From: Rhodospirillaceae bacterium
GTDB taxonomy: Bacteria; Pseudomonadota; Alphaproteobacteria; Rhodospirillales; JABHCV01
Direction: 5' to 3'
Length of the DNA: 64,000 nt
Assembly: GCA_018671895.1 (NCBI GenBank)
Contig: JABHGV010000070.1
Span: 1-64,000 of the forward strand
Shown: positions 1-64,000 of the stretch, piece by piece
How positions within the stretch are numbered: the first letter of the stretch is position 1
How the letters are laid out: each line of letters begins with the position of its first letter
Translations under genes and position numbers: made by a program
Notes under the pieces: generated by a model
What the model was told of the DNA's origin: nothing
The model's database searches: none
Seen by the model: only the letters and a program-made list of their open reading frames with translations

Positions 1-287
1 AATGCAGGCGAACTCCACGAGCCATTCGGCTGCTTGACCAGCAACACGCCGTTGCCGCCTTCGCCACCGAACATGATGCCGCCCTTGATCACGGTCGGCA
101 GCACGACGACACCGCGCGCGGTATCGATGTATTCGGCGAACTTGCTCAGGTCCGGCATGCTTTTAAAACGCTGTACGGTTTCGGTCGCCTGATTTACCAG
201 ATCAATGGCGATGGGTCCGGATTCGCGGCGCAATTCGGCGCACGCACCAAGCGCCAGAACGGCGATTACAACAATGAGTCTTTTCAT
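1..287 (-). CDS. SYLF/Ysc84-family lipoprotein (3' part missing)
   Basis: The gene starts with ATG at 287 and runs off the left edge of the window, leaving about 95 residues. The N-terminus MKRLIVVIAVLALGAC is a lipoprotein signal with a lipobox (LGAC) and a Cys at residue 16, so the protein is probably anchored to a membrane facing the periplasm. Further on, a stretch with ARGVVVLPTVIKGG and FGGEGGNGVLLV matches the start of the SYLF (Ysc84-like, lipid-binding) domain. It lies 42 bases beyond the cobO stop codon on the same strand but has no obvious link to cobalamin. The family role is poorly defined (membrane or lipid binding). Confidence 0.75.
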   Translation of the reverse strand, partial: MKRLIVVIAVLALGACAELRRESGPIAIDLVNQATETVQRFKSMPDLSKFAEYIDTARGVVVLPTVIKGGIMFGGEGGNGVLLVKQPNGSWSSPA

Positions 288-329
288 AACCGACTTACTC
301 CCCGAATCTTTCCGAGGCTACATTATATA

Positions 330-935
330 TTAAAACTCGACCCCGATCTGCGCTTTGACGCCCGACCGGAACGGATGCTTGACCTGTTCCATCTCGGTGA
401 CCAGATCGGCGGCCTCGATCAACTCGTCCTTGGCGTTGCGACCGGTGACAACCACGTGCAGCATTTCGGGCCGCGCCGCCAGCCCATCGATCACTTCTTG
501 AAGATCCAGATAGTCGTATCTGAGAACGATGTTCAGTTCGTCGAGAATGACCATTCCGTATGACGGATCGGCGATCATTTCCTTGGCCATTTCCCAGGCC
601 TTTTGGGCCGCTGCCACGTCGCGGTCACGGTCTTGCGTATCCCACGTGAAACCTTCGCCCATGGCCTTGATGGTACAAAGATCGGGAAACGCATCGAGCA
701 CCTTGCGCTCGCCGGTTTCCCAGACGCCTTTGACGAACTGCACGATGCCGACCTTGATGTCGTTGCCGATGGCGCGCGCCGCCAGCCCCATGGCCGCCGT
801 CGACTTGCCCTTGCCCTTGCCGGTATGGACGATCAGCAGGCCTTTTTCGATGGTCTTGGTGGCAATGATCTTGTCACGTGCCGCCTTTTTCTTGGCCATC
901 TTTTCGGCGTGGCGGGCGGGATCTGTTTCCTTCAT
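330..935 (-). CDS. cobO: Cob(I)yrinic acid a,c-diamide adenosyltransferase
   Basis: 201 residues, the usual length of the BtuR/CobO/CobP family. It transfers the adenosyl group of ATP to the cobalt of corrinoids in the cytoplasm. The nucleotide-binding loop GKGKGKSTAAMG is at about residues 39-50, and VILDELN, a family hallmark, follows near residue 132. The N-terminus is Lys-rich. The start codon overlaps the cobN stop (ATGA), so translation is probably coupled. It is the last gene of the cob operon, after cobN. Confidence 0.95.
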   Translation of the reverse strand: MKETDPARHAEKMAKKKAARDKIIATKTIEKGLLIVHTGKGKGKSTAAMGLAARAIGNDIKVGIVQFVKGVWETGERKVLDAFPDLCTIKAMGEGFTWDTQDRDRDVAAAQKAWEMAKEMIADPSYGMVILDELNIVLRYDYLDLQEVIDGLAARPEMLHVVVTGRNAKDELIEAADLVTEMEQVKHPFRSGVKAQIGVEF

Positions 936-3900
936 GGCATCATTCCTTCAAGTATTTCACGCGTGCTGTTCAGGCGCGGCGTCCACAGGCCGCGGGTTTG
1001 GGCTTCGAGCAGGCGATCTGTCATTTCCTTCAGGGCCGCCGGATTGTGGGTGGTGATAAAATCGCGCACGGTCTCGTCGCCCAGATAGGCCTCGAACACG
1101 GCGTCGAAATGGTGGTCTGACACGCATCCGGCAGTCGCCTGAAATGCGAACAGGTAATCAACCGTCGCCGCCATTTCAAACGCGCCTTTGTAGCCGTGAC
1201 GCATGACGCCTTCTATCCACTTCGGGTTAACGACACGCGCACGCACGACGCGCGCAATTTCGTCTTCCAATGTGCGGATGCGCGGCGTTTCAGGACGCGA
1301 ATGATCGTTGTGATAGACCTTTGGCCGGGCACCGGACAGGTCGTTAATCGCCGCCGTGATGCCGCCTTCGAATTGATAGTAATCGTCGGAATCCAATAAA
1401 TCGTGCTCGCGGTTGTCCTGATTATGGACGACCGCCTCGACCTTTTTCAGCCGTGTTTCGAACAATCCGTGTTCGGCTGCGCCGCCCGCGCCTTCGCCAT
1501 ACGCATAGCCGCCCCAGGCGACATAGGCCCGGGCCAGGTCGGCCTCTGTCTGCCAGCCTTTTTCATCGATCAGGGCCTGCAACCCGGCACCGTAGGCCCC
1601 CGGTTTCGAGCCAAAGACCCGGTAGCTGGCGCGCACCGACGCGGTGTCAGGGTCAGCACCTTCTTCGATCAGACGCCGGGTTTCCGCCTTCACCCGGCTG
1701 GCCAGCGGATTGTCGCTTTCCGGCTCGTCCAAGGCCGCCACCGCACGCGCCGCAGACGAAAACAAATCGATCAGGGCGGGGAAGGCGTCGCGGAAAAAGC
1801 CCGACACGCGCAGCGTCACATCGACACGCGGGCGATCCAGCACCGAGGTCGGCAAAATTTCGAACCCGGTGACCCGCCTGCTGGCGGTATCCCACGTCGG
1901 CTTGACCCCCATCAGCGCCAATCCTTGGGCGATATCGTCACCACCGGTGCGCATGTTCGATGTGCCCCACGCCGTCAGCGCCATGGTCCGGGGCCAATTG
2001 CCATGCTCCTGCATGTGATGTTCGATCAACAAGCTGGCCGACTTCCAGCCCAGCGTCCAGGCCGCCGGGGTCGGCACCGTGCGGGTATCAACGGAATAAA
2101 AATTTCGCCCCGTCGGCAGCACGTCGGGGCGACCGCGGGTCGGCGCACCTGAAGGCCCTGGCAAAACAAAACGCCCATCCAGTCCCGTCAGCAATCCGGC
2201 GATTTCGGCATCGCCACAGACCGCGATGGCCGGACGGATTGTTTCATTCAATTTTGCCAGAACGGCGGCGGTCCGTGACCATGCCGTGTTCGCCTCGGCC
2301 TCGCCCGCAACCAGTTTTGATGCAAGATTTTCCAGTCGCTCGACCGTGTCACCATGACTGCGCCACGTCTCTTCATTTTCAAGAACATCTGGGCGCGGAC
2401 CGTCCCAGGGTGTGCCCATATCGCAATCGAGCGGATCAAACGCCAATTGCAAATCGTCAGCCAGTGCGCGCAGCAAAGAGGCATCACCGCCCTCTCCCTT
2501 TCCACGCGGCACCCGCACCAACGCCACCAGCAAGTCGGTGAGTTGCTGGCCGCCCGGCGAGCGCCCAAACACATGCAAGCCGTCGCGGATTTGCATTTCC
2601 TTCAGCTCGCACAAATAATTGTCCAGTTGTGCAAACGCCTCGTCTTCACCCTCGACATCGGTCATGCCACAGTCGGCATCCAGCCCGGTCGCCGCCGTCA
2701 ACGTCAGGATTTCCTTTTTCAGCACTTTCAGACGACGCGGGTCGACGCCCGCAGCCTCGTAATACTCATCGACCAATGATTCCAGATCGGCAAGCGGCCC
2801 GTAGCTTTCGGCCCGGGTCAGCGGCGGCGTCAGATGGTCGATAACGACGGCCGACGTGCGACGCTTGGCTTGCGTGCCCTCGCCCGGATCATTGACGATA
2901 AACGGATACAGGTTCGGCATGGGGCCTAAGGCGGCTTCCGGGTAGCATTCACCAGACAGAGCCAGAGACTTGCCGGGCAGCCATTCCAGATTGCCGTGCT
3001 TGCCAAAATGAATGACCGCGTCGGCGTTTAATTCACGACGCACCCAGGCATAGAACGCCAGATACCCGTGCGGTGGCACCAGGTCGGGGTCATGATAGCT
3101 GCTTGTCGGATCGATATTGTAGCCGCGGGCTGGTTGCAGGCAGATGGCAACATTGCCCAACCGATAGGCGCTGATGGCGAAGCGCCCGCCCGAGCACATG
3201 AAGGGGTCAGATTCGGGCGCGCCCCAGCGCTCGGTCATGCGCTGTTGGGTGACGTCCGGCAGCTCGGCGAAGAACGCCCGGTAGTCTTCCAGTGAAAGTG
3301 TTTCCGTCGCCTGCTCATTCTTTGTGCGGTCGGTGGCGTTGGTCGGACCCTCAGATAGACGCTGGATCAGGGCGTCGCCATCGGCTGGCAAGTCGCCGGT
3401 CTGATAACCCGCACCCTGCATGGCTTCGAGAGCCGCGAGCGCGCCCGCCGGTGTATCAAGGCCGACGCCGTTGCCGATGCGTCCGTCGCGGTTCGGATAA
3501 TTCGCCAGAATAATCGCCACCTTGCGGTCGGCGGGGTTTTTGTTGCGCAAGCCCGCCCATTTGGCGGCCAGTCGGGCAACGAAATCGATGCGATCAGTGA
3601 CCGGGGTGTAGGTAACGATGTCGGCCTCGCAAACATCATCGCGGTGATCCAGACCCTTAAACGAGACGGCACGGCTGAGCACGTTGCCGTCGACTTCGGG
3701 CAAGGCCACGTTCATGGCAATGTCGCGCGCGCTGAGCCCATGTTGGCCGTCGCGCCAGGATTCCATGTCGGAGCCGGAAAACACTACCTGCAGGACCGGC
3801 ACACCGATGGCGCTTAACGGCGTTTCGATGGTATCGGCACCCGGCGTCGAAACGGCGAAACCGGTGGCGTTAAGAATGACGTCGGGCGAGGCATCGGCAA

Positions 3901-4651
3901 ACAGTGTCGCCAGCGTGGCAGCAGCGACCGGGTCTTTCAGGCTGGAAACATACAATGGCATCACGTTCAGTCCGGCATCGCCCAATGCCGCGACAAGCCC
4001 ATCGACGGCGGCCAGATTTCCGGCCTGCATCAGGGCGCGATAGAAGACCAGCGCCGCAACCGGTCGCCCGTCGGTCCAGTCGGCCTTCAGGGCATCTGTT
4101 GACTGGGCACCATAAATTCCGGCCTTGAGCAAAGGGGTCGGCTCGCGCCAATCGCCATCGACCCCGACCAGCGAAGCGGCGTGCCTGAGGAACTGCTGAG
4201 CATTGTCAGGGCCCCCGTGCACACAGTATTGCCACAGACGATGACAGGATTCAGGGGAGAGCGTCGAATAGTCGACCAGTTCGGCATCGGGCTGATCGTC
4301 GCCCGGCAACAACGCCAACATGATGCCTTTCTTGCGCGCCAGTTCCGACAGTTGCTCGATGCCATAGGGCCAGTAGCCGCGCCCGCCCAGCAGCCTGACG
4401 ATAATCAGCTTGGCACCCGAAAGGGTCTGATCCATGTACAGATCGACGGACATGTTATGGCTGAGGTGCAGCAGGCTGGCCAGGCGCAGGCTCGGGAAAT
4501 TCTTGTCCGTTATGGCGGAACGCGCATGCGACAGGACCGCCAGCTCGGTATCCGCCGCGCTCAGGAAAACCACGTCGCCGCTGCTTTGTCCAAGATCGAT
4601 GGCATCGGAACCATCGGACACAGCCCCCGGTGTGGCGGCGAGAAGGTGCAT
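932..4651 (-). CDS. cobN: Cobaltochelatase subunit CobN
   Basis: 1239 residues, close to the usual size of about 1250. CobN is the large subunit of the ATP-dependent aerobic chelatase that inserts cobalt into hydrogenobyrinic acid a,c-diamide, working with CobS and CobT (AAA+ and VWA subunits), which are not in this window. The conserved block HFGKHGNLEWLPGK near the middle is typical of CobN/ChlH/BchH. The cobalamin context (cobW directly upstream, cobO directly downstream) favours CobN over magnesium chelatase H. The start ATG overlaps the cobW stop by one base (TAATG). Confidence 0.95.
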   Translation of the reverse strand: MHLLAATPGAVSDGSDAIDLGQSSGDVVFLSAADTELAVLSHARSAITDKNFPSLRLASLLHLSHNMSVDLYMDQTLSGAKLIIVRLLGGRGYWPYGIEQLSELARKKGIMLALLPGDDQPDAELVDYSTLSPESCHRLWQYCVHGGPDNAQQFLRHAASLVGVDGDWREPTPLLKAGIYGAQSTDALKADWTDGRPVAALVFYRALMQAGNLAAVDGLVAALGDAGLNVMPLYVSSLKDPVAAATLATLFADASPDVILNATGFAVSTPGADTIETPLSAIGVPVLQVVFSGSDMESWRDGQHGLSARDIAMNVALPEVDGNVLSRAVSFKGLDHRDDVCEADIVTYTPVTDRIDFVARLAAKWAGLRNKNPADRKVAIILANYPNRDGRIGNGVGLDTPAGALAALEAMQGAGYQTGDLPADGDALIQRLSEGPTNATDRTKNEQATETLSLEDYRAFFAELPDVTQQRMTERWGAPESDPFMCSGGRFAISAYRLGNVAICLQPARGYNIDPTSSYHDPDLVPPHGYLAFYAWVRRELNADAVIHFGKHGNLEWLPGKSLALSGECYPEAALGPMPNLYPFIVNDPGEGTQAKRRTSAVVIDHLTPPLTRAESYGPLADLESLVDEYYEAAGVDPRRLKVLKKEILTLTAATGLDADCGMTDVEGEDEAFAQLDNYLCELKEMQIRDGLHVFGRSPGGQQLTDLLVALVRVPRGKGEGGDASLLRALADDLQLAFDPLDCDMGTPWDGPRPDVLENEETWRSHGDTVERLENLASKLVAGEAEANTAWSRTAAVLAKLNETIRPAIAVCGDAEIAGLLTGLDGRFVLPGPSGAPTRGRPDVLPTGRNFYSVDTRTVPTPAAWTLGWKSASLLIEHHMQEHGNWPRTMALTAWGTSNMRTGGDDIAQGLALMGVKPTWDTASRRVTGFEILPTSVLDRPRVDVTLRVSGFFRDAFPALIDLFSSAARAVAALDEPESDNPLASRVKAETRRLIEEGADPDTASVRASYRVFGSKPGAYGAGLQALIDEKGWQTEADLARAYVAWGGYAYGEGAGGAAEHGLFETRLKKVEAVVHNQDNREHDLLDSDDYYQFEGGITAAINDLSGARPKVYHNDHSRPETPRIRTLEDEIARVVRARVVNPKWIEGVMRHGYKGAFEMAATVDYLFAFQATAGCVSDHHFDAVFEAYLGDETVRDFITTHNPAALKEMTDRLLEAQTRGLWTPRLNSTREILEGMMP

Positions 4652-5655
4652 TAGCCGACCAGGGCCTGGGTAATGGCGTCTTTATCAAGACCGGTCTGGC
4701 CGATTACGACCAGTCGCCCGTTGCGGTCTTCATCAGGCCCCCAGGGCCTGTCGTAATAACGCTGAATGCGCGGGCCGACGCCCTGCACCACATGGCGCAT
4801 GTCCTTGCCCGGCACATGAACGAAGCCCTTGATGCGCAAAATATCGTGGTCCGTCGTCAAGGTCGCCAACGTTTCATGCAGGCCATCGGGATCGGTGACG
4901 TCAACCAGATCGACGGTGAAGCTTTCGAAATCATCGTGATCGTGGCCGTCTTCATCGTCAAGGTGCGAGCGCCGGTTGTCGACATCGTCTTCGGCGGCGG
5001 CGCGTTGACCCAGCAAGACGTTGATATCGACCGCGGCATTGACCGCATCAATGGTCTTGACGCCGGGGCGCAGATCACCGGCGACGACGTCGCGGACCCT
5101 GGCCATGGCGACTTCATCGACAACATCGGTCTTGTTGAGAATGACCAGGTCGGCGGCCAGCAACTGGTCGGCGAAGATTTCTTCCAGCGGATTATCGTGT
5201 TCCGGCGTGCCGACGGTATCGGGATTGTCGGCAAAGCGATTATCGGCAACGGCGGCACTGTCGATCACCGCGACGACGCCATCGACGGTGACGCGCGACC
5301 GCACTTCCGGCCAGTTAAACGCCTTGACCAACGGCTTGGGCAGAGCCAGTCCGGACGTTTCAATAACAATGTGATCGGGCGGGTTGTCACGTTCGATCAA
5401 ACTTTCCATGGTCGGCACGAAATCGTCCGCCACGGTGCAGCAGATGCAGCCATTGGCCAGTTCGATCACATCACCGACCTCGCAACCCTCGATACCGCAG
5501 CCTTCGGTCAAATCACCATCAACACCCAGATCGCCGAATTCGTTGATGATCAGCGCAATGCGACGGCCACCGGCATTTTCAAGCAGGTGTCTGATCAGCG
5601 TCGTCTTGCCGGCGCCCAGAAACCCGGTGATGACGGTGGCGGGAATTTTACTCAC
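4651..5655 (-). CDS. cobW: CobW, G3E-family GTPase / metallochaperone
   Basis: 334 residues with a P-loop GFLGAGKTTLI at residues 11-21 and the metal-binding motif GCICC near residue 70, both diagnostic of the COG0523/G3E family. A His/Asp-rich stretch (HLDDEDGHDHDD) lies at about residues 230-242. CobW proteins are thought to deliver metal, probably cobalt, to the CobNST chelatase; its place directly before cobN fits. The start codon is GTG at 5655, overlapping the cobP stop (GTGA). Confidence 0.93.
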   Translation of the reverse strand: MSKIPATVITGFLGAGKTTLIRHLLENAGGRRIALIINEFGDLGVDGDLTEGCGIEGCEVGDVIELANGCICCTVADDFVPTMESLIERDNPPDHIVIETSGLALPKPLVKAFNWPEVRSRVTVDGVVAVIDSAAVADNRFADNPDTVGTPEHDNPLEEIFADQLLAADLVILNKTDVVDEVAMARVRDVVAGDLRPGVKTIDAVNAAVDINVLLGQRAAAEDDVDNRRSHLDDEDGHDHDDFESFTVDLVDVTDPDGLHETLATLTTDHDILRIKGFVHVPGKDMRHVVQGVGPRIQRYYDRPWGPDEDRNGRLVVIGQTGLDKDAITQALVG

Positions 5656-6170
5656 GATTGGCTGTTTCCTTTTATTTCTACAGGTATTCCGGCAGTGACC
5701 AACACGACCCGGTCGGCAATCGCCGCGATGGACTGATTGGCCGCGCCCAGAGCATCGACGAAGCGTCTCGCCAGTGCGTTGTCGGGAATCACCCCCAAGC
5801 CGGTTTCGTCAGACACAATGACTACCGGAGATGTAAGCCTTTCCAGCGTCTGCGCAAGGATTTTTACTTCCACCTCTACATCGCAGTCGGCCCCCAGCAA
5901 ATTGGCTATCCACATGCCAAGGCTATCAATCAGTTGCGGACGGTCCGGGCCATCATTGGCTTTAAGCGCTGAAACCGTGTTGACGTATTCTTCGACCGCC
6001 GTCCAGTTGTCGCCCCGGCGCGCCCGATGCTTGGCAACACGGTCGGCCATTTCATCGTCCAGCGCTTCGCAGGTGGCAATATAGACCGCCTCGCCATCGC
6101 CAATCAGGCTTTCAGCGTAGGCACTTTTGCCGGACCGTTGACCGCCCAGAACCAGTGTTACATGCGCCAT
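5652..6170 (-). CDS. cobP: Bifunctional adenosylcobinamide kinase / guanylyltransferase
   Basis: 172 residues, typical of CobP/CobU. It phosphorylates adenosylcobinamide and then adds GMP, forming the AdoCbi-GDP used by CobS. The P-loop GGQRSGKS is at residues 8-15. YIATCEALDDEM, DSLGMWIANLL and ETGLGVIP follow the family order. The ATG directly abuts the TAA of the upstream histidine phosphatase gene. Confidence 0.95.
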   Translation of the reverse strand: MAHVTLVLGGQRSGKSAYAESLIGDGEAVYIATCEALDDEMADRVAKHRARRGDNWTAVEEYVNTVSALKANDGPDRPQLIDSLGMWIANLLGADCDVEVEVKILAQTLERLTSPVVIVSDETGLGVIPDNALARRFVDALGAANQSIAAIADRVVLVTAGIPVEIKGNSQS

Positions 6171-6818
6171 TTAATTCGTTCCCGTCCCCACCGGCGGCAG
6201 GTTTACGCCAGCGACACGCCAGACCCCGCCCTGACCCTGAAATATCCCCTCGGCAATATGGTCGAGCCGGGTCAGGGTCAGATTATCAACCGTCACCGCC
6301 AAGGCCTTCAAGGGTTCCGTTTCCAGCGCCATCGACACCGCCGCACGAATGACGCCGCCATGGCTGACCGCGATGATGTCGCGCCCGCCATGTTGTGCGT
6401 TCAATCGCCCAACCGCTGCCGTTACGCGGGATTGCAAATCAGCAAAGCTCTCTCCGCCCGGCGGCGCGCTATATCCCGGATTGTCCCAGAACGCCTTGTA
6501 CTCAGCCGTTTCCTCCGCGTGCAGCTGATCCCAGCTTTTCTGCTGCCAGTCGCCAAAGTTTTGTTCGGCTAGGTCCGGCTCGACAATATAATCCGGTGCC
6601 GTCAGACCGGCATCGCGAATGGCGTTGGCGGTTTCTGTCGTACGATTTAGATGACTGGTGACCCAGACCGCATCGCCGGGCAGCATTGCCGCCAGGGCGG
6701 AAAAGGCGGCACTGTTCGAGGTGTCGCACGACACATCCTTTTGCCCATAGATTTTGCCATCATGATTGATCACCGGAGCGTGTCGCACCCACCACCAGCG
6801 TGTTGAAGTGCTTGCCAT
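6171..6818 (-). CDS. Histidine phosphatase family protein, probable alpha-ribazole phosphatase
   Basis: 215 residues of the phosphoglycerate-mutase-like superfamily. The catalytic motif is WVRHAPV at residues 10-16 (RHA in place of the commoner RHG), and the second histidine motif VSHGGVIRAAV lies near residue 150. The gene sits between cobS and cobP with overlapping or abutting ends, so dephosphorylation of alpha-ribazole phosphate or adenosylcobalamin phosphate (CobC role) is the natural inference. Sequence alone cannot exclude another phosphomonoester substrate. Confidence 0.8.
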   Translation of the reverse strand: MASTSTRWWWVRHAPVINHDGKIYGQKDVSCDTSNSAAFSALAAMLPGDAVWVTSHLNRTTETANAIRDAGLTAPDYIVEPDLAEQNFGDWQQKSWDQLHAEETAEYKAFWDNPGYSAPPGGESFADLQSRVTAAVGRLNAQHGGRDIIAVSHGGVIRAAVSMALETEPLKALAVTVDNLTLTRLDHIAEGIFQGQGGVWRVAGVNLPPVGTGTN

Positions 6819-7603
6819 CAGCCGAGCATTGCCGAAACGGTCAACAGGATGGCGATCTCCACGACCTGACTGATGCTGCCCAACACATCGCCGGTATGGC
6901 CGCCGATTTGACGCTGGGCCAGCCAGCCCATGGCGATTGCCAAAGCAACACCTGTGGCAAGAACCATCCAGCCCACCGACCCGAGCAGCGCGAAGGCGAC
7001 GGCGGCAGCGATGGCAAGCGCCACGGCAACGGATTCAATGGACGGCTTTCCAGCCGACGCCCCAAGGCCGTCTTTACGGGCCGACGGCATTTGGTAAAGG
7101 GCGGCGACCATCAGGCTGCGCGATACCACGGCCGAGACAATCAGTGCCAATGCCGCTGTTCCGGGACCGGCCATGCTGGCCAGCGCCGCGGCACGAATGG
7201 CGACGGAAAATATCAGCGCCAGCACACCGTAAGCACCGATGCGGCTGTCGCGCATAATCTCCATTTTCGATTTCGCGTCACCGCCGCCGCCAAAGCCATC
7301 GGCGACATCGGCCAGAGCATCTTCGTGCAGGGCGCCTGTCACAAGAACGCCGGCGGCCAGCGCCAGCAAGCCGCAAGTCATCGGATACAGATCAAGCCAT
7401 GTGGTCCCCGCCATCAGCACGCCACCGGCAATGGCCCCGACAATCAGGCCGATGACCGGGAAACTCCAGGCAACGGCAGCCAACGGACGGGGTTCATCGG
7501 TGTCGGGCACCGGCACCGGCAGGCGGGTCAGGAAAACCATCGCCGTTTGCACATCACGGAGCCAGGCCGTAACGATATCGATATTTTTTTCGGCGTTTGC
7601 CAA
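6818..7603 (-). CDS. cobS: Adenosylcobinamide-GDP ribazoletransferase (cobalamin synthase)
   Basis: 261 residues with several hydrophobic segments, as expected for this inner-membrane enzyme that joins AdoCbi-GDP to alpha-ribazole (called CobV in the aerobic nomenclature). FLTRLPVPVPD near the N-terminus and GALHEDALADVADGFGGG (about residues 91-108, an acidic metal/substrate motif) are hallmarks. No ATG is available near the expected N-terminus; TTG at 7603, with AGGA about 8 bases upstream, is the best start. It opens the operon that runs to cobO. Confidence 0.93.
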   Translation of the reverse strand: MANAEKNIDIVTAWLRDVQTAMVFLTRLPVPVPDTDEPRPLAAVAWSFPVIGLIVGAIAGGVLMAGTTWLDLYPMTCGLLALAAGVLVTGALHEDALADVADGFGGGGDAKSKMEIMRDSRIGAYGVLALIFSVAIRAAALASMAGPGTAALALIVSAVVSRSLMVAALYQMPSARKDGLGASAGKPSIESVAVALAIAAAVAFALLGSVGWMVLATGVALAIAMGWLAQRQIGGHTGDVLGSISQVVEIAILLTVSAMLG

Positions 7604-7708
7604 GCTTCAAATCCTGTAATTTCAGGGTGTGCGCCAATCGGATTAGCTTATAGGGTAGTCGGCTCGCAAATGAAACGGCAAGCTCTGTTCACTTAAAGGA
7701 AATACTCC
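7604..7708. promoter_or_regulatory. Divergent cob promoter region
   Basis: This 105-bp gap separates the minus-strand cob operon from cobT and must hold both promoters. AAAGGA about 9 bases before the GTG of cobT is a good ribosome-binding site. No clear -35/-10 pair was seen. The gap is too short for a typical cobalamin riboswitch of about 200 nt. Confidence 0.4.
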
Positions 7709-8728
7709 GTGCCTGCTTCTCCACAGCTCGATACCCTTGATGACATCCGCCGCATGATGGAACGCCTGCCTGGCCCTGACCTGGAGGCTGGCGAAGCAGC
7801 CGAGGCACGCGAGCCCCAACTGACGAAGCCGCCGGGGTCTCTGGGGCAGCTTGAAAAGCTTAGCCGCTGGCTGGCCGAATGGCAGGGCCGTCATCCACCG
7901 ACCATGACAAACGCCCACGCCCATGTCTTTGCCGGCAACCACGGTGTTACCGCACAAGGGGTGTCGGCCTATCCAGCAGAAGTCACCCATCAGATGGTCG
8001 CTAATTTCGAGGCCGGTGGCGCCGCCATCAATCAGATTTGCAAGACCTTCGATATCGAACTTGCCGTCGATGCGCTGGACCTTGATACGCCGACCGCCGA
8101 CTTCACCCAAGGTGCCGCCATGAGCGAGGAAGAATGTGTTACCGCCATCCGACGCGGAATGGCCGCTGTCGAGCCGGGAATGGATATCCTGTGTCTGGGC
8201 GAGATGGGAATCGGCAACACCACGACGGCGGCTGCCATTTGTCACGCGCTGTATGGTGGCGATGCCGCTGGGTGGACCGGGCCGGGCACCGGCATATCGG
8301 GCGAAGCGATGACGGCCAAGGCCCGTGTCGTTGCCGACGCTGTCCGGCTGCACGCCGATGCCGACGGGCTTGATGTTATGCGTTGTGTCGGCGGGCGCGA
8401 ACTCGCCGCCATCGCAGGCGCGGTTATCGCCGCCAGACAATTAAGGGTGCCGGTCCTGCTCGACGGATATGTTTCGACAGCAGCAGCCGCGGTGCTTGAA
8501 GCGGCCCTGCCCGGCAGTCTGAACCATTGCCGTGTTGGTCATGCCTCAACCGAACCGGGTCACTTGAAACTGCTGGAGGCTCTGGGCCATCGTCCGCTGC
8601 TGGAAATGGACATGCGCCTTGGCGAGGCATCGGGCGCGGCGCTCGCCGTCGGCCTGTTGAGAGCCGCATGCAATTGTCATTCGGGGATGGCAACCTTCGC
8701 CGAAGCCGGGGTGACAGACAAAGATTAA
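7709..8728 (+). CDS. cobT: Nicotinate-nucleotide--dimethylbenzimidazole phosphoribosyltransferase
   Basis: 339 residues, normal family length. It makes alpha-ribazole phosphate from dimethylbenzimidazole and nicotinate mononucleotide for the lower ligand of B12. The KPPGSLGQLEKL motif (about residues 39-50), AGNHGVTAQGVSAYP and GEMGIGNTTTAAA (about residues 169-181) are typical of CobT/CobU phosphoribosyltransferases. GTG start with an AAAGGA site. It is transcribed away from the other cob genes. Its stop codon lies inside a 10-bp stem-loop. Confidence 0.95.
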   Translation: MPASPQLDTLDDIRRMMERLPGPDLEAGEAAEAREPQLTKPPGSLGQLEKLSRWLAEWQGRHPPTMTNAHAHVFAGNHGVTAQGVSAYPAEVTHQMVANFEAGGAAINQICKTFDIELAVDALDLDTPTADFTQGAAMSEEECVTAIRRGMAAVEPGMDILCLGEMGIGNTTTAAAICHALYGGDAAGWTGPGTGISGEAMTAKARVVADAVRLHADADGLDVMRCVGGRELAAIAGAVIAARQLRVPVLLDGYVSTAAAAVLEAALPGSLNHCRVGHASTEPGHLKLLEALGHRPLLEMDMRLGEASGAALAVGLLRAACNCHSGMATFAEAGVTDKD

Positions 8729-8744
8729 GCGCAAGCGCTAAATC
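8723..8744 (+). terminator. Stem-loop over the cobT stop codon
   Basis: GATTAAGCGC and GCGCTAAATC form a 10-bp stem with one mismatch and an AA loop; the TAA stop of cobT lies in the left arm. No T-run follows, so it is at best a weak terminator or an mRNA 3' end stabiliser. A copy of the dispersed repeat starts two bases later. Confidence 0.4.
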
Positions 8745-8745
8745 C

Positions 8746-8886
8746 TGCCCCTCAGTCGCCGGGCGGGGCTATTCGCCCCTTGGCTTTCACCGAACGGTCG
8801 GCGGCCCGCAGTCGCGGGCTTGTAAGAATCTAACTCCTGTAAAAATTAAGGGCGGACTTCCAGATTCCTCGCCGTCGAAGGCGCGC
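8746..8886 (+). repeat. Dispersed intergenic repeat, copy A
   Basis: One of four related sequences in this window, all in the same orientation and all between convergent genes. It contains hairpins GGGGC-TATTC-GCCCC (8765-8779) and GCCCGC-AGTC-GCGGGC, then an AACTCCTGTAAAAATT segment, a GACTTCCAG segment and a terminal TCGCCGTCGAAGGCG hairpin. It extends to the stop codon of the EAL-like gene at 8887. See copies B (13288), C (39312) and D (41143). Confidence 0.8.
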
Positions 8887-10191
8887 CTATAACCCTTCCT
8901 CTTCTTCGGCTTCTTCTTCCGAGCGCTCCATCCGTCGTTTCAGGCGCAACAGTTCGCGCCGCCGGTTATCTTCGGCAATCAGGCTTTCGACAAAATGCCC
9001 TTGAAACAGGCCGATGCCGATGGACTGGCCGAAGTCGATGGCCTCGCGATTGTCGACCCTGCACATGATAACCCGGCTTGGCCCCGCTTTCTTGACCATG
9101 GCACGCATATTTTTGTGCATGTCAGGGCCACCATCGACCATCGCCGGATTCCACATCAACTTGATCAAATCGACGCCAAGGCGTTCGCGATCCATCATCG
9201 GCATGGTTTCGTAGCTCAATCCGTCAAGACACACCCGATAGCCTTTGTCTTGAACGTATTCACGCGCAAACAGGAAAGCGCCCAGGTCGGACAGCACATC
9301 GACGTTCTGTAATTCGATGATCATCGAGCCGCGTTTCGAAGCCGCAATATTATCGTCGAAATCCTGAAACTCCTTCGACAACAATGTCGCCACATTGACA
9401 TTGAAGCTGATGTCGCCACTGATGGCGACGGCATCGGATTTCAGTAGCAACGACAGGACCCGGAGGTCCAGTGCCTCTGTCAGATGCTGGAACAGCCAGC
9501 GATTGGACATCAGGTTGGTGCCCGGTGTCAGGGTCTCGCGCAAATCGGTGATGGAGATAAACATTTCGCTGAATGACTGCTCGGGGATCATCTGACGATC
9601 AACGCCACAGACAAACTGTCTTCGCATCAGGTTTGATAAGTCGGCCCTTTCCAGCACCGCTTCAACACGGGCGAGAATTTCCGGCGTCATCGGATCGCCT
9701 TCCTTCTGGCGCGTCTTCAGGGCGCTGCGGGCATCCATGCGGGTTTGCTGTCTGGATTTGCTCGCTTCCTCGACCTTCATGATGTTCTGAACAAGCTTCA
9801 GAACTTCTTCATATTGGTCTTCGGCATCATACCAGGTGGAAAATCGGTTCTCGTTCGGCGGTTCGTCTTCCAACATGGGGTCGTCGCTGAACAGAAAGCG
9901 GACCTTCTGGACAACGGTTTCCGTCTGCGCCGTGGCGTTATCGGTGAAAAAAAAGAAAATGTCGTTGTTCTTTAATGTGAACAGCTGACCGAACATCCCC
10001 TGAATCAGATTCTCGAACCCGTTAACGGCGGCCTGAACATGATGCTCACGACGGTTATAGGGTTTCAGCTTGGATAAATGCAGGTGCACGATCTTGCGGT
10101 TTTCCCGATGTTCGTCGAGACGCTGCAAATAATCGAGCAGCAGCTTTTCCTGTGACGGCACATGTTTCGATGCTTTATCGGGCTCGGCCAT
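8887..10191 (-). CDS. Degenerate EAL-domain protein (paralogue 2)
   Basis: 434 residues from ATG 10191. The C-terminal half follows the EAL (cyclic-di-GMP phosphodiesterase) fold in order: a segment ending FSEMFISITDL where EAL-LxR should be, FNVNVATLLSKEF, IIELQNVDVL, then IGIGLFQGHFV, equal to the closing QGY/F motif. The catalytic Glu of EAL and the DDFGTG loop are absent (EMF and LDGLSY instead), so it should not hydrolyse c-di-GMP. The N-terminal half is a shared domain I do not recognise. The C-terminus is rich in Glu. Start and stop codons of the pair overlap (TGATG), indicating coupled translation with the paralogue upstream. Confidence 0.75.
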   Translation of the reverse strand: MAEPDKASKHVPSQEKLLLDYLQRLDEHRENRKIVHLHLSKLKPYNRREHHVQAAVNGFENLIQGMFGQLFTLKNNDIFFFFTDNATAQTETVVQKVRFLFSDDPMLEDEPPNENRFSTWYDAEDQYEEVLKLVQNIMKVEEASKSRQQTRMDARSALKTRQKEGDPMTPEILARVEAVLERADLSNLMRRQFVCGVDRQMIPEQSFSEMFISITDLRETLTPGTNLMSNRWLFQHLTEALDLRVLSLLLKSDAVAISGDISFNVNVATLLSKEFQDFDDNIAASKRGSMIIELQNVDVLSDLGAFLFAREYVQDKGYRVCLDGLSYETMPMMDRERLGVDLIKLMWNPAMVDGGPDMHKNMRAMVKKAGPSRVIMCRVDNREAIDFGQSIGIGLFQGHFVESLIAEDNRRRELLRLKRRMERSEEEAEEEEGL

Positions 10192-11438
10192 CAAATGATT
10201 CCCTTAACGACCATCGCCTCGACGACGGTGTCAATGTAATAGCCCTGAAAACGATTAATCCCCAATGACAAGGCCCAAACGATGGCATCCTCTGAATCGG
10301 TGCGCCCCAAAATAATGTTTTCCGCGCCGACGCTCTTGACCACCGTACGCATATCATCAGTGCGACCCTCCTCGCCCTCGGCCTCGAACTCCTGACCCCA
10401 ACTGATCTTCACCAAATCGGCTTCAAGCATGGCGGGATCAAAGAACTGCAGGGCCAGCGGGCTGAGGCCGTCGATCAAAACGCGATAGCCATTATTCTGC
10501 AAAAGATCCCGCGCATTCTTGTAAGCAGCCATATCGGCAAAGATATCGACCATCTGCAATTCGATAATGACCTTGTTCGTGCCCTCGCCAACTTTTTGGT
10601 GGAAGTACTGGAACTCGCGGCCAAGTACCGTCGAGATATTCAGGTTCAGGCTGATCGAATCTGCGAGGTTCGACAGATCGCGCGCTGCCAGAACGGACAG
10701 CAGTCGCCTGTCGACGGTTTCCGTCAGGAACTGAAACAGCCACTGGCTGCCGAATAAATTGACGTTCGGTGCAACACGTTTTTGCAGATCGCTCATGGAA
10801 ACATATTGTTCACGGAACATCACATCGCCCTTGGCGCCGGGGAGCATGACAACGGCAGTTTGTTCCCGGATCAGATCTTCGATCATCACCGATTGTAACT
10901 TCTGGCTGATCTCGCCAGCGGTCTTGGGGCCCAAACGTTCCCCGGGCAGGGCATTGGGGGACCGAATTTCATCCTCACGGCGTTTTTGTTCCGCCGCTTC
11001 GACGGCCAGGACATTGGCTTTTTCAACGAAGGTGGAAAAATCCCCAATCTGGGACAGATCGTACCAGGTGGTGAACTTGTCATTAATGGATCCGTCTTCG
11101 CTATCGGTCAGCGGGTCCTCGCTGAACAACTGGCGAACCTTGTGAATGACCGGGTCCATTTCCTCGACCGGTACTTCGTGACACATCAGGACAAAGTCCA
11201 GAGACGACATTTTGTACAGGGTCGCCTCGAAATTGCTGAGCAGGTTATCGAAAGCGCGCGCCGCAATATCCAGATAATGCTTTTTTCGGTTGGCGGGCCT
11301 GAGCTGCGAGGTGTGAAACAAGACAACGTAGTAGCCGTTGCTGTCGTCTTCGAGCGCGCGCAGCCGGTTCAGCAGCAATGTCTCTTCAGACATTGGCTCC
11401 ATCCCTGAATACGTCATTGTCGTCTCTGTCTGAGCCAT
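10191..11438 (-). CDS. Degenerate EAL-domain protein (paralogue 1)
   Basis: 415 residues from ATG 11438; the frame extends to a TTG at 11459. It is clearly paralogous to the next gene: both carry an N-terminal block with HLSKLKPYNRREHH-type / HTSQLRPANRKKHY-type sequence, FTTWYD/FSTWYD and a C-terminal EAL-like domain. Here the EAL position reads EQY, the DDFGTG loop reads IDGLSP and the end reads LGINRFQGYYI. The metal-binding and catalytic acids are therefore missing, which suggests a binding, scaffold or regulatory role. No membrane segment or signal peptide is visible. A metallophosphatase gene is divergent. Confidence 0.75.
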   Translation of the reverse strand: MAQTETTMTYSGMEPMSEETLLLNRLRALEDDSNGYYVVLFHTSQLRPANRKKHYLDIAARAFDNLLSNFEATLYKMSSLDFVLMCHEVPVEEMDPVIHKVRQLFSEDPLTDSEDGSINDKFTTWYDLSQIGDFSTFVEKANVLAVEAAEQKRREDEIRSPNALPGERLGPKTAGEISQKLQSVMIEDLIREQTAVVMLPGAKGDVMFREQYVSMSDLQKRVAPNVNLFGSQWLFQFLTETVDRRLLSVLAARDLSNLADSISLNLNISTVLGREFQYFHQKVGEGTNKVIIELQMVDIFADMAAYKNARDLLQNNGYRVLIDGLSPLALQFFDPAMLEADLVKISWGQEFEAEGEEGRTDDMRTVVKSVGAENIILGRTDSEDAIVWALSLGINRFQGYYIDTVVEAMVVKGII

Positions 11439-11583
11439 TTTTTGTGCTCGAACTCCCAACGAAACTCATAAACCTGCCAAATTACAGGATTACATGTCGT
11501 CTAGGCTAAGGACTAAGCGTTAATAGTCGATTATCAAACACCCATGCCCCCTGACCGTGTGATATGTCATCATATTGCCTGAT

Positions 11584-12276
11584 ATGACCGCCACACAACA
11601 CAACAAACCCCACCCGACAGTCCCCGATGGACGCCGTATTTATGCGATCGGGGACATCCACGGCCGCCTTGATTTGCTCATCCGTTTGCTCGGCCTGATT
11701 ACCGATGACGCCGATCGTCGGCCTGGGCCTGACAATGTTCTGGTGTTTCTTGGCGACTATATCGATCGCGGCCCTGATTCGCGTGGGGTTCTGAATGTAT
11801 TATCCGGGCCCATGCCCGATGGTTTCAGCGGCATTTTCCTGAAGGGAAACCACGAGGACATGGTGCTACAGTTTCTTGATGGTGCTGACCCGTCGGGCAT
11901 GTTTCTGGCCAATGGCGGGGATGCGACGCTGGAAAGCTTTGGCACATCGGCTGTCGGTACGATCCCCGACGAGCATCTGCGGTTCATAAACGGGCTTCAA
12001 TTAAGCCATGTGGAAGGCGATTACATATTTGTCCACGCTGGTCTTCGACCCGGTATCAAAATTGAAGACCAGACAGAAACCGACATGATGTGGATTCGCG
12101 ACAGGTTTACCCTGTCCAAAATGACTTTCGAGAAGATGGTCATCCACGGCCACACCATTAATACCAAGCCGCAGATTCGAAACAACCGCATTGGAATCGA
12201 TACCGGCGCATGGAAGACGGGCGTGCTGACGTGCCTTGTTCTGGAGGGTGAGGAAAGACGTTTCCTCTCTACCTGA
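11584..12276 (+). CDS. Metallophosphoesterase (serine/threonine phosphatase-like)
   Basis: About 230 residues from ATG 11584; an in-frame TTG lies 9 bases earlier. It carries the full calcineurin-like metal-ligand set: GDIHGRLD, FLGDYIDRGPDS, GNHEDM, VHAGLRPG and VIHGHT. This matches the bacterial PrpA/PrpE/ApaH-like group, cytosolic phosphatases acting on phosphoproteins or dinucleoside polyphosphates; the substrate cannot be told from sequence. It is followed 55 bases later by the UDP-xylose synthase gene. Confidence 0.85.
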   Translation: MTATQHNKPHPTVPDGRRIYAIGDIHGRLDLLIRLLGLITDDADRRPGPDNVLVFLGDYIDRGPDSRGVLNVLSGPMPDGFSGIFLKGNHEDMVLQFLDGADPSGMFLANGGDATLESFGTSAVGTIPDEHLRFINGLQLSHVEGDYIFVHAGLRPGIKIEDQTETDMMWIRDRFTLSKMTFEKMVIHGHTINTKPQIRNNRIGIDTGAWKTGVLTCLVLEGEERRFLST

Positions 12277-12331
12277 GACAATGCTAAGTTCCCCACCGAA
12301 TTCATACTCCTTGATGGGACCGGCTTAGCCA

Positions 12332-13273
12332 ATGACCACACGTAAAAAAATTCTGATTACCGGCGGCGCCGGATTCCTGGGCTCACACCTGTGCACCCGT
12401 CTCATCGACGAAGGCAACGAAGTTCTGTGTGTCGATAACTTCTATACCGGCACCCGGGACAACATCCTGCATCTTTTGGACAATCCGCATTTCGAGGTCG
12501 AACGCCACGACGTTACCTTCCCGCTGTATGTGGAAGTCGACGAGATTTACAATCTGGCATGCCCGGCCTCGCCCATTCATTATCAAAACAACCCGGTGCA
12601 AACGACCAAGACCAGTGTCCACGGTGCCATCAACATGTTGGGGCTGGCGAAACGCACAGGTGCGAAAATCTTTCAGGCATCGACCAGCGAGGTTTATGGC
12701 GACCCGGAAGTCCACCCGCAGACCGAAGATTATCGCGGCAGCGTCTCGACGACGGGCCCAAGGGCTTGTTACGACGAAGGCAAGCGCTGCGCCGAAACCC
12801 TGTTTTTCGATTACCTGCGCCAGCACGACATGCGCATCCGCGTTGCCCGCATTTTCAACACCTATGGGCCCCGCATGTTGCCCGATGACGGCAGGGTGGT
12901 TTCCAACTTCATTGTGCAGGCGCTGCAAGGCGATCCGCTGACCATCTATGGCGACGGCATGCAGACACGCTCGTTCTGTTATGTCGATGACTTGATTGAA
13001 GGCTTCGTCCGGCTGATGAATGCGCCCGACGATGTGACCGGGCCGATGAACCTGGGCAATCCCGGCGAATTCACCATTCGCCAGCTGGCCGAAAAAATTC
13101 TCGAAATGACCGGATCAAAATCCGAACTGGTCGAAAACCCGCTGCCTATTGACGACCCGACCCAGCGGTGCCCAAACATTTCATTGGCGAAAGAGCAAAT
13201 CGACTGGCAGCCGACGGTGGCGCTGGAAGAAGGCCTCGAGAAGACAATCTCTTACTTCAAAGAAGTTATTTGA
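12332..13273 (+). CDS. uxs: UDP-glucuronate decarboxylase (UDP-xylose synthase)
   Basis: 313 residues of the extended short-chain dehydrogenase family. It has the NAD-binding [10 protein letters not shown] at residues 11-20, the UXS signature [13 protein letters not shown] (about residues 73-85), the catalytic YDEGK and [15 protein letters not shown]. These fit conversion of UDP-glucuronate to UDP-xylose for cell-surface polysaccharide. Length is as expected for bacterial UXS. Its last codons form the left arm and loop of a perfect 11-bp terminator stem. A different NDP-sugar epimerase is possible but less likely given the [10 protein letters not shown] motif. Confidence 0.88.
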
Positions 13274-13288
13274 AGTAAGATTCTTTTT
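13251..13288 (+). terminator. Intrinsic terminator of the UDP-xylose synthase gene
   Basis: CTTACTTCAAA (13251-13261) and TTTGAAGTAAG (13269-13279) form a perfect 11-bp stem with a 7-base loop, followed by ATTCTTTTT. The stem begins inside the coding region and covers the TGA stop codon. Confidence 0.85.
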
Positions 13289-13416
13289 GCCCCTCAATCG
13301 CCGTGCGGGGCTATTCGCCCCTTGGCTTTTTGGTTCACTGGAAGTCAAAACAAGTTTGGCAACAGGAACTGTATTTTTAAAAGCCTGACTTCCAGAGATC
13401 TCGCCGCGTAGCGCGA
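13288..13416 (+). repeat. Dispersed intergenic repeat, copy B
   Basis: It shares the first 40 or so bases with copies A and C, including hairpin GGGGC-TATTC-GCCCC (13307-13321), and the closing GACTTCCAG and TCGCCGCGTAGCGCGA blocks. Its middle part is different: CTGGAAGTC and GACTTCCAG form a perfect 9-bp inverted repeat around about 40 unrelated bases. It lies between the convergent UDP-xylose synthase and asparagine synthase genes. Confidence 0.78.
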
Positions 13417-13431
13417 TAAAAAAAGGGTGCG

Positions 13432-15231
13432 CTAAGCCTGAGCCTGATAGACCTTTTGCGCCCAGCCACGCAGGCCTCTGTCTCCGCTTGAATCTCCCGA
13501 CATCCATTCGCGCACCGGCACGAAAAACCCGGTCTTCGGACGATTAAGCACGGCATTGGGCAGCGGCGTCGCAGGTGTCGTCGCCATCGCCCGCTTGTCC
13601 GGGCCATTGCCACCGGCAAGACCGCCAGCGAGACCGGCAAACAAGGGCCTGTCGATAAGCGGCACCCGGATTTCCAGCGAATGCGCCATCCCCGCCCAGT
13701 CCGCATCGCGCAGCAGCTGACCACGCATGTAAAAATTCATTTCCAGTGCCGCGACCTTGCCTGCGTCAGCCGGAACCGGGGACTGGCAGTCATCAAGCCG
13801 GGCAAGGACATCAAGTTCCTGCAATCCGGCTCTGGCAAGGTCCGCATCAAGCACGCCCTTGATTCCGGCTTCCAGTTCCCACGGCATATACAAGGCGCGT
13901 CTGAGCAAATAGGCATCGCCGATGCGGGTACCGTATTCCATCAGACCTGCAGCCTTTGGCGGCATTCCCAACGCAGACAACGGCTGGACCAGGCTTCGCA
14001 AAGCGCGTCCCAGTCCGGCACCGCCCGGCACCCGCGACATCCGTCTGCTCAGCGCCGGGATTTGCTTAAAGCCGTCGTAGCCCCGGAACAATTCGTCGCC
14101 GCCGGCGCCTGAAATCGCCACCTTCAATCCTGCCCGGGCGGCGGCTTTGGCAACGAAATAAGTATTCACCCCGTCGATGCTGGGCTGATCCATGACGTCG
14201 AACACGTCGTCCAGGTCATCGCGAAAATCTGTGCCGGCCACACGCACCGTATGCTGACGCGTGCCGTAACAATCGGCTACCGCTTCGGCCAGCGGCACTT
14301 CGTCGTTTTCAGTTCCGGCGAACTCATCAAAGCCCAGCGTCAGGGTATCGAGACTGGCGCCTTTGATTTCCGAGGCAAGCCCGACCAGCGTTGCCGAATC
14401 GAGGCCCGCTGATAAAAACACCCCGACAGGCACATCGGCGACCAGATGGTGGGCGACGCTGTCGCGCAACAACGCACCAAGGTCGGTCGCCCCGGATTGC
14501 ATGGCCTCGGCTTCCGCCAGACTGTGAGAAATATCGAAGTACGCGGTTTCCCTTTCCGCCCCGCCGCCATCGATCCACAGTGTGGTTCCTGCGGGCAGCG
14601 CCTTGATATCCTTGTACAGGCTCAAGGGTTCCGGGACATGGCCGAACAGGAAGAATCCGGCGTGGGCAGCGGGATTTTCCGATGGTGTCGCCCGACCCAT
14701 GGCACCCAAACCGGCCAGCAGTGCCTTGACCTGGGAGGCGGCAAACAGGGTCTTGCCGTCATCCATGTAATACAGCGGCTTGATGCCGAACGCATCGCGG
14801 CCCAGCAACATGCCGCGCTTTTCTTCATCCCAGATGGCGAAGGCAAACATGCCGCGCAGGTGTCTGACCATGTCGGCACCGTCGCGACGGTACAGATGCA
14901 GCAGCACTTCGGTATCGGATTGGGTTTTGAATTCCTGACCCTGATCCTGAAGTTGCTGACGCAGGGCGCGGAAATTATAAATTTCACCGTTATAGGTAAT
15001 GTCGATGCGTGGGCCGCCATCGGTCAGGGACATGGGCTGCGCCGCCCGATCATCAAGATCGATAATCGCCAGCCTGCGATGGGCAAGGCCGACCCGGCCA
15101 TCGCCGGACACCCATGAACCCTCGGCGTCGGGGCCACGGCGGATCATGCGCGCATTGCACGCCGCCAACGCCGCCTCGTTCACAGGGGGGGCATCGCCAC
15201 TGTAGGCATATATTGCTGCAAGACCGCACAT
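13432..15231 (-). CDS. asnB: Asparagine synthase (glutamine-hydrolysing) family protein
   Basis: 599 residues, a complete two-domain enzyme. The N-terminal class-II glutaminase starts MCGLAAIYA with the nucleophile Cys2 and has RRGPDAEG and NGEIYNF. The C-terminal synthetase domain has the pyrophosphate loop FLSAGLDSATLVG (a SAGLDS variant of SGGLDS) and GAGGDELFRGYDGF. It would amidate Asp or another carboxylate using glutamine and ATP. Its place beside UDP-sugar and LPS genes leaves open a role in amidating a surface-polysaccharide sugar acid, as for many AsnB homologues in polysaccharide loci. Confidence 0.85.
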   Translation of the reverse strand: MCGLAAIYAYSGDAPPVNEAALAACNARMIRRGPDAEGSWVSGDGRVGLAHRRLAIIDLDDRAAQPMSLTDGGPRIDITYNGEIYNFRALRQQLQDQGQEFKTQSDTEVLLHLYRRDGADMVRHLRGMFAFAIWDEEKRGMLLGRDAFGIKPLYYMDDGKTLFAASQVKALLAGLGAMGRATPSENPAAHAGFFLFGHVPEPLSLYKDIKALPAGTTLWIDGGGAERETAYFDISHSLAEAEAMQSGATDLGALLRDSVAHHLVADVPVGVFLSAGLDSATLVGLASEIKGASLDTLTLGFDEFAGTENDEVPLAEAVADCYGTRQHTVRVAGTDFRDDLDDVFDVMDQPSIDGVNTYFVAKAAARAGLKVAISGAGGDELFRGYDGFKQIPALSRRMSRVPGGAGLGRALRSLVQPLSALGMPPKAAGLMEYGTRIGDAYLLRRALYMPWELEAGIKGVLDADLARAGLQELDVLARLDDCQSPVPADAGKVAALEMNFYMRGQLLRDADWAGMAHSLEIRVPLIDRPLFAGLAGGLAGGNGPDKRAMATTPATPLPNAVLNRPKTGFFVPVREWMSGDSSGDRGLRGWAQKVYQAQA

Positions 15232-15287
15232 GCCTTAGCAAATACCCGACGCGAAGGGTCCTGACCAGCATTTCATCGGCTTTTTGA

Positions 15288-15695
15288 TCAGCCCTGTGCG
15301 TGTTCCTGATAGTAGGATTTGAATTCTGCGTCAGCCTTGATGACGTCTTCAAACAGATAAAAGATCAGATCTTCCAAAGAGGATTCGATGACATTCTTGT
15401 CGGTTTCTTCCTTTGCGATCTTCAAGGCCTTGCTGACGAGATCCAGCAAATGGCTGTGCGATGCCTCGTGAGCTTCCACCCGCGGGAAATCAATCGACAT
15501 CAGGATTGCCTCTTCCCGCTTGAAGTGCTTTTCCGCCAAATCGTAAAACGTGTCGCACAGTTCCCGATAGCGATCCATATCGCCGTCTTTAAAGGCCGCC
15601 TGAATGTCCGTGACAGTATCGACAAGCTGACGATGGTCTTTATCGATTTCCTTAATTCCCGTCTCGAAAGACTCAAGCCAACGAATTTTCATCAT
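15288..15695 (-). CDS. Bacteriohemerythrin with an altered metal ligand
   Basis: 135 residues, one hemerythrin domain. Expected di-iron ligands are His21 (DKDH), His57 and Glu61 (HFKREE), His76 and His80 (HEASH), and Asp122. The fifth His, usually in WLxxHIxxxD, is Asp117 here (YLFEDVIKAD), and the preceding Trp is Tyr. Standard bacteriohemerythrins bind O2 reversibly; with Asp at this position the site may bind or use O2 differently, or act in iron or NO sensing. A start at 15695 or at the next ATG (15692) is possible. It is divergent from the two-domain oxidoreductase. Confidence 0.85.
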   Translation of the reverse strand: MMKIRWLESFETGIKEIDKDHRQLVDTVTDIQAAFKDGDMDRYRELCDTFYDLAEKHFKREEAILMSIDFPRVEAHEASHSHLLDLVSKALKIAKEETDKNVIESSLEDLIFYLFEDVIKADAEFKSYYQEHAQG

Positions 15696-15848
15696 CTATT
15701 TAATCCCTGATATCGAATGTACCGCCATACGATTTCACAGTACTTTAGAAATCTTACAAAGCCATGACAGAAAGAAATTATTAGCCAGCGTCTCGATATT
15801 ATCATGCGGTCTTTGCATCGGCGGCTGAAATCAGAGTAAAACATTGCA

Positions 15849-18002
15849 ATGAAACAAGTTATTCAAAGCGCCAGAACCGGAAAGCTGAAGCTTACCGAGG
15901 TCCCCGCCCCGGAAGTTCGCGCCGGACATCTGCTCGTCGCCACCCGTGCGTCACTGATATCGGCAGGCACGGAAAAAATGGTCGTCGATTTCGCCCGCAA
16001 AAGCCTTGCCGGGAAAGCCCGCCAGCGCCCGGACCTGGTCAAGAAAGTCATCGACAAGGTCAAACGCGATGGCCTTGGTGCGACGCTGCGCGCCGTACTC
16101 GCCAGACTGGACGAGCCGCTGCCGCTGGGATATTCGCTGGCCGGTGACGTGATAGCCGTCGGCGAGGGCCTTGAAGGAAAATTCCGCGTCGGCCAACACG
16201 TCGCGTGTGCCGGAGCAGGCCTTGCCAATCATGCCGAACTCAACGTCGTTCCGGCGAGCCTGACAGCGCCTGTTCCCGACGATGTCGATTACGAAGAAGC
16301 ATGCTACGGGACGCTGGCCAGCATCGCCCTGCATGCGGTTCGCAATCTGGACGCCAAGCTTGGCGAGAAGGTCGCCGTTATCGGAACCGGTTTGCTCGGC
16401 CAATTGATTGTCCGGCTGTTGGTTTTGTCGGGCGTTCGCGCCATGGCGCTGGATTACAACCCGGAACGCCTGAAGCTGGCCAAGACATTAGGGGCCGATG
16501 CGGCGTTTGATTTGTCGCAAGACGGCATCGAAAATTTCGTGCAGGGGGAAACCGGTGGCCTTGGCATGGACGGCATTATCATTTCGGCGGCGACCGAGTC
16601 GTCTGAGCCGTTTCAGCTTGCCGGAACCATCGCGCGTGACCGGGCACGGGTTTGCATGGTCGGGATGACCGGCACCGAATTTCCGTATCGCGAGTTCATG
16701 CAGAAAGAGCTCAATCTGGTGGTCTCGCGGTCTTACGGACCCGGCCGCTACGACCCCGACTTTGAAGGCCGCAACATTAAATACCCGGAAGGCTGGGTGC
16801 GCTGGACCGAGACCGAAAATCTGGCCGAGTGCGTGCGCCTGATGTCGCCGTCCCTGCCGGTGCGTCTTGATGTCGGCCTGCTGACCACGCACAAATATGC
16901 GCTTGATGATGCAGAGAATGCGTACGCCATGATCACCGGCACCAACGAGCCGCATCTGGGCGTCGTCCTTACCTATCAGGCAAAAGAAATTGCGCCGAAA
17001 CCGTCGTTCCCGGCGGCATCGGAAAATTCTGACGGACGCTGCGTTCTGGGCGTTATCGGCGCCGGTGGATTTGCCCGCTCGGTATTGTTGCCGCAGCTGA
17101 AAAAAATGGATGGCGTCACCCTGCACTCAGTGGCCACACGGCGCGGCGCATCGGCCGAAAAGACCGCCGAGGGATTTGGCTTCAAGCACGCCAGCACGGA
17201 CACAAGTGCCATACTCGACAACCCGGACATCAACGCGGTGCTGATCGCCACCCGTCATGACAGCCACGCCAGCCTGACCGCGGCTGCCCTGGCGGCCGGA
17301 AAATCGGTGTTGGTGGAAAAGCCACTGGGCCTGGACCGTGATGGCATTAATGCCGTGATCGAAGCGCGCAACGAATCGGACGGGTTTTTTCAGGTCGGCT
17401 TCAACCGACGTTTTTCCGGCATGACGCAAAACCTGAAGCGCCGCCTTGATGGCAAGTCCGGTGCCAAGTTCGTGGTCTTGCGCATCAATGCCGGGCAAGT
17501 CCCGGCTGACAGCTGGATACAGGCGGCTGACGAAGGCGGTGGGCGTATTCTGGGCGAGGTCTGCCACTTCGTCGATCTGGCCCGACATCTGATCGGATCA
17601 GAGATTGTCTCGGTGCAGGCCGATGCTGCCGGCAGCAGTGATACCAGCAACACCTGTGACGATGTCGCCATTACGCTGCACTTCGCCGACGGCTCGCTGG
17701 CGACCATTGCCTATACCAGCATGGGCGACACATCGGTGTCGAAGGAACGCATCGAGGCCTATGGCGGTGGCGCGGTCTACACCATCGACAATTTCCGCAG
17801 CGCATCCTTCACCGACAACGGCAAGACCGAAACATCGTCCAGTGGACAGGACAAGGGCTTCAAGGGTTCGTTGAAAGCCTTTGTCGATGCGGTCAGGAGC
17901 GGTGGCACACCCCCCATCGACGAGGCTGAGCTGATAGAGACCTCGCTGGCCACCATCGCGGTACTTGAATCCCTGCGTGACGGACGGCGCGTCGACCTTT
18001 AG
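15849..18002 (+). CDS. Two-domain oxidoreductase: zinc-dehydrogenase-like + Gfo/Idh/MocA
   Basis: 717 residues in two parts. Residues about 1-380 resemble medium-chain alcohol dehydrogenases (GYSLAGDVIAVGEG, cofactor loop VIGTGLLGQLIVRLL) but lack the usual GHE zinc motif. Residues about 395-717 are a Gfo/Idh/MocA oxidoreductase (VIGAGGFARSVLLPQL, then VEKPLGLD). Such fusions occur in surface-polysaccharide loci and are thought to modify NDP-sugars, though substrates are rarely known. The gene precedes gmhA and hldE on the same strand, separated by a MITE-like element. Confidence 0.82.
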   Translation: MKQVIQSARTGKLKLTEVPAPEVRAGHLLVATRASLISAGTEKMVVDFARKSLAGKARQRPDLVKKVIDKVKRDGLGATLRAVLARLDEPLPLGYSLAGDVIAVGEGLEGKFRVGQHVACAGAGLANHAELNVVPASLTAPVPDDVDYEEACYGTLASIALHAVRNLDAKLGEKVAVIGTGLLGQLIVRLLVLSGVRAMALDYNPERLKLAKTLGADAAFDLSQDGIENFVQGETGGLGMDGIIISAATESSEPFQLAGTIARDRARVCMVGMTGTEFPYREFMQKELNLVVSRSYGPGRYDPDFEGRNIKYPEGWVRWTETENLAECVRLMSPSLPVRLDVGLLTTHKYALDDAENAYAMITGTNEPHLGVVLTYQAKEIAPKPSFPAASENSDGRCVLGVIGAGGFARSVLLPQLKKMDGVTLHSVATRRGASAEKTAEGFGFKHASTDTSAILDNPDINAVLIATRHDSHASLTAAALAAGKSVLVEKPLGLDRDGINAVIEARNESDGFFQVGFNRRFSGMTQNLKRRLDGKSGAKFVVLRINAGQVPADSWIQAADEGGGRILGEVCHFVDLARHLIGSEIVSVQADAAGSSDTSNTCDDVAITLHFADGSLATIAYTSMGDTSVSKERIEAYGGGAVYTIDNFRSASFTDNGKTETSSSGQDKGFKGSLKAFVDAVRSGGTPPIDEAELIETSLATIAVLESLRDGRRVDL

Positions 18003-18007
18003 GTTCT

Positions 18008-18275
18008 AGGGTCTAAACTCACTTTTTTTGTGAGCTTTGGTTTGAGCAGAAATGCCGCGAGATTAGGAATTTGACCGAAGGACATGTAGACATATTCGAG
18101 GGCATAATGACGCAAGCTAGCGGCATTTATGCCAAATCCCGTTCGGGACGGCGCTCTTTTTTCGCCGGACGTTGTCCCGAAATCCTTGTGATGATGGCAT
18201 CACTGCAGTTTTAGCTCCTAGTCCGGCAAAAAAATGGCTCCCGCGAAAGCCACATAATAAGTGAGTTTGGACCCT
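18008..18275. mobile_element. MITE-like element with 25-bp terminal inverted repeats
   Basis: The ends 18008-18032 (AGGGTCTAAACTCACTT...) and 18251-18275 are inverted repeats matching at 22 of 25 positions. TA lies at both outer ends of the GGGTC core, consistent with a TA target as for IS630/mariner-like elements, but this is inference. The 268-bp element has no transposase; the longest reading frame inside is about 50 codons. An internal perfect 8-bp hairpin (TTCGGGAC/GTCCCGAA, 18142-18181) with a nested GGCG/CGCC stem is present. It fills nearly all of the gap between the oxidoreductase gene and gmhA. Confidence 0.7.
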
Positions 18276-18279
18276 ATTA

Positions 18280-18858
18280 ATGGATTCTGCAAAATTCCTT
18301 TCCGAACAATTCAGCGCCCATGCTGGCGTTATCGACGCCACTCGCGAGGCCATCGCCGAGCCCTTCGCCCGGCTGCTTGAGGCGGCGGCATCGTCCGTTC
18401 GCAACGGTGGCAAGGTTGTTTTCTTCGGCAATGGCGGCAGTGCGGCAGATGCCCAGCATCTGGCTACAGAGCTGGGCGTACGTTACATCACCGACCGCGA
18501 TCCCATCGCAGCCATTGCGCTAACCACCGACACGTCAAGCCTGACCGCCATCGGCAACGATTTCGGCTTCGATGAATTGTTTGCCCGGCAGGTTCAGGCC
18601 CTTGTTAATAAGGGCGATGTGGTCATTGGCCTGTCGACATCGGGCAACAGTGAAAATGTCGTTCGTGGTTTAAGTAAAGCCCGCGACTTAGGCGCTTTTA
18701 CCTCGGCCATGACCGGTAATGGCGGAGGCCGACTGGCCGACCAGACCGATGCGCTTATCGCCGTGCCGTCGACAGATACTGCCCGAATTCAGGAAATGCA
18801 CATTCTTGTCGGACATTCATTTTGCGGTGCACTGGAACAGGAGCTCGGCTTGATATGA
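18280..18858 (+). CDS. gmhA: Sedoheptulose-7-phosphate isomerase
   Basis: 192 residues, SIS domain, with the GmhA signature FGNGGSAADAQHLATELG (about residues 48-65), STSGNSENV and HILVGHSFCGALE. It converts sedoheptulose 7-phosphate to D-glycero-D-manno-heptose 7-phosphate in the cytoplasm, first step of ADP-heptose synthesis for LPS. The ATG lies four bases after the end of the MITE-like element and no normal ribosome-binding site is visible, so the element may now supply the leader. The stop overlaps the hldE start (ATGA). Confidence 0.93.
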   Translation: MDSAKFLSEQFSAHAGVIDATREAIAEPFARLLEAAASSVRNGGKVVFFGNGGSAADAQHLATELGVRYITDRDPIAAIALTTDTSSLTAIGNDFGFDELFARQVQALVNKGDVVIGLSTSGNSENVVRGLSKARDLGAFTSAMTGNGGGRLADQTDALIAVPSTDTARIQEMHILVGHSFCGALEQELGLI

Positions 18859-20324
18859 CCGATCGCAGCCGCCTGATTTCCCTGATTGAAGCCACTGCCA
18901 ATGCAAAAGTCGTCTGCGTCGGTGATGTCATTCTGGACCATTTTCATTATGGTTCGGTCGAACGGATTTCGCCGGAAGCGCCGATCCCGGTCCTGAAGCT
19001 GGATCACGAAGACACCATGCTGGGCGGTGCCGGAAATGTGCTCAGGAACCTCGCCGGACTGGGTGCCGGGGTCAGTTTCCTGTCTGTCGTCGGCAAGGAC
19101 CATGACGGGCGCAGCGTCGAGCGCCTGCTTGCGGATATTGGCGTCACCGACACCCCCATCGTTGATGAAAACCGCCGTACATCGGTCAAGTCCCGTTTTC
19201 TGGCCGGAGGCCAACAAATGTTGCGCACCGACCGCGAGACCGTTTGTGACTTAAGCGAGGACCAGCAGAAAGAATTGATTGATGCCGCCACGGCGGCCAT
19301 GACGGACGCCCGGGTGCTTGTGCTATCGGATTATAAAAAGGGCGTGCTCAGCAAAAACGTCATCCAGGCATTGATCGCAGCGGCGCGGGCGGCCGATGTG
19401 TTTGTTGTTGTCGACCCCAAGGGAGCCGATTTTTCTGCCTATAGCGGTGCCGATGTCATCACCCCGAACCGGCATGAACTTCTCGATGCGACAGGCATGC
19501 CGACGAATAGTGATGAAGAGGTTATCGCGGCTGCCCGCCATTTGATCGACACATTCAGTTTCGGCGCGGTACTGGCGACCAGAAGCAAAGACGGCATGAC
19601 ACTTGTCGAAGATGGGGATTCAGTGCGTCACATGAAGGCCGAGGCCCAGGACGTGTTCGATGTGTCGGGCGCGGGCGACACCGTCGTTGCGACCCTGGCC
19701 GGGGCCATTGCCGCCGGAGGGGATCTCGGCGAAGCAGCCGAACTTGCCAATATTGCCGCCGGAATCGTTGTCGCCAAGGTCGGCACCGCCGTTGCCTATT
19801 CAGATGACATTATCTCATCCCTGCACCATCTCGACATTACCCGCGCCGAGGCCAAGGTGCTTGCCTTGCGGTCGGGTGTTGAGCGCATTGATGCATGGCG
19901 ACGCAGCGGTGCCACCATCGGCTTTACCAATGGCTGTTTCGATCTGTTGCACCCCGGACATGTATCGCTGCTGGAGCAGTCAAAGGGTGCATGCGCGCGA
20001 CTGATCGTCGGACTGAACAGCGATGCCTCGATCAAACGCCTGAAGGGCGATGACAGACCGGTACAGACCGAGGCGGCCCGGGCCGCCGTGCTGGCGTCGC
20101 TCGGTTCCGTCGATATGGTCATTATTTTTTCCGAAGACACGCCGATCGACCTGATCGAAGCAATCCGCCCGGACGTTCTGGTCAAGGGGGCGGACTACAC
20201 CGTCAATACCGTCGTCGGTGCGGACCTGGTCCAGTCTTATGGTGGTCGGGTCGAACTGTTCGCGCTGGAACCGGGTCACAGCACGACGGCAACGATTGCC
20301 CGTCTCGCTGGTGAAACCTGCTAA
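18855..20324 (+). CDS. hldE: Bifunctional heptose-7-phosphate kinase / heptose-1-phosphate adenylyltransferase
   Basis: 489 residues from ATG 18855, which overlaps the gmhA stop; a longer in-frame extension to 18822 is unlikely. The N-terminal PfkB/ribokinase-type kinase has GGAGNVLRNLAGLG and DVSGAGDTVVA; the C-terminal nucleotidyltransferase has TNGCFDLLHPGHVSLL and the KGADYTVNTVVGAD loop. It gives heptose bisphosphate and later ADP-heptose. The intermediate phosphatase (gmhB) and epimerase (hldD) are not in the window. Confidence 0.95.
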   Translation: MTDRSRLISLIEATANAKVVCVGDVILDHFHYGSVERISPEAPIPVLKLDHEDTMLGGAGNVLRNLAGLGAGVSFLSVVGKDHDGRSVERLLADIGVTDTPIVDENRRTSVKSRFLAGGQQMLRTDRETVCDLSEDQQKELIDAATAAMTDARVLVLSDYKKGVLSKNVIQALIAAARAADVFVVVDPKGADFSAYSGADVITPNRHELLDATGMPTNSDEEVIAAARHLIDTFSFGAVLATRSKDGMTLVEDGDSVRHMKAEAQDVFDVSGAGDTVVATLAGAIAAGGDLGEAAELANIAAGIVVAKVGTAVAYSDDIISSLHHLDITRAEAKVLALRSGVERIDAWRRSGATIGFTNGCFDLLHPGHVSLLEQSKGACARLIVGLNSDASIKRLKGDDRPVQTEAARAAVLASLGSVDMVIIFSEDTPIDLIEAIRPDVLVKGADYTVNTVVGADLVQSYGGRVELFALEPGHSTTATIARLAGETC

Positions 20325-20328
20325 AAAT

Positions 20329-22188
20329 CTATCTGAAGAAACTTTTCACGGCATCCCAGAAACCACCGCCATCTGATTCCTGCGATCCATCTGAGCCCGG
20401 TATTTCATCGCCTTTTTTAGGGGACACGAAAGCATGGGCCGGGGTCTTGGCGTGGGCCGCAGCCATGAAATCCCGCCAGGCACGAGCCGGCAACCCGCCG
20501 CCGGTAACATTCTTCATCGGGGCCGAGTTGTCGTTGCCCATCCACACGCCAGTAACCAGGTCGGCACTGTAGCCAACAAACCAGGCATCGCGGAATTTCT
20601 GACTGGTGCCTGTTTTACCCGCCGCCGGGCGTTTCAGGGCGGCGGCCTTGCCGGTGCCACCCTTCAATGTGCCCGCCAGCATCTTGCTCATGGCTGCGGC
20701 GTGACTTCCCGACATCACCCGGCCGGGACCGGAACCCTGACGCCGGTATAAAAGCGCGCCTTTGCCATCGCGAATTTCCTCGATGCCGTGGGCCCAAACC
20801 CCGTTGCCGCCATTTGCGAACGCGCCATAAGCCGCCGTCAGTTCCATCAAGGTCAGTGAGCTGGAGCCAAGCGCCAGACTGGGAGCGGTCGTTAAATCCG
20901 CAGTGATCCCAAGCCGTTTGGCAACCGCAATGATGCGTTTGTGGCCCGCCTTTTGGCCGACCCTGACGGCCACTGTGTTGATTGATTGTGCCAGCGCATC
21001 AGACATGCTGATCTTTCCTGAATACTTTCTGGAAAAGTTACGCGGACTCCAGCCATCAATGGTCAGGGGCTTGTCGTCGAACGTGTCAGAAGGCTTCAAA
21101 CCGGCTTCGAGTCCGGCCAGATAGACAATCGGTTTGAACGCCGATCCGGGTTGTCTGACGGCCTGGGTCGCGCGATTGAACTGACTAAGCCCGTAATCGG
21201 CACCGCCAACCATGGCCCGGACCGCGCCTGATGGACTGATCGCCAGCAACGCCGCCTGACTGACATTGCTTTTATCGCCCTGTTTTAAAGCCCGGGCGAT
21301 GGCCCGTTCCGCATCGCCCTGCAAGGCGCGATCCAGTGTCGTCGTTACCGTGATGTCGGTGTCGCCCGGCGACACATAGGACGATATTTGCGACATGATC
21401 CAGTCGGAGAAATAGCGCGGGCGGCGTCCGCTTTTGGTCGGCTTCACAGACCCTGATTTTTTCACCTTTCGGGCTTCGGCGTCGCTTAGGTACCCGGCGG
21501 CCACCATGTTCGCGACCACCTGTGCCGTGCGTTTTTTTGCCCGTTCCGGATTGGCCACCGGATTGTACCGCGACGGGGCTTTCAGCAATCCGGCCAGCAT
21601 CGCCGCCTGATAGGTATTCAAACGCGTCGCCGATTTCGAAAAATAGCGCCGCGCCGCCGCTTCAATCCCATAGGCACCGGAACCCAGATACACCCGGTTC
21701 AGGTAAATGGTCAGAATCTGATCCTTGTTGAAGCGTCGTTCGAGCCACAACGCCAACAATAATTCCTGCGCCTTGCGCTTCAACGTCCGGTCCGGCGTCA
21801 GAAACAAATTTTTGGCCACCTGCTGTGTCAGGGTCGAGCCGCCCTGAACAATGCCGCCCGCCTTCACGTTCGCCCAGGTGGCGCGGCCAAGGCCGACCAC
21901 ATCAAGGCCAAAGTGGTCATAAAACCGACGGTCTTCGGTCGCCAATACCGCCTGCACCATGGCCGGGGGGACTTGATCGAGGCCGACGGCGAGGCCGTGA
22001 ATTTCACCAACGGTCAACAAGTGGCTACCGTCAGCAGCCAGCAAGGTCACCGTCGGGCGACGGGTGGCGGCCAGTGCGTCATCAATGTCGGGCAGGTCAT
22101 AGGCGTAAAAGGCAAGCAGACCCAGGACGGCAATGCCGGCCCAGACGACCAGCGCCATAAGGCGAACTAAAACAGGCTTCAGTCCCAC
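20329..22188 (-). CDS. Class A penicillin-binding protein (PBP1 family)
   Basis: 619 residues. One membrane anchor near the N-terminus (residues about 10-30), then a GT51 glycosyltransferase domain (ATEDRRFYDHFGLD, GGSTLTQQVAKN, ERRFNKDQILTIYLNRVYLG) and a transpeptidase domain (active-site SAFK in RQPGSAFKP, SIN, and KTGTSQ). It polymerises and cross-links peptidoglycan on the periplasmic side. The first codon is GTG at 22188; ATG at 22158 is an alternative that still keeps the anchor. It follows the pentapeptide-repeat gene by 9 bases and ends 4 bases from the convergent hldE stop. Confidence 0.92.
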   Translation of the reverse strand: MGLKPVLVRLMALVVWAGIAVLGLLAFYAYDLPDIDDALAATRRPTVTLLAADGSHLLTVGEIHGLAVGLDQVPPAMVQAVLATEDRRFYDHFGLDVVGLGRATWANVKAGGIVQGGSTLTQQVAKNLFLTPDRTLKRKAQELLLALWLERRFNKDQILTIYLNRVYLGSGAYGIEAAARRYFSKSATRLNTYQAAMLAGLLKAPSRYNPVANPERAKKRTAQVVANMVAAGYLSDAEARKVKKSGSVKPTKSGRRPRYFSDWIMSQISSYVSPGDTDITVTTTLDRALQGDAERAIARALKQGDKSNVSQAALLAISPSGAVRAMVGGADYGLSQFNRATQAVRQPGSAFKPIVYLAGLEAGLKPSDTFDDKPLTIDGWSPRNFSRKYSGKISMSDALAQSINTVAVRVGQKAGHKRIIAVAKRLGITADLTTAPSLALGSSSLTLMELTAAYGAFANGGNGVWAHGIEEIRDGKGALLYRRQGSGPGRVMSGSHAAAMSKMLAGTLKGGTGKAAALKRPAAGKTGTSQKFRDAWFVGYSADLVTGVWMGNDNSAPMKNVTGGGLPARAWRDFMAAAHAKTPAHAFVSPKKGDEIPGSDGSQESDGGGFWDAVKSFFR

Positions 22189-22197
22189 GGCGGATAT

Positions 22198-22575
22198 TTA
22201 CGGCAGCTGGCAACTAAGCATCTTGTGCAGGATGCCGGGTTTAACCTTGCAGCCCTTCAGGTTGGTCCGCCATATTTCGGCCCCGGTGAAGTCGGCATCG
22301 GTCAGGTCCGCACCGCGCAGATCGGCCTCGCTCAAATCGACAAAGGACAGCAGCGCAGCTTTTAAGCTGGCGTTCAGCATGACTGTGCCGGAAAGATTAG
22401 CGCCGCGCAGATCAACACCGGAAAGGTTGGCGCCGCTGAGGTTCGAATCACGCAGGTCGGCATTGCGCAGATCAAACGGACGCAAGTCCATGTCGCGCAT
22501 GTCGCAGTTGTTGAGCACGGCGCGCCCGCCCGACGCATCGTTAAGGATTTGCTTGATCGTTTTTGCCTTGGCCAT
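22198..22575 (-). CDS. Pentapeptide-repeat protein next to gyrB
   Basis: 125 residues, most of it consecutive A(D/N)LXX-type repeats (about residues 20-110, for example DLRNADLRDSNLSGANLSG), forming a right-handed quadrilateral beta-helix. There is no signal peptide. The start lies 12 bases after the gyrB stop on the same strand, so the two are almost certainly co-transcribed. Some proteins of this fold (MfpA, Qnr) mimic DNA and bind gyrase; that this one does so is an inference from position only. It is shorter than Qnr (about 218 residues) and MfpA (about 183). Confidence 0.85.
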   Translation of the reverse strand: MAKAKTIKQILNDASGGRAVLNNCDMRDMDLRPFDLRNADLRDSNLSGANLSGVDLRGANLSGTVMLNASLKAALLSFVDLSEADLRGADLTDADFTGAEIWRTNLKGCKVKPGILHKMLSCQLP

Positions 22576-22587
22576 GATCTATCTCCT

Positions 22588-26281
<3,694 letters not shown>

Positions 26282-26330
26282 GCCTTGTGAACGGGTCAGT
26301 TCCCTAACTCCTCACGCGCATATATTTTCC

Positions 26331-26373
26331 GCGCGTTCATACGCGCTCGGGCTTGTTGCGCGTTCATACGCGC
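26331..26373. repeat. Duplicated palindrome between dnaN and recF
   Basis: The 16-base palindrome-like sequence GCGCGTTCATACGCGC occurs twice, at 26331-26346 and 26358-26373, and each copy can fold as a GCGCG/CGCGC hairpin. The second copy covers the dnaN stop codon. A related GCGC-rich stretch lies just before (about 26315-26335). Confidence 0.7.
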
Positions 26374-27479
26374 ATGGGCATCAAAACGTACAACGCGCTG
26401 GCGTCGTCGGTTTCGCTGAGGATCGTCGGCGCTGCCGCATCGGCCAGGGTAAAGCGCGCACTATCGCCTTCGATCTGGTGGGTGATGTCGAGCAAATAGC
26501 GCGAATTGAAGCCAATTTCGATCTCGTCGCCTTCATAGGCGACTTCTAGTTCTTCCGTGGCCGTGCCGGAATCCGGCGAAGACGCCGACAGCACCAGCGT
26601 TCCGCTGTTCAGTGCCAGCTTGATAGCCCGGGATTTTTCCGTCGAGATCGCCGACACGCGGTCGACGGCATCGGCAAATGATTTGCAATCGACAACCAGC
26701 ACCTTGTCGTTGCCCTCTGGAATAACCCGTTCGTAATCCGGGAACGTTCCGTCGATCAGCTTCGAGGTCAGAATGACGCCTTCGAAGGTGAAGCGGATTT
26801 TAGTTTCCGACAGTTCGACGGCGATATCATCGGTGGTTTCTTCGATCAACTTGCGCAGCTCGCCGACCGTCTTGCGCGGCACGATAATGCCGGGCATACC
26901 GTCCGCCCCGCTGGGCAACGGGCCTTCGACGCTGGCCAGCCGGTGGCCGTCGGTGGCAACCGCGCGCAGCACAGGGGTGCCGTCCCGGTCAGCGGCATGC
27001 AGGTATATGCCGTTCAGGTAATAACGGGTTTCTTCCGTTGAAATGGCGAAGCGCGTCCTGTCGACCAGGCCACGAATTTCGGCCGCCGGCACGCTGAACG
27101 AATGGCCCATGTCGCCGCCGGACATGACCGGGAAGTCATCGGTCGGCAGGCAGGTCAGGGTAAAGCGTGAGCGCCCGGACCTGAGCGTCATCTCGCCGTC
27201 ATCGGCACTTTCGAATTCAATGTCAGAGCCATCCGGCAATTTACGGACGATTTCATAGAGCGTGAGGGCCGGGGCCGTTGTCGCACCCGGCGTCGCCACT
27301 TCGGCCGGGACTTGGTCGACAATGTCCAGGTCCATATCGGTGGCGTTCAGGCTTAAGCGCCCGTCACCGGCCTCGATGCGGACATTCGATAAAATGGGGA
27401 TGGTGTTGCGGCGCTCGACGACGCTCTGCACGTGTCCCAGAGACTTCAGTAAAGCGGCCCGTTCAATGGTGAATTTCAT
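26364..27479 (-). CDS. dnaN: DNA polymerase III beta subunit (sliding clamp)
   Basis: 371 residues, the usual length, starting MKFTIERAALLKSL and ending LYVLMPMRV, both typical of DnaN. It forms the ring that holds polymerase on DNA. It follows dnaA after 275 bases of hairpin-rich sequence. Confidence 0.98.
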   Translation of the reverse strand: MKFTIERAALLKSLGHVQSVVERRNTIPILSNVRIEAGDGRLSLNATDMDLDIVDQVPAEVATPGATTAPALTLYEIVRKLPDGSDIEFESADDGEMTLRSGRSRFTLTCLPTDDFPVMSGGDMGHSFSVPAAEIRGLVDRTRFAISTEETRYYLNGIYLHAADRDGTPVLRAVATDGHRLASVEGPLPSGADGMPGIIVPRKTVGELRKLIEETTDDIAVELSETKIRFTFEGVILTSKLIDGTFPDYERVIPEGNDKVLVVDCKSFADAVDRVSAISTEKSRAIKLALNSGTLVLSASSPDSGTATEELEVAYEGDEIEIGFNSRYLLDITHQIEGDSARFTLADAAAPTILSETDDASALYVLMPMRV

Positions 27480-27754
27480 ATTTCTGACGTCGTTTCAAAA
27501 GTTGGCTTCAAATGGTTGCGTGTGTCGGAGGCACATCGCGTGCCTCTGATAGAGAGCCGCCAACACCCGGTTTTTCGGCTCTGAAAAACCGGTTCGATGA
27601 CGGCATCGAACATGTCCCCAGGGAATCCCCCCTTGCGGGAATTCATTATATCAAAAGCACCCCGAAGGGTAAGCTTTTTCGACGCCCGAAAAGGCATAAA
27701 AAAGTGGCGATTCAGATGGCTGGAAAGGCCCTTGTTTTAAGGGACTTAGGACAC
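27480..27754. other. Hairpin-rich leader between dnaA and dnaN
   Basis: The gap holds at least three good stem-loops: GAGGCAC/GTGCCTC (27528-27546, extendable to 10 pairs), a perfect 10-bp stem CCGGTTTTTC/GAAAAACCGG (27567-27592), and GCTTTTTCG/CGAAAAGGC (27673-27695, one G-T pair). On the minus strand none is followed by a T-run, so they look like mRNA structure or protein-binding sites and not terminators. Confidence 0.6.
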
Positions 27755-29137
27755 TTAACCCTCGAGCATGCGACGCAGCAGCTCGACGTCTTCGGCAAAC
27801 GATGAATCGCACTCACGCAGCTCGTCAACTTTCTTCACCGCATGCATCACCGTGGTGTGGTCTCGACCACCGAATTTACGACCGATTTCCGGCAGTGACC
27901 GGGCCGTTAATTGCTTCGCCAGATACATGGCAACCTGCCGTGGGCGGGCGACGGAACGGGCGCGCCGGGCCGAATGCATGTCCGATGTTCGAATATTGAA
28001 GTGCGAGGCCACCCGTTTCTGTATTTCCTCGATGGTCACCCGGCGATCATTGGCACGCAACAGGTCGTGCAGGACTTCCTGGGTCGTCTCCAGCGAGATT
28101 TCGCGGCCGACCAGCTGTGAATGAGTGACGACACGGTTCAGTGCGCCTTCCAGCTCGCGCACGTTGGCGGTGATTTTATGGGCCAGGAACTCCAGCATCT
28201 TCTGGGGAACCTCGACATTGAACTGTTCAGCCTTCGATTGCAGGATGCCGAGGCGAAGCTCGAAGGTCGTGGCGTGAATATCGGCAACCAAGCCGCTGTT
28301 AAGGCGTGATTGCAGACGCTCTTCCATGCCTTCCAGATCAGATGGCGATTTGTCCGCCGACAAGACGATCTGGCGGCCCTGGTCGACCAATGCGTTAAAG
28401 GTATGGAAAAATTCTTCCTGGGTCGCGCCCTTGCCACCGATAAACTGGACATCATCAATCATCAGCACATCGACATTACGGAACATATCCTTGAAATCGA
28501 CGGTGTTCTGTTCCTTCAGCGCCCGGATGAACCGGTACATGAACTTTTCAGCCGACATATAGATGACGGTGCGCTTCGGATCCTGATTACGGATGTGCAA
28601 GGCAATGGCGTGCATCAAGTGGGTCTTACCCAGGCCGACGCCGCCATACAGGAACAGCGGATTGAACGGCACCGACGGTGCCTCTGCGACGCGTCGGGCA
28701 GCGGCATAGGCAAATTCATTGGGCTTGCCGACGACGAAGTTTTCAAACGTATAGCGACTGTCGAGCGGCGCACTGATGGTTGTGTAGCTGATCTCGGGTG
28801 TCGCTGTGTGGGTCTTGCGTTCCGGCTGGGACGGGCTCAACGTGGCCTCGTCGGATGCCGGGACGGAGCGGTCCGATTGCACCGATATGTCCACGCGTTC
28901 AATTGTTGAGTCGACAGTTCCCCACAAGTCACCCAGTCGGTCGGCATAATGGGCAATAACCCAGTCACGCATGAAGCGCGTTGGAACGGAAATTCTGGCA
29001 ACGCCATTGGTGACCGCACGAACGGCCATTGGCTTAACCCAACTTTGGTATGCGGCTTCCCCGATTTCACCACGCAGGCTTTCGCAAACCTCGTTCCAGT
29101 GCTCCTCGTTATAAGCCTCGGTCCTGTCGCTCGTCAT
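27755..29137 (-). CDS. dnaA: Chromosomal replication initiator DnaA
   Basis: 460 residues. AAA+ domain with the P-loop FLYGGVGLGKTHLMHAIA and Walker B VLMIDDVQF, and a C-terminal DNA-binding domain ending in GRKFGGRDHTTVMHAVKKV. It binds DnaA boxes and opens the origin. The start ATG at 29137 has AGGGAC upstream. Expression likely comes from the long upstream gap. Confidence 0.98.
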   Translation of the reverse strand: MTSDRTEAYNEEHWNEVCESLRGEIGEAAYQSWVKPMAVRAVTNGVARISVPTRFMRDWVIAHYADRLGDLWGTVDSTIERVDISVQSDRSVPASDEATLSPSQPERKTHTATPEISYTTISAPLDSRYTFENFVVGKPNEFAYAAARRVAEAPSVPFNPLFLYGGVGLGKTHLMHAIALHIRNQDPKRTVIYMSAEKFMYRFIRALKEQNTVDFKDMFRNVDVLMIDDVQFIGGKGATQEEFFHTFNALVDQGRQIVLSADKSPSDLEGMEERLQSRLNSGLVADIHATTFELRLGILQSKAEQFNVEVPQKMLEFLAHKITANVRELEGALNRVVTHSQLVGREISLETTQEVLHDLLRANDRRVTIEEIQKRVASHFNIRTSDMHSARRARSVARPRQVAMYLAKQLTARSLPEIGRKFGGRDHTTVMHAVKKVDELRECDSSFAEDVELLRRMLEG

Positions 29138-29261
29138 TCGTCCCTATACCCCTAATGCATGTCCCTTGAGACACCCACCCATTTACGGTCTTTTCGCCGT
29201 TCGCCTTTTTCAAGGCCGTTATTACACGGCCCGGCTCTATATTTTTTAAGTTCAAGTGCGG

Positions 29262-29267
29262 ATTATA
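29262..29267 (-). promoter_or_regulatory. Possible -10 element of dnaA
   Basis: The minus strand reads TATAAT here, a perfect -10 hexamer, about 125 bases before the dnaA ATG. The -35 position is only a T-run, so strength is uncertain. Confidence 0.35.
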
Positions 29268-29352
29268 CTGAAACCCGACGCCTGAAAAAAACAACTCTTA
29301 AATCAAAACCCGGCCCGAACAAGACTTCTTGCCACCGCGCTTAAGCAACTGC

Positions 29353-29376
29353 AAAAAACGTTGGCTCGGGAGAGCC
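29353..29376 (-). terminator. Terminator-like hairpin upstream of dnaA
   Basis: On the minus strand GGCTC-TCCC-GAGCC is followed by AACGTTTTTT. It points toward dnaA but lies about 215 bases before its start. It could end readthrough from rpsT or a short transcript from the gap. Confidence 0.4.
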
Positions 29377-29696
29377 CCCAAACAAAACACGTCTATATTT
29401 TTTATTTATCTTAGATGTCCGCCTGTTCTTTAATTGGGACATCCATTACCTAAAGCGTTAACTAAAACTACTTAGCGTTAAAGGAAGGTTTGAAACAGTC
29501 AAAAAATTAATACTGGCGTATTACTTAAACTTAACTGTGTTCTGGTCGTCCCCCCTCGTTTGCTATGAGCCCAATTTACAGAGCCGAGCGCAGACTTGCA
29601 ACGGGTACAATTGACGATTCGTGCAAATAAATTTCTTGACACAAACTGTCGTCTCGAGTCCGCGACGTAAAGCGCCCTGTTGGGGGAGCAGGCATG

Positions 29697-29737
29697 AAAA
29701 AAGCCGCCCCCCGAATACCGGAGAGCGGCTTTTTTTG
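29697..29737. terminator. Bidirectional terminator downstream of rpsT
   Basis: AAAAAAGCCGC and GCGGCTTTTTTT form a strong stem with flanking A and T runs, so it can work in both directions. It ends rpsT transcription on the minus strand 33 bases after the stop. Confidence 0.85.
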
Positions 29738-29769
29738 AATCTTTTCGAGAGCCCCGCTGAGGTTTTGCC

Positions 29770-30036
29770 TTAAGCGGCCATCGCCTTGATGCGAGCCGAC
29801 AGGCGGGACAGCTTTCTGGACACGGTGTTCTTGTGGTAGATGCCCTTCAAAACACCACGCATCATTTCCGGCTGCGCCGCTTTAAAAGCATCCTGCGCCT
29901 TACCCTTGTCGCCACCGTCGATGGCCTCTTCAACCAGACGGATGTAAGAGCGGATACGGGTCCGGCGCACGTTGTTTACTGTTGTGCGGCGGGCGGTCTG
30001 GCGGATGCGTTTTTTCGCCGAAGTGATGTTAGCCAT
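29770..30036 (-). CDS. rpsT: 30S ribosomal protein S20
   Basis: 88 residues, basic, starting MANITSAKKRIRQTARR, with KAAQPEMMRGVLKGIYHKNTVSRKLSRL toward the end in short recognisable pieces typical of S20. It binds 16S rRNA. It has its own promoter (30091-30119) and a strong terminator. Confidence 0.97.
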   Translation of the reverse strand: MANITSAKKRIRQTARRTTVNNVRRTRIRSYIRLVEEAIDGGDKGKAQDAFKAAQPEMMRGVLKGIYHKNTVSRKLSRLSARIKAMAA

Positions 30037-30090
30037 GTCGTGTCAATTCCGTGAATTCAGTTTGGCCCCAAATGGGCTCAAGAAGGCGGG

Positions 30091-30119
30091 TTTATAGTCC
30101 CCGCCGAAGGTGCCGTCAA
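30091..30119 (-). promoter_or_regulatory. Sigma-70-type promoter of rpsT
   Basis: On the minus strand TTGACG (30119-30114) is followed after 17 bases by TATAAA (30096-30091). This near-consensus promoter would start transcription about 50 bases before the rpsT ATG. Confidence 0.75.
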
Positions 30120-30287
30120 GCCTAGTATCGGATCAGGATCACCCAATCCCGCCTCGTGGGTTTGGAAAATCCTGTGAATCCGATCGACATTTACGGTATC
30201 GGGCAGTTTTACCGGGTTTTAAGAATCGCCAAAAGTGATTGGGACAACCCCGGAACTGCCCTTGAAATCCGCCAGCCCGTAACGGCG

Positions 30288-31064
30288 TTAACTGTTTTTG
30301 AACTGCGGCTTGCGCTTCTCGGCGAATGCCGCCATGCCTTCCTTCTGGTCATCTGTGGCAAAGGTGGCGTGGAAAAGCCGCCTCTCGAAGCGAATTCCTT
30401 CTGCCAGCGTCGTCTCGTAGGCGCTGTTAACGGCCTCTTTCGCCATCATCACGATCGGCGAAGACAGGTTGGCAATCCCCTCGGCTGTCTTGATGGCATC
30501 ATCAAGAAGCTCGTCAGCGGCGACAATTCGGCTGGCCAGCCCTGAGCGTTCGGCTTCTTCGGCATCCATCATGCGCCCGGTCAGGCACATTTCCATGGCT
30601 TTCGATTTGCCAACGAGGCGGGTCAGGCGCTGAGAGCCCCCGGCACCGGGAATAGTCCCGATGGTGGCTTCCGGCTGACCGAATTTGGCGGTATCGGCGG
30701 CCAGGATAAAATCACACATCATCGCCAACTCGCAACCGCCGCCGAGCGCGAAGCCCGCCACCGCTGCAATCACCGGCTTGCGGCAACGGGTGACCCGTTC
30801 CCAGCCACTGGTAATGAAGTCCGCGTTATAGGCGTCGGAAAAGGACTGGTCCTTCATTTCAATAATATCGGCACCGGCGGCAAATGCCTTTTCCGAGCCG
30901 GTCAGAACAATGGCGCCAATGCCGTCATCAGTCTCGTAATCATCGAGGGCCTGGGTCAGTTCTTCCATCAGTGCCGCATTCAGCGCGTTCAGGGCCTTCG
31001 GACGATTGAGTGTAATCAGCCCGACCGGGCCGCGGGTTTCGGTGGTGATGTTGTTGTAAGACAT
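30288..31064 (-). CDS. Enoyl-CoA hydratase
   Basis: 258 residues of the crotonase family. The oxyanion-hole region [11 protein letters not shown] and the block [16 protein letters not shown] are present, and the two catalytic Glu positions (EATIG and the later SGLASRIV context) look conserved, so hydration of enoyl-CoA in beta-oxidation is likely. It lies upstream of rpsT on the same strand, an order conserved in many alphaproteobacteria. Confidence 0.92.
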
Positions 31065-31084
31065 TAAATTGTATCCTCAGAAGG

Positions 31085-31471
31085 TTAGTTCTTTGCCGGC
31101 GACAGGGTGAAGCGGACGGTCAACGGGGCGTCCTTGCCCCTTGCTGTCGCCGCTCCGGGAAACGCCAGCTTCAATATCTCGCCTTCACGTCGAAAGGTAT
31201 CGGGCGCGTCTTGTTGCCAGCCCAGTTGCGGCAGGGTGGAAGCATAAAATTCCAGCACCGCCTCGCTTGAGACCTTGCCTTCGGCGAAGGACTCGACAAT
31301 GCGGCCGCTGCCACTGTCGAAAATCATCGAGCCTGTGGTGCTTTCGCTTAAGCCCTTCATCAGGGGCAAGTCATCGATATCCCTGAAAAAGCCCTCGGCA
31401 AGGGCTGTGCCGTGCATGAACACAGCAAACAGGGCGGCGATAAAAACGGTGCGGGCGGAATGTTCGTTCAT
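31085..31471 (-). CDS. Small exported protein of unknown function
   Basis: About 128 residues from ATG 31471 (the frame stays open to 31807 but the extension overlaps mutM). The N-terminus MNEHSARTVFIAALFAVFMHGTALAEG in part forms a Sec signal peptide with cleavage likely after ALA, so it is periplasmic. The mature part contains SEAVLEFYASTLPQLGW and ends with a beta-rich VRFTLSPAKN. I do not recognise a named domain. It lies 19 bases after mutM and 20 before the enoyl-CoA hydratase gene, all on the minus strand. Confidence 0.7.
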   Translation of the reverse strand: MNEHSARTVFIAALFAVFMHGTALAEGFFRDIDDLPLMKGLSESTTGSMIFDSGSGRIVESFAEGKVSSEAVLEFYASTLPQLGWQQDAPDTFRREGEILKLAFPGAATARGKDAPLTVRFTLSPAKN

Positions 31472-31490
31472 GTTGGTTATTCTAATACCA

Positions 31491-32339
31491 TTATCGCTGC
31501 CGCGTCGGGCAATAAAATGTCGACCGACCGGACTGGACGATGCGCCGGACCCCGCCGGTTTTTTCCACCTTGCAATCGCAGCCCGGACAGGCCTTGCCCT
31601 GGCACCCGTATACGGCGAAAGAGTGCTGAAAATATCCAAGTTCGCCATCGGTCTGTCGATGGTCGCTGATGGACGATCCGCCGGCTGCAATGGCATCGTT
31701 AAGAACCTGGCGAATGGCCGAGACCAATCGACGGGAACGAGCCCCCTGTACCGTACTTGCCTTGCGCTTCGGCGACAGCCCGGCCCGGAACAGGGCCTCG
31801 CATACATAGATATTGCCCAACCCTGCGACCACTTTTTGGTCCAGCAATGCCGCCTTGATCGGTGCCTTGCGACCCTTCAGGGCGGCAGCCAGGGCTTCGG
31901 CATCGAAATCATCGGACAGGGGTTCGGGGCCAATATCTTTGAGCAGCGCGTGGCTTTCCAGCTCACCGGCATTGGCCAGATCCATAAAGCCGAAACGGCG
32001 CGGGTCGTGATAGCGGATCTCGGCCCCGGCATCGGTCCTTATAATAATGTGGTCGTGGGTGGCGGGCGGCGGCATCTGTTTGCTGTCTTCATAGATCCGA
32101 TAACTGCCCGACATACCAAGATGCGAGATCAACGTCGTTCCGTCATCAAGGCCGATCAGCAGGTACTTGGCGCGACGGGAAATCGTCGTCACCGTACGCC
32201 CGGTCAGTCGTTGACCGAACCCGTCGGGCAGGGGAAAGCGCAGGTCGGGCCGCATTGCCTGAGCGCGGGCAATGCGATGGCCTTCGAGCACCGGCACAAG
32301 GCCGCGCCTGACGGTTTCAACTTCGGGAAGTTCGGGCAT
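31491..32339 (-). CDS. mutM: Formamidopyrimidine-DNA glycosylase
   Basis: 282 residues beginning [14 protein letters not shown], with the catalytic Pro1 (after Met removal) and Glu2. It excises oxidised purines such as 8-oxoguanine and cuts at the abasic site. The C-terminal zinc finger reads ACPGCDC ... FYCPTRQR: the last Cys of the usual FYCPxCQ is Arg, although an extra Cys lies in the first half. It is divergent from ubiE. Confidence 0.95.
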
Positions 32340-32418
32340 ATGGTCTCGATTAATCTTTGTGCCGTCTTAGATGCCCTGAACTGTAGCCTCTTTGCGCCCC
32401 TTGGGCTATGTTGCCGAT

Positions 32419-33183
32419 ATGAGCCCTGGGAAACAAAACAGCCAATCAGACGAAACCACCCACTTCGGGTTTTCGACGGTCAACGCTGAAGACAAGGCGA
32501 CGCTGGTCAAAGGAGTCTTTGACAATGTGGCGTCCCGCTATGACCTGATGAACGACCTGATGAGTCTGGGAGTTCATCGTTTGTGGAAGTCGGCAATGAT
32601 CGACTGGCTGAGGCCGAGCGCCAATATGTCGCTGATCGATGTTGGTGGCGGCACCGGCGATATCGCCTTTCGGTTTCTGAAAAGCGGGGGTGGTGACGTT
32701 ACGGTCTGCGATATCAACGACGAAATGCTGTCCGTCGGCCGCGACCGGTCGCTGGATAATGGCATCACAAAAGGCATCTCGTGGGTCAATGGAGACGCTG
32801 AAAAACTGCCGGTCCCGGATTCATCGTTTGATGCCTTCACCATTGCCTTTTGTATTCGCAACGTCACCCATATTGAAAATGCGCTTAACGAAGCGCGGCG
32901 CGTGCTGAAGCCCGGCGGGCATTTTCTGTGTCTTGAATTCAGCCATGTGGCGCTGGCCGGACTGGAAAGCGTCTATGACACATATTCTTTCAAGGTTCTG
33001 CCGTGGCTTGGGAAATTGGTCGCCAATGATGCCGAGTCCTACCGCTATCTGGCTGAAAGTATTCGCCGTTTCCCGGATCAGAAAACGTTCGCCACGATGA
33101 TTACCGAAGCCGGACTGGAACAGGTAACGTATCGCAACCTGTCGGGCGGCATCGCCGCCATTCACTCCGCCTGGCGTATATAG
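32419..33183 (+). CDS. ubiE: Ubiquinone/menaquinone biosynthesis C-methyltransferase UbiE
   Basis: 254 residues from ATG 32419; the frame extends to a TTG at 32392. SAM-binding VGGGTGDIAFRFL and the family signatures FDNVASRYDLMND and FCIRNVTH are present. It methylates the quinone ring (C-methylation of demethyl-ubiquinone/menaquinone precursor). ubiB follows after 13 bases. Confidence 0.96.
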   Translation: MSPGKQNSQSDETTHFGFSTVNAEDKATLVKGVFDNVASRYDLMNDLMSLGVHRLWKSAMIDWLRPSANMSLIDVGGGTGDIAFRFLKSGGGDVTVCDINDEMLSVGRDRSLDNGITKGISWVNGDAEKLPVPDSSFDAFTIAFCIRNVTHIENALNEARRVLKPGGHFLCLEFSHVALAGLESVYDTYSFKVLPWLGKLVANDAESYRYLAESIRRFPDQKTFATMITEAGLEQVTYRNLSGGIAAIHSAWRI

Positions 33184-33196
33184 GGTTTCCGGCCAC

Positions 33197-34726
33197 ATGC
33201 TTCGCGCCCTTAAAAATATTCGCCGTCTGCTGGGCATCGCCCGCATCCTGGCCCGCCACGATGCCCTGTTCCTGCTGGAAAAGCTGGAAGTCGCCGATGC
33301 CGCCGTGGTCATCGCCCGGCTGTTTACCCGCAAGGCCCCGGGGCGTCCCGGCGAGCGACTGGCGCGCGCCCTGGAAGAAGCCGGACCCAGCTTTATCAAG
33401 CTTGGCCAAGCGCTATCGACGCGGTCCGATCTGCTGGGCGAAGAGTTCTGCAACGACCTGTCGCTATTGCAAGACCGGCTGCCGCCGTTTTCAGGCGATG
33501 CCGCCCGGTTGATCATCGAAGAAGAACTGGCCCAGCCCATAGACGCACTGTTTTCCAGCTTCGATGATGTGGCCATTGCGGCTGCCTCCATCGCCCAGGT
33601 CCACTTCGCCGTCACCCACGATGGCCACGAGGTCGCCGTCAAGGTGTTGCGCCCCGGTATCGAAGAAGCCTTCAAGCGTGATATCGACCTGTTCTTCTGG
33701 CTGGCCGAGTTGATCGAGGCGACGCGACCGGAACTGCGACGCTTGCGCCCCGTTCAATCCATCCGCACCCTGGCCGCCAGCGTCGAGATGGAAATGGATC
33801 TGCGCTTCGAGGCCGCCGCGGCATCAGAGCTGGCGGAAAATTTCGACGACGACGATACATTTGTCGTTCCCGCCGTCAACTGGGCCCTGACCAGCCGCCG
33901 GGTATTAAGCACTGAACGGGTCACCGGCATTCCCATCGACGACATTGATGCCCTGAATGCAGCCGGACACGACACCCACGCCATTCTTGAAAAGTCATCC
34001 AGCACGTTCTTCACACAGGTCTTTCGCGATGGCTTCTTTCATGCCGACATGCACCCCGGCAACATGTTCGTGCGCGCCGACGGGGCGTTGGTTGCCGTCG
34101 ATTTCGGCATTATGGGACGCATTGACGCCAAGACCCGGCGGCATCTTGGCGAGCTGTTGATGGCCTTCCTGACGCGGGATTACCGTCGCGCCGCAGAGGT
34201 TCATTTCGAGGCCGGATGGATACCTGCGGATCAATCTGTTGATACCTTTACGCAAGCCTGTCGATCCATTGCCGAACCTATATTGGACCGGCCTCAAAAT
34301 GAAATTTCAGTGGCCGATCTGCTGGGTCAATTGTTCTCTATCACCGAGACCTTCCGCATGGAAACCCAGCCGCAATTGTTGTTGTTGCAAAAGACCATGC
34401 TGACCGCCGAAGGGACAGGGCGCAAACTCGACCCGAATGCCAATATGTGGGTGCTCGCCCGACCGCTGATCGAAGACTGGGTCATCCATACGCTGGGGCC
34501 TGAGGCCCGCTTTGTTGAGGGCGCCGCCGATATCGCAAGCGCCATGCGCCGCCTGCCGGTGCTGCTCGACAACCTGGACAAGGGGGCCGCGGCACTGGCC
34601 GATGGTCGTTTGCGGCTGCATCCCGAAACTGTTCGTGCCCTTCGCGGCGAGCAAAAATTTGCCGGTTTGGGCTGGCCCGTAATTGCCGTCGCCGCAGCCG
34701 TCATCATTCTTTCCCTCATTCTGTAA
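33197..34726 (+). CDS. ubiB: UbiB-family ubiquinone biosynthesis protein
   Basis: 509 residues. Atypical-kinase fold with the family KxGQ motif in GPSFIKLGQALSTR, VAVKVLRPG with the ATP-binding Lys, FHADMHPGN and VDFGIMG. The C-terminus has a hydrophobic anchor (about the last 20 residues). It is needed for early coenzyme Q synthesis, probably as an ATPase handling lipid precursors at the membrane. Confidence 0.95.
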   Translation: MLRALKNIRRLLGIARILARHDALFLLEKLEVADAAVVIARLFTRKAPGRPGERLARALEEAGPSFIKLGQALSTRSDLLGEEFCNDLSLLQDRLPPFSGDAARLIIEEELAQPIDALFSSFDDVAIAAASIAQVHFAVTHDGHEVAVKVLRPGIEEAFKRDIDLFFWLAELIEATRPELRRLRPVQSIRTLAASVEMEMDLRFEAAAASELAENFDDDDTFVVPAVNWALTSRRVLSTERVTGIPIDDIDALNAAGHDTHAILEKSSSTFFTQVFRDGFFHADMHPGNMFVRADGALVAVDFGIMGRIDAKTRRHLGELLMAFLTRDYRRAAEVHFEAGWIPADQSVDTFTQACRSIAEPILDRPQNEISVADLLGQLFSITETFRMETQPQLLLLQKTMLTAEGTGRKLDPNANMWVLARPLIEDWVIHTLGPEARFVEGAADIASAMRRLPVLLDNLDKGAAALADGRLRLHPETVRALRGEQKFAGLGWPVIAVAAAVIILSLIL

Positions 34727-34762
34727 ACACAGGACTTGCAAGTTATCCGCCGTATCCCTAGA

Positions 34763-34771
34763 TTATCCACA
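34763..34771 (+). promoter_or_regulatory. Consensus DnaA box between ubiB and coaBC
   Basis: TTATCCACA is a perfect match to the DnaA-box consensus. A partial site, TTATCCGCC, lies 20 bases earlier (34743-34751). Both are in the 83-bp gap before coaBC. One box can occur by chance. Confidence 0.45.
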
Positions 34772-34809
34772 GTTAATTACCGTTAAATGGTTCTGGGACA
34801 CACAAAAAA

Positions 34810-36009
34810 GTGGGTAATCGAGTTCTTTTAATCGTTTCCGGTGGCATTGCCGCCGTTAAATGCCCGGACTTGATCCGCCGTCTGGCTGATCGTGGCATTG
34901 CCACGCGTTGTGTACTGACGCGCGGTGGCGCTGAATTCGTCACCCCTCTGTCGCTGGCGGCGTTAAGCGGCGACAAGGTTTATGAAGACCTGTTTTCCCT
35001 GACCGACGAGAACGACATGGGTCACATCGAGCTGTCGCGAGATGCCGACCTGATCCTCGTCGCCCCGGCCAGCGCCGACATTCTGGCAAAAATGGCCGGC
35101 GGACTGGCGACCGATCTGGCAACCACGGCGCTTCTGGCGACCGACAAGCCGGTGATGGTGGCCCCTGCCATGAACGTGCGCATGTGGGACCATGCCGCAA
35201 CGCGCGCCAACATCGACACCTTGAAAGCGCGTGGCATTAACGTCATCGGCCCCGAAGAAGGCGAAATGGCGTGTGGCGAGTTTGGTTTCGGGCGAATGAG
35301 CGAGCCCGCCGATATCGTTCGCACTGTTGAGACTTTTCTAAATGGCAGTGGCCGACTGAGCGGTCGCAGTGCGCTGGTCACCAGCGGCCCGACCTTCGAG
35401 GCCATTGACCCGGTGCGCTATGTCGCCAACCGGTCGTCTGGCAAACAAGGGCACGCCATTGCCAGCGCCCTGTCCAGGCTTGGCGCCGATACCGTACTGG
35501 TTTCCGGGCCGACACATTTGCCAGACCCGCCCGGTGTGCATGTTGTTCATGTGGAAAGCGCGGCCGATATGATGGCGGCGTGTGAGACCGCCCTGCCCCG
35601 TGACATTGCCGTATGCGCCGCAGCCGTATCGGACTGGCGTGCCGCCAGCCCGGCAACAATCAAACTTAAAAAGAATGGTCAGGACCCGGAGCCGCTGGCC
35701 CTGACGTTAAACGCCGACATCCTGGCGAGCCTGGGCAATGCCGGCAACCGACGGCCCGGCTTGCTGATTGGCTTTGCCGCCGAGACCGATAACGTCATCG
35801 CCCACGCCGAGGCCAAGCTGGCTGCCAAGGGGTGCGACTGGATTGTGGCCAACGATGTATCTGCCGGAACCGGTACCTTTGGTGGCGATGACAACACGGT
35901 CCACCTGATTACGCCGGACGGTGTCGATGACTGGCCAGCCATGTCGAAAGTCGCCGTCGCCGACAAGTTGGCCGGACGCATCGCCGACACCCTAGAGGAC
36001 CGCCCGTGA
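34810..36009 (+). CDS. coaBC: Bifunctional phosphopantothenoylcysteine decarboxylase / synthetase
   Basis: 399 residues. The N-terminal CoaC flavoprotein has [29 protein letters not shown], the PAMNVRMW motif and the substrate-binding Cys in GEMACGEFG. The C-terminal CoaB domain contains [15 protein letters not shown] and AAVSDWR. Together they make 4'-phosphopantetheine precursor for CoA. GTG start at 34810. The stop overlaps the dut start. Confidence 0.95.
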
Positions 36010-36461
36010 ATCACATCGATGTTGAAATTCAGCGTCTGGCCAATTCAGACGGGCTGGAACTTCCTGACTATGCGACCGAGCTTAGCGCCGGGGTCGACCT
36101 GTTGGCCGCCATCGACGGAACCCTGAAAATCCTGCCTGGAAGTCACGCCCTGATTCCGACCGGTATCGCCATTGCCTTGCCTTCGGGCTATGAAGCGCAA
36201 GTACGACCACGGTCGGGACTGGCGCTTAAGCACGGCATCACAGTTCTAAACGCACCGGGCACTATCGATGCCGATTACCGCGGCGAAATCGGCGTCATTC
36301 TGATTAATCACGGCAAGCAACCCTTTGCCATCGAGCGCGCCATGCGCATCGCCCAAATGGTGATAGCGCCCGTGGTCACGGCACAATGGCAGGAACAAAC
36401 ACAATTATCGGAAACCGTTCGCGCCAGCGGTGGCTTCGGCTCTACCGGGGAAACGACTTAA
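36006..36461 (+). CDS. dut: dUTP diphosphatase
   Basis: 151 residues with the trimeric dUTPase motifs: [26 protein letters not shown] and the C-terminal GFGSTG arm. It hydrolyses dUTP to dUMP, lowering uracil in DNA. GTG start overlapping the coaBC TGA. Confidence 0.96.
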
Positions 36462-36462
36462 A

Positions 36463-36918
36463 ATGATCCGGCTATCGAAAAAAATGCTGTTCGCCATCGA
36501 GGCGGTTCTCGACATCGCCTACAACGCCAGCAGCGAGCCTGTTCAGAGCAGCGACATCTCGCGCCGTCAGGAAATTCCAAAACGCTATCTTGAACAGGCC
36601 CTGCAGCAGCTTGTCCGCAATGACATTCTGATTGGTATCCGCGGGCCGCGCGGCGGCTATCGGCTGGCCCGGGAACGCAGGCGTATATCCATCGGCGATA
36701 TTGTCCGGATCGTCAGGTCTATGGAAAGCAGCGATGATCCGATCACCGACGCTGTAGGCTCGGAGCTGGGAACCAAGGTCGTGCGCCCGATGTGGCTGGA
36801 CCTGCAAGCAGACGTCATGAGCCGCCTCGACGTCATCACCATCGATGACCTGTGTGACAAGGCGGCCAAGGCCGATATCGATAGCGAAGGCCGAACCAAT
36901 CTTAATTTTTCGATTTAG
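36463..36918 (+). CDS. Rrf2-family transcriptional regulator without Fe-S cysteines
   Basis: 151 residues from ATG 36463, one base after the dut stop. An N-terminal winged helix shows the Rrf2 pattern (SSDISRRQEIPKRYLEQALQQL, GIRGPRGGYRLAR). It lacks the three-Cys cluster ligand set of IscR or NsrR; one Cys remains in DDLCDK near the C-terminus. Its position 21 bases before cysK suggests a CymR-like cysteine/sulfur regulator, but that is inference. Confidence 0.85.
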   Translation: MIRLSKKMLFAIEAVLDIAYNASSEPVQSSDISRRQEIPKRYLEQALQQLVRNDILIGIRGPRGGYRLARERRRISIGDIVRIVRSMESSDDPITDAVGSELGTKVVRPMWLDLQADVMSRLDVITIDDLCDKAAKADIDSEGRTNLNFSI

Positions 36919-36939
36919 AACAACAACAACTATCAGAGA

Positions 36940-37920
36940 ATGCCAGACACCATGAATGATAAGAAAAGCGCCGCCTCGTTTCGGGGGCGCATATATAACA
37001 ATCTTCCAGAAACCATCGGCGCGACGCCCCTGGTCCGGTTGACCCGTCTGTCAAAAGACGCCGGCTGCATGTCGGCAATCGTCGGCAAATGTGAATTCTT
37101 TAACCCGTTGGCGTCGGTCAAGGACAGGATTGGCCGCGCCATGATCGAAGCGGCGGAAGCCGAAGGCAGGATCAACGCCGACACCATTCTGGTCGAGCCC
37201 ACATCCGGCAATACCGGCATTGCGCTGGCCTTTGTTGCCGCAGCCAAGGGCTATAAGTTGATCCTGATAATGCCCGAAAGCATGTCCACCGAGCGACGCA
37301 AGATGTTGGCCCTGCTGGGGGCGGAAATCGAACTGACCGACGCCGCCAAGGGCATGAAGGGCGCCATAGAGAAAGCCACCGAGATTGCCAGCCAGTCGCC
37401 GAACGCCATAATGCTTCAACAGTTCGAGAACCCGGCCAATCCGGAAGTTCATCGCCAGACCACGGCCGAGGAAATCTGGGCCGACACCGACGGAGGTGTC
37501 GACGTGATGGTCTGCGGTGTCGGTACCGGCGGTACCCTGAGCGGCGTTGGCGATATCCTGAAAAAACGCAAACCAGGTGTAAAAATGATCGCCGTCGAGC
37601 CCGAGGACAGCCCGGTACTGTCCGGTGGTGTTCCCGGCCCACACAAAATTCAAGGCATCGGCGCAGGGTTCGTTCCCGGCAATCTGGACACCAGTCTGAT
37701 CGACGAAATCGTCAAGATCGGCAATGGGACAGCCATGGCCACGTCTCGCAAGGCCGCCGTCCTGGAAGGGCTGCCCGTCGGCATTTCATCGGGCGCGGCA
37801 CTGGCCGCGGCGCTGGAAGTCGGTGCCCGGCCTGAAATGGAAGGCAAGATGATCGTTGTCGTGCTGCCCGATTTCGCCGAACGTTACCTGTCGACTGCAC
37901 TTTTTGACGGTTTGGGCTGA
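36940..37920 (+). CDS. cysK: Cysteine synthase (O-acetylserine sulfhydrylase)
   Basis: 326 residues, PLP fold type II. The PLP-lysine motif is [15 protein letters not shown], followed by [12 protein letters not shown] and the phosphate-binding [10 protein letters not shown]. The C-terminus [12 protein letters not shown] is CysK-like. It makes cysteine from O-acetylserine and sulfide. The next gene is a MoeB/ThiF protein 13 bases on, consistent with a sulfur-handling operon. Confidence 0.95.
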
Positions 37921-37933
37921 CAGGTAAATCCCG

Positions 37934-38734
37934 ATGGAATTCAACGAGAACCAGATTAACCGATATGCCCGGCACATCCTGCTGAACGAGATTGGCGGCG
38001 CTGGACAGGCGAGCCTGCTCGGCGCAAAGGTGCTGGTGATCGGGGCCGGGGGGCTGGGTTCGCCGGTTGTGCTTTATCTGGCCGCCGCCGGTGTTGGCAC
38101 CATTGGTGTTGTCGATGACGATGTCGTCGATCTGTCCAACCTGCAACGCCAGATCCTGCATACCACCCAGAGCGTCGGCACCGCCAAGGTCGACAGTGCG
38201 ACCCAGACGGTTTCAGGGATCAATCCAGACGTTAAGATCGTCGCCCACAACACCCGCATAAACGCAGACAACGCCATGGCGCTGATATCAGACTATGACA
38301 TTGTCGCTGATGGCTCGGACAACTTCGCGACCCGGTTTCTTGTCAATGATGCCTGCTATCTGTCGGGCAAGCCGCTTGTGTCAGCCGCTATTCTGCGTTT
38401 TGACGGTCAGTTGTACACGTTCAAGGCTTACGAGAAGTCCGACGACGGAACCCACCCGCCGTGTTATCGCTGCCTGTTCCCGAAGGCCCCGCCCGCGGGC
38501 CAAGTTCCGACCTGCGCCGAAGCTGGTGTTCTGGGTGCGCTGTGCGGGACCCTGGGGTCCTTGCAGGCAACGGAAGTCATCAAGGAAATTCTTGGCATCG
38601 GCGACAGTCTGGCCGGATCAATGCTGATTTACGAGGGGCTGTCTTCGGAATTTCGCAAGATTACCCTGAAACCGGACCCTGCCTGCAAACTGTGTGGCAC
38701 GAACCCCGAAATTCATGACTTGTCAGCCCATTAG
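37934..38734 (+). CDS. MoeB/ThiF-family adenylyltransferase
   Basis: 266 residues of the E1-like superfamily. ATP-binding GAGGLGSPVVLYLAAAGVG, DNFATRFLVND and two CxxC zinc pairs (CYRC and CKLC) are typical. It adenylates the C-terminal Gly of a ubiquitin-like sulfur carrier (MoaD or ThiS), which is then thiolated. There is no rhodanese domain. The MoaD/ThiS partner is not next to it, so moeB and thiF cannot be told apart here. Confidence 0.9.
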   Translation: MEFNENQINRYARHILLNEIGGAGQASLLGAKVLVIGAGGLGSPVVLYLAAAGVGTIGVVDDDVVDLSNLQRQILHTTQSVGTAKVDSATQTVSGINPDVKIVAHNTRINADNAMALISDYDIVADGSDNFATRFLVNDACYLSGKPLVSAAILRFDGQLYTFKAYEKSDDGTHPPCYRCLFPKAPPAGQVPTCAEAGVLGALCGTLGSLQATEVIKEILGIGDSLAGSMLIYEGLSSEFRKITLKPDPACKLCGTNPEIHDLSAH

Positions 38735-38746
38735 AGAGTCCCAATA

Positions 38747-38775
38747 TTGATTAAGCCCAGCCGGAGTGCTATTTA
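38747..38775 (+). promoter_or_regulatory. Probable promoter of the CBS-domain gene
   Basis: TTGATT (38747-38752), a 17-base spacer and TATTTA (38770-38775). It lies 63 bases before the CBS gene start and after the stop of the MoeB/ThiF gene. Confidence 0.55.
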
Positions 38776-38838
38776 ATAGGCGTTATGGAAAAATTGTTCG
38801 GGGGCACGACCGAATATTTTTGAGGTATATGGAAAAAA

Positions 38839-39285
38839 ATGAGCATTCAAAACATTCTTGAGCGTCAGAAAGTTGATCTGATTACCATTCGTCCCGAAGA
38901 CACCATTGAGACGGCTGCCAAAATTCTGACCACCCACAATATTGGCGCCATCCCGGTCCGGGATTCTGAGGCTAAAATGGTCGGTGTGTTGTCTGAACGC
39001 GATCTGGTTCGTGGCTTCGCCACCAAGGGTTCCTCGGTGATGTCACTGGCCGTCGCCGATCTGATGACGTCGAAGGTGACCTCGTGCCGTTCGGAAGATT
39101 CGGTCAAGGACGCCATGAAGAAGATGTCAAAGCTGCACATTCGCCACCTGCCCGTCATTGATGATGACGGCGGCGTTATCGGCATGATCTCGCTGCGTGA
39201 CGTTATGGAACTCAGGCTCGAACAATCAGAAATGGAAGCCAGCGAGCTGCGCGCCTATGCCATTGCTTCGGGTGGAGCGCTCTAA
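38839..39285 (+). CDS. CBS-domain protein
   Basis: 148 residues made almost entirely of two CBS repeats (about residues 10-65 and 75-130: ...ETAAKILTTHNIGAIPV..., ...DAMKKMSKLHIRHLPVID...). Such stand-alone pairs bind adenine nucleotides and regulate partner proteins. No enzymatic domain is attached and the partner is unknown. It has its own promoter and a strong terminator. Confidence 0.9.
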   Translation: MSIQNILERQKVDLITIRPEDTIETAAKILTTHNIGAIPVRDSEAKMVGVLSERDLVRGFATKGSSVMSLAVADLMTSKVTSCRSEDSVKDAMKKMSKLHIRHLPVIDDDGGVIGMISLRDVMELRLEQSEMEASELRAYAIASGGAL

Positions 39286-39309
39286 ACGCAAAGCGTTTAG
39301 AGCTTTTTT
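39279..39309 (+). terminator. Intrinsic terminator of the CBS-domain gene
   Basis: GCTCTAAACG and CGTTTAGAGC form a perfect 10-bp stem with a CAAAG loop, followed by TTTTTT. The gene's TAA stop is inside the left arm. Confidence 0.88.
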
Positions 39310-39311
39310 GT

Positions 39312-39472
39312 TGCCCCTCAATCGCCGGGCAGGGCTATTCGCCCTTTGGCTTTCGCCGAACGATCGGCGGCCCGCAGTCGCGGGCTTATAAGAATCTGGC
39401 TCCTGTAGAAATTTCTGGCTCCTGTAGAAATTAAAGTCTGACTTCCAGAAAATGCGCCGCCGAAGGCGCGAT
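39312..39472 (+). repeat. Dispersed intergenic repeat, copy C
   Basis: Closest to copy A and the longest copy. Its first hairpin is AGGGC-TATTC-GCCCT (39331-39345), with an A-T pair in place of the outer G-C pair of copies A and B. The 19-base unit TCTGGCTCCTGTAGAAATT is duplicated in tandem, which explains the extra length. It ends in the GCGCCGCCGAAGGCGC hairpin. Confidence 0.8.
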
Positions 39473-39497
39473 TACAAAGGGGCAAAGAGAGGCCTTC

Positions 39498-40484
39498 TTA
39501 GAAGGCCTCTCCGATGACTCTGTCCGGCGGCTTGTGCCCATCGGCAAAGGTCTTGATATTCACCAGCACCTTGTCGCCCATATCAATCCGGCCCTCGAAC
39601 GTCGCCGAGCCCATATGCGGCAACAACAACACATTATCCAGTTCCAGCAGCTTCGGATTGACCGCCGGTTCGTGTTCGAACACGTCCAGTCCGGCGCCGG
39701 CGATATCACCCGATTGCAACAGCTTGGTCAGCGCAACTTCGTCAATGACTTCGCCGCGTGATGTGTTGACGACATAAGCCTGCGGCTGCAACAGCTTCAG
39801 TCGACGCCCCGACAGCAGGTGGAATGTTGCCGGTGTATGCGGACAGTTGACCGAAACAATATCGACCCGGGACAGCATCTGGTCCAGGCTTTCCCAATAG
39901 GTCGCTTCCAGTTCTTGTTCCAGTTCGGGATGGACCCGGTGACGATTGTGGTAGTGCACGGAAAGCCCGAAGCCTTTTGCCCTGCGGGCCACCGCCGAGC
40001 CAATACGCCCCATGCCGATGATGCCCAGCCGCTTGCCGTGAATCCTGTGGCCGAGCATCCACGTCGGTGACCAGCCTTTCCAGTCATCAGACCGGACATT
40101 CATGGCGCCTTCGGCAAGACGCCGCGGTACTGCCAAAATCAACGCCATGGTCATGTCGGCGGTGTCTTCCGTCAGAACATCGGGCGTGTTGGTCACGGTG
40201 ATGCCCCGCTGGCGCGCGCTTGCCAGATCGATATGATCGACACCGGTGCCGTAATTGGCGATCAAACGCAGATTATCCCCGGCCTGGGCCAGCAGCCTTG
40301 CATCGATGCGGTCGGTCAGCGTCGGCACCAGAACATCAGCGGTCTGCACCGCTTCGGTCAATTCCGCTTTCGTCATCGGCGTGTCGTCCAGGTTCAGTGT
40401 GACGTCGAACAGCTCCATCATCCGGGTTTCGATAACATCCGGCAGCTTGCGGGTGACGATGACTTTGGGCTTGTTTTTGGTCAT
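39498..40484 (-). CDS. D-2-hydroxyacid dehydrogenase (glyoxylate/hydroxypyruvate reductase-like)
   Basis: 328 residues from ATG 40484, which has AAGGA about 8 bases upstream; the open frame reaches 40520. NAD(P)-binding GMGRIGSAVARRA, the substrate loop ANYGTGVDHID and the Arg/Glu/His catalytic set in NTSRGEVIDE and LLPHMGSAT are present. Likely a cytosolic glyoxylate or hydroxypyruvate reductase; the exact substrate is uncertain. Confidence 0.88.
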   Translation of the reverse strand: MTKNKPKVIVTRKLPDVIETRMMELFDVTLNLDDTPMTKAELTEAVQTADVLVPTLTDRIDARLLAQAGDNLRLIANYGTGVDHIDLASARQRGITVTNTPDVLTEDTADMTMALILAVPRRLAEGAMNVRSDDWKGWSPTWMLGHRIHGKRLGIIGMGRIGSAVARRAKGFGLSVHYHNRHRVHPELEQELEATYWESLDQMLSRVDIVSVNCPHTPATFHLLSGRRLKLLQPQAYVVNTSRGEVIDEVALTKLLQSGDIAGAGLDVFEHEPAVNPKLLELDNVLLLPHMGSATFEGRIDMGDKVLVNIKTFADGHKPPDRVIGEAF

Positions 40485-40614
40485 GAATGATCCTTGAAGC
40501 AAAGAAGGATATAGCAACATTCACACAGGCTTTTGTCCAGTGGCTAATCGCGGGTAATGGCAACTGTTCGCGTGACGCTTGACCTGTAAATGCAAGGTCG
40601 CGTAAGTATCGACT

Positions 40615-41130
40615 ATGATCTTTCCCGGATTCAGAAATTTATCCCTTGGCCTGCTTGCGGGCATCCTTGTGGTGATGGTGGCACAGCCGCTGCTGGCAGC
40701 GGCTGAGGGATCTGGCTTGCCGCTTCCCCGTTACGTCAGCCTGCGCGCAGACCAGGTCAACATGCGCACCGGGCCGGGCGTTCAATATCCTGTCGACTGG
40801 GTCTACCAGCGCAGCGGATTGCCGGTTGAAATCATCGCAGAATACAGGACGTGGCGTAAAATCCGCGATTGGCAAAGCACCCAGGGATGGGTCCACCAAA
40901 GTATGTTGGCTGGCAAGCGTATGGTCATCGTCACCGGCAAGAAGCGCACCCTGCGCCGCGACCCGGATGCCAAAAGCCCGACCATTGCCTATATGGAATC
41001 CGGCGCCATCGCCGAACTCGCAGAATGCCCGACCGGTGGCGGCTGGTGTCGGCTGGAGGCTGGCAACACCAGTGGCTGGTTACGCAAGGTTGAATTCTGG
41101 GGCGCTTATAAAGATGAGGTATTAAAGTAA
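40615..41130 (+). CDS. Exported SH3-domain protein
   Basis: 171 residues. A signal peptide (hydrophobic to about residue 30, ending PLLAAAEG) is followed by two bacterial SH3-like units: ADQVNMRTGPGVQYPVDWVY and a second unit with LRRDPDAKSPTIAYMESGAIAEL. These usually bind peptidoglycan or another wall component, so it probably acts in the periplasm. It stands alone, with the dehydrogenase gene divergent on the left and the DUF3501 gene convergent on the right. Confidence 0.85.
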   Translation: MIFPGFRNLSLGLLAGILVVMVAQPLLAAAEGSGLPLPRYVSLRADQVNMRTGPGVQYPVDWVYQRSGLPVEIIAEYRTWRKIRDWQSTQGWVHQSMLAGKRMVIVTGKKRTLRRDPDAKSPTIAYMESGAIAELAECPTGGGWCRLEAGNTSGWLRKVEFWGAYKDEVLK

Positions 41131-41142
41131 TAGCCCATCTAT

Positions 41143-41178
41143 TGCCCCTCAGTCGCCGGGCGGTCGGCGCCCCGCAGG
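41143..41178 (+). repeat. Dispersed intergenic repeat, truncated copy D
   Basis: It begins exactly like copy A (TGCCCCTCAGTCGCCGGGCG) and then jumps to GTCGGCGCCCCGCAG, as if about 30 bases holding the first hairpin had been deleted. The rest of the repeat is absent. It lies in the 66-bp gap between the convergent SH3 and DUF3501 genes. Confidence 0.65.
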
Positions 41179-41196
41179 ACGACAACAAAAAGGCGA

Positions 41197-41784
41197 TTAA
41201 TCAAAATCCCCGGCAAGCGCATCTTTCACCGCGCCCGTGAGCGCCGCCATATGGCCATACTTCTGATGACCAATGCCAAGCACGACCTTGGCCTCAGAGC
41301 TGCGGAATTTTTCAACCTGTGCATCGGTAAACGGGAAATGCAGGAACTGGATTGACGACGCCTTGCCTTCGGCCGAGGTGCGGTCGATGTCGGCTTCCGG
41401 CACCGCCTTGACCTCGTCTCCATCAATGCTGATGGTCACGGTTTCCTCGACCCCGCCCAGACCTTCGAGAAACTTCGCCCGGCGGTCCGCGTCATCAATT
41501 TCAAACATCAGTGTTGCGACCAGTTCGCGACCCTTCGGGATCATCGGGTTATAGGCGCTCAGTTCGTCTTCGATCTGGTCCTCGCCGCCGCCCTCGATAT
41601 ACAGCATCTCGTGAATCTGGTGGAACATGGTGTCATAGTTTTCGAAATAGAACGTCGCATCGGGACCAATGTGGGCCCGGCGGTCTTTTTTCATTTCGGT
41701 TACGGCAGCCCTGCGCTGTTTGCGGCTGGCGGCATAGTCTGACATTTCCAGAATATCTTCGCGGGTAATTTCGTGCCTGGACAT
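41197..41784 (-). CDS. DUF3501-family protein
   Basis: 195 residues from ATG 41784, three bases before the start of the Fe-S gene's stop codon; the longer frame to 42132 is an out-of-frame overlap and is rejected. The sequence has ITREDILEMSDYAASRKQRRA and DATFYFENYDTMFHQIHEML, typical of DUF3501. This family is regularly found with a rubrerythrin and an Fe-S oxidoreductase, as here; its function is not established. Position suggests a role in oxidative stress or peroxide handling. Confidence 0.85.
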   Translation of the reverse strand: MSRHEITREDILEMSDYAASRKQRRAAVTEMKKDRRAHIGPDATFYFENYDTMFHQIHEMLYIEGGGEDQIEDELSAYNPMIPKGRELVATLMFEIDDADRRAKFLEGLGGVEETVTISIDGDEVKAVPEADIDRTSAEGKASSIQFLHFPFTDAQVEKFRSSEAKVVLGIGHQKYGHMAALTGAVKDALAGDFD

Positions 41785-41786
41785 CG

Positions 41787-43145
41787 CTATTTGTCTCCGT
41801 ATGCCAATGCCAGAAGCTGGATCGGGTGCTGCAATTGAACATCGCCTGCATCCCAAGCATCGGCGGCCTTGCCTCCATCTACCCGTTCGACCCCTTGCAG
41901 GATGTGTTCGCGGGCCAACGAACATTCCGACACCACATAAGTCGATTCCGATTTCGCAGTATCGCGGGCAACTGGCTTGCCAACCTTCAAGGCGACATCG
42001 AAATTGTTCTTCATCACGCCCCACGAGCCGCCATGACCGGAACAACGTTCGATCACCTGGACCTCGGTATCGGGCAAAAGATTCAGCATGTCGGCCCCCT
42101 TGCGGCCCATATTCTGGGCCCGGGCGTGGCATGCGATGTGGACCATCACCTTGCCGCCAACGGACTGCATGCCGTCGGCCATGCCTTCATTGTTAGCAAT
42201 ATCAACAACGTATTCGCTGATATCAAAGGTCGACTGACTGAGCTTTTTGACGTTTTCATCGTCGGTGACGACCAGAGGCCATTCGAATTTCAGCATCAGC
42301 GAGCACGATGCCACCGGGGCAACAATGTCATAGCCTTTATCGATCCACTGACACAGTTCGGCGGCGACGGACTTGGCGGAATCCGCCACCCGTTCAAGGT
42401 CACCATGTTCCAGTTGCGGCATGCCGCAGCAGCCGGGGTAGACGACTTCCACCTCGACGCCATTGCGGGCCAGCACATCACGGGCCGCCATTCCAAGGTC
42501 GGCATTGTTGAACTCGCCGGTACAGGTGGCGTAAATGACGGCCTTGCGGCCGTGGGCCGGAGCATCTGTGTTAATGGTCGGCGGATTGGCGACGGCGCGT
42601 TCCGTCAGCGTCTTGTCGTTAAATTTCGGCAGGGCGGCGTCTTTGTCGATACCAGCGACGGCCTGCATCACCGGACGAGTCAGGCCGTTGCCACATTTGC
42701 TGGCCCAGTTGACCATGCCGGATGCCGAACAGCCAATCTTGCCATTGCGGTCAGTTTGGGTCAGTTGGCGTTCCATCGCCGAGCCCTGGCCCTTTTTGTG
42801 GGCCGCATAGCGGGCACGCAGCATCAGGTGCGGAAAATCCAGATTGAATTCATGGGGCGGCACATACGGGCACTTCGTCAGGAAGCACATGTCGCACATG
42901 GTGCAAGCATCGATGATCGGGCCGAAGTCTGCGCTGGAGACAGAGTCAAGTTCGCCGGTTTTGGATTCATCGACCAAATCGAAAAGCTTGGGGAAACTGT
43001 CGCACAGGTTGAAGCAGCGACGGCAGCCGTGGCAGATGTCGAAGGCACGGCGCAATTCTGCATCCAGCTTTTCTTCGTCGACAAAATCCGCGTCTTTCCA
43101 CGGAATTGGGTGTCGAGTTGGCGCGTCGAGACTTCCTTCCCGCAT
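41787..43145 (-). CDS. Fe-S protein of the GlpC/heterodisulfide-reductase type
   Basis: 452 residues. An N-terminal ferredoxin-like part carries two 4Fe-4S motifs (CHGCRRCFNLCDSFP and CTMCDMCFLTKCPY); the C-terminal half has two CCG-type domains (YPGCCGMPQLEHGD and a second with CHARAQNMGRKGADML then ERCSGHGGSWG, CSGH in place of CCG). This resembles GlpC/GlcF/HdrD electron-transfer proteins. It stands between the rubrerythrin and DUF3501 genes, so it may pass electrons to the rubrerythrin. Confidence 0.85.
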   Translation of the reverse strand: MREGSLDAPTRHPIPWKDADFVDEEKLDAELRRAFDICHGCRRCFNLCDSFPKLFDLVDESKTGELDSVSSADFGPIIDACTMCDMCFLTKCPYVPPHEFNLDFPHLMLRARYAAHKKGQGSAMERQLTQTDRNGKIGCSASGMVNWASKCGNGLTRPVMQAVAGIDKDAALPKFNDKTLTERAVANPPTINTDAPAHGRKAVIYATCTGEFNNADLGMAARDVLARNGVEVEVVYPGCCGMPQLEHGDLERVADSAKSVAAELCQWIDKGYDIVAPVASCSLMLKFEWPLVVTDDENVKKLSQSTFDISEYVVDIANNEGMADGMQSVGGKVMVHIACHARAQNMGRKGADMLNLLPDTEVQVIERCSGHGGSWGVMKNNFDVALKVGKPVARDTAKSESTYVVSECSLAREHILQGVERVDGGKAADAWDAGDVQLQHPIQLLALAYGDK

Positions 43146-43178
43146 GACGGCGATTCCCTGATCTTCGTTTGCTAAATG

Positions 43179-43210
43179 AAAAAGGGGGGCCGCGAAAAGC
43201 CACCCCCCTT
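43179..43210 (-). terminator. Terminator after the rubrerythrin gene
   Basis: On the minus strand GGGGGG and CCCCCC (43208-43203, 43189-43184) enclose GTGG...CGGC sequence and are followed by TTTTTC. It lies between the rubrerythrin and Fe-S genes, so the latter two genes of the set are probably read by partial readthrough or from a separate promoter. Confidence 0.75.
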
Positions 43211-43235
43211 TAATCGTTTCAGACCGATATTGATC

Positions 43236-43649
43236 CTACAGGCTGTCGAGAGCTTTCTGGAATCGACCGGCGTGGGACTTTTCAGCCTTTGCCAGGGTTT
43301 CAAACCAGTCGGCGATTTCATCGAAACCTTCATCGCGAGCGGTTTTCGCCATACCCGGATACATGTCGGTGTATTCGTGGGTCTCGCCTTCGATGGAAGC
43401 CTTCAGGTTGTCGCTGGTTGTGCCGATCGGCAGGCCGGTGGCCGGATCGCCACATTCTTCGAGAAACTCAAGATGACCATGGGCATGACCGGTTTCGCCT
43501 TCGGCGGTCGAACGGAAAACAGTGGAGACATCGTTAAGACCTTCGACGTCAGCCTTCTGGGCGAAGTAAAGGTAACGACGGTTAGCCTGGGATTCACCGG
43601 CAAAGGCGTCTTTCAAATTCTGTTCGGTGCCTGATCCTTTAAGCGACAT
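43236..43649 (-). CDS. Rubrerythrin (di-iron domain only)
   Basis: 137 residues from ATG 43649 (AGGAAGG upstream); the open frame to 43715 is longer. A four-helix di-iron domain with [23 protein letters not shown] and [15 protein letters not shown], providing ExxH-type ligands. The C-terminal rubredoxin domain of classical rubrerythrin is absent, so electrons must come from another protein, perhaps the Fe-S protein encoded next. Likely a peroxide reductase. Confidence 0.9.
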
Positions 43650-43738
43650 GGTATTTCCTTCCTGTGCTGTGTTTATTTTGTTGCGTTTTAATCTTCGATT
43701 ATTCGTCGGGTTCACCGACCCCGGTGTTTATGACCTGA

Positions 43739-43793
43739 ATAATATGGACCTTCTGCGGGGGCCTGTCAAATAGTTTGTTTTGATTCTAAACTA
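43739..43793 (-). promoter_or_regulatory. Rubrerythrin promoter with possible Irr/ICE-like operator
   Basis: On the minus strand TTGACA (43769-43764) and TATTAT (43744-43739) are separated by 19 bases. Just upstream is the inverted repeat TAGTTT-N11-AAACTA (43793-43771), whose first part reads TTTAGAA, matching one half of the iron-control element bound by Irr. The other half (TTCTAAA on the same strand) is not intact. The irr gene is the next one upstream. Confidence 0.5.
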
Positions 43794-43819
43794 GGTGCCA
43801 GTTTGTTGATTTTATTGAA

Positions 43820-44227
43820 TTAATTATTAGAAACGCGAATCACAACATCAATGCTGTCGACTTTCGTTCCCTCTGGCGCGGTCGGCAGATTGTCGACGTT
43901 GATTTCATCGCCGGGGATGTCCATCAGCATGCCCTGGTCCGCCAGGTAGAAGTGATGATGCTTTGTGGTGTTGGTGTCGAAGTAGGCCTTCGACGCGTCG
44001 GCGGCGATTTCGCGCAGCAAGCCGACGTCGGTAAATTGATGCAGTGTGTTGTAGACGGTCGCCAGGGACACACGAACATTGGCCCTCTGCGCTTCATCAT
44101 GCAGAATCTCGGCAGTGACATGCCTGTCTTCGCCGCCAAACAGTAGTTTAGCCAAGGCCAGGCGCTGGCGCGTCGGGCGCAAACCGGCTGTGCGGAGTTG
44201 GTCGAGAAACTGGCTATAAGGCCTCAT
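43820..44227 (-). CDS. irr: Iron-response regulator Irr (Fur family)
   Basis: 135 residues. A Fur winged helix (TAGLRPTRQRLALAKLLF, SLATVYNTLHQFTDVGLLREI) followed by KHHHFYLADQGMLMDIP. The HHH at residues 90-92 is the heme-related motif of Irr, and zinc-binding Cys pairs of Fur are missing. In rhizobia Irr controls iron, heme and iron-storage genes. The rubrerythrin gene lies downstream, and its promoter has an ICE-like half site. Confidence 0.87.
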   Translation of the reverse strand: MRPYSQFLDQLRTAGLRPTRQRLALAKLLFGGEDRHVTAEILHDEAQRANVRVSLATVYNTLHQFTDVGLLREIAADASKAYFDTNTTKHHHFYLADQGMLMDIPGDEINVDNLPTAPEGTKVDSIDVVIRVSNN

Positions 44228-44356
44228 GCTACATTCCTAATATGGCGTGCCCATGAAATATGGAACAGTTCTTAACGGTCATATATTTAGCTGTGATGGG
44301 GTATATTTTCAAGTGCTAATAACCCTTTCATATGTGTGGGTTAGAATGCACCTTGC

Positions 44357-45760
44357 TCAATCACCGGCAATAATACGGTCAACCAGCTGCTGAACCGTCG
44401 GCACGAAGCCGTCCGCATAAAACGGGTCTTTTCCGAACATATAGGCGTTATGTCCCGAGAACATCAGGTTGTTGTCAATGTCGCCACCGTGGGCGACCGA
44501 TTGCAGGGTCTTTTGAATACAGAACGAGCGTGGGTCGGCACGCTTGCCGGTCGTCCCTTCCTCGCCTTCGTGCCAGTTCGAGAACCGGCACTGCGACAGA
44601 CACCCCATGCAGCCTTGCTGATCAGCAAGGACTTCAGCAGACGTTTCCGGTGTTTCGAAGACCACCGTGCTGTCCGGCGTTTTCAGGCCCTCGGTGAAAC
44701 CGGCAGCAAGCCAGGCCTCGGCCTTGACCTTGTCATCAGGGGTCAGATAAATCGGCCGGCCGCGCGGGCCCAACGGCAATTCGGCGGTGTGTGCATCGTT
44801 GACGCCGGGCTTCGGCGAATAATCAACCTGCCGTTCGCTGCGCGCCTGCAAGGCGTCGAGCAACCCGTTCCTGACGGCAGATGAGTAGAAGCCGGTCGGG
44901 CTAAACTTGTTGAGGAAAATATCGCCTTCCTCGAGCCCCAGCAGGCGATCTTTCCAGGCATCACAGACGGCGCTTTCTCGTGTGATCAGCGGACGGGTGC
45001 CAAACTGAAAAACGATCGGACCCAGTTCCGGATTATCGATCCAGTCCTGCCAATCCCGCAAATGCCAAACACCACCGGCCATAACGATGGGCGTGTTATC
45101 AAGGCCAAAGCCGCGCATGATATCGCGCAAGTCCTTGACCCGGGGGTAGGGGTCTTGCGGCTCGTTCGGGTTTTCCACATTCGACAGGCCATTATGACCC
45201 CCAGCCAGCCAGGGGTCTTCGTAAACGACGCCGCCCAGAAGATCAGCATGTTTCGAATAAGCCCGCTTCCACAGCGCCCGAAAGGCACGCCCCGAAGAAA
45301 CGATTGGATAATAATGAACGCCGTAGCCTGCGGCAATTTCGGCCACCCGATAAGGCATGCCTGCACCACAGGTAACGCCGTGAATCAGCCCCTTGGCACC
45401 TTCCAGAATGCCCTTAAGCACCTGCGGCGTGCCCCCGGCTTCCCATAGCACATTGATGTGGATGCGCCCCTCGCCACCCGAAATATCATGAGCGATTTTG
45501 GTCTGCGCAATGCCGCCGGCAATGGCGAAATCGATCAGTTCGTGCCAGCGTTCACGCCGGGTCGCACCATGGTAAACCTGTGGGATGATATCGCCGTTTT
45601 CATCATAGCTGTCGGCGTTAACCGCAGACACTGTGCCGACGCATCCGGCGGCTGCGAATGCACCAGAAGATGCGCCCGTCGAAACAGAAACACCTTTTCC
45701 GCCTTCGATGATCGGCAGGACCTCTTTTCCAGAGATCAGTATCGGATTAATCGACTTCAA
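44357..45760 (-). CDS. Nitronate monooxygenase-family flavoprotein
   Basis: 467 residues, longer than the usual about 350. It has the FMN-binding TIM-barrel features of the 2-nitropropane dioxygenase family (VSTGASSGAFAAAG, GAGMPYRVAEIAAGYGVHYYPIVSSGRA, IVMAGGVWHLRDWQDW in pieces). A C-terminal CMGCLSQCRFSNW stretch with three Cys may bind a metal or Fe-S cluster. Natural substrate unknown. The first codon is TTG at 45760 with GGGGAAGG upstream. Confidence 0.8.
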   Translation of the reverse strand: MKSINPILISGKEVLPIIEGGKGVSVSTGASSGAFAAAGCVGTVSAVNADSYDENGDIIPQVYHGATRRERWHELIDFAIAGGIAQTKIAHDISGGEGRIHINVLWEAGGTPQVLKGILEGAKGLIHGVTCGAGMPYRVAEIAAGYGVHYYPIVSSGRAFRALWKRAYSKHADLLGGVVYEDPWLAGGHNGLSNVENPNEPQDPYPRVKDLRDIMRGFGLDNTPIVMAGGVWHLRDWQDWIDNPELGPIVFQFGTRPLITRESAVCDAWKDRLLGLEEGDIFLNKFSPTGFYSSAVRNGLLDALQARSERQVDYSPKPGVNDAHTAELPLGPRGRPIYLTPDDKVKAEAWLAAGFTEGLKTPDSTVVFETPETSAEVLADQQGCMGCLSQCRFSNWHEGEEGTTGKRADPRSFCIQKTLQSVAHGGDIDNNLMFSGHNAYMFGKDPFYADGFVPTVQQLVDRIIAGD

Positions 45761-45826
45761 AAACCTTCCCCTCGCGAGAATCTCGCTGTCTGCACTTTAT
45801 AGAATTCACACCATTCAGAACAGACG

Positions 45827-45860
45827 AAAAGGGCGGACAAAGCTTTCGCTCGGCCCGCCC
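45827..45860 (-). terminator. Terminator downstream of pnp
   Basis: On the minus strand GGGCGG (45860-45855) and CCGCCC (45836-45831) form a stem with an inner AGC/GCT pair and are followed by TTTTC. It closes the rpsO-pnp end of the long translation operon. Confidence 0.75.
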
Positions 45861-45885
45861 CGTATTAGCAATTTCCTGATCAGAC

Positions 45886-48006
45886 TTACTTGGCGATTTC
45901 TTCGCCAGTTTCCTGATCAACGACTTTCATCGACAGCTTGATCTTGCCGCGATCATCGATACCGATCAGCTTGACCTTGACCTGATCGCCTTCGTTGACG
46001 ATGTCGGTGGTCTTCTCAACCCGCTGCGGGGCAAGCTCACTGATGTGGACGAGGCCGTCCTTGGCACCCATGAAGTTGACGAAAGCACCGAAATCAACGG
46101 TCTTGACGACCTTGCCGGTGTAAATAACGCCGACTTCCGGAACCGCCGTCAGGTCCTTGATCCACTTGATCGCGGCTTCAGCAGCAGTTTCATCAACGGC
46201 TGCAACCTTGACCGTGCCATCGTCTTCGATGTCGATCTTGGCACCGGTGGTTTCGCTGATCTCGCGGATCATCTTGCCACCCGGTCCGATAACGTCGCGG
46301 ATTTTGTCCTTGTTGATCTTGAAGGCGGTAATCCGGGGCGCGTTCTGGTTGACCTCGGCACGCGAAGTGTCAATGGCCTTGGCCATTTCACCCAGAATGT
46401 GCATGCGCCCTTCGTTGGCCTGAGCCAGCGCATCCTTCATGATCTCTTCGTTAATGGAAGTGATCTTCAGGTCCATCTGCAACGAGGTAATACCCTGATC
46501 CGTACCGGCAACCTTGAAGTCCATGTCGCCCAGATGATCCTCGTCACCGAGAATATCCGACAAAATGGCAACGCCTTCGTCTTCTTTGATCAGGCCCATG
46601 GCGATACCGGCGACGGGGCGCTGCATTGGCACACCAGCGTCCATCATCGAGAGCGATGCGCCGCAAACAGAAGCCATCGAGGACGAGCCGTTCGATTCGG
46701 TAATTTCCGAAACCACGCGAATGGTGTACGGGAAATCGTCTTTCGACGGCATCACAGGATGCAATGCACGCCAGGCAAGCTTGCCATGGCCAACTTCACG
46801 TCGTCCGGTGAAACCGAAACGACCTGCTTCGCCAACCGAATACGGCGGGAAGTTATAGTGCAGCATGAAGTTTTCGAAATACTGTCCGGCGAGCGAGTCA
46901 ACGCGCTGTTCATCTTGTCCGGTGCCCAGCGTGGTCACGGCCACGGCCTGGGTTTCACCACGGGTGAACAATGCACTGCCGTGGGCGCGGGACAAAACAC
47001 CGATTTCAGCGGCGATGGGACGGACGGTCTTGGTGTCGCGGCCATCGATACGCTTGCCAGTCTTGATAATATCAAGACGCACAATGTGCTTTTCGATTTT
47101 CTTGAAGGCATCGCCAAAGACTTCGCCGAGCAGGTCCTGGTCGACGCTAGTGTCGGCTTCAAGAGCTGAACGAACGCTATCCTTTGCGGCGGAAACGGCC
47201 GCCTGACGATCCATCTTGTCGCTGATGCCATAAGCGTCACGCAGACCGGATTCGGCTTTTTCGCCGATCATCGCGATCATGTCGTCGGCACCCGGGATTT
47301 CTTCCGGCAACGGACGAGGTTCCTTGGCGCAGGCTTCGGCAAGTTCAATGATCGCTTCAATCACCGGCTGGAAGGCCTTGTGACCAAAGGAAACAGCACT
47401 GAGCATAATTTCTTCGGAAAGTTCCGAGGCTTCGGATTCAACCATCAGCACGCCGTCGGTGGTACCGGCGACGATCAGGTCGAGATCGGACGACTCCATT
47501 TCTTCGACCAGCGGGTTGAGAATAAATTCGCCGTCAACATAGCCGACGCGGCAACCGCCGATGGGGCCCATGAACGGCAGGCCGGAAATGGTCAACGCCG
47601 CCGAGGTGCCGATCATCGCGGCCATGTCAGGGTTGTTTTCCATGTCGTGGGAAACGACTGTGCAGATGACCTGGGTCTCGCACTTGAAGCCCTTCGGGAA
47701 CAGCGGGCGGATCGGACGGTCAATCAGGCGCGACGTCAGGGTTTCGTTATCACCGGGGCGATTTTCCCTTTTCAAAAAGCCGCCCGGAATTTTACCGGCG
47801 GCATAGGCCTTTTCGACATAGTGAACACTCAACGGGAAAAAATCGAGGCCCGGACGCGGCAATTTTTCGCCAACAACCGTGCACAGCACCTTGGTTTCAC
47901 CATAGGTGACCATAACGGCGCCATCAGCCTGGCGGGCAATCTTGCCGGTTTCCAAAACCAGCTTGCGTCCGCCCCAGTCGAGTTCTTTTCTGAATTCCTG
48001 GAACAT
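45886..48006 (-). CDS. pnp: Polyribonucleotide nucleotidyltransferase
   Basis: 706 residues. Two RNase PH domains (early [25 protein letters not shown]; later [33 protein letters not shown]), a KH domain ([15 protein letters not shown]) and a C-terminal S1 domain ([28 protein letters not shown]). It degrades RNA 3'-5' by phosphorolysis and can add tails. It follows rpsO, as in most bacteria. Confidence 0.97.
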
Positions 48007-48065
48007 ATCTATTTCTATCCTTACTTCTTCCCGACCGGGCCTTCCCGATCAGGACATGTATATAT

Positions 48066-48090
48066 AAAAGGGACCGGCCATCCGGTTCCC
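48066..48090 (-). terminator. Hairpin terminator between rpsO and pnp
   Basis: On the minus strand GGAACCGG-ATGG-CCGGTCC is followed by CTTTTATATA. This matches the position of the rpsO terminator of other bacteria; partial readthrough would feed pnp. Confidence 0.7.
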
Positions 48091-48108
48091 CCAAAGGTCT
48101 GCTTAAGA

Positions 48109-48378
48109 CTACCTGCGCAGACCCAGACGTTTGATCAGATCTTCATAGCGCTTCGATTCCCTGGAACTCAGGTAATCGAGCAGACGCCTGCGCTGGCCAA
48201 CCATCATCAGCAGGCCGCGACGCGAGTGAAAATCTTTTTTGTGGATTTTCAGGTGTTCGGTGAGGTTGTTGATCCGCTCTGATAGGACAGCAACCTGGAC
48301 TTCGGGTGAACCTGTGTCACCCTTCGATGTAGCGAACTCACTAATGAGCTCAGCCTTCTTCTCGGCTGTAATCGACAT
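48109..48378 (-). CDS. rpsO: 30S ribosomal protein S15
   Basis: 89 residues from ATG 48378, starting [16 protein letters not shown] and containing [23 protein letters not shown]-type sequence and the [18 protein letters not shown] end. It binds 16S rRNA early in small-subunit assembly. A longer frame to 48444 is present but the family starts here. Confidence 0.96.
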
Positions 48379-48400
48379 CGTGTACTCCTTAAATAAAAGT

Positions 48401-49315
48401 CTATTGGTTAAGAACTTTGAAGGGGCGAATTTCACCACCGACAATTTTCGTCAATGCCACCATTTTCCCCTCGGCCATGGCGCAGTAAACAGCGCCCGGG
48501 TCTACTTTTTCGAGGGATGAACGGCTCGCAACAGGTAAAACCGAAACGGCTTGTCCATGTTGCAGGCTTCTCGCTTCTTCTGCTGTCAGGGCCAGGGCCG
48601 GGATGTCGTCCAGCGCGGTCTCAACGGCAAGAAGCGGCGCACTATGCCCCAGAGAGATGATGGAATCCAGTGAAATCGCATGTGATTCGTCGAACGGGCC
48701 GCATACCAGACGTCTGAGCGCCGAAATATGCCCAAAGGTCCCCAATTTCAGCCCTAAATCGCGTGCCAGACCGCGCATATAAGAGCCCTTGCCGCAGGCC
48801 ACATCAAAGGTCGCATGGTCAGCATCTGCAATATCGACCAGATCGAAGCTGTCGATATGGATGGTTCTGGCGTCCAGCACCAGCGGCGTATTCTCGCGCG
48901 CCATGTCATAAGCCCGCTTGCCGCCCTGCTTGATGGCTGAATAATCCGGCGGCACCTGTTCAATGTCGCCGACAAATTCATCAAGGATGGCGACGATATC
49001 CTGGCGCGCCGGACGAACGTCGCTTGTATTGGTGATCTCGCCTTCGGCATCGTCGGTGGTCCGGGCCTCGCCCCAGCGTACGGTGAAACGGTATTTCTTG
49101 GCGCCGTCCATGACATAGGACATGGTCTTCGTCGCCTCGCCCAGCGCGATCGGCAAGATACCGGTCGCCATCGGGTCCAGGGTGCCGCCGTGCCCGGCCT
49201 TGGCTGCGTTCAAAGCACGCTTGACCTTGCCGACGACGGCGCTCGACGTCAGGCCACCCGGCTTGTCGACAATCAACCAGCCATGGATCGGGTCACCCTT
49301 GCGCTTACGCGCCAT
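48401..49315 (-). CDS. truB: tRNA pseudouridine-55 synthase
   Basis: 304 residues from ATG 49315, which overlaps the rbfA end by 11 bases. The catalytic Asp is in [32 protein letters not shown] precedes it, and [12 protein letters not shown] follows. It makes pseudouridine 55 in the T-loop of tRNAs. A C-terminal PUA-like domain ends the protein. Confidence 0.95.
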
Positions 49316-49751
49316 TGTCGGGTTCCCCACCGTCATCGTCGGGGTCTTCAACATCCGTATCACGAGCAACGTCAGGCGTCCGCAACAAGGCATCTATGCG
49401 ACCGCCCTCATCAAAGGTGGTATCGGCCATGAACATCAATCTGGGAACGTAGCGCAGGTGCACCGATTGCGAGACCCGGTGACGCAGGAACGGTGCCGCC
49501 CGGCCCAGTGCCTTGGTAATGGTTTTCATGCCACCTTCGTTGTCATCGTTCACTCCGCCAAGCGGCATCACATAAACGGTGGCGTTGCGCATGTCGGGGC
49601 TGGCCCGCACTTCGGTGACGGTAATCGACAGGTCGGCAAGATCCGGATCGTGGATTTCTCCGCGCTCGATGATTTTTGAGAGCGCATGGCGTATTTCCTC
49701 GCCAACACGCAACTGGCGCTGAGAAGGCTCGTGGCTTCGACCCTTACTCAT
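49305..49751 (-). CDS. rbfA: 30S ribosome-binding factor A
   Basis: 148 residues. SQRQLRVGEEIRHALSKIIERGE and SPDMRNATVYVMPL are typical of RbfA, a cold-shock assembly factor of the 30S subunit. The tail after about residue 118 is acidic and probably disordered. It lies between infB and truB. Confidence 0.93.
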   Translation of the reverse strand: MSKGRSHEPSQRQLRVGEEIRHALSKIIERGEIHDPDLADLSITVTEVRASPDMRNATVYVMPLGGVNDDNEGGMKTITKALGRAAPFLRHRVSQSVHLRYVPRLMFMADTTFDEGGRIDALLRTPDVARDTDVEDPDDDGGEPDNGA

Positions 49752-49756
49752 GACGG

Positions 49757-52270
49757 CTAGTCACCCAGTTCGCGGGCAACCTCTTCGACGTCGAAGCATT
49801 CGATCATGTCGCCAGACTGGATGTCCTGATAGTTGGCGAAGGCCATGCCGCATTCGGTGCCTTCCTTGACGTCCTTGACGTCGTCCTTGAAACGCTTCAG
49901 CTGCGACAGCTCGCCTTCGTGGATCACCACGTCGTCGCGCAACAGGCGTACGCGCGAGCCGCGTTTGACCTGGCCCTCGGTGATAATGCAACCGGCAACC
50001 TTGCCGACCTTGGAGACCGAGAAGACTTCCTGGACCTTGGCATAACCCAGCAGGGTTTCGCGCAGTGTCGGCGCGAGCATGCCGGTGAGTGCCTTTTTGA
50101 CGTCGTCGGTCAGATCGTAAATGATTGAATAATAACGAATTTCAACGCCATCACGCTTGGCCATGTCGCGGGCCTGCGGATTGGCGCGGACATTAAACCC
50201 GGCAATCATGCCGCCGCTGGCATTGGCCAGGGTGATATCGGATTCGTTAATGCCGCCGACGCCGGAGTGCAGAACCTGCGCCTTGACCTCGTCGGTCGAC
50301 ATTTTTTCCAGCGCCGCCTGAATGGCCTCGACCGATCCATGGGCATCGGCCTTGACCACGATGGGCAGGTATTGCGCCTCGCCCTGGCCGATTTTCTCGA
50401 ACATCTGTTCCAGGGTGCCGCGCGCACCGGCAGCGGCACGAACATCGCGTTCACGGTTCATGCGGAATTCGGTAACTTCACGGGCGCGGGCCTCGTTATC
50501 CACTGCGGCGACTTCATCGCCGGCGCTGGGCGTTCCGTTCAGGCCCAGCACTTCGACCGGCATTGACGGTCCGGCCTGCTCGGCATCGTTTCCATGGTCG
50601 TCGATCAAGGCGCGAACCCGGCCCCACTCACCACCAGCAACGAAGATGTCACCCGCGTTCAGGGTGCCGCGCTGCACCAGAATGGTAGCAACGGAACCAC
50701 GTCCGACTTCCATCTTCGCTTCAATGACGACACCTTCTGCGGCGCGCTCGGGATTGGCTTTCAGATCGAGCAGTTCGGACTGCAGCAGGATCGCTTCTTC
50801 AAGCTTGTCGAGGTTGGTTTTTTCCTTGGCCGAGACCTCAATGGTCAGGACCTCGCCGCCCATTTCCTCAACCACCAGATCGTGTTGCAGAAGTTCCGTG
50901 CGAACCCGGTTCGCATCGGCACCTTCGACATCCATCTTGTTGATGGCGACGATAATCGGCACTTCGGCGGCCTTGGCGTGGGCAATAGCCTCGATGGTCT
51001 GCGGCATGATGCCGTCGTCAGCCGCAACAACCAAAATGACAATATCGGTAACACTGGCACCGCGTGCACGCATGTCGGTAAAGGCGGCGTGACCCGGGGT
51101 GTCAATAAAGGTGATCTTGTCACCGGATTCGAGGGTTACCTGATAAGCACCAATGTGCTGGGTGATGCCGCCGGCTTCACGCCCGGCAACGTCCGTTGCG
51201 CGGAGCGCATCAAGCAGCGAGGTCTTGCCGTGATCGACATGGCCCATGACAGTAACGACCGGCGCACGCGATTGCAGCTTGCCTTCATCGTCGTCATCGG
51301 TGCCTTTCAGGCCGATTTCAACATCGGCAGCGCTGACGCGCTTCAGGTTATGGCCGAACTCACTAACCAGCAGTTCTGCGGTGTCGGCGTCGATCACTTC
51401 GTTGATGGACGCCATGACGTCCATTTTCATCAACGCCTTGATGACATCGTTGGCCCGTTCGGCCATGCGGTTTGCCAGTTCCTGAACCGTGATGGTTTCC
51501 GGAATGACGACATCGCGAACGATTTTCTTGCCTTCGGTCAGAACCTGCTTTTGTTTCTGCTTTTCCTTTTCCCGGGCGCGTCGGACAGAAGCCAAAGAAC
51601 GTGTTCTCTCTTCGCCATCGCCCAGGGCTTCGGCGATGGTCAGCTTGCCGGACCGGCGACGTTTTTCGCCGCGTTTCGGGGTCGGGCGCTTCGGTGCGGC
51701 CTGTTCACTAGCGACTGGTTTCTTGGTTTTCGGCTTGGCCGGCTTGCTGTCACCTTCTTCAGCCGCTTTCAGTTTTTCAGCAGCGGCAGAAGCGACGGCC
51801 TTGTCTTCTTCTTCGGCCTGGCGCTTGGCTTCTTCATCAACCACAGGCGCTTCAGGTTCAGGTTTCGTGACCTCACTCTTCGGTTCCGGCCTCGGCGGCG
51901 GGGGCGGCATTTTTTCAGCCTTGTCGTCGCCCGTCTTGGCATCCTGCAGGGCGCGTGCACGGGCCGCCCTTTCCTCGTTCGTCAGACTCGACGGAACCTG
52001 CGGCGCTTCCGGCTCCTTGGGCGGCGCTTCAGCAATTTCCGGCATCTTCGGTACGTCTTTAATTTCGGCCATGGAGCCGGTGGAATTGGTCTTATAAGTA
52101 CGCTTCTTCTTGACCTCGACCTGAACCATTTTCGAGCGGCCGTGCGAGAAGCTCTGGCGAACCGAACCGGATTCGACCGTCTTCTTCAGCTCCAGCTTGC
52201 CGGGGCGCGACAGGCCTAATGGCTTCCCGGAGGGCTTTTTCTTTTTATCCGTGTCCGTGCTATCGCTCAT
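49757..52270 (-). CDS. infB: Translation initiation factor IF-2
   Basis: 837 residues from ATG 52270 (GGAAG 5 bases upstream); an earlier ATG at 52285 is possible. A long charged, Pro/Lys/Glu-rich N-terminal region (about residues 1-230) precedes the IF2-N domain and the GTPase ([31 protein letters not shown]). It brings initiator tRNA to the ribosome. Length matches other alphaproteobacterial IF-2. Confidence 0.97.
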
Positions 52271-52314
52271 CAAACTTCCGTTCACTCGTTCAGTCGCATT
52301 TCGTCGCGTGTCTT

Positions 52315-52911
52315 CTAAGACGCCGCGTCCGTCACTCTTAGTCCCTTTAGCCGCCGCGCCCCCCGAAGGAGATTCTCGGCCAGTTTTCCCGGCCCGACGA
52401 TCGCATGTACCGCATGATCACGGCCAAACACGTGGCCCAGTTCATCGGCACTAAACACATCCACCAGCGGCGTTTCACCTGCCAGCCGCCGGATCTTGTC
52501 TCGTCCGTCCGCGGCTCCGTCAAACGCTGCTATAACAACGCCCACAGCGGCCTTTTCCTTCAACCAGGATTCGACCTTTCCGAAACCTGCAACGGCTATT
52601 CCGGCGCGCCGTGCCAGACCAATCTGATCCAGGCATCGTCGCGCCAAAAGCGCCTCGACACGGTCTGCCAAATCGTCCGGGGCATTTGCCTTGGCCCGCG
52701 CCGCCTTGGCAAACAAGTTTCGCGCCGATGCTGTATGTATCACATCCCTATCGGCGCTCAACCAAAAACCCCGGCCCGGCAGCTTCTCTTCAATGTCGGC
52801 GACGACGTCTCCGTCGGGCGCAACGACAAACCTGAGCATCTCTGCCTTTGGCCTCATCTCACCGCTGACAATACAGCGGCGTTGTCCGGGCGCATCCTTT
52901 TCGCGGATCAT
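52315..52911 (-). CDS. YlxR (RnpM-like) RNA-binding protein fused to an L7Ae-like domain
   Basis: 198 residues. The N-terminal YlxR/DUF448 domain has [19 protein letters not shown] and [17 protein letters not shown]; the C-terminal part (about residues 95-195) resembles the L7Ae/L30e fold ([18 protein letters not shown]). In Firmicutes these are separate genes, ylxR and ylxQ, between nusA and infB. Both halves bind RNA; YlxR has been linked to RNase P control in Bacillus. Confidence 0.88.
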
Positions 52912-52925
52912 GCGCCCGTCTCCAG

Positions 52926-54515
52926 TTAGTCCTTAACCTCGGCGGTTTCTTCTGCCGCATCGCCCGCTTCAGCGGTTTCTTCGGCGGGCGCCTCTTCATC
53001 TTCCGGGAACCAGTGAGCACGGGCCGCCATGATAACGTCATTGGCCTCGGTCATTGTCAGCATGCCCGCGGGCAGCATTTCCAGCAGCTCGTCACCGGCC
53101 AGATCGGCCAGATCGTCGAGGCTTTTAACACCGCCTTCACCGACCGCAACCATCAACTGCGGGGAGACGCCATCAAGCGCCCCTATTTCATCGGAAACAC
53201 CCAACTCTACACAGCGTGCCGCCAGTGCCGCGTCACGCGTCTCGATGTGTGCCCGGGCGCGTTCACGCAGTTCTTCGGAAATTTCCTCATCGAAGCCTTC
53301 GATGTCCATCAGGTCTTCCATTGGCACGAAAGCAACCTGTTCGACAGAGGAGAACCCTTCGGTCACCAGCAGGTGAGCGATGACTTCATCGACATCCAGC
53401 TCTTCGACGAACATCGCCGAACGGGTGTTGAATTCTTCCTGACGACGCTCAGATTCTTTGGCCTCGGTCAGGATATCAATATCCCAGCCCGATAGTTGCG
53501 AGCCCAAACGCACGTTCTGGCCGCGACGGCCAATGGCAAGGCTTAGCTGTTCGTCGGGAACGACGACCTCGATCTTGTTCTTTTCTTCATCCAGAACCAC
53601 CTTCGCGACCTCGGCCGGGGCCAGGGCATTAACGATGAAGGTCGCCGGGTCTTCCGACCATTGAATGATATCAATTTTTTCGCCCTGCAATTCGCCAACC
53701 ACAGCCTGAACACGCGAGCCGCGCATACCGATACACGGGCCGACCGGATCGATGCTGGAATCGTGGGACAGCACGGCGATCTTGGCGCGCGAACCCGGGT
53801 CACGGGCAACCGACTTGATTTCGATAATGCCGTCATAGATTTCCGGCACTTCCTGGGCAAACAGCTTGGCCATGAATTGCGGATGCGTGCGCGACAGGAA
53901 AATCTGCGGGCCGCGCAGTTCCTCGCGCACATCGACGATGTACGAACGGATCCTGTCGCCATTGTTGAAATGCTCGCGCGGAATGGCTTCATCGCGACGC
54001 AGCAGCGCTTCGCCGCGGCCCAGATCGACAATGATGTTGCCGAACTCGACGCGCTTGACCAGGCCGTTGACGATCTCGCCGACGCGATCCTTGTATTCCT
54101 CGTACTGACGCTTGCGTTCGGCGTCACGAACCTTCTGAACAATGACCTGCTTGGCCGTTTGTGCGGCGATGCGCCCGAAATCGATGGGCGGCAGCGGATC
54201 AATCAGGAAATCGCCGAGGACGGCATCGGCCTTGATTTTTTGGGCCGCATCCAGAGTCGTCTGGGTGATTTCGTTTTCAATTTCTTCGACGACTTCGACG
54301 TATCGGGCCAACGTAATCTCGCCCGACTTGCGGTCGATGGTGGCGCGAATGTCGTGTTCCTGACCATATTTCGTGCGTCCAGCCTTCTGGATTGCCTGTT
54401 CCATGGCCTCCAGCACTTCGTCCTGCTCGATGCCCTTGTCGCGAGCAACGGTTTCAGCAACCAGCAAAAGTTCAGGCCGGGCGTGTACAGCGTCAGTCGT
54501 CATTGTTTCACTCAT
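52926..54515 (-). CDS. nusA: Transcription termination/antitermination factor NusA
   Basis: 529 residues. N-terminal RNAP-binding part, S1 domain ([32 protein letters not shown] in pieces), KH domains ([18 protein letters not shown] and [22 protein letters not shown] in pieces) and two C-terminal acidic repeats of HhH type. It regulates pausing and termination. The last about 30 residues are Ala/Glu-rich. The start overlaps the rimP end. Confidence 0.96.
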
Positions 54516-55003
54516 TGTTTTCTTTGTCCTTCGAATGCCGCGATTAACTCGTCGGTCAACAGCAGTTTCGCCTTGTTTATCTCCGGAAATGCCAACTCAA
54601 CGTCCTCACCTTCGACGTTGATGGTGACAATTCCCTCCTTAATTCCCAACAGACGCCCGTTAAAGCGTTTGCTTCCCCCGACCGGAGCCCGGGTATCAAT
54701 GCGCGCCTCGAAACCGGCGAAGCGCTTGAAATCCTGTTCCCTGACCAGCGGCCTGTCGATGCCGGGTGACGACACCTCCAGATTATAGTTGCTGTCAATC
54801 GGGTCCTCGACATCCAACACCGCCGAGATTGCCCTGCTCACCTTGACACAGTCTTCGACGACCATGTCTCCGGTTTCGGCATCTTCAGCCATCACCTGAA
54901 GGGACGGGTTGTCGCCGCCGGTGAACACCACCCTGACAAGCACGAAACCCAATGCTTCGACCGTCGGGGTAATCAGTTCTTCTATGCGCTCGGCAAATTG
55001 CAT
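54512..55003 (-). CDS. rimP: Ribosome maturation factor RimP
   Basis: 163 residues from ATG 55003; a longer frame to 55069 would run through a terminator hairpin. It contains YNLEVSSPGIDRPLVREQDFKRF-type sequence and an N-terminal RIEELITPTVEALGF, typical of RimP, which assists 30S assembly. The T-run of a strong terminator ends 9 bases before the ATG. Confidence 0.93.
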   Translation of the reverse strand: MQFAERIEELITPTVEALGFVLVRVVFTGGDNPSLQVMAEDAETGDMVVEDCVKVSRAISAVLDVEDPIDSNYNLEVSSPGIDRPLVREQDFKRFAGFEARIDTRAPVGGSKRFNGRLLGIKEGIVTINVEGEDVELAFPEINKAKLLLTDELIAAFEGQRKQ

Positions 55004-55012
55004 GCGCGTCCC

Positions 55013-55043
55013 AAAAAAACAAAAGGCGGGCCAAGGGCCCACC
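55013..55043 (-). terminator. Terminator/attenuator just before rimP
   Basis: On the minus strand GGTGGGCC-CTT-GGCCCGCC (8 pairs, one G-U) is followed by TTTTGTTTTTTT. It lies between trmB and rimP, but its T-run ends only 9 bases before the rimP ATG, so any rimP transcript must pass through it. Confidence 0.88.
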
Positions 55044-55093
55044 TCACCAATCCGATCTCTACTTAACATTAAGCAAGTCGGGCTTAATAAGTC

Positions 55094-55117
55094 GGCTTAA
55101 CGAAAGCGCGTTAAGCC
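55094..55117 (-). promoter_or_regulatory. Perfect 9-bp stem-loop in the rimP leader
   Basis: On the minus strand GGCTTAACG-CGCTTT-CGTTAAGCC is a perfect stem with a 6-base loop. Two further TTAAG/CTTAA blocks follow at about 55063-55090 and can pair with it instead, which fits an attenuator or a protein-binding leader. Confidence 0.6.
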
Positions 55118-55152
55118 AGTGGCCGTGGTATACACCCGATGTCGTTTGAGTT

Positions 55153-55854
55153 TCAAGGGTTAATCGCTGTTCTGGGCTGGCGCTCGAACAGCAGATATGA
55201 CGACTTGATGCCGTTGCTGAGCGCCTTTTTCTCATAGCGTGTCTGTACCCAGTCAACAGGCGGTATCCGCCAGTCGTTGGGCTGGCGCGCCGTCCAGTGA
55301 AAGTCGGGGTGTTTCAGTGCCACTTCCAGCGCCCATTCGACATGCCCGGGATGATCACTGGCGAACACCAGCTCGGCCCCGTCCTTCATCACCCGGGATA
55401 ACCTGTCCAGGTTTTCTGGGTTCATGAAGCGACGCTTGTTATGGCGTGCTTTCGGCCACGGATCGGCGAACAGCAAGTACGCACGCCCCAGTGAGGCATC
55501 TGGCAATTGGTCCAGCAGCGGGCGGGCGTCATCGTCGACAATACGAACGTTTTCCAGTCCATCGCGGTCGACAAACGACAGCAGCCGGGCGACGCCATTG
55601 ATATAGGGCTCGCAGCCGATAAAGCCGATATCCGGGTTGCGCGCCGCCTGTTCGGCCAGATGCTCGCCGCCGCCGAAACCGATTTCCAGCCACACGTCCT
55701 TGGTGTTGGCCTGAAAAATGGCATTGATCTGGCGGCCGTCGTCAATCCGCAGCTTCGGCAGCAGGGTGTCGACGAGGGCTTGTAAGCCCGGCCTCAGTTT
55801 TTTGCCGTGTCGCCTGCCATGCCAGTCAAAGCCGCGTGGGCGGGCCTCGTTCAC
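55153..55854 (-). CDS. trmB: tRNA (guanine-N7)-methyltransferase
   Basis: 233 residues. The SAM-binding loop is EIGFGGGEHLAEQA, then IGCEPYINGV, and the TrmB signature FADPWPKARHNKRRF is complete. It methylates G46 of tRNAs. It follows metK by 6 bases. Confidence 0.95.
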   Translation of the reverse strand: MNEARPRGFDWHGRRHGKKLRPGLQALVDTLLPKLRIDDGRQINAIFQANTKDVWLEIGFGGGEHLAEQAARNPDIGFIGCEPYINGVARLLSFVDRDGLENVRIVDDDARPLLDQLPDASLGRAYLLFADPWPKARHNKRRFMNPENLDRLSRVMKDGAELVFASDHPGHVEWALEVALKHPDFHWTARQPNDWRIPPVDWVQTRYEKKALSNGIKSSYLLFERQPRTAINP

Positions 55855-55860
55855 CGTCTT

Positions 55861-57048
55861 CTAGAACGCCGACTTCAGGGCGTCGACAAGATCGGTGCGT
55901 TCCCACGAGAAGCCGCCGTCATCTTCCGGCGCCCGGCCAAAGTGGCCATAGGCCGCCGAACGGGCATAAATCGGACGGTTCAGCTTCAGGTGTTCACGGA
56001 TGCCGCGCGGGCTCAGGTTGACCATTTCGCACAGCGTCGCCGACAGCTTGTCTTCGTCAACACTGTCAGCGCCGTGGGTATCGATATAAACCGACAGCGG
56101 TTTGGAAACGCCGATGGCGTAGGCAAGCTGAATGGTGCAACGATCAGCAATACCGGCGGCAACAACATTCTTCGCCAGATAACGCGACGCATAAGCAGCC
56201 GAACGGTCAACCTTGGTCGGGTCTTTGCCCGAGAACGCACCGCCACCATGCGGGGCGGCCCCGCCGTAGGTGTCGACGATAATCTTGCGTCCGGTCAGTC
56301 CGGCATCGCCGTCCGGTCCGCCAACAACGAAGCGTCCGGTCGGGTTGACGTAAAATTCATCTTCCGGGCACATCCAGCCATCGGGCAGGACATTTTTAAC
56401 GTGCGGACGAACAATCGCGCGGACTTCGTCCTGGCTCAGGTTTTCGGCATGCTGGGTTGAGACAACGACAGAGCTTGCGCCGACCGGCTTGCCGTCGACA
56501 TAACGAAGTGTCACCTGACTTTTCGAATCCGGCTCCAGCCCCGGCTCGGCACCCGAATGGCGGGCTTCGGCCAACGAACGCAAAATGGCGTGGGAGAAAT
56601 GAATGGGGGCAGGCATCAATACATCGGTCTCGGTACAGGCATAACCAAACATGATGCCCTGATCACCGGCACCTTCGTCTTTGTCGCCTGCGGCATCGAC
56701 GCCGACGGCGATGTCGGCGGACTGACCATGCAGATAAACGTCGACGTCAGAATTCTTCCAGTGGAAGCCGTCCTGTTCATAGCCGATATCGCGCACGCAG
56801 CTGCGTGCAATTTCTTCCATGTGGGCCTTGTCGACCTCGCCATTGGCATCGACCAATGGCGACGGGCCGCGAACTTCGCCAGCCAACACGATACGGTTGG
56901 TGGTGCACAGCGTTTCACACGCCACGCGGGCTTGTCCATCAGCCGTCAGAAAGGCATCGACGATGGCATCTGAAATGCGGTCGCTGACCTTGTCGGGATG
57001 GCCTTCGGAAACAGATTCACTGGTAAAAAGGTAGTCGGTTTTCGACAC
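55861..57048 (-). CDS. metK: S-adenosylmethionine synthetase
   Basis: 395 residues from GTG 57048, which has GGAGG 9 bases upstream; the frame stays open to 57201 but the family begins here ([20 protein letters not shown] in part). [17 protein letters not shown], the P-loop-like [19 protein letters not shown] region and DQGIMFGYA are present. It makes SAM from methionine and ATP. The upstream gap shows no clear SAM riboswitch. Confidence 0.97.
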
Positions 57049-57275
57049 GTTTAAGTACCTCCGATAAATAGCTTCGTCCATTGGACCGGGGGCCTGCCGA
57101 TATCGAAGAGCCCACTTAGCGCCTTTATTAACGTGGTGGCAAGTAGTCCAAATCCATCCACGCGCTAACGCCAGCAGCGAAAGCGATGCAACTTGTGACA
57201 ATCTTTTAAGGGCGGGTCAAGGGGTTTTCAGCCACCCTGGGCGTAGGGGTTTTCCCAGCCGTACGGCGGCTTATC

Positions 57276-57758
57276 CTAGCCGCTCGCCTTGGCCAGTGAC
57301 TTGACCAGTTCGAACACCCGTTTGCGCACCCTCGGGTCGGTGACCTTGTAATACGCTCGCACCAGTTCCAGGGTCTCGCGACGGGTCAGGGGATCTGATT
57401 CAAGCTCGACCTGCTTGTTGTCGCTGACCCCACTTGCCGGAGGACGCCTGCCACGGGATTTTGCCGTCTGGTCGGGCATTTCTTCGAAGAAATAGGATAT
57501 GGGAATATCCAGGAACAAGGAGAATTCATATAAACGGGATGCGCCAACTCGGTTGGCCCCGCGTTCGTATTTCTGAATCTGCTGAAAGGTCAGGCCGACC
57601 GCATCGCCGAGTTTTTCCTGACTGATGCCTAGCAAGGTGCGCCGCTGACGCAACCGCGAGCCGACGTGAATATCAACCAGCCGGGGCACCCCGGCCATGG
57701 GGTCTGTTTTCCTCGGTCGACGAGTTTTCTGACCAACTTTTTTGGCAGATTTATTCAT
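57276..57758 (-). CDS. XRE-family helix-turn-helix regulator
   Basis: 160 residues. A basic N-terminus is followed by an HTH_3 domain (about residues 30-90: VGSRLRQRRTLLGISQEKLGDAVGLTFQQIQKYERG in pieces) and a C-terminal tail with LVRAYYKVTDPRVRKRVFELVKSLAKAS. It lies between lnt and metK on the same strand, an arrangement common in alphaproteobacteria. Target genes unknown. The ATG at 57758 gives a Lys-rich start. Confidence 0.85.
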   Translation of the reverse strand: MNKSAKKVGQKTRRPRKTDPMAGVPRLVDIHVGSRLRQRRTLLGISQEKLGDAVGLTFQQIQKYERGANRVGASRLYEFSLFLDIPISYFFEEMPDQTAKSRGRRPPASGVSDNKQVELESDPLTRRETLELVRAYYKVTDPRVRKRVFELVKSLAKASG

Positions 57759-57951
57759 AACTTATCCTCGCTCCTCGCCCCTTGATTAACTTTTTCCCTA
57801 GTGTGCTACAATATTATTACGCTGACCGTCCAGTGTTTTCCTGTCGCCACAACTGCAATATAGTGTCGAGTAGATATAAGCTCGCAAGAGCCCCGAATCA
57901 ACGTTAGATTTCATACGATGCTATGCAAAACACCCTTTTGAATCTACTTTT

Positions 57952-59529
57952 TTATATAGATTTCCAAGATATGCCGTCCTGTGGCCTGCCCGGCATTAAA
58001 AAGCCTACCCCGATAGTCACTAATACCAGCAATCCGACAAGCCAGTCGGCGAGACGCCCATAAAGAGTCCAGTCACCCGGAGGACGTGGCAAACCGCCAT
58101 CCAGAACACCCTTCGTGCCCAAATCCAGCTTGCCTAAGACCCGGCCATAGCCGTCGATAATCGCCGAGATTCCGGTACCGGCGACCCGAGCCATCGGCAG
58201 GCCTTCTTCAGCCGCACGAAGCCGCGCCTGATCGAAATGCTGATACGGTCCGGTTCGGGTGCCGTACCAAGCATCGTTGGTGATGTTCAGCAACCATTCA
58301 GGGCGGGCCTGTCGATCGGTAACGCGGCCCGAAAAAATGACCTCGTAACAAATCATCGGCGAGAATGGCGGCAGACCGTCCAGCTTCAGGGTCCTGATGC
58401 CCGGACCGGGCGTGAAGTCTGTTAGCCCCTCGGTAAGCTTCTTCAGGCCGAGCAGGTTTTTCAACGGCACGTACTCACCGAACGGCACCAGATGCTGCTT
58501 GTCATAGGTCGCGGTAATCTCGCCATCGGCATTTAGCGCATGCAGGCTGTTCCACACCCGGCGGGCGGGTGCGCTGCGCGGCGTTGCCCTTGGTGCACCG
58601 GTAATCAGCAGACCGCCATCAGGAACGGCGGCGGTGAGCATGTTTCTCGCCCCCCTGTCGATGTCGAGCACATACACCGCCGACGTTTCCGACCAGATGA
58701 CATGGGTCGGCAAGACCGCGCCCGCGCCGGGCGCGGTGCTCATACGAACTTGTTCGACCAGATTGTCGCGACGAAGTGTGGCCCGCCATTTGTCCCTTTG
58801 CGAAATGTTTGGCTGCACAAGCCGCAGGCGAACGTCTTCGACCATCTCGACGGATGCCCCGGCAAGGCGCATTGCACCACCGGCCCAGACAAGGCCGATC
58901 AAAATAAAACCGATTACGACCGGTTTGCTGTTGCCGCCAAGGCCAAGTACGCCCGGCATCGCAGCGGTGATTACCGTCAACAGACCAAGGCCATAGACCC
59001 CGACAAGCGCCGTCGACTGGATCATCGCATCAGAAAACACCCAGGCGGCACCGATCGGATTCCACGCAAAGCCGGTCAACAGCCAACCCCGCAGCCACTC
59101 GATGGTGGTCCACGCGGCCGCTAAAACCAGCACCTGCCCGACATTCGTCAAGCGACGCCCAAGGCGATTGCTCAGCAGGGCTGCCAGTGCCGGATACAGT
59201 GCGAAGCCCGCGGCCAACACAAATACCGCCGGGGTGGCCATCGCCGTCATGGGTGGGCCAAATTTTTCCAGACTGATGACAAGCGCGTTCGATATCCACA
59301 TCAGGCCGGACGCAAAATAGCCGAACCCGAACCACCAGCCGACACAAGCAGCAGCACGCATATTGCGGGACGAAATGATCAACCAGTGAAGACCGGTGAA
59401 GGCCGGGATCAACAGAAACACCCAATAAAAGGGTGCCATGGCGGCTGTCGCCAGAACCCCGAGAATTAGGGCGACGGCACTGCGCGTCCACCAGGACGAA
59501 GACGCCAGCCAGCCATACAGGCGTTTCAT
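57952..59529 (-). CDS. lnt: Apolipoprotein N-acyltransferase
   Basis: 525 residues. About six to eight N-terminal membrane segments, then a periplasmic nitrilase-type domain with the catalytic triad in IWSETS (Glu), YDKQHLVPFGEY (Lys) and PMICYEVIF (Cys). It adds the third acyl chain to lipoproteins. A final hydrophobic segment ends the protein. The start overlaps the corC stop. Confidence 0.95.
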   Translation of the reverse strand: MKRLYGWLASSSWWTRSAVALILGVLATAAMAPFYWVFLLIPAFTGLHWLIISSRNMRAAACVGWWFGFGYFASGLMWISNALVISLEKFGPPMTAMATPAVFVLAAGFALYPALAALLSNRLGRRLTNVGQVLVLAAAWTTIEWLRGWLLTGFAWNPIGAAWVFSDAMIQSTALVGVYGLGLLTVITAAMPGVLGLGGNSKPVVIGFILIGLVWAGGAMRLAGASVEMVEDVRLRLVQPNISQRDKWRATLRRDNLVEQVRMSTAPGAGAVLPTHVIWSETSAVYVLDIDRGARNMLTAAVPDGGLLITGAPRATPRSAPARRVWNSLHALNADGEITATYDKQHLVPFGEYVPLKNLLGLKKLTEGLTDFTPGPGIRTLKLDGLPPFSPMICYEVIFSGRVTDRQARPEWLLNITNDAWYGTRTGPYQHFDQARLRAAEEGLPMARVAGTGISAIIDGYGRVLGKLDLGTKGVLDGGLPRPPGDWTLYGRLADWLVGLLVLVTIGVGFLMPGRPQDGISWKSI

Positions 59530-60398
59530 TTGCCGGAATCCGTCGGCAATGTTATGGCATCAATGCGGCGCAGACGCAGACGCTTGATGCGCCTTGGGTC
59601 GGCATCCTCGACCTCGAATTCCAGACCCGACGGATGGGCGATCAGCTCGCCAAGCGCCGGCACCCGTCCGGCCAGCGAGAACACAAGCCCGCCCAGGGTA
59701 TCGATATCTTCGCGCTCTTCAGCGTTAACGAAGGCGCCAAGGCGGTCTTCCAGACTCTCAATGGTCACACGCGCATCGGCAATCAGGGTGCCGTCATTGT
59801 TTTCAAGAATCATCGGCTCGACCGAACGGTCATGTTCATCTTCGATCTCGCCGACAATTTCCTCGACCAGATCTTCAATCGTCACCAGGCCGTCAACGCC
59901 GCCATATTCATCCACCACCAGCGCCATGTGGCAGCGTTTGATACGCATTTCGAGCAACAGTTCCAGCACCCGCATGGACGGCGGCATGAACAGCACTGGG
60001 CGAACGATAGAGGCAAGCTGGAAATCGGTATCGCTGCCACGCCATGCCATCACGTCCTTGATATGAACCATGCCGATGGCCCCATCCAGGGTATCGCGAT
60101 AAATCGGCAAACGGGAATGACCCTTGCTGGTCACCAGATCGATAACGTCTTTAAGACTGGCTTCATCATCCAGGGTAACGATGTCGGCGCGCGGCACCAT
60201 GACATCACGGACGGTGCGTCCGCGAAGTTCCAGAATATTGACCAGCAACGCGCGCTCGTCGTCATCAATAGGAACCTCGGCTTCTTCGCGTTCTTCGATC
60301 AGCTCTTCAAGAACGTCACGCGCCGAGCCGTTGCCGTTTTTCAGGCCGAGCCACTCCTTGACGGATTGCATGAATTTTGGCGGTTGTTCGTCTGTCAT
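59526..60398 (-). CDS. CorC/HlyC-family protein (YbeX type)
   Basis: 290 residues without an N-terminal membrane domain. Two CBS domains (RDVMVPRADIVTLDDEASLKDV and a second with HIKDVMAW) are followed by a CorC_HlyC domain (VDEYGGVDGLVTIEDLVEEIVGEIEDEHD in pieces). Related proteins are linked to magnesium/cobalt efflux or ribosome metabolism; the function is not settled. It overlaps lnt and ybeY. Confidence 0.9.
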   Translation of the reverse strand: MTDEQPPKFMQSVKEWLGLKNGNGSARDVLEELIEEREEAEVPIDDDERALLVNILELRGRTVRDVMVPRADIVTLDDEASLKDVIDLVTSKGHSRLPIYRDTLDGAIGMVHIKDVMAWRGSDTDFQLASIVRPVLFMPPSMRVLELLLEMRIKRCHMALVVDEYGGVDGLVTIEDLVEEIVGEIEDEHDRSVEPMILENNDGTLIADARVTIESLEDRLGAFVNAEEREDIDTLGGLVFSLAGRVPALGELIAHPSGLEFEVEDADPRRIKRLRLRRIDAITLPTDSGK

Positions 60399-60892
60399 GG
60401 ATGCGCCCCATAAGGATCGTCAACGCCAAGCCCAGCCAGAATGGAAACCTCGAGTGCCTCCATCTGTTTGGCGTCCGCATTGTCGATGTGGTCGTAGCCA
60501 AGAAGATGCAGGACGCCGTGGACAATCAGGTGGCTGAAATGATCGGCCAGGGTCTTGTCTTCGTCTTTTGCTTCTGTAATGGCGACACCGTAGGCGACGA
60601 TAACATCGCCGAGCAGCCGGGGGGCGCCGTCAATAGCGGGGACGGCAGCGACATCGTCAGACGCAAAGGACAGCACATTGGTTGGCTTGTCCAGGCCCCG
60701 GTAATCATGGTTCAGAGTGCGCACCCGTTGATCGTCGCTTAACATAATGCCGATCTCTGCCCCTGACGGGTCTGTGGCGCTCGTCTGAAACGCAGCCTTC
60801 GCCGCTGCTCGAGCGAGCCCTTCGGCATCGGCCAGGGCATCGTTCCAGTCCTCACAGTCAATTGTAATGACGATGTCGGGATCATTAGCCAT
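60395..60892 (-). CDS. ybeY: Endoribonuclease YbeY
   Basis: 165 residues from ATG 60892; ATG 60919 is an alternative, and longer extensions overlap phoH. The metal-binding motif HLIVHGVLHLLGYDH (HxxxHxxxxxH) is complete, and LNHDYRGLDKPTNVLSFASD precedes it. It processes 16S rRNA and checks ribosome quality. It overlaps corC at its end and lies in the usual phoH-ybeY-corC-lnt order. Confidence 0.92.
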   Translation of the reverse strand: MANDPDIVITIDCEDWNDALADAEGLARAAAKAAFQTSATDPSGAEIGIMLSDDQRVRTLNHDYRGLDKPTNVLSFASDDVAAVPAIDGAPRLLGDVIVAYGVAITEAKDEDKTLADHFSHLIVHGVLHLLGYDHIDNADAKQMEALEVSILAGLGVDDPYGAHP

Positions 60893-61919
60893 CGGCTTGG
60901 GACGCGTCTCCTGATTCATAGCGCGCACCGGATTTACGACGCGCATCTGTGACATCATAGGCCTTGACGATCTTGGCAACCAGATGATGACGCACGACAT
61001 CGCTTTCATCGAAATGCGAAACGGCGACACCATCGACCTCGCCAATGATATCAACCGCATCGCGCAAACCGGACCGGGTGCCGCGCGGCAAATCGACCTG
61101 ACTTAAATCGCCAGTTACGACCATGCGGGCATTTTCGCCAAGGCGTGTCAGAAACATCTTCATTTGTACCGCTGTCGTGTTCTGGGCTTCATCCAGAATA
61201 ACAAAGGCATTGGCCAGCGTGCGTCCGCGCATGAAGGCCAGCGGCGCGACCTCGATATCGCCGTTTTCAAGCCGCTTGGTTACCTGTTCGGCGGGCATCA
61301 TATCGTGAAGGGCGTCATACAGGGGGCGCAGATAGGGGTCGACCTTTTCGCGCATGTCGCCGGGCAGGAAGCCCAGCTGCTCACCCGCCTCGACTGCCGG
61401 GCGCGACAAAATAATGCGTTCAACATCCCCACGAACAAGGCGCTCAACTGCCTTGGCGACGGCCAGATATGTCTTGCCGGTTCCGGCAGGTCCAATCCCG
61501 AATACCAAAACGTTTTCATCAATGGCGCCCAGGTAAGCGGCCTGGGCCGGTGAACGCGGTGTGATGGAGCGTTTCCGGGTCTTGATTTCGACGCCCACGT
61601 CGGCGGATTTTTTCCCATCCTGACTGGACATACGCAGCGCGGCGTCGACTTCCTGGGCATCAACGTCCCGACCTGATTCAAGGCGCGTATAAAGCCCCTC
61701 CAAGGCCGCAACCGCAGCCTTGACCGCGATTTTTTCACCCAGCACCGTGACCTCGTTGCCGACATCTTGCAAAGCAACGCCAAGGGCGTCTTCAATTCGC
61801 TTTAAATGATCCTGATGGGGCCCGAACAGTTGTTGGGCCAAAGCGTTGTCATCAAAGGTCAGCTTGCGACTGTCGGCGGCGGCCTTGTGCAAGCGATTAG
61901 GTTTTGTCGGTGGGGTCAA
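60885..61919 (-). CDS. phoH: PhoH-family ATPase
   Basis: 344 residues. P-loop [18 protein letters not shown] and Walker [13 protein letters not shown] fit the PhoH family (YbeZ-like), an RNA-linked ATPase next to ybeY. TTG at 61919 inside the miaB stop overlap (TTGA), with AAAGGA upstream, is the best start. The tail ends in Lys/Arg and Asp-rich sequence. Confidence 0.93.
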
Positions 61920-63259
61920 GCGGCGATTCCTTTTACCAGACTGGCGGTGAGGCTGTTGCCCGATGCGTCATCGATTTTCAGATCGATAATTTTTCCAAAC
62001 AGGTCATCAGGCGCGGTGACATGTACCGGCTGCATATAAGGGCTGCGCCCGACCATTTGTCCCAGATGCCGTCCGGGACGGTCGAGCAGGACCGGCATTA
62101 CGGAGTCGACACAGGATTTATTGAAGGCGGACTGCTGTTCGCCAAGCAGCGCTTGCAGGCGCGCCAGACGTTCGTCTTTGACGGCTTCTTCTATTTGCTC
62201 GTCGGATCCTGCTGCCGGGGTGCCGGGACGCGGGCTGTACTTGAATGAATAGGCCTGCACGAAGTTGATCTCGCGAACCAGCTCGAGCGTGTCTTCAAAG
62301 TCGGACTCGCTTTCACCAGGAAAACCGACGATGAAATCCGAAGACAGGGCAATGTCCGGCCTTGCATCGCGCAAGCGCTGAACAAGCTGGCGATAGTCGC
62401 CAGACGAATGACGGCGATTCATCGCCTTCAAGACACGGTCCGATCCGGATTGTACCGGCAGATGCAAAAACGGCATCAATTCAGGGATATCTCCGTGGGC
62501 TGCAATCAAGGTGTCGTCCATCTCGGCCGGGTACGACGTGGTGTAGCGCAGCCGCTCGATGCCATCCATATCGGCAAGCGCGGCGATCAGGCCGCCCAGT
62601 CCTTTGTCGTGGCCGTGATAATTATTGACGTTCTGGCCCAGCAGCGTCAGCTCGGTAACACCAAGATCAACAAGACGCTGCGCCTCGACGATGACATCGG
62701 CGGCGGGCCGGGAGTATTCAGATCCGCGCGTATAAGGCACCACACAAAAGGCGCAGAACTTGTCGCAGCCTTCCTGCACTGTCAGGAACGCAGAGCGCCC
62801 TTCGATGGCGACGCTGTCGGCCGATGCCTGGGGCAACTGGTCGAACTTGTCTTCTGTCGGGAAGTCAGTTTCCAGCACCGCGCCCGAGGCACGGGATGCA
62901 CGCGCCACCATTTCCGGCAACTTGTGATAGGCCTGTGGCCCAAAGACCATGTCCACATACGGCGCACGGGCAAGAATCTCGTCGCCTTCGGCCTGAGCGA
63001 CGCAGCCCGCAACGGCCAGAATCATATCATCGCCACGGGCCTGTTTTTTCTCGCGCAACAGGCGCAGGCGTCCCAGCTCCGAATAGACTTTTTCGGCGGC
63101 CTTTTCACGGATGTGACAGGTATTGAGGATGACCATGTCGGCGTCGTCGGGCTCGGTTGCACTTTCGTAGCCCAGCGGTGCCAGGACATCGGTCATGCGG
63201 CCCGAATCATAGACGTTCATCTGACAGCCGTAGGTCTTGATATATAGTTTTTTCGCCAA
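61916..63259 (-). CDS. miaB: tRNA-2-methylthio-N6-dimethylallyladenosine synthase
   Basis: 447 residues. The N-terminal MTTase domain has [16 protein letters not shown]; the radical-SAM motif is [15 protein letters not shown]; a TRAM domain ends the protein. It methylthiolates i6A37 of tRNAs with two Fe-S clusters. The first codon is probably TTG at 63259; no ATG is near. Confidence 0.95.
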
Positions 63260-63352
63260 TTAGGGTTCAAGCTCACTCAATTTATGGCTTTCGCAAAAGC
63301 TTTAAATAAAACAGTTGCTCTCGTGCACGATAACACACCTCTTGTGATCAAG

Positions 63353-63775
63353 CTATTTCCCGGATTTCAACGGGACGCCATAAAGTTCCAGGCGATGCCC
63401 AACCAGCTTGAAGCCGTGCTCGGCGGCAATTTTTCTTTGCAGCTGTTCGATCTCGTCGTTCGTAAATTCGATGATCTTGCCGCCCTGGACATCAATCAGG
63501 TGATCATGGTGATCGTCCGTCGCTTCCTCGTAACGTGCACTGCCGTCGCCAAAGTCGTGCTTTTCGATGATGCCGGCTTCTTCCAGCAAGCGGACCGTTC
63601 GATAGACGGTGGCGATGGAAATTTTCTCATCAATTTCTGCCGACAGACGATGCAGCTCCTCGACCGTAGGATGGCTGCTGGAATCAGACAATATCCGGGT
63701 AATGACGCGGCGCTGGCCGGTCATCTTCATCCCCTTGTCGATGCACATTTTTTCTATTCTGGATACCGAAGACAT
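63353..63775 (-). CDS. Fur-family transcriptional regulator
   Basis: 140 residues from ATG 63775 (GGGAG upstream). Winged helix: KMTGQRRVITRILSDS, EISIATVYRTVRLLEEAGIIEKH-type, then DDHHDHLIDVQGGKIIEF. It lacks the C-terminal Cys pairs for structural zinc, as in alphaproteobacterial Fur/Mur. It could sense iron or manganese. mucR lies 13 bases upstream and miaB 93 bases downstream on the same strand. Confidence 0.88.
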   Translation of the reverse strand: MSSVSRIEKMCIDKGMKMTGQRRVITRILSDSSSHPTVEELHRLSAEIDEKISIATVYRTVRLLEEAGIIEKHDFGDGSARYEEATDDHHDHLIDVQGGKIIEFTNDEIEQLQRKIAAEHGFKLVGHRLELYGVPLKSGK

Positions 63776-63787
63776 CAACACCGCTCC

Positions 63788-64000
63788 CTAGCGGGCCTTA
63801 CGCTTGCCCTTGCGTGGCTTGGTGCCAAGACCGATTTTTTTGGCCAGAGCCGAGCGATGCTTGGCATAGTTCGGCGCAACCATCGGATAGTCGGCAGGCA
63901 AGCCCCAGCGTTCGCGATATTCGGCAGGCGTCATATTGTAAGACGTCATCAGGTGGCGTTTCAGCATTTTCAGCTTCTTGCCATCCTCCAGACAGACGAT
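63788..64000 (-). CDS. mucR: MucR/Ros-family regulator (N-terminus missing)
   Basis: The last 70 codons of a reverse-strand gene that runs off the right edge; the stop is TAG at 63790-63788. The visible part reads [20 protein letters not shown], then [20 protein letters not shown] and [21 protein letters not shown], which is the conserved C-terminal half of MucR/Ros with the zinc-finger His (LKRH). MucR controls exopolysaccharide and motility genes and binds AT-rich DNA as an H-NS-like silencer. Confidence 0.9.

Follow-up and report, generated by a model that had tools for sequence, protein, structure and literature searches.

A conserved and native gene for a short pentapeptide-repeat protein in the gyrase operon of an alphaproteobacterium

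The DNA analysed here, referred to as the window, was a stretch of 64,000 nucleotides from a Rhodospirillaceae bacterium. Directly behind gyrB it carries a gene for a pentapeptide-repeat protein (PRP), which is a real, conserved and native gene of the gyrase operon and a new member of the PRP fold family (Table 1). The reading that we favour, with about even confidence, is that the product is a native accessory binding peg of the cytosol working through its C-terminal end. Judged by titles and abstract openings, none of the papers listed in the literature searches deals with an alphaproteobacterial gyrB operon that contains a PRP gene.

Table 1. Features of the PRP gene, its product and its neighbours in the window
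Feature	Position	Strand	Basis and remarks
Pentapeptide-repeat protein (PRP) gene	22198..22575	minus	ATG start, 125 aa; ORF, Pfam, orthologues
gyrB	22588..25068	minus	Directly upstream of the PRP gene; TIGR01059 986.7 bits, cut-off 882.4
PBP1A-family transglycosylase-transpeptidase (PBP) gene	20329..22188	minus	TIGR02074 607.1 bits, cut-off 508.75
AGGAGA, Shine-Dalgarno-like, in the gyrB-PRP gap	22582..22587	minus	Direct sequence reading
recF, dnaN, dnaA, replication cluster upstream of gyrB	25061..29137	minus	ORFs; names from reading of the proteins
Pentapeptide repeats, 19 without interruption over residues 19-113, making 4.75 coils without protruding loop	22237..22521	minus	Register by eye and model
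N-terminal cap helix, residues 4-13	22537..22566	minus	Model and alignment
Family C-terminal signature, W102 R103 x N105 ... L116 H117 ... C122, including cap helix 115-121	22210..22272	minus	Conservation, model

The genes dnaA, dnaN, recF, gyrB, PRP and PBP are all encoded on the minus strand, and homologues of recF, dnaN and dnaA were found in the same order at other loci. The hldE and gmhA genes, named from reading their proteins, lie further along the window in the same region. The preliminary description had placed the PRP start 12 bases after gyrB, and the coordinates of the ORF and of the TIGR01059 match agreed with this. The gap contains AGGAGA ahead of the PRP ATG, and only 9 bases separate the PRP gene from the PBP gene downstream. 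The base use was like that of the neighbours, as had also been described: GC (0.582), GC3 (0.730) and codon index (0.689) fell within the range of nine neighbouring genes (0.584, 0.712 and 0.711, respectively, for gyrB). A consensus scan of 20200-27600 gave no promoter-like site, where 2.2 would be expected from shuffled sequence, and nothing resembling a terminator on the minus strand from gyrB to the PBP gene. The short gaps, the lack of such sites and the matching codon use suggested that gyrB, PRP and PBP are likely to be co-transcribed.

The protein scored 85.3 bits against Pfam PF00805 (E 1.9e-24; cut-off 20.2). This placed it in the pentapeptide-repeat superfamily, as defined by at least eight contiguous pentapeptides or a Pfam match above the cut-off. 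It had been described as consisting almost only of pentapeptide repeats. The 19 repeats bear this out, but the protein also has an N-terminal cap helix in the model and a conserved C-terminus outside the repeats. The window copy lacks, or has a gap at, the HxxW that the N-terminal cap shows in the 13 homologues aligned with it. The first 18 residues, read by eye, are polar and basic and lack a hydrophobic core, and no signal peptide or membrane stretch was visible in the protein.

The window protein was aligned with 20 viral PRP stretches and modelled with AlphaFold; this alignment informs the repeats and not the C-terminus. The model had a mean pLDDT of 88.3 and formed a regular beta-helix with helices at residues 4-13 and 115-121. 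The last 15 residues were among the least confident (block means of 76 and 57), and helix 115-121 was predicted with middling to low confidence. A single-sequence model (mean pLDDT 54.1) was discarded. The nearest solved structures, by sequence and model, were designed beta1 solenoids, HetL, lumenal PRPs, the PRP part of NleL, and MfpA. Foldseek and VIA-align recovered PRPs of many functions, including the NleL and SopA effectors, so the fold matches did not discriminate function. The common fold gives no function.

The 13 homologues in the first alignment were 39-57% identical, and the profile made from it has 14 rows, of which the window protein is one. Of 60 relatives, 47 gave some PRP match, and only a subset aligned to the C-terminal end. 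In a profile search of the class, which the named relatives of GyrB indicate to be Alphaproteobacteria, 84 of 387 genomes matched at 1e-22. At least 20 of the 387, our own included, did so at E <= 2.5e-34 and reached model position 130-132. The next match (5.3e-27) stopped at position 108, and matches of this strength and weaker mostly ended near there, in long frames. The score gap and the match to the model's end set the orthologue family apart from other PRPs. The window protein, itself a row of the profile, scored 171.3 bits over model positions 19-132; it belongs to this family by its match to the model's end and by the pattern WRxN...LHxxLxC at W102-C122.

In the order, at least 33 of 225 genomes, all at least 90% complete, carry a PRP orthologue at E <= 1e-29. 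In the phylum, at least 3 of 397 passed 1e-29: our own, one class member and G879. The last, from outside the class, was rejected as an orthologue, its protein being without the C-terminal signature. The class and phylum genomes were drawn samples, and the carrier counts are lower bounds, with at most 11 first-look candidates per genome scored in the class search and at most 18 in the order search. A second PRP of the window's own genome (G000:C33:52338-52532, locus L003), downstream of an ORF that by eye reads like a polymerase V/UmuC protein, is of a different kind and lacks the signature. Another different PRP (G292:C80, locus L069) was left out of the counts.

L116, H117 and C122 were found in all 55 rows of an alignment of 54 loci plus the window, from which L049 and L069 were left out; W102, R103 and N105 were found in 95%. 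The pattern occurred in none of 80 viral PRP loci, and the window protein as query found no relative in viral contigs. When a profile of the C-terminal end was compared with solved structures, the best stretches in PRP chains ended at or before position 43 of 51 (five chains were followed residue by residue), and one non-PRP chain matched 28-47 at E 0.27. With the full-length profile of 132 positions, the alignment ran to position 127 for AhQnr and to position 129 for QnrB1. Judged from these alignments, the family C-terminus may bear a distant likeness to that of Qnr.

One locus (L049, about 6837-7109) encodes a shortened homologue with about nine pentapeptides in which the N-terminal cap and the C-terminal signature are both retained, as though the number of coils were free and the ends mattered. 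This copy was included in the locus counts and left out of the 55-row alignment, the tree and the charge counts. Outside the order, 15 of the 19 homologues (L051-L061, L063, L064, L066, L068) have about 70-100 additional residues on the N-terminal side. These show the pattern GE-x-A-x-D ... A-x-R-x-LR ... LP and are possibly a separate small domain.

Among 41 pairs of close relatives, drawn from eight groups, the dN/dS ratio was 0.010-0.295 in 39, and the other two pairs were saturated. The PRP gene is under purifying selection, and these ratios together with the 39-57% identity of the homologues showed that it is a real gene. The identities of PRP and GyrB were correlated across the 22 genomes whose retrieved loci contain both genes (Mantel r 0.76, reached in 0 of 2000 permutations; Spearman 0.42). 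This parallel divergence supported vertical inheritance.

Four loci from less complete genomes (G016, G017, G036, G052) were added to the 33 of the order search, our own included, to give 37 order loci. In 19 of them the PRP gene lies directly behind gyrB on the same strand. These 19 loci span eight families (f1, f3, f5, f13, f17, f19, f25, f27), and in the 18 of them other than the window the conserved PRP core lies 15-209 bp from the gyrB stop. In L043 the two genes adjoin on opposite strands, and in L038, L039 and L049 they are 1.6-4.3 kb apart. A PBP match follows the PRP gene within 300 bp on the same strand in 20 of the 37. Thus, gyrB was not a more faithful neighbour than PBP. In three loci (L038, L040, L042) PBP is kept and gyrB is not adjacent; in two (L041, L048) gyrB is kept and there is no PBP match. 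In L044, L045 and L077 the PRP gene lies beside a gmhA-hldE pair, and in the remaining nine (seven of f22, L036 and L046) it lies elsewhere.

On a tree of the 55 rows, adjacency to gyrB required 6 changes, compared with 16.4 in shuffles, and 18 of the 52 inner branches of this weakly resolved tree were open. The gyrB-adjacent rows fell on both sides of the midpoint root, which suggested that the link to gyrB is probably old. The simplest reading is an ancestral order gyrB-PRP-PBP, followed by losses and moves.

The five other genomes of the window's own family gave no PRP match; their gyrB is 83-86% identical to that of the window. One of these genomes (G005) is 67% complete and has different DNA behind gyrB. 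The contig of G002 stops 14 bases past gyrB, and a PRP gene may thus lie beyond its end. In G004 the space between gyrB and PBP is about 0.3 kb, and in G001 and G003 it is filled by an unrelated ORF. The differing content suggested that the interval is a variable slot. The ORF, from the sister genus, encodes 332 aa in G001 (L260:7071-8069; also seen in L261). No PRP orthologue was found at 80 named gyrB loci; in at least six of these the contig stops no more than about 450 bp from gyrB, so that they say little. One of the 80 loci (L159) has nearby a large PRP of another kind, with 482 residues, whose matches stop at model position 116 and which was rejected as an orthologue. The preliminary description had named relatives lacking the gene next to gyrB, together with a lack of gyrase binding, as what would refute its reading. 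The first of these was borne out in part (18 of the 37 order loci, the five same-family genomes and the 80 named loci); the place behind gyrB was kept in 19 of the 37 loci and in eight families.

In the favoured reading, the PRP would be an accessory protein of the cytosol, native and inherited vertically. It would be co-expressed with gyrB because its gene already lay between gyrB and PBP in an ancestor within the order. By the model, the protein is a short square beta-helix peg: its 4.75 coils carry a cap helix at the N-terminus, and its C-terminal end is conserved (W102, R103, N105, L116, H117, C122). The repeats would serve as a spacer, leaving the work to the conserved face and helix at the C-terminus. 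This working end may bind one partner, or join two copies in the head-to-head manner of MfpA and Qnr, or both.

The ATPase subunit of a type II topoisomerase was the single most likely partner, tentatively so, and it was not favoured over all the others together. The gyrB neighbourhood alone does not establish a function with gyrase. Arguably, however, the link has been kept in eight families for longer than a neutral position need be. A full version of this idea, which we consider possible but doubtful, is a dedicated native modulator of type II topoisomerase: a half-length MfpA-like rod that would dimerise via its C-terminal helix, bind the ATPase region of GyrB (of ParE in one genus) and tune or protect gyrase. 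Its place behind gyrB in the 19 loci, the predicted C-terminal cap helix, which MfpA and Qnr also have, and the alignment of AhQnr and QnrB1 almost to the end of the profile are consistent with it. MfpA and QnrB1 bind N-terminal fragments of GyrB, according to the parts consulted of PMC10886550 and PMC7897471.

A second topoisomerase neighbour was found outside the order. With the exception of one genus, the homologues sampled there adjoin unrelated genes, such as those for DUF983, for an alpha-amylase domain, for a DAO/GCV_T (sarcosine-dehydrogenase-like) protein and for a HAD hydrolase. In the genus g71 of another order, all six carriers (L056-L059, L268, L272) have the PRP gene directly upstream of a parE-type gene, which again encodes an ATPase subunit; a seventh genome of the genus gave no PRP match. 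The parE gene of L056 scored 794.1 bits against TIGR01055 (cut-off 723.35), the model being tested on this locus only, and the other five were identified by similarity to GyrB. This adjacency hints at a topoisomerase link. It counts as a single evolutionary event and was noticed post hoc. By rough arithmetic, one such topoisomerase neighbour would arise by chance in about eleven independent placements with a probability of a few percent. Against it, the parE gene of L056 is 131 bp away from the PRP gene, and two carriers from another genus of the same family have no parE-type gene within 1.5 kb. The equal faithfulness of gyrB and PBP as neighbours also argues against a dedicated modulator, as does the lack of a gyrA or parC match in 56 loci around the PRP gene; 8 more loci gave none either.

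The form of the protein adds to these objections. Gyrase-binding PRPs, as described in the accessible parts of PMC8145042, PMC7897471 and PMC10886550, are rods of eight to nine coils, dimeric via C-terminal helices and often negative; those sources place loops in QnrB1, AhQnr and AlbG. By register and model, the window protein has 4.75 coils, compared with the eight to nine of MfpA, Qnr and AlbG (PMC8145042, in part). The protruding loop or loops that Qnr and AlbG need for protection are absent, the register being unbroken and the secondary structure of the model regular.

The charge was also compared. The window protein has a pI of 7.7 and a charge near 0; for the 20 gyrB-adjacent members, among them the window copy and L043, the mean charge is -7.2, with values from -11 to +1. 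The window copy is thus an outlier, and its near-zero charge was dropped as a decisive case against mimicry. Per 100 residues of the repeat region, the gyrB-adjacent members had -6.2 and the 20 viral PRPs -6.3. By family, the gyrB-adjacent and the other short members did not differ significantly (about -6.4 versus -4.6 per 100 residues; p 0.10 in a Mann-Whitney test). The charge is evidence neither for nor against gyrase binding. The DNA mimicry that had been suggested from MfpA and Qnr was not borne out: the protein has about half their coils and, in the model, no loop, and its repeats are no more acidic than those of the viral PRPs.

The narrowest form of the topoisomerase reading, a minimal half-length MfpA relative native to one alphaproteobacterial order that would regulate the GyrB/ParE ATPase subunit as its dedicated partner, from the same message as gyrB and as a head-to-head dimer via the LHxxLxC ends, we consider unlikely. 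DnaA, encoded upstream, is a conceivable partner too, since QnrB was reported to bind DnaA (PMC6617969, seen in part).

A helper of PBP or of another envelope factor, with gyrB as an accidental neighbour, appeared quite improbable. The PBP gene directly downstream in 20 of the 37 loci, including the three without adjacent gyrB, and the three loci with gmhA-hldE instead would fit such a role. PBP active sites, however, are periplasmic, and the PRP shows no signal peptide or membrane stretch by eye. Moreover, L041 and L048 keep gyrB with no PBP match, and in 7 of the 80 named gyrB loci a PBP match starts within 350 bp of gyrB with no PRP between.

Import of the gene as a resistance determinant against quinolones or microcins, of the Qnr, McbG or AlbG kind, is very improbable: the fold is the same, but the matches to the NCBIfam models of MfpA (42.2, cut-off 360) and Qnr (32.5, cut-off 240) were weak and far below the cut-offs, and no mobile-element gene was noticed by eye among the ORFs of the window. 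The position behind gyrB in eight families, the divergence in parallel with GyrB and the native codon use indicated that the gene is not a recent resistance import, as the preliminary description had proposed.

In the part of a review that was consulted, the endogenous functions of Qnr proteins are given as not determined (PMC10886550). A PRP gene behind gyrB in eight families and before parE in one genus is a ready test case for the native job of chromosomal gyrase-binding PRPs. If the protein does not bind gyrase, it will be a warning against reading a gyrase function from fold and neighbourhood.

Among the known systems, YjbI of Caulobacter (PMC12864828, in part) is likewise an alphaproteobacterial chromosomal PRP with conserved cysteines. 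It differs in its N-terminal secretion signal and its action at the outer membrane; no such signal was visible in the first 18 residues of the window protein. HetL and other Nostoc PRPs (3du1, NP275/276, Alr5209) are some of the nearest natural relatives with solved structures, judged both by sequence and by model. HetL also has an N-terminal cap helix, but it has ten coils (both from the consulted part of PMC8145042), and 3du1 shows neither WRxN nor the final Cys in its profile alignments.

Qnr (QnrB1, AhQnr) shares the fold and, as far as the model predicts it, the C-terminal cap helix, and the family profile matches residues 115-207 of 3pss_A (AhQnr). The window protein differs from it in having about half the coils and no loops A and B, in its divergence parallel to GyrB, and in not being known as mobile. 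MfpA of Mycobacterium, which belongs to the mfp conservon, is longer, with about 183 aa against the 125 aa and 4.75 coils of the window protein. It too is a chromosomal PRP and, as is predicted for the window protein, forms a square beta-helix with a C-terminal helix; the PRP model matched 2bm5_A with a Z of 17.2 and an rmsd of 2.1 over 106 residues.
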